Virus record (IMG/VR): IMGVR_UViG_3300028548_004895
Location: 1-27,765 of that record
DNA: 27,765 nt
Source of the DNA: a virus
Direction: 5' to 3' (one strand)
Below, in pieces: positions 1 through 27,765 of this stretch (its first letter is position 1; each line of letters begins with the position of its first letter). A program made the translations under genes and the position numbers. The notes under the pieces were generated by a model, which was not told the origin of the DNA, made no database searches, and was given only the letters and a program-made list of their open reading frames with translations.

Positions 1-2
1 CG

Positions 3-440
3 TTCGGCATAGGTGAGCAAACAGGGTCTGGAGTTAGCCAAGGTCAGCAGTCAGCGTATGGCAGTACAACTGGGGGACCAACGGATTTAGGAATTAATGC
101 CTATGGGCAAGCAGTTGACCCCAACGCCGAGGCTGTGACGGGCATTGATGCGGACGCTCAAGCGGCGGCAGAAGCGCAGGCAGAAGCAGCAGCATTAGCA
201 ACCGCCGATGCGATTGGGTTTGGCTTGGCGGACGATTATGCTGACGATATTGGAGATGATGGTGGGGCTTCTGGATCTGCTCCGGGTGCAGAGATGGGCG
301 GATCAGAGTTTCGGGATGGCGGTATCGTACAATTGCAGGCACCTCAACAAAACAATCAAAGCAACACAGGAATAGATTCAATGTTCCGTGAGGGTATTCC
401 GGACTTTATGCGTAGAGTCCTTCGACCCAACGCATTCTGA
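3..440 (+). CDS. C-terminal part of a virion-type protein (5' partial)
   Basis: The reading frame is open from the first bases of the window, so the true start lies to the left; the first internal Met/Val codons are not convincing starts. The visible 145 residues are rich in Gly, Gln, Ala and Ser. An Ala/Glu/Gln stretch (about 52-66) is followed by an acidic Asp/Gly region, then FRDGGIV, then a short basic tail with DFMRRVLRPNAF. Low-complexity ends with a DGG motif are common in marine phage virion or tail-associated proteins. The gene points away from the replication operon and ends 10 bp before the stop of the converging polymerase gene, with no terminator visible between them. It probably belongs to the far end of the structural region. 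Its function is not recognised. Confidence 0.6.
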   Translation, partial: FGIGEQTGSGVSQGQQSAYGSTTGGPTDLGINAYGQAVDPNAEAVTGIDADAQAAAEAQAEAAALATADAIGFGLADDYADDIGDDGGASGSAPGAEMGGSEFRDGGIVQLQAPQQNNQSNTGIDSMFREGIPDFMRRVLRPNAF

Positions 441-450
441 TGCGATTGCA

Positions 451-2379
451 CTATTTAGCCGAACCCCAGTTCTCGCCCAACCCTACGTCTACCCTAGACG
501 GTATGGATAGACCCGGCGCACAGTTCTCCATCAAACCCTTGATCTCTGTCACCTGTTCGTCGCTCTCTATTGAGAAACAAAGCTCGTCGTGAACAGTGAG
601 CATGGGCCAATGTCCACGGTCCATGCAGTCTTTCATCGCTTGCTTGGTCTGGTCCGCCGCCGAAGCTTGGATAAGCCTGTTCAGCGCCTTGTATACGAAC
701 GCCACCTGATATCTCTCCGGGTTCATACTGGCCCAGTTTTTATCTCTAAGCTCCACGGGCGTGTTCAACACATCTTCCCAACGCTCCTCCAGCTTATCCG
801 CGTGGATGGGCTTCTTGTATTCCTTGGAATAGCCCTTCAACTCGCGCATGGGGAACCGGCACTTTCTGCCCAGCAATGTCCTTACCTCTGAGCGTTGAGA
901 CGCAGCATCCATAACCGAAGACGCTAGCGCACGGATAAACGGAACTTTCTCGTCATACTCGTTGCGAAGTTCCTTAGCCTCTTGGAAAGGTATGTCACCC
1001 AAGGTTGCGGCCAGCTTGCCAATACCCATCCCGTACATGATCCCTAGATTAATCGTCTTGGCGTGTGTCCGGCTTACACCGGCCATGTCCGCAACGATCT
1101 GGTGAAAGTCTAAGTCGTCATTCTGGTACAGTAGGGCAATCTCCTTAACCTTCTCGTTGTCCTTGGTAGAAGGAGTAAGGGATGCGTAATGCATCATCCA
1201 TCGAGGTTCTTGGGCGCTGTAGTCAAAACTCCCCCACCGGCAATCGTCCTCGGGTATAAACAATCCACGAATTAAGGATTTTATTTCTGGATGCCGGGAT
1301 GGAACTTGCTGCAAATTCGGATTACTTGAAGAAAATCGTCCTGACACAGTCCCACCTTCATCTGAGCGCAACTGGTTAAACTGACAGTGGATACGACCAT
1401 CATGCTGGTGATTAAGAATTGTATCAACAAAGGTCGTGTTCGCTTTATTGTATTCTCGAATCTCCAGTATCTTTTTAGCGATGGGGTGTTCATGGGTCTT
1501 CAAGAAATGTTTGGTGAAACTAGGAGCGTCCGATTTATCCGTTCGTTCATAGCTTAACCCTAAATTATCAAACACAGTAGCCAAACTTCTGGCGTTCCAC
1601 GGCTCAAGGTGAACCTTAGATTCCGCGTGAACCTCTCCAAGAAGCTTGTTTTCCTTGTCTGTCAGAAACTTTTTGGTTTGCTCCGCTTTGGACACGTCAA
1701 CCCGGACGCCTCTACGCTTCATCTCAAACACCATGGGAAGAAGGGAAATCTCTAGGTCTAAAATCTTTTCGCAGTTCTCCTCCACCAGTTTCTTATGCAG
1801 AACATGCCAAAGACTAAGGGTAAGCGTTGCATCCTTCTCCGCGTAAGCAGCAACCCTGTCTGCCGGCAGCTTCCACATCTCAGCCTTTGCATCCACGCCG
1901 TGCTGACTAGCGGCTCTCCGTAAATCCTCTTCCGCCTTCCGCTCTCCAAGATAGGTGGAGCCCAGAGCGTTTAAAGAATAACTGAAGCGGTTTTCGTCCA
2001 CCAAGGGTGCAGCGACCATGGTATCAAGTATCTTGCCCTTGACCTGAATGCCCTCGCTCAGAAGCCATCCCAGATCATACTGGGCGTTGTGGAACACCAC
2101 CGCCATGCCGTGGTCAAGCTGGTCTTGGAGCCACCTGAGTACGAGGTCCTTAGCCATGTTACCCCCACCTTCGTGGGCGATAGGCAAATAGGCACTCCAC
2201 TCAGAAGCGGCAACGGAGATACCTATAAGGTTTCCGTCGTTTCTAACCCACCCTGGCCCCAAGTCTCGTAGGTGCGGGTCTCGTGTTTCAGTGTCTATGG
2301 CTATGATCTTTTCGCCAGATAAATCCGGCAGGTGTTCCGGGGGAAACCACACCTGCTCGTCAAACAAGTCCTCACGCAT
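451..2379 (-). CDS. polA: DNA polymerase I-like (family A) with 3'-5' exonuclease
   Basis: This is the phage replicative polymerase. With the chosen start it has 642 residues and no 5'-3' exonuclease domain. Proofreading residues are visible: DTE (D29, E31), NAQYD (D102) and YAEKD (D183). The polymerase motifs are DYSAQEPR (motif A, D386), R437...K441...Y449 in the O-helix (motif B) and VHDE (motif C, 596-599). In the O-helix the residue matching E. coli Phe762 is Leu445 (KTINLGIMYG). The start at 2379 gives an 8-nt overlap with the stop of the upstream gene; the frame stays open to an ATG at 2436, but that extension lacks family character. It is the last gene of the minus-strand replication operon, after the helicase and DUF6378 genes. 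Family A is certain; the exact start is likely. Confidence 0.96.
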   Translation of the reverse strand: MREDLFDEQVWFPPEHLPDLSGEKIIAIDTETRDPHLRDLGPGWVRNDGNLIGISVAASEWSAYLPIAHEGGGNMAKDLVLRWLQDQLDHGMAVVFHNAQYDLGWLLSEGIQVKGKILDTMVAAPLVDENRFSYSLNALGSTYLGERKAEEDLRRAASQHGVDAKAEMWKLPADRVAAYAEKDATLTLSLWHVLHKKLVEENCEKILDLEISLLPMVFEMKRRGVRVDVSKAEQTKKFLTDKENKLLGEVHAESKVHLEPWNARSLATVFDNLGLSYERTDKSDAPSFTKHFLKTHEHPIAKKILEIREYNKANTTFVDTILNHQHDGRIHCQFNQLRSDEGGTVSGRFSSSNPNLQQVPSRHPEIKSLIRGLFIPEDDCRWGSFDYSAQEPRWMMHYASLTPSTKDNEKVKEIALLYQNDDLDFHQIVADMAGVSRTHAKTINLGIMYGMGIGKLAATLGDIPFQEAKELRNEYDEKVPFIRALASSVMDAASQRSEVRTLLGRKCRFPMRELKGYSKEYKKPIHADKLEERWEDVLNTPVELRDKNWASMNPERYQVAFVYKALNRLIQASAADQTKQAMKDCMDRGHWPMLTVHDELCFSIESDEQVTEIKGLMENCAPGLSIPSRVDVGLGENWGSAK

Positions 2380-2644
2380 TTTTATTTTCCGATATAGCTG
2401 CCCACAAGGCCACATATGCAGAAGCATCAATACCATTATCAGGCTTTGTTTGTCCCACCTCGTTACGAGCTACCTTTAACAAAGCCATACATAGAGCTAC
2501 ATCCTCCGGTTTTATCTCGGTCTTTAAATACACGCTCCAAAGATCAGCAACCCTCTGGTGCATGACGGTATAATCTCCGTACTGCTCCGCCCGGTCGCCC
2601 CCTACAAGTCCCGCTGCCGTCTCAAGTATCTCAACAGGATTCAT
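2372..2644 (-). CDS. DUF6378-like phage protein
   Basis: This 90-residue protein opens with EILETAAGLVGGDRAEQYGD, followed by an LW...L...DVALCMALLKVARN helix and a closing DNGIDASAYVALWAAI segment. That layout (RaeqYGd, LLKvAR, DNgIDaaaYvAL) is the pattern I associate with DUF6378, a small, probably all-helical phage family of unknown function. The N-terminal RAEQYG helix and the D-x-x-D-x-x-Y pattern faintly recall MazG/dUTPase-like all-alpha NTP pyrophosphohydrolases, but the metal-binding Glu set is not clear, so no enzyme activity is claimed. The gene is wedged between helicase and polymerase, starting inside the helicase stop (ATGA overlap) and overlapping the polymerase start by 8 nt. 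It is therefore translated with the replication genes. Confidence 0.75.
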   Translation of the reverse strand: MNPVEILETAAGLVGGDRAEQYGDYTVMHQRVADLWSVYLKTEIKPEDVALCMALLKVARNEVGQTKPDNGIDASAYVALWAAISENKNA

Positions 2645-4173
2645 AGCGGGTAACTGCGATTGGTCTGGGGTAACATTATGTGCAGTGCTTTCTTGGTTCT
2701 GGTGACAGCGACGTAGTAAACCCTATGCTCCGTAGCAGGGTCCACCTGATATTCCTTGTGCGCGGCGTAAGACAGATCCGGCACCACCAGAACATTGTCC
2801 GCCTCACCACCCTTCATTGAATGTATCGTGCTAACCTTGATCCGTGGATTGCGGACGTTGTCCTTCCGCTTCAGCGCGTTAAGAACATAGTTCTTGGTGT
2901 CTAGGTCAATCTTCCCCAAGGCTCGATGCCACCGGACAGATCCATCTACGAGAAGACCCATCTTGTCTTGAGCTTCCGACATGCTGATCTGCGCTTCCGC
3001 ATTCAGCCCGGACAATGCCCCAGAACGCGGTCCAAAGCCCCGTGAGTAGCCCTGACCCATACTCATAAAGGAGTAGACGTTCCTGACCTTCGCGGGCGTC
3101 AGCGTCTCTCCCTTGGACCACTGTTCCCAATCGTGAAGTGCTTCGTATGTCTTCCCCGGAATGCTGGGGTGGCCGTTGCGGCTATAGACCCAACCTTCCT
3201 CTCGTAAAGCTTGAGCGTACTGCGCGGCAATCCGGTTTGTTCGAGCCATAAGGCACCATTCGCCCTCATGAAGCGGCACGTCCCAAATATCCTGGTGAAA
3301 CTGAACACTGCCGTCCTCGTCCTTGGGTCGCCAAGACTTCGGAGCGCGGCCCTCTATCTGGCACACAATGTTCTGCGCCTCCTGCCAGACTACGCGAGGT
3401 ACTCGATACGACTGCTCGAGAACGGTCTTCTTCTCCGTAGCATTAAGAAACGCCCCGACATCTGCGCCTTGGAATCCCATAATGGCTTGGTCATCGTCGC
3501 CCGTGAACACCTGTATGCGGGGGTTCTTCCGAAGTACATCGACCATGGACCATTGAAGGGTAGACAGATCCTGAGCCTCATCCACGAACAGGGCTTCTGT
3601 GTTTGGCCCCTCTCCCGATTTAATGAAATTCTCAATCATGTCCGTGAAGTCGATCTTCTTTCGAGCGTTCTTGTAATCGTCATACGCCGCCACCAGACGC
3701 TTGAGCTCAGACCAATCAACTTGGTAGTCGGCCAACTGACGATGCATCTCTTCCAAAGTCAGTCCCTTGCTTCGAGCCAAGTGGTACTGGCTCATGTAGA
3801 AGTCGCCCTTAGCCACCCCTACGGTGTCAAAGTCAGTCTCAACGTCAGACCGACCCTTGTTTCCAAAAGGTATTCCAACAGCGTTACCTATCTCGTTCAT
3901 CTCCTTGGGACCCATAACTTCATCTGAGCTATACCCTCCGGATCGAAAGGCCATGGAGTGAAGCGTCTGGAAGTAAGGCATGTCCCGCTCGTCAATCCCC
4001 CAATCACGGCACACGCGCTCACGGCTTTCCTTTGCAGCCTTCCGAGTAAATGAAACACAGGCAATACGATCAGGCGGTATGCCCTGCTCAATGCAGTCTC
4101 TTATCTTGTTCGAGTTGGTTTGGGTCTTGCCCGTGCCGGGCGGTCCAAGGATGGTTTCATGCTGGTCGGTCAA
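2641..4173 (-). CDS. UvrD/Rep-like SF1 DNA helicase
   Basis: A 510-residue superfamily 1A helicase that should unwind DNA 3'-5' at the phage fork. All core motifs can be read: Walker A GPPGTGKT (10-17), motif Ia SFTRKAA (41-47), motif II VDEAQD (197-202), motif III TGDDDQAI (224-231), motif IV EQSYRVP (253-259), motif V STIHSMKGGEADNV (448-461) and motif VI VYYVAVTRTKK (485-495). It is shorter than bacterial UvrD (about 720 aa) because the 1B and 2B insertions are small, as is usual for phage versions. The start overlaps the primase stop by 4 nt (ATGA). No DnaB-type helicase is seen in the window, so this may be the replicative helicase; that is inference. Confidence 0.95.
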   Translation of the reverse strand: MTDQHETILGPPGTGKTQTNSNKIRDCIEQGIPPDRIACVSFTRKAAKESRERVCRDWGIDERDMPYFQTLHSMAFRSGGYSSDEVMGPKEMNEIGNAVGIPFGNKGRSDVETDFDTVGVAKGDFYMSQYHLARSKGLTLEEMHRQLADYQVDWSELKRLVAAYDDYKNARKKIDFTDMIENFIKSGEGPNTEALFVDEAQDLSTLQWSMVDVLRKNPRIQVFTGDDDQAIMGFQGADVGAFLNATEKKTVLEQSYRVPRVVWQEAQNIVCQIEGRAPKSWRPKDEDGSVQFHQDIWDVPLHEGEWCLMARTNRIAAQYAQALREEGWVYSRNGHPSIPGKTYEALHDWEQWSKGETLTPAKVRNVYSFMSMGQGYSRGFGPRSGALSGLNAEAQISMSEAQDKMGLLVDGSVRWHRALGKIDLDTKNYVLNALKRKDNVRNPRIKVSTIHSMKGGEADNVLVVPDLSYAAHKEYQVDPATEHRVYYVAVTRTKKALHIMLPQTNRSYPL

Positions 4174-5705
4174 AACGGTGGGTCCTCTGGCTCAAAAGTT
4201 ACCTCAGGAAGATCAACCTCTCCTCGATGCATCTCAGGCACACACCAGACACGAACCGACTTCCATTGATCGTTGTTATCTCTAAAGCGATAGGTCTTGT
4301 CGGACTCCGCTCCATTGTTCATTTCTTTTAAACGTTCGGTGATTTGACCACGGGTATACAACGTAAAGTTATTGCGCTTGAGGAAATCCTGTAGAGAACT
4401 AAGCTTGAAGTGCGTTAGGCCGTCCTCTGTCCACGGCTTGCCTGTCAGAAGTTCTTCCGGGCTGTGTGCTTGAATGCGGGACGTGCAGAAGTTTTCTAGA
4501 AGCTCGATAAACAAGCCCTTCTGGGTCAACTCTTCCGGGACAGGTATTCTGGTTGCGTCACTCAGAAGATTGTCCACCAAGTCTCGCCAATCCCCTTCCT
4601 TCATGCGAGCCGGCATCTTGTACATCTGCTCCATGCACGCACGCTGAAATTCAACCTGCATCTGTAGCTGCTTGGTAGATAACTCAAGACGGGCGCCGTC
4701 CACATCCACAAACCAAACCGGAGGCTCTGACTCTACAACCGTCAAGCCACCTACAGGAACGTGGGAGTTGGCATCGCCCACCCCGAACTTACGCGACCGA
4801 CACAGAGACTTGTTGCAGTGACCATGAATTGGTTCCTGCTTGCAGGTATAGAAATACTCTTTCTTTTCCAACTGCTCTTGGATCAAAACAACCTCACGCG
4901 CAGGTAGCGGCGGGTTGCAATAATCCTGGTTGTGCTTCTCAAGCAACTCTTTCCAATCGTTAGGGGCCGCTTGTTTGTAGTAAACACCCACATTGAGCAG
5001 CGTCATGTTGCGGCCACCCTCTGGTATCCCAAACTCTGTCAGCTTTTGTAGGCAAGGGGGTCCGTCAGGCAACACACCGTCATCACCACCCAAGGATATG
5101 TTGGACAACTGCTTGGCAGTGACGCGAGACTTCTCCGCTAAATTTAGAAAACTCTCTAAATCCATTGAGTCCCCGCCTTTTTTCAAAGCGTACCGGGTGG
5201 TGTATTTTGCGTTCTGGTAGGGAAGGTTAATAAAATTCCCCACATCGCCGCGCTCTGCCAGCAATTCTTCCTGCTTTGGAAATATCTCGCAGTTGCCCCA
5301 GCCTAAAACCGAAGCAAACTCTGCCAGCCGGTCGCGCATCTCAGATGCTGCAACCTTCTCTGACATAAATATATATAGGTGGGCGCCGCCAGACTTAGAC
5401 CGGCACAAGATCAGGGGCAGCTTAAACCGCTTAATCTTTGACAATAGTACGGGGAGATCGAGGTTGTAGTCGTCTATGTCCAAAGCCCCGAACATGCACT
5501 TGTTAGTTTCGTCTATGGGGATAGACCCAACGCCAAGCTTCCCGTCCAAGTGTTCTTGAACAAGCTCCACGGTCAACGGCGAACGGACAATCTCGTACTT
5601 TGCCTGTTGCTTACCGTTTTTCTGGCGACCTAAAACGTCTGTCTGTCCGTGGGCTCCTTGTGATCCTAAGAAAAGATCAAGAAACCGCTGTGCTGAGTTA
5701 TCCAT
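4170..5705 (-). CDS. Archaeo-eukaryotic-type primase (AEP, TOTE-like) with C-terminal Cys cluster
   Basis: A 511-residue primase candidate. The N-terminal catalytic core shows the AEP hallmarks: ALDIDDY with the metal-binding D76 and D78, then RSKSGGAHLYIF with H109, and GNFINLPYQ (156-164), which often follows the third motif in this family. The core resembles the primase module of TOTE conflict systems and of many phages. Downstream, PPCLQ (C218), GGRN (230-233), YTC (C288), HC (C297) and LC (C302) give four spaced cysteines. That is similar in layout to the PriL-like iron-sulfur or zinc region of other AEP primases. The final 200 residues are probably helical and unassigned. The gene follows the ssDNA-binding protein gene after a 54-nt gap that holds a strong hairpin, and its stop overlaps the helicase start. 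Confidence 0.85.
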   Translation of the reverse strand: MDNSAQRFLDLFLGSQGAHGQTDVLGRQKNGKQQAKYEIVRSPLTVELVQEHLDGKLGVGSIPIDETNKCMFGALDIDDYNLDLPVLLSKIKRFKLPLILCRSKSGGAHLYIFMSEKVAASEMRDRLAEFASVLGWGNCEIFPKQEELLAERGDVGNFINLPYQNAKYTTRYALKKGGDSMDLESFLNLAEKSRVTAKQLSNISLGGDDGVLPDGPPCLQKLTEFGIPEGGRNMTLLNVGVYYKQAAPNDWKELLEKHNQDYCNPPLPAREVVLIQEQLEKKEYFYTCKQEPIHGHCNKSLCRSRKFGVGDANSHVPVGGLTVVESEPPVWFVDVDGARLELSTKQLQMQVEFQRACMEQMYKMPARMKEGDWRDLVDNLLSDATRIPVPEELTQKGLFIELLENFCTSRIQAHSPEELLTGKPWTEDGLTHFKLSSLQDFLKRNNFTLYTRGQITERLKEMNNGAESDKTYRFRDNNDQWKSVRVWCVPEMHRGEVDLPEVTFEPEDPPF

Positions 5706-5717
5706 GTGTAAAGCGGT

Positions 5718-5750
5718 GTCCCCTAAACGATACGTGACCGTTTAGGGGAC
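5718..5750. terminator. Perfect 12-bp hairpin between ssDNA-binding protein and primase genes
   Basis: GTCCCCTAAACG (5718-5729) and its exact reverse complement (5739-5750) flank a 9-nt loop. In the direction of the minus-strand operon the hairpin lies just after the ssDNA-binding protein stop and 13 nt before the primase start. No U-tract follows it, so it is not a canonical rho-independent terminator. It may be a partial attenuator or an RNA-processing or stability element that sets a higher dose of ssDNA-binding protein than primase. Because it sits so close to the primase start it could also limit primase translation. Confidence 0.5.
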
Positions 5751-5759
5751 CCCTATCAA

Positions 5760-6518
5760 TCAGAACGGCACTTCTTCGGTAGACTGATCAGTAATTACTC
5801 CGGTGTTTTCCACCGGAGGTGCAATCTTCAACTCGCCGCTGCTGATAGACCCGTGAAGATCTTTGGCTTCTTTGTAGGCCTCAAGAGAAGGAACCTGCCC
5901 CTCAAGAGCTATGCTCCACGAACCCCAAGATCCTTTATCGTTACCATCCTCAACAGATTTTAGGCGATAGGTGTTTGCAAACGATGGCAAAGTCGAACCG
6001 TTGTGCTTCTGCATCATCATCATGGACAACCAAAGGCGGCTCTTCTTCAGCTGCGTCTTCTTCATATCCACGATAGCGTTCTCAAGTCCTCCGTCCTCGT
6101 GGATGATCTTGATATAATGCTGGGCGGTCCGGACCAATTCGTTACCGTTGTTGAGCAACTCCATTCCGGAGTCCTTGTCTCTCGAAGCAGTACGAACCTC
6201 GTCGGAGTCCGCTGACAGTTCGCCCTCAAAGCCACCGCCCTGACTACGCGGTACAAACTCTAGGAACTTCATCTGGAAGAAAACCGGAAGTACCGACACC
6301 CCAGCGTCTGCTTCCCAGACCTTGTTTGTCACGGTATTAAATATGTCGCCCTGCGAGGCCCCCGCAATAAAAGCTGGGTCGTTCTTTTTTAACTGTGGCG
6401 ATAGTGCCTGTATGATCCGCAGAAAAGGTATCTGTAAATCCGAAGATGTTACCTCCTCAAATCCAACACCTGAATCTGCCTCAAACGCTTCTGCTAGTCC
6501 TGCTGGTAATTTAGCCAT
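5760..6518 (-). CDS. Putative phage ssDNA-binding protein
   Basis: A 252-residue protein. It begins with MAKLPAGLAEAFEADSGVGF, has an IPFLRIIQALSPQLKK segment (30-45) and a GDIFNTVT motif, and a mixed alpha/beta core with many Trp and aromatic residues. It ends in an acidic tail with a terminal EEVPF. A C-terminal acidic tip ending in Pro-Phe is the signature of bacterial SSB and functionally similar phage proteins, which use it to recruit other replication enzymes. Position directly upstream of the primase supports a role in coating single strands at the fork. The fold is not a clearly recognisable OB fold from sequence alone, so a RecT-like annealing protein is an alternative. An ATG start at 6518 follows the neighbouring gene by 3 nt. 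Confidence 0.6.
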   Translation of the reverse strand: MAKLPAGLAEAFEADSGVGFEEVTSSDLQIPFLRIIQALSPQLKKNDPAFIAGASQGDIFNTVTNKVWEADAGVSVLPVFFQMKFLEFVPRSQGGGFEGELSADSDEVRTASRDKDSGMELLNNGNELVRTAQHYIKIIHEDGGLENAIVDMKKTQLKKSRLWLSMMMMQKHNGSTLPSFANTYRLKSVEDGNDKGSWGSWSIALEGQVPSLEAYKEAKDLHGSISSGELKIAPPVENTGVITDQSTEEVPF

Positions 6519-6521
6519 GGT

Positions 6522-7091
6522 TCATGTTCCTTTGATTTTTGCTATTGTTCCAATGTGTGCCCTGAAAATCTCTAGATCGATTTCCTGTTTGTTCTCCACA
6601 CGCTCTCGAATGAGTTTCTTTAACGTCATAGGTTCGACCCAAGTCTTAGAAGCCGTCTCAAAACCTTGGCCCTCTAAATCGGCTTGCATCGCCCTAGCCC
6701 GATTGTCCTCCGACACACCAAACGAAACGCTAACCTCATTCTTAATGAAGTCTGACGCACCGATCTCGCGCAAGTGAGCGAAAGCGATGTCACGTTGAAG
6801 GGGGTCTTTCGGCATCGTGCCAGTAATAAAGGTCTGAAGGCTGACGGTGTTGCCATCAACTTCAACCTTGTCCATCCCTGTCTCCTGCATTTTTGCTGGG
6901 ATGAGATCGTGAAGGTAGCGATCTCGCTTACGCTTCAGATCCTTAACGGCTTCTTCGGCCATCTTTAGTTCTTTCTCAACAGAACCGACAGTTCGGATCA
7001 ATCCAGAAAGTTCTTTACCGTTCTCAGTCGTCAAGCCGTCGAAGGCCTCGGCGTCTGCGGTAATCGTGTTCCACAAGTCTGTGTCGCTCAT
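6522..7091 (-). CDS. Coiled-coil phage protein of the replication operon, unknown function
   Basis: A 189-residue protein. The N-terminal 70 residues form a charged helix or coiled coil (VEKELKMAEEAVKDLKRKRD, about 37-56), followed by a short VEVDGNTVSLQTF beta hairpin. The C-terminal half carries an FETASKTWVEPMTLKKLIRER stretch. Similar proteins are, to my recollection, frequent next to the ssDNA-binding protein of podovirus-like marine phages, but no activity is known to me. The start forms a TAATG junction with the stop of the upstream 117-aa gene, and the end lies 3 nt before the ssDNA-binding protein start. This implies translational coupling and a role in replication or recombination, possibly as a scaffold or partner. 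Confidence 0.75.
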   Translation of the reverse strand: MSDTDLWNTITADAEAFDGLTTENGKELSGLIRTVGSVEKELKMAEEAVKDLKRKRDRYLHDLIPAKMQETGMDKVEVDGNTVSLQTFITGTMPKDPLQRDIAFAHLREIGASDFIKNEVSVSFGVSEDNRARAMQADLEGQGFETASKTWVEPMTLKKLIRERVENKQEIDLEIFRAHIGTIAKIKGT

Positions 7092-7444
7092 TAACGTATC
7101 TCCTCGTCAGGGTTAAGGTTTTCAATACCGCCGGGACGCAAAGATATCTTCACAGGATAATAGGTCTTCTCCATCCTATCCCACTTCAAAAGCTTTACCC
7201 GGCCGTGGTTCAGTTCAGCAGCGATAGCAAATGCAATACCAATTATCGCAGGATCACCCATGGCCAACAGCCAATCGTCGTCACAAAAACCACGAAGCTT
7301 GCGCCGTATCTGAGAAACGGTGCGTCCGGGGTTAATATGAACCTGATCGAAGGGTCCCGCTAAGGTCTCAATTTCGCCAAATTTAATGGCGGGGAGAACA
7401 TTAACACGGGGGTTTTCTTGGGTGATAAATACGCGACTTTGCAT
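7091..7444 (-). CDS. Conserved phage protein, unknown function (first gene of the replication operon)
   Basis: A 117-residue protein with no obvious catalytic motif. The central segment LLAMGDPAIIGIAFAIAAELNHGRVKLLKWDRMEKTYYPV resembles a small family I recall from marine phages, where a Gly-Asp-Pro turn and an alanine-rich helix precede an LLKWDR-x-x-K-x-Y-xPV strand. The helix is amphipathic rather than a clear membrane segment. It is the promoter-proximal gene of the minus-strand operon, and its ATG is separated by 65 bp from the divergent SNF2 helicase gene. This suggests early expression. The function is unassigned. Confidence 0.7.
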   Translation of the reverse strand: MQSRVFITQENPRVNVLPAIKFGEIETLAGPFDQVHINPGRTVSQIRRKLRGFCDDDWLLAMGDPAIIGIAFAIAAELNHGRVKLLKWDRMEKTYYPVKISLRPGGIENLNPDEEIR

Positions 7445-7509
7445 TTGACTCTCGCTTTCTGAACTTAACCTTAGTCTATTAAATTCCGCCTTGCAAGTGC
7501 AATCATGGG
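7445..7509. promoter_or_regulatory. Divergent promoter region between replication operon and SNF2 gene
   Basis: The only spacer between the two divergent operons of the left arm, 65 bp and AT-rich in its middle. On the minus strand TTGCAA, 17 nt, then TAAGGT could serve as a weak promoter. On the plus strand no convincing -35/-10 pair was found. TTGCA-AG-TGCAA (7491-7502) is a small inverted repeat that could be an operator for the XRE or ribbon-helix-helix proteins encoded downstream. This is placement-based inference. Confidence 0.4.
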
Positions 7510-8973
7510 ATGTTACTCAAGGGCATGTTTGATTACGTCTATAAAACAAAACCGTACCAGCACCAAGATCAAGTTCTCAAAGTTTCCTGGGATAAGGAAA
7601 ACTGGGGGTTCTTTATGGAGATGGGGACCGGCAAGTCAAAGGTCTGCATTGATACCGCCTCGATGTTATACGAGCGAGGCGAGATTGACACGTTTATAGT
7701 TGTGGCCCCCAAAGGCGTTTACCGAAACTGGGCCAACATTGAGATACCGGCTCACATGCCTGATAGGGTGCTAGAAGGCTCCACCACGTCTGTTTGGCGA
7801 CCAAGCCCGACCAAGGCGGTCAAAGAAGAGCTACTTAGCCTCACGCGACCCGCAACCGGCTTCCGCATCCTCGTCATGAACGTCGAAGCGTTCAGCACGC
7901 AGAAGGGTCAAAGGTTTCTTGAAGCTGTGTTGAAGGCCTCCAACACCCTGCTGGCAATCGATGAATCCACTGCGATAAAATCTCCCAAGGCTTCACGGAC
8001 CAAGGCTTTGCTGAAACTGTCCTCGTTGGCGAAGTACAAAAGAATCCTAACGGGCTTTCCGGTGACGCAATCACCAATGGACCTGTGGTCGCAATGCCGG
8101 TTTATGGATGAAACCTTGTTGGGAGAATGCGGCAACAACTTCTTTCAGTTCCAATATCGCTACGCCGTCATGAATAAGCGCACGATGGGCGCCCACTCAT
8201 TTAATCAAATCGTCGGATATCGTAACCTCGAGGAACTTTCTGGTCTTTTGAAGAACTTTTCCTCGCGTGTCATGAAAGATGACTGCCTAGACCTGCCCAG
8301 TAAGATTTACATTCAGAGAAACGTTGCTTTGTCAACAGACCAAGAGCGGATCTATAACGATTTAAAGAAGTATGCCCTCGCGCACATCGAAGATGCGGAG
8401 TTTATGACCGCAACCAACGTCATGACCCAGCTTCTGCGGATGCAGCAGGTGCTGTCCGGGCACACAAAAGCCGACAGTGGAGAAACTATCGAGATCAAGG
8501 ACAACCGGCTCGATGAGCTCATTGGATGTCTTGAAGAATCCGAAGGCAAAGCTATCATCTGGTCACGGTTTAGATACGACATCAAACGTATCGCTGCCGC
8601 GCTGATCAAGAAATACGGACCAGGGTCCACGGTTACCTACTTCGGTGACACAACGGATGACGAGCGAACAGAGGCCATTGAGCGTTTTCAGAATGGTGAC
8701 GCTAGGTTCTTTATCGGCAATCCGCAGACGGGCGGTTACGGGATCACGCTTACCGCTGCAACGACAGTTATCTACTTTGCCAACAGCTTTGACCTAGCCG
8801 TGCGGATGCAGTCCGAAGACCGGGCGCATCGCATTGGCCAGACCAAACACGTCACATACATAGATCTAATTGCCGAAGGGACCATTGACGAACAGATCGT
8901 CAAAGCTCTCCGCGATAAAATGGACATCGCCAGTGTAGTGATGGGAGAAGAACTAAAGGAGTGGTTGAGATGA
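7510..8973 (+). CDS. SNF2-family DEAD/H-box helicase
   Basis: A 487-residue SNF2/SF2 ATPase, expected to translocate on or remodel duplex DNA. Visible motifs are motif I MEMGTGKSKV (36-45), motif II IDES (150-153, a DExx variant), motif III LTGFPVTQSP (180-189), motif V region GGYGITLTAA (408-417) and motif VI QSEDRAHRIGQ with arginine fingers (434-444). Such compact SNF2 proteins are common in phages and usually sit among replication genes. The start is uncertain: ATG at 7510 gives MLLKGMFDYV and ATG at 7525 gives MFDYVYKTKP, which matches the usual family beginning better. Neither has a good ribosome-binding site. It ends in an ATGA overlap with the next gene. Confidence 0.93.
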   Translation: MLLKGMFDYVYKTKPYQHQDQVLKVSWDKENWGFFMEMGTGKSKVCIDTASMLYERGEIDTFIVVAPKGVYRNWANIEIPAHMPDRVLEGSTTSVWRPSPTKAVKEELLSLTRPATGFRILVMNVEAFSTQKGQRFLEAVLKASNTLLAIDESTAIKSPKASRTKALLKLSSLAKYKRILTGFPVTQSPMDLWSQCRFMDETLLGECGNNFFQFQYRYAVMNKRTMGAHSFNQIVGYRNLEELSGLLKNFSSRVMKDDCLDLPSKIYIQRNVALSTDQERIYNDLKKYALAHIEDAEFMTATNVMTQLLRMQQVLSGHTKADSGETIEIKDNRLDELIGCLEESEGKAIIWSRFRYDIKRIAAALIKKYGPGSTVTYFGDTTDDERTEAIERFQNGDARFFIGNPQTGGYGITLTAATTVIYFANSFDLAVRMQSEDRAHRIGQTKHVTYIDLIAEGTIDEQIVKALRDKMDIASVVMGEELKEWLR

Positions 8974-9683
8974 CAGAAAGTCTAACATTCACTTGGCATG
9001 ACGTAGCTGGAGAAGCGCGTCCTTCGCCTACAACTCGTAAGAAACTGGACGAATGGAAACAGGCCGTAAAGCATCCGGATGGGTATTCAGACTTCGTGTA
9101 CTATCTGGATTTTTTGGGTGATGTTATTGGTGAGCTACAAAGAAAGTACGATTCGATCCTTGTAGCATCTCGTGATGCCGGTGAAGCTGTGATGGAATGG
9201 CGCCCCGCCAGTGTTCCTTTTTACGAGGTGTCCGAACAGGGTGACCTGCGGTTGCTGGTGAATAGATCGAACAGGGTCGCGGGAACGGCCCTCAAGGGGT
9301 CCGTAAAACAAAAAGGCGGATACAGGCAATACAAGATTTGGGTTGGGGGGAAGGCTACTACTGTCACTTCCCACCGCGAGGTGTTGATTGCTTTTGTAGG
9401 GCCTCCCCCGTCTCCGTCCCACCAGTGCGCTCACTGGGACGGGGACCCTGGTAACAACCATTACAGTAACCTGCGGTGGGCGACTGCGGCAGAAAACACC
9501 GCAGACAAAGTTAGACACGGTCGGCACAGAAAGGGTCGAAGGAGTCTTACCGAAGAACAGGTATTAAAGATTAGGGCTTTGCGAGACAGAGGAAAGTCCT
9601 ACGCGGAAATTCAAGAAATCTTCCCTGTGTCAAAGGGAAACCTGAGTGCCATAATTAACCGGAAGACTTGGGACTACATTTAG
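8970..9683 (+). CDS. HNH homing-type endonuclease with fused N-terminal phage domain
   Basis: A 237-residue protein. Residues 1-75 (TFTWHDVAGEARPSPTTRKK onward, then YSDFVYYLDFLGDVIGELQ) look like a separate small helical phage protein. From about residue 77, EWRPASVPFYEVSEQGDLR matches a NUMOD4 domain, and an HNH_3-type nuclease follows, with SHREVLIAFVG (134-144), CAHWDGDPGNN (153-163) and NLRWATAAENT (167-177). The C-terminal SLTEEQVLKIRALRDRGKSY is a helix-turn-helix of the kind that guides homing endonucleases to their target. The start at 8970 has AAAGGAG about 8 nt upstream and an ATGA overlap with the SNF2 stop. It probably arose when a homing endonuclease inserted into a resident small gene. 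Confidence 0.9.
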   Translation: MTESLTFTWHDVAGEARPSPTTRKKLDEWKQAVKHPDGYSDFVYYLDFLGDVIGELQRKYDSILVASRDAGEAVMEWRPASVPFYEVSEQGDLRLLVNRSNRVAGTALKGSVKQKGGYRQYKIWVGGKATTVTSHREVLIAFVGPPPSPSHQCAHWDGDPGNNHYSNLRWATAAENTADKVRHGRHRKGRRSLTEEQVLKIRALRDRGKSYAEIQEIFPVSKGNLSAIINRKTWDYI

Positions 9684-9724
9684 AAGGTAGCCCGACAAGT
9701 CTTACCATTTAAAGGAGATTACAG

Positions 9725-9910
9725 ATGCCTGATATCAAGAAGTATAAGTCCGTTGCCGTGCCTATCCCGACATGGGAGAAGCTCTGGAAAATGGCTGACA
9801 AAAACCACCGTTCGCCAGCACAGCAGATTGCTTTCCTGGTGCAAGCCACGGAGAATAACCCCAGTGACGCCGAAGTCTTGGCCCTTCTTAATGTTGGAGT
9901 AAAAGCATGA
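9725..9910 (+). CDS. Small ribbon-helix-helix-like protein
   Basis: A 61-residue protein with a KYKSVAVPIPTWEKLWKMAD region. A short beta strand is followed by two helices (TWEKLWKMADKNHRSPAQQIAFLV), which is the layout of Arc/CopG/MetJ-type ribbon-helix-helix DNA-binding proteins. A strong ribosome-binding site (AAAGGAG) lies 8 nt before the ATG. It overlaps the next gene by 4 nt (ATGA). It may be a small regulator of this early cluster; a structural small protein cannot be excluded, because the family match rests on the predicted secondary-structure pattern only. Confidence 0.65.
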   Translation: MPDIKKYKSVAVPIPTWEKLWKMADKNHRSPAQQIAFLVQATENNPSDAEVLALLNVGVKA

Positions 9911-10188
9911 CCGACGAAACACGCGAGAACGCCTTTGATAATTTCTATCGCAACGTGAATGAACTCGTCAGTGAGGCCGACAGCCTACCTTCTCAGGGTA
10001 AATCCGTTGTTCTGTTCCGTATAGCACTTGAAGCAGCAGAGAAAGAAGAAGGTTTCTTGTCAGCTGTGCATCTAATGTCTCGTCTTCTAACCTCAACATT
10101 AGAAGTGCTGGCAGAAACGGATGATTTGGATTCCAGCTTTGAAGACATTCTGAGTGATTGGGACCAAAGCACGGCAAAGCCCAACTAA
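9907..10188 (+). CDS. Hypothetical acidic helical protein
   Basis: A 93-residue protein, acidic and probably all-helical, with a coiled-coil-like middle (FRIALEAAEKEEGFLSAVHL) and a very acidic C-terminus (ETDDLDSSFEDILSDWD). No known motif was seen. It is translationally coupled to the preceding ribbon-helix-helix-like gene by an ATGA overlap, and its 3' end overlaps the XRE gene. The pairing of a basic DNA-binding-like protein with an acidic partner is reminiscent of antitoxin or anti-repressor arrangements, but nothing else supports that. Confidence 0.6.
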   Translation: MTDETRENAFDNFYRNVNELVSEADSLPSQGKSVVLFRIALEAAEKEEGFLSAVHLMSRLLTSTLEVLAETDDLDSSFEDILSDWDQSTAKPN

Positions 10189-10414
10189 ATTGGAACGATT
10201 GTCTCCACAATGGTCGGTTATATTGTACGACATCAGAAAGGAGTCCGGTCTTACCCGGACTCAACTTTCTAAGGCGTCAGGCATTGCGCCCAGCACTATT
10301 GAGAACTATGAAATGGAGAAGATCGGACAACCCTCTATTTATAAGGTTGAGATACTTCTCAGGGCCATGGGCTACGATTTAGATGCCATCAAGCAACCAA
10401 TCGATCACCCCTGA
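10154..10414 (+). CDS. XRE/Cro-CI-type helix-turn-helix regulator
   Basis: An 86-residue protein with a clear XRE helix-turn-helix: VILYDIRKESGLTRTQLSKA, then SGIAPSTIENYE, then the last helix with ILLRAMGYDLDAI. The GLTRTQLSKASGIAPSTI segment is the usual DNA-reading pair of helices. The first start codon is a GTG at 10154, inside the preceding gene; a TTG at 10190, just after that gene's stop, is an alternative and would trim 12 residues. This is the only repressor-like protein in the window and a candidate for control of the early operons or of lytic versus latent growth. Its gene converges with, and overlaps by 10 bp, a small minus-strand gene. Confidence 0.85.
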   Translation: MIGTKARQSPTKLERLSPQWSVILYDIRKESGLTRTQLSKASGIAPSTIENYEMEKIGQPSIYKVEILLRAMGYDLDAIKQPIDHP

Positions 10415-10548
10415 CCACGGCGCTTCTTACACGAACCCTGGTGACAGGATCTTGGACCCAACTTCTTGCGAAGGTTCAAGGGATAAGCGTTGTTGCGGCG
10501 TCGGGCTCTCGTCCGCCCTTCATGGTTCATTGTTGTCTTTTTAGCCAC
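10405..10548 (-). CDS. Very small basic protein (47 aa), hypothetical
   Basis: A GTG start immediately follows the stop of the upstream zinc-ribbon gene (TAAGTG), with a GGGGGT ribosome-binding candidate just upstream. The product would be 47 residues, strongly basic, with an arginine cluster (RTRARRRNN), a LNLRKKLGPRS segment and a final CHQGSCKKRRGQG. The Cys/His and basic tail suggest nucleic-acid binding. Stop-start adjacency and orientation in the operon favour a real gene, but its shortness and biased composition keep confidence low. Confidence 0.4.
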   Translation of the reverse strand: MAKKTTMNHEGRTRARRRNNAYPLNLRKKLGPRSCHQGSCKKRRGQG

Positions 10549-10824
10549 TTACTTACCCCCCGCCTTTTCCTCAAGAAGCCAATCGTACTTTTTGCTAGCT
10601 TTTCTGCATTTTGGGCAGACCCGAGAAGACCAACCAAAGTGTTTAACGTGGGTGCCTTGAAAGCACTTCGGGCAATAGACTGTTTTGCCTTTCTTACCGG
10701 CATGGGTCCATTTCGGAATAGGCTTTAAATTTGACCCTTTGCCGCGCTGGATCGATCCTAGATATTTCACTGGAGGCAAAACTTCGGGTGAACGTCCTAG
10801 CCAATTAATAATCTTAAAGAGCAT
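10549..10824 (-). CDS. Small zinc-ribbon protein
   Basis: A 91-residue basic protein. The C-terminal half holds a classical zinc ribbon: YCPKC (about 50-54) and VCPKC (about 69-73), separated by a short hairpin with WSSR. The N-terminal half has a KIINWLGRSPEVLPPVKYLG segment followed by basic residues. AAAGGA lies 9 nt before the ATG, which supports the start. It is third from last in the minus-strand operon of 10.4-13.7 kb. The ribbon suggests binding to DNA, RNA or a protein partner; the specific role is not known. Confidence 0.7.
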   Translation of the reverse strand: MLFKIINWLGRSPEVLPPVKYLGSIQRGKGSNLKPIPKWTHAGKKGKTVYCPKCFQGTHVKHFGWSSRVCPKCRKASKKYDWLLEEKAGGK

Positions 10825-10847
10825 GAGTTGTGTTCCTTTCTATGTTT

Positions 10848-11135
10848 CTAATTAAAGGTGCGACCACCAAGAAGCCTTGTCCAAGATTCCTCGGCATCTT
10901 CTAGCTCGTTGTAATTCTCAGGTTTTATCCCTCGTGATCGAGCATTTGCTCTACCGTCTTGCAAAGCAATTGACATTATACTGGACTGCTTTTTTCTTTT
11001 CTTGTCCTCCCGCTGCTTTTTCATATGAGCCGACACGATTTGCTGCTCTCGATAAAGCTGCTCAAAACATTCTTGATGATACTCGCGGCCCACGCTTTCC
11101 TTCAAGCAACGAGGGCAGTTAAATTTTCTCTTCAT
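10848..11135 (-). CDS. Small zinc-binding hypothetical protein
   Basis: A 95-residue protein starting MKRKFNCPRCLKE, with CPRC paired to HQEC about 11 residues later as a plausible zinc site. A long basic and charged helix follows (MKKQREDKKRKKQSS), then a mixed C-terminal part with NELEDAEESWTRLLG. The start is inside the stop of the upstream gene (ATGA), with GAGG very close. The combination of a small zinc knuckle and a lysine-rich helix suggests a nucleic-acid-associated adaptor. The function is unknown. Confidence 0.65.
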   Translation of the reverse strand: MKRKFNCPRCLKESVGREYHQECFEQLYREQQIVSAHMKKQREDKKRKKQSSIMSIALQDGRANARSRGIKPENYNELEDAEESWTRLLGGRTFN

Positions 11136-11323
11136 ACCTCGACCTGATTAAGCGGGGATTCCTTTAAATATTTCTCGCTAATAATATGAAGCGGCGGACT
11201 GATTCCTCGAATGTGCGTAGCCTCATCTGTCATAGTATGCGCCATCCAAAACCCCTGACCCATATGTTGGATAAGACGCCAGTGGCGACCGTTGTCGCTG
11301 TAAACTAAATCTCCTACTTCCAC
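11132..11323 (-). CDS. Small hypothetical protein, SH3-like beta pattern
   Basis: A 63-residue protein with a GTG start and AAAGGAG about 8 nt upstream. The sequence opens MEVGDLVYSDNGRHWRLIQH, followed by GQGFWMAHTM and HIRGISPPLHI, a pattern of short beta strands that resembles small SH3-like barrels. No catalytic residues are evident. It sits between the cytosine methyltransferase (3' end 2 bp away) and the zinc protein (ATGA overlap), so it is part of the same transcript. Confidence 0.65.
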   Translation of the reverse strand: MEVGDLVYSDNGRHWRLIQHMGQGFWMAHTMTDEATHIRGISPPLHIISEKYLKESPLNQVEV

Positions 11324-11325
11324 AA

Positions 11326-12294
11326 TTATTCTCCTTTCGTTTGATTAATGTAAGTACCGGCTATTGCTTGTCCGATTTCTTGCGCGATCTGCGGGACGAT
11401 GCTGTTTCCCAACGCACGGAGTTGAGATACTCGGTTGGGTAGCCCATCAACCAGGCGACCCACTGCGGGTTCAAACTCCCACCACTCTTCTGGTCGGTTA
11501 GCTGGCCACTCCTCGCCATGTAATTCAGACTTCCCGTTCCCGCTCTGTCGCCGCTCCGTTCCCCGCCGCCGGTCGATGTGACCGGGGTCGGCCACATCCT
11601 GACCCACCGATCCAAGCTCACGGACTTGTTCGTCTCGTAGTTGAGCTTGCCCGTGCTGGGCGTCAGGTTCGTGTTCTGTCGCTCGATGTGATCCATGGTC
11701 GTCGGGGTCGGTATCATGTGGTGCGGCTTCGCTCCCCCCAAACCCAAACCCCAACTGCCGCTGTCCCGCGTTGCCATCGAAGGTGCCATCTGGTTCGCTT
11801 TGGCTGTCGGAGTGTGCAACAACCCAGACGCGCTGTCTGAGGTGCGGGGCGCCTGTCGCGCAAGCTGGAATATTAAACGTCCTTGTGGCGTAGCCTTCGC
11901 CTTCCAAGTCAGTGAGTACTTCGTCCAAGCCCAGTTTGATGAGCCCAACAACGTTTTCTCCAACAACCCAAGTGGGCCGGAGTTCCCGGATAACTCTAAG
12001 CATTTCTGGCCAGAGATGGCGGGGGTCGTCTTGGGCAAGCTGTCTTCCGGCTTGGGAAAATGGCTGGCAAGGGAACCCTCCGCAAACAAGGTCGGGTCGG
12101 GCGTCGGGGAAATCGGATCGTCGGGCATTTCTTATGTCATCCAATATGGGTACGTCGGGCCAGTGATGATTCAACACCGCTTGGCAAAATGGATCCTGCT
12201 CCACGAAACAGGTTGTGCGGAAATGCCCAGTCGCCTCGAGGCCCCGAGCAAATCCACCTATTCCGGTAAACAGATCAACCGTTGTTAAAGTCAC
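11326..12294 (-). CDS. DNA cytosine-C5 methyltransferase
   Basis: A 322-residue C5-methyltransferase, expected to methylate cytosine in phage DNA with S-adenosylmethionine and so protect it from host restriction. The motifs are I DLFTGIGGFARGLE (7-20), IV GGFPCQPFSQAG with catalytic C76 (72-83), VI ENV (E113), VIII LRQRVWVVAH (152-161), and a C-terminal motif X LRALGNSIVPQIA. The target-recognition region (about 165-265) is Gly/His/Asp-rich and coincides with a second reading frame that encodes another recognisable protein. The GTG start at 12294 overlaps the upstream stop as GTGA. An upstream extension in frame exists but has no family character. Confidence 0.94.
   Translation of the reverse strand: MTLTTVDLFTGIGGFARGLEATGHFRTTCFVEQDPFCQAVLNHHWPDVPILDDIRNARRSDFPDARPDLVCGGFPCQPFSQAGRQLAQDDPRHLWPEMLRVIRELRPTWVVGENVVGLIKLGLDEVLTDLEGEGYATRTFNIPACATGAPHLRQRVWVVAHSDSQSEPDGTFDGNAGQRQLGFGFGGSEAAPHDTDPDDHGSHRATEHEPDAQHGQAQLRDEQVRELGSVGQDVADPGHIDRRRGTERRQSGNGKSELHGEEWPANRPEEWWEFEPAVGRLVDGLPNRVSQLRALGNSIVPQIAQEIGQAIAGTYINQTKGE
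11361..12128 (-). CDS. Nested overlapping gene inside the C5 methyltransferase, phage family of unknown function
   Basis: A 255-residue frame runs on the same strand as, and entirely inside, the methyltransferase gene. Its product is not random. It reads AISGQKCLELSGNSGPLGLL (37-56), SLTWKAKATPQGRLIFQLA (72-90), PRTSDSASGLLHTPTA (94-109), repeated (M)xPTPxT segments near 139 and 179, and GGSLNPQWVAWLMGYPTEY (216-234), ending SRRSRKKSDKQ. This order matches a phage protein family I recall being annotated separately or as a methyltransferase-like protein: SGxKCLEL, LTWKxKATPxGRxxFQL, WPTP, LNPxWVxWLMGxP. Either the locus is dual-coding or the family reflects conserved overprinting. The ATG at 12128 has only a weak upstream GGA; expression is unproven. 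Confidence 0.5.
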   Translation of the reverse strand: MPDDPISPTPDPTLFAEGSLASHFPKPEDSLPKTTPAISGQKCLELSGNSGPLGLLEKTLLGSSNWAWTKYSLTWKAKATPQGRLIFQLARQAPRTSDSASGLLHTPTAKANQMAPSMATRDSGSWGLGLGGAKPHHMIPTPTTMDHIERQNTNLTPSTGKLNYETNKSVSLDRWVRMWPTPVTSTGGGERSGDRAGTGSLNYMARSGQLTDQKSGGSLNPQWVAWLMGYPTEYLNSVRWETASSRRSRKKSDKQ

Positions 12295-12419
12295 CAGATA
12301 CCCATGGCCATGCCCACGGCCGAAATAACGCTTCCCAACACAATCATCCAAAAATATTGGGGTCCCATCCTACTTTCCCAGTTCTTCTTTTGCTTCACGC
12401 GTTTCCATAGATTTTTCAT
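12291..12419 (-). CDS. Single-pass small membrane protein (42 aa)
   Basis: The start at 12419 has AAGGTGAG about 5 nt upstream. The product begins with a basic segment (MKNLWKRVKQKKNWESRM) and continues with one hydrophobic helix (YFWMIVLGSVISAVGMAMGI, 22-41), giving an N-in topology. Its stop overlaps the methyltransferase GTG start by 4 nt, and its 5' part overlaps the preceding 53-aa gene by 50 nt in another frame. The role is unknown. Small single-pass phage proteins of this type can act at the inner membrane, for example in host takeover or lysis timing. Confidence 0.6.
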   Translation of the reverse strand: MKNLWKRVKQKKNWESRMGPQYFWMIVLGSVISAVGMAMGIW

Positions 12420-12531
12420 CGATCTCACCTTGGCTGTTGCAACTCGGGCAGTCGTCGTACACCGACCCCGTTCCGCTGTCAGACACGTCAATAGGAATGT
12501 AGCCATCACCGTGGCACTCGTTACAAATCAT
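12370..12531 (-). CDS. DnaJ-type zinc-finger mini-protein (53 aa)
   Basis: A 53-residue product that begins MICNECHGDGYIPID and continues with DDCPSCNSQGEID, ending in a charged tail. CNECHGDG and CPSCNSQG are two CxxCxGxG-type motifs, the repeated unit of the DnaJ cysteine-rich zinc finger, here as a single zinc-binding half. The ATG lies inside the stop of the upstream 57-aa gene (ATGA overlap). In free form such mini-fingers may bind other proteins or replication factors. The 3' end overlaps the next membrane-protein gene by 50 nt, an unusually long overlap. Confidence 0.7.
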   Translation of the reverse strand: MICNECHGDGYIPIDVSDSGTGSVYDDCPSCNSQGEIDEKSMETREAKEELGK

Positions 12532-12701
12532 ATGTCTAAATCCTTAATCATCTTTGAACTAAGATTCGTTTCAATATCATGGCTTCCGTCGCTCAACATC
12601 ACATCATAGCGCGGGTTGTCTTGAAATGTGCGACCAACAATTGTGGCGACCTTTTCGTTACCGTCGATTATTGCAATCACGCGCTGGTTAAGCTCGTACA
12701 T
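12528..12701 (-). CDS. Small hypothetical protein (57 aa)
   Basis: The ATG at 12701 is preceded by GGGAG at a good distance, while the frame upstream runs through the neighbouring methyltransferase gene and has no coding character. The product, MYELNQRVIAIIDGNEKVAT followed by VGRTFQDNPRYDVMLSDG, looks like a small beta-rich (SH3-like) domain. It overlaps the methyltransferase-like gene by 14 nt and the zinc-finger mini-gene by 4 nt. No function is assigned. Confidence 0.6.
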   Translation of the reverse strand: MYELNQRVIAIIDGNEKVATIVGRTFQDNPRYDVMLSDGSHDIETNLSSKMIKDLDI

Positions 12702-13437
12702 TGGTTTCTCCCAAAAAGTTAGATACATGCTCCAAACACACCGACCTCGCAAACCCGCGCGGGGTCGCACTGCGAATGTTCTTGGTCCGAAGAGACTTGC
12801 CACCCGTCTTGCCAGCCACAGGTGAGAAGTTTCCGTTCTTCGTCGGATCAGCGCGGTCATAGACAAGTGTCAAATGATCCACACGACGCTTCGTGGGCAT
12901 ACGAAAACCGCCGCCGGTCCAAAGACAAGTCTTCTTCCGGTAACCGTCACGCGGGGGAATCACATCAGGCCAACGCGGATGCACGTCGTCCTCCGGCAAG
13001 TAACCTCCAAAATCACACGGGTCGAACTTGTGATCCGGCTTGCGCCATAACCGTGACAACGCACCAATCGGATTCTCCACGTAGTATGGGCAACCCAAAG
13101 CATCACCAACCAAAGCACACTGACGAGCATGACCCGCAGCCTCAATCTGAAAATCAGGATCAGCCTCGGCCTTGCCCTTCCACCAACGTGCGCCAGAAGA
13201 CGCAAGGTCAGTGCATGGCGGGAACGCAGACATGAAACATGCATTGGTGCCGTGTCGGGCAATGATCTCTAACAAGGTCTGGATATCGTGCAGGTCAGCA
13301 TGAACGTAAGTGGTCGATCCGTCCGTCCGAATACCCTCGTGCTGGATGTCGTAAGCGAAGCACTGATAACCAGCCTCGGCCCACGGACGCAAAGCCTCGC
13401 CCGTGTAGTCGTATAATGAAATGACGTGGTTTCTCAT
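12688..13437 (-). CDS. DNA cytosine methyltransferase-like protein (PPC-type, phage)
   Basis: A 249-residue protein with a Rossmann-like start (ISLYDYTGEALRPWAEAGYQ, 6-25), an AFPPCTDLASSGARWW block with C75 in the position of the C5-methyltransferase nucleophile, and a VENP motif (E121). It lacks the classic PCQ form and ends with a basic, zinc-poor tail. This PPCTxLAxSGARW family is usually annotated as a phage cytosine methyltransferase. In contrast to the 322-aa neighbour it has no recognisable separate target domain, so it could act on a nucleotide or a short motif. It is coupled to the upstream 101-aa gene by an ATGA overlap. Confidence 0.75.
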   Translation of the reverse strand: MRNHVISLYDYTGEALRPWAEAGYQCFAYDIQHEGIRTDGSTTYVHADLHDIQTLLEIIARHGTNACFMSAFPPCTDLASSGARWWKGKAEADPDFQIEAAGHARQCALVGDALGCPYYVENPIGALSRLWRKPDHKFDPCDFGGYLPEDDVHPRWPDVIPPRDGYRKKTCLWTGGGFRMPTKRRVDHLTLVYDRADPTKNGNFSPVAGKTGGKSLRTKNIRSATPRGFARSVCLEHVSNFLGETNVRA

Positions 13438-13739
13438 ATCACCACCTCGTCAATTAGATTGTAGTATCCGGCGATGATTTCGCTCTGAAGTTCGTCCTCG
13501 CTGATTTCCGCAGAGGAATCCCAACCGTCTACAAGGCATATCAGGGTGTAGTAATACGAGGTGACAGCGCGATCATCCATCTGGCGAGTTTCAGTGCGAG
13601 ACAGAACCCGCTCCTTAATGCGTATGTGAGCATAGCCAAGATTCGTGTGGTCCATAATGTGGGTCATCTCATCTGAGTTCTGACCCAAATCATCAGCGTT
13701 ATATATATCGCGGCGCTGGTAGGTTGATCCAATGAACAT
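13434..13739 (-). CDS. Hypothetical protein, first gene of the minus-strand methyltransferase operon
   Basis: A 101-residue protein without a recognised domain. It opens MFIGSTYQRRDIYNADDLGQ, has a TNLGYAHIRIKERVLSRTET strand-rich middle, and an acidic end (DSSAEISEDELQSEIIAGYY). AAAGGA lies upstream of the ATG, and a good -35/-10 pair (TTGACC-N18-TACTTT) is located about 40-70 bp upstream. It is the promoter-proximal gene of the ten-gene minus-strand operon ending near 10405. The ending overlaps the methyltransferase-like gene by 4 nt. Confidence 0.65.
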   Translation of the reverse strand: MFIGSTYQRRDIYNADDLGQNSDEMTHIMDHTNLGYAHIRIKERVLSRTETRQMDDRAVTSYYYTLICLVDGWDSSAEISEDELQSEIIAGYYNLIDEVVI

Positions 13740-13780
13740 TGTCTTTCTTCCTTTCTAGGTTTGTGACTCGGTACTGAGTT

Positions 13781-13810
13781 AAAGTAGCATGTTTCATGGA
13801 CCACGGTCAA
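13781..13810 (-). promoter_or_regulatory. Sigma70-type promoter for the minus-strand 13.7 to 10.4 kb operon
   Basis: On the minus strand TTGACC (13805-13810) is followed after 18 nt by TACTTT (13781-13786). The predicted start of transcription lies about 35 nt upstream of the first ATG (13739). The same TTGACx-N18-TACTTT arrangement is seen before the GP88-like gene at 16.0 kb, so both may belong to one promoter class. Confidence 0.6.
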
Positions 13811-13885
13811 ATGTTCGCCGTTACGTATATACAGGCAAATTCAAAAAACAGTTTTGAAAATAGAATTATGGGTGCAAAAAAGTGT

Positions 13886-13996
13886 AAAAGTGTAACGGGA
13901 GCTGAAAACAGGTGGTAACACGTTGAAATATATCAGTACTACTCGTTACACTCTCGTTACACCCCGTTACACTTCAAGGCTTCCCGTTACACTTTT
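13886..13996. repeat. GTTACAC iteron cluster with 15-bp inverted repeat
   Basis: CGTTACAC occurs at 13944-13951, 13955-13962, 13965-13972 and 13985-13992, and its reverse complement at 13890-13897. The outermost copies form an exact 15-bp inverted repeat: AAAAGTGTAACGGGA (13886-13900) and its complement (13982-13996). Spacings of about 10 bp between inner copies place them on the same face of the helix. The cluster lies in the divergent gap between the early-type minus operon and the terminase side. Such iterons are expected for a replication-initiator or repressor binding site, so this is a candidate origin or control region. The protein that binds it is unknown. Confidence 0.6.
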
Positions 13997-14012
13997 CTAG
14001 CCGAACGGAGGT

Positions 14013-14041
14013 TTGACGATTGTTGGAAACAGGGTTAGTTT
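14013..14041 (+). promoter_or_regulatory. Possible promoter for terminase small subunit gene
   Basis: TTGACG (14013-14018) is followed after 17 nt by TAGTTT (14036-14041), about 30 nt before the gene. The -35 is good and the -10 is weak. The rest of the 13740-14070 gap holds the iterons and AT-rich sequence with no supported gene. Confidence 0.35.
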
Positions 14042-14070
14042 TGAGAATGCTCGTATATAGGAATAGCTAG

Positions 14071-14658
14071 ATGAAACGTAGAATTGAAACAAAAGCCGAA
14101 GAAATTGAAGAGGCTCACGGTCGTAAACTGACCAACCGACAGAAGGAATTTGCTAGGCACTTCGTAGACGCAACACACTCAAACGCCGAATGCGCCAGGT
14201 TGGCCGGGTACTCGGACAAGAATGGTATCGCCAAAGTGCAGGCACACAAACTGCTCAATCCAAAGTACTTCCCGCACGTCGCTGAGTACGTAGTTGAAAT
14301 GCGCGAGGAGCGAGAGCGGAAGTATGGCGTCACGCTTATGGGGCAGCTGAAACGTTTACGCGACCTATCGATGGGGGCCGAAGATGCTGGCCAATTCTCT
14401 GCGGCAATAAACGCGGAGAAGACCCGGTCGGCACTGGGAGGCCTTACAACAGATCGTCGAGAGACAAGCCATTTCCATGCAATTGAAAGTATGAACCGGG
14501 AAGAGATCGAGAACCGACTTTCAGAGCTTCGGAGCTCACACCCAACGGCTTTTATAGACGCTCAATATGAGGTGATGGATGACGCAGAAACCGGAGACAC
14601 TAATGTGGAACCGACTACGGGGGCGGATGCCAAAGAGTTGGAACACCACGAGGATTGA
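14071..14658 (+). CDS. terS: Terminase small subunit
   Basis: A 195-residue protein. The N-terminal region KLTNRQKEFARHFVDATHSN, then AECARLAGYSDKNGIAKVQA and HKLLNPKYFPHVAEYV (19-74), is the helix-turn-helix DNA-binding pattern of phage small terminase subunits (Terminase_2-like). It recognises the packaging site and hands DNA to the large subunit. A coiled, charged central part for oligomerisation and an acidic, disordered C-terminus (GADAKELEHHED) follow. AGGAA lies about 9 nt before the ATG. The 3' end overlaps the VRR-NUC-like gene by 80 nt. Unlike in most phages, the large subunit is not next door but about 4.1 kb downstream. Confidence 0.85.
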   Translation: MKRRIETKAEEIEEAHGRKLTNRQKEFARHFVDATHSNAECARLAGYSDKNGIAKVQAHKLLNPKYFPHVAEYVVEMREERERKYGVTLMGQLKRLRDLSMGAEDAGQFSAAINAEKTRSALGGLTTDRRETSHFHAIESMNREEIENRLSELRSSHPTAFIDAQYEVMDDAETGDTNVEPTTGADAKELEHHED

Positions 14659-15124
14659 AAACCGCTATGGCGGCGGGATTCCAGACGTTCATGTGTGCGC
14701 GGAGTCTCTACCCTTCTGGATTGAACTGAAAGTTACAAAAACAAACCGCGTAAATGTGTCCGCCCACCAAGTTGCGTGGAATTTCGCCTATTCTCAATCG
14801 GGGGGCGTAAGTTTCTTCCTTGTTGAGGCCCTCTCGTCCTCGAACCTATATTTGTTTGACGGGGTCCATGGTCGGGGGTTAGCGGAACACGGTTTGAAGT
14901 CGGGTCGGTCGGGTTCGGGGTCGGTCGGGTCGGGGACCATGGTTCCCTGCCTTTGGTCGGGGTCGGTCGGGTCGGGTCTCCTGGACAACATGCTCGATAT
15001 CGTTCGGGGTCGGGTCGGGGTCGGGTCGGAGGCGAACACCCCCTTGGTTCCTCCGGTCGGGTCGGAGGCGAACACCCCCTTGGTTCCTCCGGTCGCGTGG
15101 CCTGGTCACTGGTCTGGGATCTAA
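14579..15124 (+). CDS. VRR-NUC-like nuclease with low-complexity C-terminal extension
   Basis: The first 95 residues show a PD-(D/E)xK nuclease core: E27, GGGIPDVHV (31-39, D36), FWIELKV (46-52, E49 and K51) and SAHQVAWNFA with a Gln (61-70). This is the VRR-NUC/Holliday-resolvase-like layout of small phage nucleases. From about residue 105 the sequence turns into Gly/Ser repeats encoded by GGGTC-type repeats, and ends with a perfect 12-residue duplication (GSEANTPLVPPV twice). So the original stop seems to have been lost, or replaced, by repeat expansion. The ATG has AGGTG upstream and lies inside the end of the small terminase gene. It could process branched DNA before packaging. Confidence 0.8.
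   Translation: MTQKPETLMWNRLRGRMPKSWNTTRIENRYGGGIPDVHVCAESLPFWIELKVTKTNRVNVSAHQVAWNFAYSQSGGVSFFLVEALSSSNLYLFDGVHGRGLAEHGLKSGRSGSGSVGSGTMVPCLWSGSVGSGLLDNMLDIVRGRVGVGSEANTPLVPPVGSEANTPLVPPVAWPGHWSGI
14899..15065 (+). repeat. GGGTC-type G-rich repeats, block 1 (inside coding region)
   Basis: Clusters of (G)GGTCGGGTCGG-type units at 14899-14937, 14955-14978 and 15005-15029 encode Gly/Ser/Val/Arg low complexity in the nuclease C-terminus. They are the same G-rich units, on the same strand, as the intergenic blocks at 16.0, 17.0 and 17.7 kb. Runs of GGG separated by two bases can form G-quadruplexes. Confidence 0.8.
15020..15091 (+). repeat. Perfect 36-bp tandem duplication
   Basis: Two identical 36-bp units (15020-15055 and 15056-15091) begin with GTCGGGTCGGAGG and end with GTTCCTCCG. 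They lie in frame and give two copies of a 12-residue peptide in the nuclease C-terminus. Perfect identity points to a recent duplication, probably mediated by the flanking GGGTC repeats. Confidence 0.9.
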
Positions 15125-15147
15125 GGCACGGGCTCGAGGTGAAAGTA

Positions 15148-15177
15148 AACCCCGGCCGGATTGCTCCGACCGGGGTT
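15148..15177. terminator. Hairpin terminator between converging genes
   Basis: AACCCCGGCCGG and CCGACCGGGGTT form a 12-bp stem (one G-T pair) with a 6-nt loop. It lies between the plus-strand nuclease stop (15124) and the minus-strand GP88-like stop (15221) and can serve both directions, though no long U-tract is present. Confidence 0.6.
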
Positions 15178-15180
15178 CTG

Positions 15181-15200
15181 CTACCGGGTGCACCCGGTAG
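15181..15200. repeat. Perfect 20-bp palindrome
   Basis: CTACCGGGTGCACCCGGTAG is its own reverse complement with no spacer, directly beside the terminator hairpin. It may be a second hairpin arm or a binding site for a dimeric protein. It is short of any gene, so a regulatory or structural role is inference. Confidence 0.7.
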
Positions 15201-15220
15201 CGTGCGGCGCCATTAATGTG

Positions 15221-15976
15221 TCAACAACCGGCGCCGTAACTGTTTTCGCGGATAACAAAGCCGCTTGTGTCGTTCTTGGCTTTGGAACCTTTCGGATCCA
15301 GCCCTACGATAACGGGTTGCGGGTCCAAGTGGCGTAGGTCGTGTTCCGTTCCGTCAATGACTTGGTGACCCATGAACGTTGACGGTTGGCCGTCGCCAAA
15401 TACAACCGCGACATTGAAACCCGCCGCGAGTACTTGTTCTGCTTCCGCCTTGTTGGTTTCGGATAGGCTAAAAGTTAGGTGATAGTTGGCCGGACGGTTG
15501 GCGTCTAACACGCGGCGCATGTTTTTGGTGTAGTCCACAAACTGGATCTCTGGAAAGCGAAACGGTAACGGCTGGCCGTTGTCGGTTGGCACACGTTCAA
15601 ACGCAATATCCGTGGAACCGTTCGGCCGCACTGCTAGCTTCTTACTTTCGCGCTTTGCTTTTCTGGCCATTGCGCGAACGTGATCCGTCATCTCGGCCAT
15701 GAACGCTTGCCGGTCATTCATAAAGAATTGCGCTTTTGCGATCCGGCTTTCACGCGTGCGGTTGGTTCCGTTTTCTAAATCGGAAACAATGGCCGCTTGG
15801 CCGCTATACATGCCAAGGCACAGGTCGCGACAACCGGCGCTCGAATCAGGGCATAGGTTACCGGCACCGCCGGTACTATGCGGCGCCATATAGTTGATTG
15901 CGTTCAAGTAGCCGTACTTGTCGGCTTTAATAGCTTTCGCGCTATCCGTGGAAAAGAATTTCGAAAATTGAGTCAT
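15221..15976 (-). CDS. GP88-like phage protein
   Basis: A 251-residue protein with NAINYMAPHSTGGAGNLCPD, then SSAGCRDLCLGMYSGQAA, so cysteines at 42, 49 and 53 (C-x6-C-x3-C). Basic stretches and an NMRRVLDANRPANYHLTFSL strand follow, then HLDPQPVIVGLDPKGSKAKN near the end. This matches my memory of the phage gene product 88 (GP88) family, of unknown function. The Cys triad may bind metal. GGAG is well placed before the ATG, and a TTGACA-N18-TACTTT promoter is directly upstream. It is transcribed opposite to its neighbours and has its own terminator region, a free-standing gene unit in the accessory island. Confidence 0.65.
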   Translation of the reverse strand: MTQFSKFFSTDSAKAIKADKYGYLNAINYMAPHSTGGAGNLCPDSSAGCRDLCLGMYSGQAAIVSDLENGTNRTRESRIAKAQFFMNDRQAFMAEMTDHVRAMARKAKRESKKLAVRPNGSTDIAFERVPTDNGQPLPFRFPEIQFVDYTKNMRRVLDANRPANYHLTFSLSETNKAEAEQVLAAGFNVAVVFGDGQPSTFMGHQVIDGTEHDLRHLDPQPVIVGLDPKGSKAKNDTSGFVIRENSYGAGC

Positions 15977-16010
15977 CGTGCTTTCTCCGATGTTAGTTGT
16001 TGACGTGCCA

Positions 16011-16040
16011 AAAGTACCATCAATTCCCAGGATGTGTCAA
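16011..16040 (-). promoter_or_regulatory. Promoter of the GP88-like gene with GTTGTTGAC motif
   Basis: On the minus strand TTGACA (16035-16040), 18 nt, TACTTT (16011-16016). A plus-strand GTTGTTGAC at 15996-16004 and a degenerate GTCAAC at 16036-16041 give a looser version of the inverted-repeat arrangement found at 16.4 and 17.3 kb. Another GTCAACAAC is at 15220-15228, covering the stop codon of this gene. Confidence 0.6.
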
Positions 16041-16090
16041 CGGGTCGGGTCGGGTTTATTTTGGGCGCCGGCTAGGTCGGGTCGGGTTGG
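16041..16090 (+). repeat. GGGTC-type G-rich repeats, block 2
   Basis: CGGGTCGGGTCGGG (16041-16054) and GGTCGGGTCGGGTTGG (16075-16090) lie upstream of the GP88-like gene promoter, G-rich on the plus strand. The first unit touches the degenerate arm of the promoter repeat. The 240-bp gap 15977-16216 otherwise contains only terminator hairpins. Confidence 0.75.
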
Positions 16091-16101
16091 AGAGGGGGGG
16101 A

Positions 16102-16136
16102 TAAAAAGCGGCCCTAGCGAGGGCGCGCCAGGGCCG
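16102..16136 (-). terminator. Rho-independent terminator for the 63-aa zinc protein gene
   Basis: On the minus strand the stem CGGCCCT...AGGGCCG (arms 16130-16136 and 16109-16115) is followed by CTTTTTAT, giving a short U-tract. It lies about 80 bp after the stop of the minus-strand gene at 16217. A GGGCTCGAGCCC palindrome (16158-16169) precedes it. Confidence 0.65.
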
Positions 16137-16216
16137 TAGTTAAATGGGTCGCTAACAGGGCTCGAGCCCGGGCGCCCCATGGGAGGAGGGTACGGTAGTC
16201 CCGCCGCCCTCCCGCG

Positions 16217-16408
16217 TCAATCGTTAGCGGCGATCTGCTCTCGCAGTTCTTCTTCTGTCGTGTATTCCATCACGCCATAAGCGCAGCAACAACTATCGCA
16301 TATCCACTTGTCGCCTATGACCTCGTGCGGTGAATTGCGTACATCAAACACATCTTTGCACAGGTCGCACGTCGTATTGTCGCCATAATTTGGATCGTGA
16401 TTTTTCAT
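16217..16408 (-). CDS. Small zinc-finger protein (63 aa)
   Basis: The ATG at 16408 has TAGGAG 6 nt upstream, a better start than the in-frame ATG at 16450, which lies at or upstream of the promoter's -10 box. The product reads MKNHDPNYGDNTTCDLCKDV, then KWICDSCCCAYGVME, so CDLC and CDSC form a zinc-binding pair about 24 residues apart, with two extra cysteines. The tail is acidic (TTEEELREQIAAND). It is alone on its transcript, with a strong promoter (TTGACT-N16-TATAAT) and its own terminator. The function is unknown; a small protein-interaction or nucleic-acid adaptor is likely. Confidence 0.7.
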   Translation of the reverse strand: MKNHDPNYGDNTTCDLCKDVFDVRNSPHEVIGDKWICDSCCCAYGVMEYTTEEELREQIAAND

Positions 16409-16425
16409 AACTACTCCTAACGTTT

Positions 16426-16473
16426 GTTGTTGACGTGATCTATTATACATGGGATAACATACTAGTCAACAAC
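16426..16473. promoter_or_regulatory. Face-to-face promoter pair inside GTTGTTGAC inverted repeat
   Basis: GTTGTTGAC (16426-16434) and GTCAACAAC (16465-16473) are separated by exactly 30 bp. The minus-strand promoter is TTGACT (16464-16469), 16 nt, TATAAT (16442-16447). The plus-strand promoter is TTGACG (16430-16435), 17 nt, GATAAC (16453-16458). So the two promoters point at each other and overlap over their whole length, each -35 box lying within one arm. RNA polymerase can use only one at a time. The minus unit serves the zinc-finger gene, the plus unit the 144-aa gene (RBS AAAGGAGG at 16475-16482). Confidence 0.75.
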
Positions 16474-16487
16474 CAAAGGAGGACAAT

Positions 16488-16922
16488 ATGTCCACACGAG
16501 CATGTTATACATTCACCGATTCGCAAGGCGAATTCCACGTCTACAAACATCACGACGGATATCCCTATGCCGGAGGAGTTCATAAAGGCGAGGCCTATGA
16601 AGCCGGAGGCCTTGTTTGGATTAACGACGCAAAACAGTTTGCGTGGGATCTCCCCCGTTTTGAAGCCGACGATTTTGCCGCGTCGTTTGTAGCGGCAAAC
16701 AAACAAGGCGGTTGTCGTTTAATCAACAAAGCGAACCCGTGGGAATTCTCCGGCGATTCCGAATATTGGTACAAGGTAAAGGTCGCTGTTCCTGCTCTTG
16801 ATGTTTGGGTCGATGTTTACCGCGTTGATTGGTGGGGCGATGAACCCAAAAACGAATTAATTATGGGTGGCGCATTGTCTGAGCTTCTCACATCTGAACG
16901 CGACCGAAAGGAGGTGGCGTGA
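16488..16922 (+). CDS. Conserved phage protein with STRACYTF start, unknown function
   Basis: A 144-residue protein beginning MSTRACYTFTDSQGEFHVYK, then HHDGYPYAGG, with FAASFVAANKQGGCRLI and YWYKVKVAVPALDVWVDVYR strands later. The STRAxYxFxDxxGxxxVYxHxDGYP opening is a pattern I recall in phage and bacterial hypothetical proteins, with a mixed alpha/beta fold and no known activity. An AAAGGAGG ribosome-binding site supports the start. The stop overlaps a tiny ATG frame (TGATG) that looks like the remnant of an Api92-like gene. A terminator follows at 16975. It is driven by the plus half of the 16.4-kb promoter pair. Confidence 0.75.
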   Translation: MSTRACYTFTDSQGEFHVYKHHDGYPYAGGVHKGEAYEAGGLVWINDAKQFAWDLPRFEADDFAASFVAANKQGGCRLINKANPWEFSGDSEYWYKVKVAVPALDVWVDVYRVDWWGDEPKNELIMGGALSELLTSERDRKEVA

Positions 16923-16951
16923 TGCCCAACTGGACTAGCAATCGGGAGTGA
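16922..16951 (+). pseudogene. Nine-codon remnant resembling an Api92-like (DUF1281) gene start
   Basis: The ATG overlaps the preceding stop (TGATG) and encodes MPNWTSNRE before TGA. Api92-like proteins typically begin MPNWCxN(R), so this looks like the start of such a gene whose body was lost and replaced by the terminator. It is based on nine residues only, so chance resemblance remains possible. Confidence 0.3.
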
Positions 16952-16974
16952 CAGGCGAAAGCTTGTCGGGGATT

Positions 16975-17003
16975 GGGCGGCCTTTGGGTCGCCCTTTTCT
17001 TTT
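16975..17003 (+). terminator. Rho-independent terminator after the 144-aa gene
   Basis: GGGCGGCC (16975-16982), loop TTTG, GGTCGCCC (16987-16994), then TTTTCTTTT. The stem is the same as that at 17678 and carries one G-T pair. It sits 24 bp after the Api92-like remnant. Confidence 0.85.
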
Positions 17004-17010
17004 GCCTAGT

Positions 17011-17041
17011 CGTCGGGTCGGGTCGGGTCGGGTCGGGTCGA
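17011..17041 (+). repeat. GGGTC-type G-rich repeats, block 3 (potential G-quadruplex)
   Basis: Five GGGTC units in a row give GGG runs with two-base loops, the ideal pattern for a parallel G-quadruplex on the plus strand. A further G-rich stretch (GGAGGAGGGGGAGGGGGGG) follows at 17053. The block lies just after the terminator and before the stop of the opposing 75-aa gene. Confidence 0.8.
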
Positions 17042-17085
17042 GCCGCCCGGCCGGAGGAGGGGGAGGGGGGGCTAACGTCTATCCG

Positions 17086-17313
17086 CTATCCCCTTATGTT
17101 CTTTCGGGCAGCGTACTTCTCGGCCCTTAGTAGATTGTTGATGTAAAGCCGCTTGTGGCCGTTTGCGTGCGTGTGTAGCTGACGTGCGTTGGCGCTTGGT
17201 GCGTGTCGCATATCCGGCGTGCCGTCTGTCTTTGCCGGGCGGTACTCGTTCCAGATAGCGGTCCACCCGTTGCGTCTCTTTTGGCGTATTGTTCGTGCGT
17301 ATTTTTGATTCAT
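17086..17313 (-). CDS. Small basic hypothetical protein (75 aa)
   Basis: The ATG has AAAGGA about 10 nt upstream and the minus half of the 17.35-kb promoter pair (TTGACT-N17-TAATAT) is directly ahead. The 75-residue product is strongly basic, with MNQKYARTIRQKRRNGWTAI at the start and KRLYINNLLRAEKYAARKN at the end. It probably binds nucleic acid, but no domain is recognised. The well-placed promoter and RBS are the main argument for a real gene. Confidence 0.6.
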   Translation of the reverse strand: MNQKYARTIRQKRRNGWTAIWNEYRPAKTDGTPDMRHAPSANARQLHTHANGHKRLYINNLLRAEKYAARKNIRG

Positions 17314-17334
17314 TGTTTTGTTTTCCTTTGGTTT

Positions 17335-17382
17335 GTTGTTGACTATGGAATATTATGGGACTATTCTTTGAAAGTCAACAAC
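17335..17382. promoter_or_regulatory. Second face-to-face promoter pair inside GTTGTTGAC inverted repeat
   Basis: GTTGTTGAC (17335-17343) and GTCAACAAC (17374-17382) are again exactly 30 bp apart. Plus strand: TTGACT (17339-17344), 17 nt, TATTCT (17362-17367). Minus strand: TTGACT (17373-17378), 17 nt, TAATAT (17350-17355). The -10 boxes differ from those at 16.4 kb, while the arms and spacing are the same, so the arms are under separate selection, probably as operators. The pair serves the 75-aa gene (minus) and the 85-aa gene (plus). Confidence 0.8.
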
Positions 17383-17397
17383 GCAGAGGAATACGAA

Positions 17398-17655
17398 ATG
17401 GAATACGAAATTCACACTGAGTGCCGCGAGTGCGACGGATACGGAATCCTAGAACACCAGATTGCCGTCGATGAATCTAAGGATAGCGATTGCCCTGAAT
17501 GCGACGGCTCCCGCTTTGTCGTGCATACCGAAGTTTACGATAGCGCAGAAGATGCGAAAGCCGACTATCCCGAAAGCTTTATCAACCCGTCAAAATGGAA
17601 TCACGCGAAGGCCGTGGAACGTGGCCAGATGATCGCGGATCAAATCATGAGATAG
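17398..17655 (+). CDS. DnaJ-type zinc-finger mini-protein (85 aa)
   Basis: The ATG at 17398 has AGAGGA upstream. The 85-residue product reads MEYEIHTECRECDGYGILEH and later DSDCPECDGSRFVVHTEV, giving CRECDGYG and CPECDGSR, two CxxCxGxG units spaced like half of the DnaJ cysteine-rich domain. The C-terminal part (YDSAEDAKADYPESFI and onward) is helical and acidic. It is a sister in type to the 53-aa protein of the methyltransferase operon. It is driven by the plus half of the 17.35-kb promoter pair and followed by a strong terminator, so it is an isolated accessory unit. The role may be to bind a replication or chaperone partner; that is inference. Confidence 0.75.
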   Translation: MEYEIHTECRECDGYGILEHQIAVDESKDSDCPECDGSRFVVHTEVYDSAEDAKADYPESFINPSKWNHAKAVERGQMIADQIMR

Positions 17656-17677
17656 TCGGGCAAACTTTCTCGCAACT

Positions 17678-17704
17678 GGGCGGCCTTCGGGTCGCCCTTT
17701 TTTT
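17678..17704 (+). terminator. Rho-independent terminator after the 85-aa gene
   Basis: GGGCGGCC, loop TTCG, GGTCGCCC followed by TTTTTTT. The stem is identical to the terminator at 16975, with a UUCG tetraloop, a very stable form. Confidence 0.9.
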
Positions 17705-17708
17705 ATGC

Positions 17709-17753
17709 CGGTCGGGTCGGGCTCCGGTCGGGCGCCGGTCGGGTCGGGTCGGG
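17709..17753 (+). repeat. GGGTC-type G-rich repeats, block 4
   Basis: GGTCGGGTCGGG, GGTCGGGC and GGTCGGGTCGGGTCGGG units, G-rich on the plus strand, directly after the terminator. The 320-bp gap 17656-17976 holds in order the terminator, this block, the 14-bp tandem repeats and the palindrome before the next gene; no gene was seen in it. Confidence 0.75.
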
Positions 17754-17813
17754 ATAGCTCGAGCCTAGCCGCCGCACCCTGGGTCGCCAGGCGCTCGAGC
17801 TCTAGCCAGGATC

Positions 17814-17866
17814 ATGACTGCCTGCCGATGACTGCCTGCCGATGACTGCCTGCCGATGACTGCCTG
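17814..17866 (+). repeat. 14-bp tandem repeat (3.8 copies)
   Basis: ATGACTGCCTGCCG is repeated perfectly at 17814, 17828 and 17842, with a partial copy at 17856. It lies between the G-rich block and the promoter region of the 88-aa gene. Perfect copies suggest a recent expansion by slippage. Confidence 0.85.
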
Positions 17867-17921
17867 AAACTAATTTGAATTAAATGCATTTTATGGGTTG
17901 CGCTATCATGGTAATTGGTGG

Positions 17922-17939
17922 TACAACAGTTCTGTTGTA
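17922..17939. promoter_or_regulatory. Inverted repeat operator candidate before the 88-aa gene
   Basis: TACAACAG-TT-CTGTTGTA is an 8-bp inverted repeat with a 2-nt centre, about 40 bp upstream of the start codon. A possible -35 (TTGCGC) lies 18 bp upstream of the TACAAC within it. It may be a repressor site over a promoter; the promoter itself is weakly supported. Confidence 0.5.
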
Positions 17940-17976
17940 ACGAAAACAACGAACAACAATAGAAAGCGAGAAAGAC

Positions 17977-18243
17977 ATGGAAGATCAGAAACTAGTAAAT
18001 GACTACGTTCGCGAGAAAAAGAAGCTTGCTAGAATTGAGTCAAAACTTAAATCTGAAAACAAAACCCTGTATTTGGAATTAGAGACACAAGAAAAGCTGA
18101 TAAAGAAGCTGAAAGCGTCCGCCAAGAAAATGCTTCTGAAATCCAATAGCAAGCGCATTGAAAGTAAAACGCATTGGCTAACGCTGGAGACCGTGCCAAT
18201 TTCAGCGCATGCCCGAAACACGATCTATATAGATAAAGCTTAG
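17977..18243 (+). CDS. Coiled-coil hypothetical protein (88 aa)
   Basis: An 88-residue, strongly charged protein; residues 1-55 (KLVNDYVREKKKLARIESKL, then QEKLIKKLKASAKKM) form a likely coiled coil. The C-terminal part (SKTHWLTLETVPISAHARNT) is more strand-like. The ATG has only a purine-rich GAAAGCGAGAAAG upstream. It is followed by a perfect 11-bp hairpin. Together with the next gene it forms a pair of coiled-coil proteins of unknown function at the end of the accessory island. Confidence 0.6.
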   Translation: MEDQKLVNDYVREKKKLARIESKLKSENKTLYLELETQEKLIKKLKASAKKMLLKSNSKRIESKTHWLTLETVPISAHARNTIYIDKA

Positions 18244-18247
18244 TTCA

Positions 18248-18274
18248 ATGGGCGGAGCATAACGCTCCGCCCAT
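18248..18274 (+). terminator. Perfect 11-bp hairpin after the 88-aa gene
   Basis: ATGGGCGGAGC, loop ATAAC, GCTCCGCCCAT, starting 5 bp after the stop codon. No U-tract follows, so it may stabilise or process the mRNA or reduce read-through into the next gene. Confidence 0.6.
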
Positions 18275-18297
18275 CAACCCAGAAAGAAAGAATTGAT

Positions 18298-18513
18298 ATG
18301 AACAACCTTATGCTCAACGGCCTGCAAGATATGTTGAACCAGTTAGAGACTGGCAAACTGTCACCAGCTCAGGAACGCAACACCATAGAACGCGAAGCAT
18401 TAAAACATAAGCAAAGCATTGCCGAATTGGTGGAAGAAAACGCGGAATTAAAACGCAGGCTATGGGAATATGAGAACTGCTATCGGTCGGGCAAGCTTCC
18501 CATGTCGGGCTAG
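18298..18513 (+). CDS. Coiled-coil hypothetical protein (71 aa)
   Basis: A 71-residue protein with an amphipathic start (NNLMLNGLQDMLNQLETGKL) and a coiled coil (QSIAELVEENAELKRRLWEY, 40-59). It resembles small phage proteins that form oligomeric bundles, but no family is recognised. Purine-rich AGAAAGAAAG precedes the start. A perfect 11-bp hairpin follows 7 bp after the stop. Confidence 0.6.
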   Translation: MNNLMLNGLQDMLNQLETGKLSPAQERNTIEREALKHKQSIAELVEENAELKRRLWEYENCYRSGKLPMSG

Positions 18514-18520
18514 GTACTTA

Positions 18521-18546
18521 GGCCACAGGTCGATTGACCTGTGGCC
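18521..18546 (+). terminator. Perfect 11-bp hairpin after the 71-aa gene
   Basis: GGCCACAGGTC, loop GATT, GACCTGTGGCC. There is no U-tract. It is the same kind of compact post-gene hairpin as at 18248, with a different stem. Confidence 0.6.
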
Positions 18547-18753
18547 ACCCACCCACCTAGCGTCGGGCTGGCGCCGCCGCCCCTCCTCGGGGAGCGAGGG
18601 GTGAGATAGGGTTTTAAATCTATAATACCTCCTAATTATCATTGGACCCTGAACAGTGCTTCAGGCTGAGACCCCCCCACTTCTGTTTTGAAACAATATC
18701 GGCTACAATTTTTTGCATATTTAATTTCATTTGGGTTTCTTGGAGACGGCTTA
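18547..18753 (+). promoter_or_regulatory. Leader region before the large terminase gene
   Basis: This spacer holds a GC-rich hairpin (CCCCTC...GAGGGG), a perfect -10 box TATAAT at 18621-18626 without a good -35, and an AT-rich stretch near the gene. It is a likely promoter region for the late operon, perhaps needing an activator. No gene was supported here. Confidence 0.4.
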
Positions 18754-20214
18754 ATGCTCAATGCTTCTGATGAGGTTATGCGTGAGATTCTTGCTTTAGA
18801 GCAGGCGAAGAAGACGCTTTCTGTTCGAGAGTTGGCTCGCGAGGACTTTATGGTGTTTGCGAAGCATGTGTATGAGGGCTTTATTGAGGGTTCACATCAC
18901 AAGCAGGTGGCCAAGAAGTTTGAGAAGTTGGCCAAGACCCCTGGTTCACGGATCATTGTCAATATGCCGCCTCGTCATACCAAGAGCGAGTTTGCGAGTT
19001 ATTTGTTACCGGCTTGGTTGATAGGCAAGAATCCTAAGTTGAAGATCATTCAGACGACGCATACGGCTGAGTTGGCTGTACGGTTTGGACGTAAGGTAAG
19101 GAACCTTATGGAGTTGGATATTTACAAGGAGATTTTCCCTGAGGTTGATTTGAAGGCTGATTCCAAGGCTGCTGGACGTTGGGAGACGGGCCAGGGAGGG
19201 GAGTATTACGCTGCTGGTGTTGGTGGCGCGATTACTGGTCGTGGTGCGGATTTGTTGATTATTGATGATCCTCATTCGGAGCAGGATGCGTTATCCGAGA
19301 ATGCGATGGAGAATGCGTATGAGTGGTATACGTCTGGTCCTCGTCAGCGGTTACAGCCGGGTGGTTCGATAGTTATTGTTATGACTCGTTGGTCATTGAA
19401 GGATCTTACTGGAAAGTTGTTGAAGGCTCAGAGTTCGGATGTGATGTCTGATCAGTGGGATTTGATAGAGTTCCCGGCGATATTGCCGAGTGGTAATTTG
19501 TTATGGCCACAGTTTTGGAAGAAGGAGGAGTTGTTACGGGTCAAGGCTGCGTTGTCCTTGGGCAAGTGGAATGCACAGTGGCAGCAGAATCCGGTTGCTG
19601 AAGAGGGTGCAATTATTAAGAAGGAGTGGTGGAACGTTTGGGAGAAGGAGGAGATTCCACGGCTTAGTTATGTGATGCAGTCTTATGACACGGCGTTTAG
19701 TAAGAAGGAGACGGCGGATTACTCGGCAATAACGACTTGGGGTGTGTTTGTTCCCAAGGAGGGTGGTCCGGACAACATTATATTGCTGGATGCGAAGCGT
19801 GGCCGGTGGGATTTCCCTGAATTGAAGGCTCAGGCTTTTGAGGAGTATAATTACTGGGAGCCGGACATGGTGTTGATCGAGGCGAAGGCTAGCGGAACAC
19901 CGCTCACGGACGAGTTACGAACGATGGGTATACCCGTTGTGAATTATACACCGTCCAGGGGCAATGATAAGCACACCCGGATGCATATGGTGGCGCCGAT
20001 GTTTGAGTCTGGCAGGGTGTGGGCTCCTGAGAAGAGGTTTTCAGAAGAGGTGATTGACGAGTGCGCGGCGTTCCCTCATGGGGACTATGATGATTACTGT
20101 GACAGCATGTCGATGGCACTTATTAGATACCGTAAAGGCGGCTTTGTTCGTCTTGACACTGACGATGAAGACGAAGAATCTAACTTACTTCTTCATTCAA
20201 GAAGCTACTATTAG
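18754..20214 (+). CDS. terL: Terminase large subunit
   Basis: A 486-residue packaging motor. The ATPase part has IIVNMPPRHTKSEFASYLLP (67-86) as a Walker A-type loop, LLIIDDPH (167-174) as Walker B with D171/D172, and a VMTRW coupling motif (209-213). The nuclease part has QSYDTAFSKKETADYSAITT (309-328, D312), VLIEAKASGTP (373-383, E376) and DDYCDSMSMAL (446-456, D450), an RNase H-like catalytic set. The ATG at 18754 has TTGGAG upstream; a TTG-started upstream extension is not credible. Codons here end mostly in T or G, visibly unlike the replication genes. The gene opens the late operon but is separated from the small subunit by about 4.1 kb. Confidence 0.96.
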   Translation: MLNASDEVMREILALEQAKKTLSVRELAREDFMVFAKHVYEGFIEGSHHKQVAKKFEKLAKTPGSRIIVNMPPRHTKSEFASYLLPAWLIGKNPKLKIIQTTHTAELAVRFGRKVRNLMELDIYKEIFPEVDLKADSKAAGRWETGQGGEYYAAGVGGAITGRGADLLIIDDPHSEQDALSENAMENAYEWYTSGPRQRLQPGGSIVIVMTRWSLKDLTGKLLKAQSSDVMSDQWDLIEFPAILPSGNLLWPQFWKKEELLRVKAALSLGKWNAQWQQNPVAEEGAIIKKEWWNVWEKEEIPRLSYVMQSYDTAFSKKETADYSAITTWGVFVPKEGGPDNIILLDAKRGRWDFPELKAQAFEEYNYWEPDMVLIEAKASGTPLTDELRTMGIPVVNYTPSRGNDKHTRMHMVAPMFESGRVWAPEKRFSEEVIDECAAFPHGDYDDYCDSMSMALIRYRKGGFVRLDTDDEDEESNLLLHSRSYY

Positions 20215-20223
20215 GAGAGTTCC

Positions 20224-20385
20224 ATGGATTGGATCGTTAGTCGTATGAAAGAGCCCTCTAGTTACGCTGCCCTTGGCGGTATCGTAATGGGTATTGGTGT
20301 TATTGTCTCGCAGCCGATCATCGTTGCCGTAGGCATTGTGGGCGGCGTTGTTGGTTTCCTGCTGAAGGAAAAAGGCGTAATCTAA
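20224..20385 (+). CDS. Small two-helix membrane protein, holin candidate (53 aa)
   Basis: The ATG has TAGGAGAG upstream, 9 bp after the large terminase stop. The 53-residue product starts MDWIVSRMKEPSSYAALGGI and continues with two short hydrophobic helices, AALGGIVMGIGVIVS and IIVAVGIVGGVVGFLL, ending KEKGVI. The (R/K)LKEPSxxA...LLxEKG pattern is seen in phage membrane proteins often called holin-like. Size and topology suit a pinholin-type or class II holin, but position alone cannot prove that. It is a plausible lysis-timing protein for this cassette. Confidence 0.65.
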   Translation: MDWIVSRMKEPSSYAALGGIVMGIGVIVSQPIIVAVGIVGGVVGFLLKEKGVI

Positions 20386-20390
20386 CCCAA

Positions 20391-20978
20391 ATGGTTACGC
20401 AAGCGGCGCTGACTTCGTGCGCGCTAGTTGCGGTATTTTTTGTTTTTGCTACAGCGGCGCACGCCACTGACACGGTAACTTCGGCTACCGTGAGCAGTTC
20501 AACTGTGGTTGATAAGGCTCCGCCCACTGCCAGTAGCCCGTCTATCGTTGTGAACAATAGCGACATCTGCCAAGTCGGCAGCAGCGGCGCAGTCCAGACA
20601 AGTTTGTTTGGTCTTAGCGGCGGTACGACCACACGCGATCTCAACTGTGAGCGCATTAAGTTATCTAGGGCTGTCTACGGCATGGGCCTGAAGGTTGCTG
20701 GGATTTCCCTGCTGTGTCAGGAGGTCCGGGTGTTTGATGCGCTTTGGATGGCGGGTACGCCCTGCCCCTATCTGGGCAGCATTGGAAACGAGGCTCGAGA
20801 AAAGTGGATAGAGAACCCCAAGAAATCTCCACATGGCGCAATTCTTAGAGAGTATGTTGTAGAGCTAGCTGAGAAAAAAGCCGAGGAAGAGGCCGAAGCT
20901 AAGAGGCAGGGTCGCGCTGTCTTGCAGCCAGCCGATGAGTTCTTCGTTAATGATCAAGATTATTTTGGTTCCGACTGA
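20391..20978 (+). CDS. Exported protein with signal peptide, unknown function
   Basis: A 195-residue protein with a clear signal peptide (ALTSCALVAVFFVFATAAHA, cleavage likely after residue 25). A Ser/Thr/Val-rich linker follows, then a Cys-containing core: DICQVGSSGAVQTSLFGLSG, LNCERIKLSRAVYGMGLKVA, LLCQEVR and GTPCPYLG. The last 50 residues are helical and acidic. Paired cysteines suggest disulfides in the periplasm. Similar proteins seem to occur next to phage structural genes, with no known role. It lacks a recognisable lysozyme, amidase or peptidase motif. No ribosome-binding site is clear, and the start is 5 bp after the holin-like stop. Confidence 0.7.
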   Translation: MVTQAALTSCALVAVFFVFATAAHATDTVTSATVSSSTVVDKAPPTASSPSIVVNNSDICQVGSSGAVQTSLFGLSGGTTTRDLNCERIKLSRAVYGMGLKVAGISLLCQEVRVFDALWMAGTPCPYLGSIGNEAREKWIENPKKSPHGAILREYVVELAEKKAEEEAEAKRQGRAVLQPADEFFVNDQDYFGSD

Positions 20979-22333
20979 TGCGTTGGCTGTTAGCACTGGT
21001 CCTCCTTGTATCCCCCGCAATGGCCGAGGAAGTGACGACGGCAAATGTGACGCCGGATATGTCTGCGTTTATAGCGAGCGGCAGCACGCAAACTGGATCA
21101 GGTTGTTCGGCGGGGCAGTTCTGTACGGGTAACGCTAGCAACGGCGGCGGAACATATACGTCCAGCTTTGACGTTCCACTGACCGAGGCCGAGGTGCAGC
21201 GGGGATTTACTGTTAATCAATTCGTAGATGTTACAAGCCACCCGTCGAACGCCACGCGGACTACTTGTGGCAGCATCACTCAAGTAGGAGATTGCCGAGA
21301 CATATTCAGTATGACGGTTGCGTTGTTTAATACCGCGAACGCTGTAGTCGAGAAGTTTGAGCGCGAAATCGAGTTAGACTTTGGCGGTAACCGAACATTT
21401 TCTTTTACCGACGTAATTTTACCCAACACCTTTAGCATATTGACGGGGGAGTTCCAGCTATTCGGAATAGATGCCGGGTTTCACTCTGGAGCTTTCGGTC
21501 CCCAATTCTCAACACCCGGCGTTACGTTTACATATCAGGATATAGTTGAACAGCAGGTTCTGGAGCAGATCGCGCAACTTGATACTCAGATTGCGTTTAC
21601 TCCACCACCACCAGAGATAGCAGCAGCGCCCCCGCCACCACCTGCTGCCCCACCACCTGTTCAAACTGTTGTCGCTGCGTATGTTGAACCAGCAGCGCCA
21701 GCACCTCCGCCCGTAGTTGCACAAATTCAGACAACGCAGCCAGAGCCGCAGGAACAGCAGCAAGAAGCGCAGGTAGAAGCAGCCATCGAAATGGAAATGC
21801 AGACGCAGCCCGAACCTCAAGCCGAGCAGCAGCCCGAACCTCAAGCTGAACCCGAACAACAGCAGGAACAGCAACCAGAACCCCAAGAGCAAGCCGAAGC
21901 CGAGCCAGAGGCTGAACCCGAACCAGAACAACAGGCAGAAGCGGAACCTGAGCCGGAACAACAGGCAGAACCGCAGGAGGCTGTTGAAGCTGAACCTGAG
22001 CCGGAGCCCGAACCCGAGCAACAGCAAGCAGAAGCCGAGCCCGAGCCTCAGACAAAACAGGAAAAACAGAAGGCAGCAGCCGAGAGGGTTGTTAAGAAGA
22101 TCGCGCCATCACAGCGGTACAGCGCAGCTAGTCAGGCAACGACGATGGTCGTGATGAATATGCTGGCGGGAAAGATCGCGACGGATGTGACGATGGTAGA
22201 CACCCAAGGCTTCTTCCCGGCAACCGGAATGACGGACAACCGAAGTATAAGCAATCCGTTGCAAGATTACACCATGTTTGGTGGCTCAAATGCCACACAT
22301 GACCGGCTCATGCAATCAGAATGGAACCGATAA
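20978..22333 (+). CDS. Exported protein with Pro/Glu/Gln-rich periplasm-spanning-type linker
   Basis: A 451-residue protein starting in a TGATG overlap. It has a signal peptide (MRWLLALVLLVSPAMA), a predicted beta-rich globular domain (about 20-195) with two close cysteine pairs (43/49 and 97/106), and a PPPP-rich hinge (208-246). A long Glu/Pro/Gln repeat tract follows (about 254-360, units like PEPQAEQQ and EAEPEPEQQ), then a C-terminal domain starting SQRYSAASQATTMVVMNMLA. The Glu-Pro repeat resembles the extended spacer of TonB, which bridges the periplasm. The gene is coupled to its neighbour by a TAATG overlap. It may link the outer and inner layers of the host envelope or sit in the virion; the function is unknown. 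Confidence 0.75.
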   Translation: MRWLLALVLLVSPAMAEEVTTANVTPDMSAFIASGSTQTGSGCSAGQFCTGNASNGGGTYTSSFDVPLTEAEVQRGFTVNQFVDVTSHPSNATRTTCGSITQVGDCRDIFSMTVALFNTANAVVEKFEREIELDFGGNRTFSFTDVILPNTFSILTGEFQLFGIDAGFHSGAFGPQFSTPGVTFTYQDIVEQQVLEQIAQLDTQIAFTPPPPEIAAAPPPPPAAPPPVQTVVAAYVEPAAPAPPPVVAQIQTTQPEPQEQQQEAQVEAAIEMEMQTQPEPQAEQQPEPQAEPEQQQEQQPEPQEQAEAEPEAEPEPEQQAEAEPEPEQQAEPQEAVEAEPEPEPEPEQQQAEAEPEPQTKQEKQKAAAERVVKKIAPSQRYSAASQATTMVVMNMLAGKIATDVTMVDTQGFFPATGMTDNRSISNPLQDYTMFGGSNATHDRLMQSEWNR

Positions 22334-22569
22334 TGGATTTTGTATTGGAGTATTGGTCACAGATTTTTGTTGTTCTGGGCGCTTTTGCAGCCGCCGTGAA
22401 GATGAACTCTGTCGTCCACATCCTTCGGCGTGATCTCGATATTTTAGCTACGGACATCAAGCGCCGAGACACCTATGTCGAGACGGTTAAAATACGCGCC
22501 GAGGTTGATCAAATAAACAAGAACATCTCCTCCCTATGGGACCAGATGAACAAATTGAAAGAAAAGTAA
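22333..22569 (+). CDS. Small membrane protein with coiled coil (78 aa)
   Basis: The start at 22333 forms a TAATG overlap with the preceding stop (an in-frame ATG at 22321 would add 4 residues). One N-terminal membrane helix (SQIFVVLGAFAAAVKMNSVV) is followed by a charged helix that looks like a coiled coil (IRAEVDQINKNISSLWDQMN). It has the design of phage membrane-anchored rods or holin partners. It overlaps the next gene by 1 nt (TAATG). Confidence 0.65.
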   Translation: MDFVLEYWSQIFVVLGAFAAAVKMNSVVHILRRDLDILATDIKRRDTYVETVKIRAEVDQINKNISSLWDQMNKLKEK

Positions 22570-23099
22570 TGGCTGAGATAGAAGTTGGCGGAATCAAGTT
22601 TAAGGGCGGCAAAATTGTGGTTGTGCTAACGGCTCTGTCTACAGCAGGCGGTGCGTTGTGGGGCGGCTTTGAGTTCTGGAAAGACTACGAAGACATGAAG
22701 GCAAAGATATCTAGCTACAGCGCCCCCGACCTGTCCGGCATTCGTCAGGAGTTGGCGGTGCAAAACGAGACGGTTGATGCCGTTACCACAGAGATGGCAA
22801 GTGTCCGGTTGCGCGTGGCAGAAATACAACAGCTATCCCGAGACCTGCGCGAGGATGTTCGCAGCGACAGCGCTAAACTGTACGAGGCTATCAGCGCTGT
22901 AGATCGCCGGTCGCGAGATGCTGATGCGGATACACGCGCTGCAATGCGCCAAGCTGAGAAGACGCTACGCGACATTAGCTCGTCTGCATCAGAGAGGTTC
23001 GACAGCAAGATAAACAGCGTCGATGCCAAGCTCGATGCCCTAGAGGCTCGGTTAAACAAGACGCTACAGCGCGCCCTTGACAACCCATTGCTAAAATAA
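22569..23099 (+). CDS. Membrane-anchored coiled-coil protein (176 aa)
   Basis: The start at 22569 (TAATG overlap) gives MAEIEVGGIKFKGGKIVVVL. The membrane helix is KIVVVLTALSTAGGALWGGF (15-34). The rest is a long helical rod with heptad-like sequence (SGIRQELAVQNETVDAVTTE, AEKTLRDISSSASERFDSKI), so it probably extends into the periplasm. It resembles phage membrane-anchored rods of unknown function. An earlier in-frame start at 22536 would lie inside the upstream gene and is less likely. Confidence 0.65.
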   Translation: MAEIEVGGIKFKGGKIVVVLTALSTAGGALWGGFEFWKDYEDMKAKISSYSAPDLSGIRQELAVQNETVDAVTTEMASVRLRVAEIQQLSRDLREDVRSDSAKLYEAISAVDRRSRDADADTRAAMRQAEKTLRDISSSASERFDSKINSVDAKLDALEARLNKTLQRALDNPLLK

Positions 23100-23109
23100 G
23101 GAACGTAGT

Positions 23110-23421
23110 ATGGTACAGAAGAAACTACAGAAAGACTCAAAGCACAACGACCTTGATCTCGACGGCGACGGCGTTGTTAGTGATTCGGAATTAGCGGCGG
23201 TGGAGGCTTTGGAAAAACACGAGAAGGCAGACGCGCAGCGTCGTATGGCGTGGGTAGCCATGCTGTCTATGATCTTCTTTACACTTGCAGTCTTTCTTCC
23301 AATCTTCCCAGATGGTAGGATTAAAGCGTTATCTGACTTGTTCGGCTTGTTCTATATCGGCCAAGCAGGTGTTGTCGGAGCCTATATGGGTATGACAGCA
23401 TATATGTCGAAGGGTAAATAA
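23110..23421 (+). CDS. Two-helix membrane protein with an EF-hand motif (103 aa)
   Basis: A 103-residue protein. Residues 16-27 (DLDGDGVVSDSE) form a complete EF-hand calcium-binding loop with acidic residues at positions 1, 3, 5 and 12, followed by a helix (LAAVEALEKHEKADAQRRMA). Two membrane helices are then predicted: WVAMLSMIFFTLAVFLPIF and YIGQAGVVGAYMGMTAYM. The Ca2+-binding end is on the N-terminal side, so it may be cytoplasmic or periplasmic depending on topology. AAGGAA supports the start. A holin-like function is conceivable; calcium sensing in a phage membrane protein would be unusual. Confidence 0.7.
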   Translation: MVQKKLQKDSKHNDLDLDGDGVVSDSELAAVEALEKHEKADAQRRMAWVAMLSMIFFTLAVFLPIFPDGRIKALSDLFGLFYIGQAGVVGAYMGMTAYMSKGK

Positions 23422-23822
23422 TGCTCAAGATATACGCGATTATTGTAGTTGTTGGTTTCGTAGGCAGTTCTGCTTATGGTGCTTACTACTATTACAAAGA
23501 CAGTCAGCAGCGTATTCAGATACTGACCGAAAACACAGCCAAGCTGGAGACGGCAAAACTTATCCAAGATGATACAATTAACACTTTGATTGAGGACCGA
23601 GACCGGTTTGCGGAATTAACCAGCGAGCTACAGACGAACCTCAACAAGGCGAACGTGTATAAGGATGTTTTAATCAGCAAGCTGAGAAAGCATGATTTGG
23701 CGGCACTTAGTTTGAAAAAACCGGGTTTGGTAGAGGGTAAGATAAACAATGGCACAGCAAAATTGTTCCGCTCGCTGGAAGTTCTTTCCGGCGCTGTTGC
23801 TCCTGCCCCTGCTGCTAAGTAG
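23421..23822 (+). CDS. Putative inner-membrane spanin (i-spanin)
   Basis: A 133-residue protein coupled to the previous gene (TAATG). It has a single N-terminal membrane helix (YAIIVVVGFVGSSAYGAYYY), then a long periplasmic coiled coil (28-80), then KLRKHDLAALSLKKPGLVEG and a C-terminal Ala/Pro-rich tail. This is the i-spanin layout; the (R)KHDLxxLxxxKPGLVE block is one I recall in marine phage spanins. The following gene overlaps it by 74 nt in another frame and encodes a lipoprotein, the classic Rz/Rz1 arrangement. Spanins fuse inner and outer membranes in the last step of host lysis. Confidence 0.75.
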   Translation: MLKIYAIIVVVGFVGSSAYGAYYYYKDSQQRIQILTENTAKLETAKLIQDDTINTLIEDRDRFAELTSELQTNLNKANVYKDVLISKLRKHDLAALSLKKPGLVEGKINNGTAKLFRSLEVLSGAVAPAPAAK

Positions 23823-24147
23823 CTGCACGAGCTTCAAGGACATACTGCCGGTCACAATAAAGACCGTTGAGGTTGAGCGTCAGATACCCACGCAGAACCG
23901 ACCTCGCCCTATGTCTTTAAACGACATACACTTCTATGTTGTTACCGAGGATACGTTCGAGGAGTTCCGGCAGAGGTTCGTTGCAGAGAACGGAGACTTT
24001 TTGTTTTACGCACTAAGCGTGCGAGACTACGAGACGCTAGCTTTGAACATGGTTGAGATTAAGCGGTTCCTAGAACAGCAAAAGCAGATTATAATTTACT
24101 ATGAAAAAGCCGTGAAGCCGAAAGACAATCAAGAAAAGGGTATGTAG
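23749..24147 (+). CDS. Putative outer-membrane spanin lipoprotein (o-spanin)
   Basis: A 132-residue protein with a lipoprotein signal: FFPALLLLPLLLSSCT, lipobox LSSC with C26 as the likely acylated residue. The mature part, about 106 residues, has QNRPRPMSLNDIHFYVVTED and LALNMVEIKRFLEQQKQIII. Its 5' end is embedded in the i-spanin gene, in a different frame, as in Rz1. It is longer than classical Rz1 lipoproteins (40-60 aa) and carries a folded domain, a form I recall in marine phages. It should tether to the outer membrane and pair with the i-spanin. Confidence 0.7.
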   Translation: MAQQNCSARWKFFPALLLLPLLLSSCTSFKDILPVTIKTVEVERQIPTQNRPRPMSLNDIHFYVVTEDTFEEFRQRFVAENGDFLFYALSVRDYETLALNMVEIKRFLEQQKQIIIYYEKAVKPKDNQEKGM

Positions 24148-24150
24148 CAA

Positions 24151-26559
24151 ATGGCTAATGAACCGACTTCCTTAATAGATGGAGGAATGCCTTCCGGAGG
24201 AATGCCTCTTGGTGGGCTGTCCGATCAAGAGATCGAAGTAGAGGAGATTGAAGATCCTACTGAGATGATTGAAGAAGAAGACGGTTCGGTTGTTTTGAAT
24301 TTTGGCAATCAGTTTGAATCGATGATGGGGGAAGAACTTCAAACTGATCCCGACGCAAATCTTGCGGAAGTTTTGGACGAACGTGAGTTGATGGATATCA
24401 GTTCGGAACTGATGGGTTATTACGAAGACGACAAAGCTGGACGGCAAGAGTGGGAAGACGCTTATACTGAAGGTCTTGATCTGCTTGGTCTTAAATATGA
24501 GAACCGAGATCAGCCGTTTAGGGGTTCTAGCGGCGTCACCCACCCCGTTATTGCTGAAGCGGTGACCCAGTTCCAAGCGCAGGCTTACAAGGAGCTCCTT
24601 CCAAGTTCTGGACCAGTACGAACCCAGATTATTGGCGCGACGACACCTGAAGTAGAGCAGCAATCTCATCGTGTTCAGGAGTTCATGAACTTTCAGATCA
24701 CTCACGTTATGGATGAGTACGATCCGGAGATGGATCGCCTTCTGTTTTATCTCCCCTTAGCCGGGAGCGCGTTTAAAAAGGTTTACTTTGACGATATTTT
24801 AGATCGAGCGGTTTCTCGTTTCGTTCCGGCAGATGATTTAGTTGTACCGTACAACGCAACGGACCTTTCTTCGGCCTCGCGTGTCACTCATGTCATTCGG
24901 ATGAACACGAATGATGTAAGGAAGAACCAGGCTGCTGGGTTTTACCGCGACGTGGACATTTCAGCTTACCAAAGCGACGACGAAGTTCGTGAAAAGGAGC
25001 GTAGTCTCTCCGGAATTGAGCGAACAGGCGGCGATGATCAGGATTGTACCCTTTTAGAGGTGCATACCGATCTTGACCTCCTTGGTTTTGAGCATGTTAG
25101 CCCTCTTGATGGCGAAGAGACCGGAATTAAGCTCCCCTACATCGTGACTATAGACGAGGGAAGTCAGAAGGTTCTGTCTGTGCGACGAAACTGGAACGAG
25201 GGCGACGAGTATTACAAAAAAATACAGTACTTCTCGCACTATAAGTTCCTCCCTGGCTTAGGTTTCTACGGATTTGGGCTTCTCCACATGATTGGTGGTC
25301 TCGGACGATCCGCCACATCTATTTTGAGGCAACTTATTGATGCAGGTACTCTCGCTAACCTTCCTGCTGGCTTTAAAGCTCGCGGTATTAGGATTCGTGA
25401 TTCTGACGAGCCTTTGTCTCCTGGCGAGTTTCGCGATATTGATGTTCCCGGCGGTGCTTTACGAGAAAGTATTATGCCTCTTCCCTACAAAGAGCCCAGC
25501 CAGACGCTGATGTCTCTTTTAGGGTTTGTCGTGGATGCCGGTCGTCGCTTTGCAGCTATTGCAGACTTGCAAGTAGGGGACGGAAACCAGCAGGCAGCGG
25601 TTGGAACCACGGTAGCTCTTTTAGAGCGTGGTTCTAAGGTGATGTCAGCCATACACAAGCGCCTGCACTACGCACAGAAGCAAGAGTTCAGGATGCTTGC
25701 TAGAGTGTTTGCTGAGTCACTTCCACCCATGTACCCGTATGATGTGTATGGCGCCGAAGCTTCGATTAAACAGACTGATTTCGATGATCGTGTAGATGTT
25801 ATTCCGGTATCGGACCCAAATATCTTTTCAATGTCGCAACGTCTTGCACTTGCCCAGACACAGCTTGAGTTAGCTCAGTCAAACCCGCAAATGCACAATC
25901 TTCATGAGGCGTATCGTCGTATTTATGAAGCGATAGGCGTTACTAACATTGAAACGTTACTTCCTACGCCACAGCCGGCTCAACCAACTGATCCGGCAAT
26001 TGAGAATGCTAAGTCTATCATTCAGGAGGCTTTGCAGGCTTTTCCGACGCAGGATCACGACGCGCACATGACGGCGCACATTATCTTTATGAAGACACCT
26101 ATAGCGGCTTCTTCTCCCCCTATCTTTGCTCTTTTGCAGGCTCATCTTTGTGAACATGTTGCGTTCAAGGCTCGAGGTGTCGTTGACGCTGAGATGCGGT
26201 CCATGATGGAGCAGGCTATGCAGACGGGTCAGCAGCCTCCGCCGGTTGACGTAGAGGCAAAGGTTGCCGAGCTTATTGCTCAGTATACTGAAGAGGTCAT
26301 GTCAACTCTAATGCCGCCACCGGAAGGGGAAGTAGATCCTCTAGTGGAGCTTCGTTCTAAGGAACTGGACATCAAAGCGGCAGATCTACAGCGTAAGACG
26401 AAAGAGTTTGATCAGCGCCTGTTGTTTGATATTGAGAAAGAGGAAGCTAAGGAAGAGATGTCCGCAGAGAAGATTGATTCTCAGGAGGATATTGCCCTAC
26501 TACGTGCAGAGGTTAACCGAGAACGGATTAATCAAGGAACACCGGGAAGAGGTAACTAG
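24151..26559 (+). CDS. Portal protein (P22-like)
   Basis: An 802-residue protein. After an acidic N-terminus (EVEEIEDPTEMIEEEDGSVV) it shows WEDAYTEGLDLLGLKYENRD, FRGSSGVTHPVIAEAVTQFQ, then LPLAGSAFKKVYFDD and VPADDLVVPYNATDL, the hallmark blocks of podovirus-type portals. A VGTTVALLERGSKVMSAIHK helix and a long C-terminal helical barrel (about 660-800) rich in Glu/Gln/Lys follow. The portal forms the 12-fold ring at one capsid vertex through which the terminase pumps DNA. It follows the o-spanin gene by 3 bp. No ribosome-binding site is strong. This gene is the clearest evidence of a tailed phage with a P22- or podovirus-like head. Confidence 0.95.
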   Translation: MANEPTSLIDGGMPSGGMPLGGLSDQEIEVEEIEDPTEMIEEEDGSVVLNFGNQFESMMGEELQTDPDANLAEVLDERELMDISSELMGYYEDDKAGRQEWEDAYTEGLDLLGLKYENRDQPFRGSSGVTHPVIAEAVTQFQAQAYKELLPSSGPVRTQIIGATTPEVEQQSHRVQEFMNFQITHVMDEYDPEMDRLLFYLPLAGSAFKKVYFDDILDRAVSRFVPADDLVVPYNATDLSSASRVTHVIRMNTNDVRKNQAAGFYRDVDISAYQSDDEVREKERSLSGIERTGGDDQDCTLLEVHTDLDLLGFEHVSPLDGEETGIKLPYIVTIDEGSQKVLSVRRNWNEGDEYYKKIQYFSHYKFLPGLGFYGFGLLHMIGGLGRSATSILRQLIDAGTLANLPAGFKARGIRIRDSDEPLSPGEFRDIDVPGGALRESIMPLPYKEPSQTLMSLLGFVVDAGRRFAAIADLQVGDGNQQAAVGTTVALLERGSKVMSAIHKRLHYAQKQEFRMLARVFAESLPPMYPYDVYGAEASIKQTDFDDRVDVIPVSDPNIFSMSQRLALAQTQLELAQSNPQMHNLHEAYRRIYEAIGVTNIETLLPTPQPAQPTDPAIENAKSIIQEALQAFPTQDHDAHMTAHIIFMKTPIAASSPPIFALLQAHLCEHVAFKARGVVDAEMRSMMEQAMQTGQQPPPVDVEAKVAELIAQYTEEVMSTLMPPPEGEVDPLVELRSKELDIKAADLQRKTKEFDQRLLFDIEKEEAKEEMSAEKIDSQEDIALLRAEVNRERINQGTPGRGN

Positions 26560-26561
26560 AG

Positions 26562-26741
26562 ATGGCCAAGAACATGACCCATTACTTTAGGGATGGAACT
26601 AAGCATCCTGGTGAGAGACACAAGATGCCCAACGGCGATCTTCATAGCGGATCCAAACACGGCACTAATAGCAAAAGACTTTATCACTATTCCGAGTTGC
26701 CGTCTGCTTCCGCAAAGAAGAAGGCTAGGAAGAGGGCGTGA
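26562..26741 (+). CDS. Small basic phage protein (59 aa)
   Basis: A 59-residue product starting MAKNMTHYFRDGTKHPGERH and containing KMPNGDLHSGSKHGTNSKRL and a lysine-rich end. The HYFxDGTxHxGxxHKMPNGxLH(S/T)G pattern is one I recall in small marine phage proteins next to portals. An AGAGG ribosome-binding site lies upstream. Two bases separate it from the portal stop, and its stop is immediately followed by the parS site. Its basic charge fits nucleic-acid binding or virion DNA; the role is unknown. Confidence 0.65.
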   Translation: MAKNMTHYFRDGTKHPGERHKMPNGDLHSGSKHGTNSKRLYHYSELPSASAKKKARKRA

Positions 26742-26757
26742 TGTTTCACGTGAAACA
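26742..26757. promoter_or_regulatory. parS: Perfect bacterial parS (ParB binding) site
   Basis: TGTTTCACGTGAAACA is an exact match to the consensus parS centromere site of bacterial chromosomes, a 16-bp palindrome bound by ParB-CTP clamps. It starts right after the stop of the 59-aa gene and ends 2 bp before the next ATG, where a ribosome-binding site would normally be. By simple arithmetic (uniform bases) a given 16-mer is expected about 6 in a million in a window of this size. No parA or parB gene is present in the window, so host ParB is the likely ligand. Confidence 0.85.
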
Positions 26758-26759
26758 GT

Positions 26760-27041
26760 ATGGCCATTAGACGCACTACTACTGGCAAAAGCGCTAACTA
26801 TCGTAAGACCAGCAAGGGTGCTGGGATGACGAAGAAGGGTGTTGCTGCTTATCGCAGGGCTAATCCGGGGTCTAAGCTTAACACAGCGGTTACGGGGAAA
26901 GTTAAGGAGGGCAGCGCGGCGGCAAAGCGTCGTAAGTCCTATTGCGCTAGGTCCGCAGGGCAGTTGAAGAAAAGCTCTGCCAAGACCAGAAACGACCCTA
27001 ATTCGCGTATTCGGCAGGCTCGTAAAAGGTGGAAGTGCTGA
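26760..27041 (+). CDS. Small basic Cys-containing phage protein (93 aa)
   Basis: A 93-residue, Lys/Arg-rich protein: MAIRRTTTGKSANYRKTSKG, then GMTKKGVAAYRRANPGSKLN and GSAAAKRRKSYCARSAGQLK, ending RIRQARKRWKC. The GVAxYRRANPGSKLxTAVT and SYCARSAGQ blocks resemble a marine phage family of DUF6321 type. It lacks a ribosome-binding site because the parS site occupies the 18 bp before its ATG. A role in binding DNA or as a virion component is likely but unproven. Confidence 0.65.
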   Translation: MAIRRTTTGKSANYRKTSKGAGMTKKGVAAYRRANPGSKLNTAVTGKVKEGSAAAKRRKSYCARSAGQLKKSSAKTRNDPNSRIRQARKRWKC

Positions 27042-27253
27042 TGGCTACAAAAGACGCTTGTTATCGAAAAGTTAAGGCACGCTATAAGGTGTTCCCGTCT
27101 GCGTATGCGTCCGGAGCAATAGCAAAATGTCGAAAGGTTGGCGCTAGTAACTGGGGCAACAAGACTAAAAGAGCTGTTGGCGGCACTGTTCGGACTAATG
27201 GTTGCGGAGCCGTGATGCCTCGTCATGGTGGCCGTGAGGTCAAGATATACTAA
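27041..27253 (+). CDS. Small basic Cys-containing phage protein (70 aa)
   Basis: The start at 27041 (TGATG overlap) gives MATKDACYRKVKARYKVFPS, then AYASGAIAKCRKVGASNWGN and KRAVGGTVRTNGCGAVMPRH. The CYRKVKxRYKVxPSAYASGAxxKCRKVGAxxWG block is one I recall as a conserved marine phage small-protein family. Four cysteines and many Lys/Arg suggest a compact nucleic-acid-binding fold. It is coupled to both neighbours. An upstream in-frame ATG at 27029 lies inside the preceding gene and is less likely. Confidence 0.65.
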   Translation: MATKDACYRKVKARYKVFPSAYASGAIAKCRKVGASNWGNKTKRAVGGTVRTNGCGAVMPRHGGREVKIY

Positions 27254-27558
27254 TGGCTGTCCGCAAGACAAAGAAGGGTGCCTCTCTCAAACGTTGGTTC
27301 AAGGAAGATTGGATCGATGTGAGAACAGGTAAACCTTGCGGTAGGAAGAAAGGCGAGAAGAGAGGCACGCCTTATTGCAGGCCTAGCAAACGTGTTTCTA
27401 AGGAAACACCTAAGACATCCGGAGAGTTAACATCGTCTGAGAAAAGGTCTAGGATTAATCAGAAGAAACTTTTGGGGCAACCTCCTGGTGAACCTCGTAG
27501 GGTAAAATCGGTAAAACGCGCTAACCGTGGCGGAATGATGAAAGTGAGGGTCTTTTAA
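27253..27558 (+). CDS. Small basic phage protein, DUF5872-like (101 aa)
   Basis: A 101-residue, basic protein with ASLKRWFKEDWIDVRTGKPC, GRKKGEKRGTPYCRPSKRVS and ETPKTSGELTSSEKRSRINQ. The RWFKExWxDVxTGKPCGR and PYCRPSKRVSxxTPKTxxE order is a strong family pattern I associate with DUF5872. It is coupled by a TAATG junction on both sides. Together with the two preceding genes it forms a set of small basic cysteine proteins, possibly for DNA or virion assembly. Confidence 0.7.
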   Translation: MAVRKTKKGASLKRWFKEDWIDVRTGKPCGRKKGEKRGTPYCRPSKRVSKETPKTSGELTSSEKRSRINQKKLLGQPPGEPRRVKSVKRANRGGMMKVRVF

Positions 27559-27765
27559 TGGCTAAGAGCAGAATGGTTAACCAGATGTCTGAGCAGATGG
27601 ATGTCTCTAAAAAGGAAGCAGGTGGTCTTATGAAAAAGGCAAAGAGTATGAATGATGCCGAAGGTATGAACATGGGTGGCATGATGCGCCGTCCGATGCC
27701 TTCTCCGGGCATGGGTGGCTATGAAATGCGTATGGAAGATGGCGGACTCAGCAAGGGCCAAAAGG
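27558..27765 (+). CDS. Methionine/glycine-rich hypothetical protein (3' partial)
   Basis: The frame starts in a TAATG overlap with the DUF5872-like stop and runs off the window at 27765, with 69 codons visible. The product is Met- and Gly-rich (MKKAKSMNDAEGMNMGGMMR, GYEMRMEDGGLSKGQK), a composition common in short marine phage proteins. The DGG motif near the visible end recalls the one at the end of the leftmost gene. The function is unknown. Confidence 0.6.
   Translation, partial: MAKSRMVNQMSEQMDVSKKEAGGLMKKAKSMNDAEGMNMGGMMRRPMPSPGMGGYEMRMEDGGLSKGQK

Follow-up and report, generated by a model that had tools for sequence, protein, structure and literature searches.

The window analysed here, by which we mean the whole stretch of 27,765 bases, is an IMG/VR fragment of a tailed phage, in which genes for DNA polymerase, primase, and helicases occupy one side and those for the large terminase and portal the other. 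The DNA polymerase of the replication module is encoded at 451-2436 on the minus strand (phrog_17, E = 1e-113), and the large terminase, which marks the genome as that of a tailed phage, at 18688-20214 on the plus strand (phrog_38, E = 6e-109). The portal gene (24151-26559, plus strand; phrog_1216, E = 3e-49) is followed on the same strand by a 59-aa ORF for the 'HYFRDG' small protein (26562-26741), for which no Pfam family was found, by the gene of a 93-aa DUF6321 protein (26760-27041; Pfam PF19846, E = 2.6e-11), and by the start of the gene for the 'QMSEQMD' small protein (27558-27764). Among named phages, HTVC027P, 023Pt_psg01, and DSL-LC04 are the closest, with weak DNA similarity.

Between the 59-aa and 93-aa ORFs, at 26742-26757, lies TGTTTCACGTGAAACA, a perfect 16-bp palindrome, to which no strand is assigned and which matches parS exactly (consensus as used in PMC10197239). 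The TGA of the 59-aa ORF abuts the site directly and the ATG of the 93-aa ORF begins 2 nt past it, the site filling 16 of the 18 bases of the gap. An exact parS consensus in an 18-bp intergenic gap, as described in an earlier sequence-only reading of this DNA, is therefore present. The same reading placed the site where a ribosome-binding site would be expected, which is fair for the 93-aa ORF; the purine-rich AGGAAGAGGG, inside the 3' end of the 59-aa ORF, would instead belong to an ATG at 26741, from which a frame of just nine codons runs. This frame (MFHVKQYGH, 26741-26770) begins within the junction of stop codon and site, after the purine-rich stretch, and is not kept in the related lineage L122, where the first base of the site is C. 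By our own arithmetic with uniform bases, about 6e-6 exact occurrences of a given 16-mer are expected per 27.8 kb. The copy at 26742-26757 is also the sole match in the window at up to three mismatches; since matches of this quality arise in 12 of 100 shuffles of the window, it is the exactness that counts.

The portal protein served as a parS-independent anchor for sampling relatives. Eighty loci were chosen by this protein only (80-100% identity over the best segment), and removal of near-copies (95% DNA identity), with 1.2 kb of downstream sequence required, left 29 non-redundant lineages, in which L275, with a portal protein 100% identical, stands for the window. The site is kept in 26 of the 29 lineages (22 exact and four with one mismatch), at most ~2.1 kb after the portal gene, and the search of close relatives that had been proposed as a check thus turned out in favour of the site. 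None of 186 control palindromes with equal half-site composition occurred in any of the 29 lineages at up to one mismatch, and no other 16-mer of the post-portal region was shared as widely as parS. The median identity at four-fold-degenerate portal codons was ~36%, indicating that neutral sequence has been nearly randomised among these lineages. The comparison indicates that the site is selectively maintained as a DNA site. The three lineages lacking it form one supported clade on the portal tree, as would be expected if the site had been lost once or had moved beyond the limits of the contig.

Several trivial origins of the site were considered and rejected. A chance origin is ruled out by the control palindromes together with the unbiased portal sample, and the ascertainment bias that arose because the first related contigs had been found by the motif itself is removed by sampling on the portal only. 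Inheritance of near-identical DNA is ruled out by the near randomisation of the four-fold sites. Capture of a host fragment bringing the site along is ruled out for this clade, in which the surroundings are phage genes.

The genes flanking the site differ among the lineages. The junctions were of the types A|B, X|B, Y|E, A|E, B|E, and others, where B is the DUF6321 gene and E a small gene, and at least 10 changes of junction label are needed on the portal tree. Homologs of the 59-aa ORF adjoin parS in other lineages too. In most lineages having the DUF6321 gene the site lies directly before it; where that gene is absent, parS precedes the 'QMSEQMD' gene. Lineages without detectable B, C, and D have the site before E, and some have it before further genes that are neither B nor E. 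The clearest relocation was observed in L356, in which the site lies between B and E. We presume that the junction changes are mostly turnover of neighbours and not jumps of the site. An explanation by relocation only would be overstated, as much of the variation is gene turnover beside a fixed site. Judging from these gene orders, retention of the site does not depend on which genes adjoin it, be the changes due to turnover or to relocation. The spacing is usually 0 nt to the stop codon and 2 nt to the start codon, and the distance to the next start ranges from 2 to 26 nt, a variation that makes a role in translation less likely. A narrower pattern (site, two bases, and ATGGC) was found in 97 stretches of IMG/VR, and almost all of those that were examined showed the order of stop, site, two bases, and start in the same small-gene region of the same phage group. 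The layout of parS, 2 nt, and ATG recurs in dozens of contigs.

Copy number and partition genes were examined in 26 records searched whole, namely the window and 25 relatives, which are fragments totalling 495 kb or about eight genome equivalents. Exactly one site was found in 25 of the 26 records and three in one. The record L327 (IMGVR_UViG_3300030117_001716; GC 0.41) has three exact parS, one of them upstream of the portal. The domains ParB_N (PF02195), HTH_ParB (PF17762), and the ParA-type AAA_31 (PF13614) were found in none of the 26 records (495 kb), and the positive controls were detected, in agreement with the earlier statement that neither ParA nor ParB is encoded. Absence from the window only would be weak evidence, since the window is a 27.8-kb fragment, whereas complete relatives are ~58-61 kb in length; the absence is backed by the 25 relatives and by the complete genome of HTVC027P. 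This pelagiphage (SAR11 phage) has one near-identical intergenic copy of the site, CGTTTCACGTGAAACA, at 16412-16427, between gp31 and gp32, in a region different from that of the window clade and near the small terminase, and no ParB_N domain (PF02195) was found in its complete genome. No parS site was found in HTVC023P, HTVC100P, HTVC010P, C75C1, 023Pt_psg01, or DSL-LC04. A self-contained phage or plasmid ParABS has parA and parB on the same genome, and this pair was seen neither in the 26 records nor, as far as PF02195 is concerned, in HTVC027P. What was found is the arrangement of an orphan parS, ParB-target sites on a carrier without parB, the carriers being fragments except for HTVC027P. 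A ParB of the phage's own was likewise rejected as a candidate, none having been detected in the window, the 25 relatives, or HTVC027P; the phage ParB with its own different parS that the sequence-only reading had listed as a check was thus not encountered.

The same 16-mer occurs on chromosomes of marine bacteria. Eighteen of 25 SAR11 genomes, many of them partial, have exactly one site at up to one mismatch, and 15 of the 18 are exact. In all six loci examined, the site lies between an mnmG-like ORF and parA, mostly within an rsmG-like ORF (names from translations). These genomes indicate that the phage 16-mer is a real marine alphaproteobacterial centromere sequence, identical to the single chromosomal parS of SAR11. 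The phage and the chromosomal ParABS thus have in common the same 16-mer, once per genome; the SAR11 copy is placed beside parA, whereas the phage copy is intergenic, by structural genes, and without parAB. SAR11 is the host group of the relative HTVC027P, and the window's own clade may have another host: the GC content is ~51% in the window and 41-52% in the relatives with the site, compared to 36% in the SAR11-phage relative. A portal search of GTDB contigs for the host gave no match, a search of 385 genomes of the class of the SAR11 genome gave distant matches (31-37%) in four only, and no tRNA clue to the host was found. The alphaproteobacterial host assumed in the earlier reading is likely for this 51% GC clade.

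The exact 16-mer is widespread in viral collections. A scan of IMG/VR found at least 120 stretches carrying it, against one for the same palindrome read backwards, and INPHARED contains 286 phage records with it, against none for the reversed palindrome; the notion that the site is unique or rare was thus mistaken. Nine complete cultured site-bearing phages were inspected (phages of Ruegeria, Listeria, Lactobacillus, Butyrivibrio, Clavibacter, Vibrio, Gordonia, and Microbacterium, and phi29), and ParB_N was found in the Microbacterium phage only. Among 50 mixed viral contigs with an exact site, many of them fragments, 47 had no ParB_N at E 0.001.

Some of these carriers show arrangements of their own. 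The unrelated Butyrivibrio virus Arian (MN882551.2; L506) has an exact parS directly after the portal gene (3256-3271) and two further copies, and no ParB_N domain. In Vibrio phage phi 3 (KP280063.1), parS is found at 821-836 and 2934-2949 and again at 109190 and 111303, inside the long terminal repeats, which in a T5-like phage would be the first DNA to enter. Two short viral contigs, L017 (2657-3444) and L044 (10535-11462), have five exact parS each within ~1 kb, mostly outside long ORFs, which are possibly true centromere clusters. A 201-kb viral contig without ParB_N (L069) has exact parS at 4944-4959 and 5819-5834, both within a longer repeat, GATTTTGACAAAATGGAAA ... TCTGCATTGTGTCAAAATGATA. 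Several small ssDNA phages (INPHARED Microviridae) also have exact parS, e.g., MG945405.1 at 4276-4291.

ParB-binding centromeres are familiar from the phage-plasmids P1 and N15 and from mycobacteriophages with parABS. These systems have their own ParA and ParB and a private parS, none of which was detected in the marine clade. A closer likeness is offered by phi29, a podovirus without ParB bearing a chromosomal-type parS: it has four scattered one-mismatch sites, TGTTTCACGTGGAACA, and no ParB_N, and the trapping of its DNA in spores reportedly involves Spo0J (Meijer et al. 2005, cited by PMC9437464). The likeness is limited by the four sites and the spore-forming Gram-positive host of phi29: the marine clade has a single site, its genes are unrelated, and no refuge comparable to a spore is known for it. 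The second comparable case is SGI1, whose orphan parS binds the ParB of the IncC plasmid, stabilising SGI1 and destabilising or expelling the plasmid (PMC10954446). Here too a parasitic element without a Par system of its own has orphan sites for the ParB of another replicon; SGI1, however, mimics the plasmid centromere of its helper, whereas in the marine case the centromere is that of a bacterial chromosome and the carrier is a phage. No description of chromosomal parS in ParB-less marine phages was found in the open-access literature, subscription papers and preprints being outside this scope. A single host-type parS conserved across a marine phage clade therefore appears to be undescribed, while the principle has precedents in phi29 with Spo0J and SGI1 with IncC ParB.

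We consider the site to be an orphan centromere of the chromosomal type by which host ParB is recruited, and on the basis of sequence comparison we put the probability of this at about 0.85. Recruitment of host ParB had already been proposed in the sequence-only reading; the conservation now strongly supports it, and the two precedents show that the idea itself is not new. The 17 ParBs tested in PMC7383237 all share the specificity for parS, and a 16-bp parS suffices to load ParB, after which ParA and SMC are engaged (PMC7383237 and PMC8494293). By extension of this biochemistry, host chromosomal ParB would recognise the single parS when phage DNA enters, would load as a CTP clamp, and would presumably spread, so that the phage DNA is marked like a chromosome origin. 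The marked DNA may then become a substrate for the ParA of the host and possibly for SMC. The phage genome would be held or moved with the origin region of the host and would stay with the viable cell half or in a favoured position, a benefit that we would place in slow or deferred infection.

That selection favours such segregation or tethering over disruption of the host is less certain than the steps of binding, spreading, and engagement of ParA and SMC. Host ParB recruitment with segregation or tethering as its selected use, taken jointly, is still the account that we somewhat favour; tethering or segregation by host ParABS/SMC would be the likeliest use, with diversion of the host system close behind. 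In Caulobacter, a strong plasmid-borne parS cuts viability ~1000-fold, a cost attributed to the plasmid being segregated instead of the chromosome (PMC5815017), and this observation supports both uses. Our leaning to tethering or segregation comes from the single conserved site per genome. Some points count against it. No signs of lysogeny or of a plasmid state were found in the window, so it is not evident what a lytic phage would gain from segregation. Less ParB is probably loaded at one site than at a cluster of sites, and one clade as well as the cultured relatives HTVC023P, HTVC100P, HTVC010P, and DSL-LC04 manage without the site.

The site may alternatively act as a decoy, in which the many parS copies of the replicating phage divert ParB and ParA (and SMC) from the host origin, chromosome segregation and division stall, and resources are kept for the phage. 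The likely hosts have one chromosomal site, which would be outnumbered once a few dozen copies of the phage were present, and, besides the loss of viability in Caulobacter, the destabilisation of the IncC plasmid by extra SGI1 parS copies points the same way. Sabotage of this kind should favour several sites per genome, however, whereas nearly all relatives keep exactly one, and host segregation is of little matter to a phage lysing within one cycle. As the explanation of the site we regard it as possible but rather unlikely, and the effects of decoy and tethering could operate together.

Control of genes is less probable still. Host ParB might spread over the nearby structural genes and silence or time late transcription in the manner of KorB, a ParB-family clamp that silences at a distance (PMC11790492). 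In every sampled site-bearing lineage of the clade the site does lie among late structural genes. The variable spacing to the next start, the changing neighbours, the location of the HTVC027P site in another region, and the scattered sites of phi29 all speak against such a role, which we consider unlikely.

We consider very unlikely an element of translation or RNA, a hairpin or the nine-codon leader coupling the flanking ORFs, with the likeness to parS being incidental. In most lineages the palindrome takes up the space from stop to start codon, a 6-bp hairpin can form in the RNA, and the ATG at 26741, preceded by the purine-rich stretch, opens the short frame. The folding energy is nevertheless ordinary (z = -1.7), variants such as TGTTCCACGTGAAACA break the stem, and the HTVC027P-type variant loses the ATG, which leaves both hairpin and leader peptide weak candidates. 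In addition, the loop ACGT and synonymous positions are conserved though neither hairpin nor peptide needs them, downstream genes and spacing change, and the exact chromosomal parS sequence would remain unexplained. Binding of the same palindrome by a phage-encoded protein for packaging, replication, or regulation, with host ParB irrelevant, has room in the roughly half of the phage genome outside the window and in the many small ORFs without known function, but is barely credible when no ParB-type domain occurs in the 495 kb or in complete HTVC027P and the 16-mer is the universal ParB target, present also in unrelated phages of other hosts.

Whether the orphan parS recruits host ParB can be tested directly in HTVC027P, which has one site and is cultured on the SAR11 strain HTCC1062. 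Easier systems are the cultured phages of Ruegeria, Listeria, Lactobacillus, Butyrivibrio, and Gordonia, in which the site is exact and no ParB_N was detected. We give even odds to a broader proposal, that orphan copies of the chromosome centromere may be a widespread, selected feature of ParB-less phages, marine ones included, by which lytic phages would use host ParABS/SMC for positioning or inheritance, or for takeover of the cell cycle. If the recruitment of host ParB is right, a widely sampled phage group would plug into host chromosome segregation with 16 bases and no protein. Slow-growing marine bacteria show no evident classical lysogeny, and the site would offer a way of explaining carrier states and deferred infection among them; ParABS and SMC would become part of phage-host biology.
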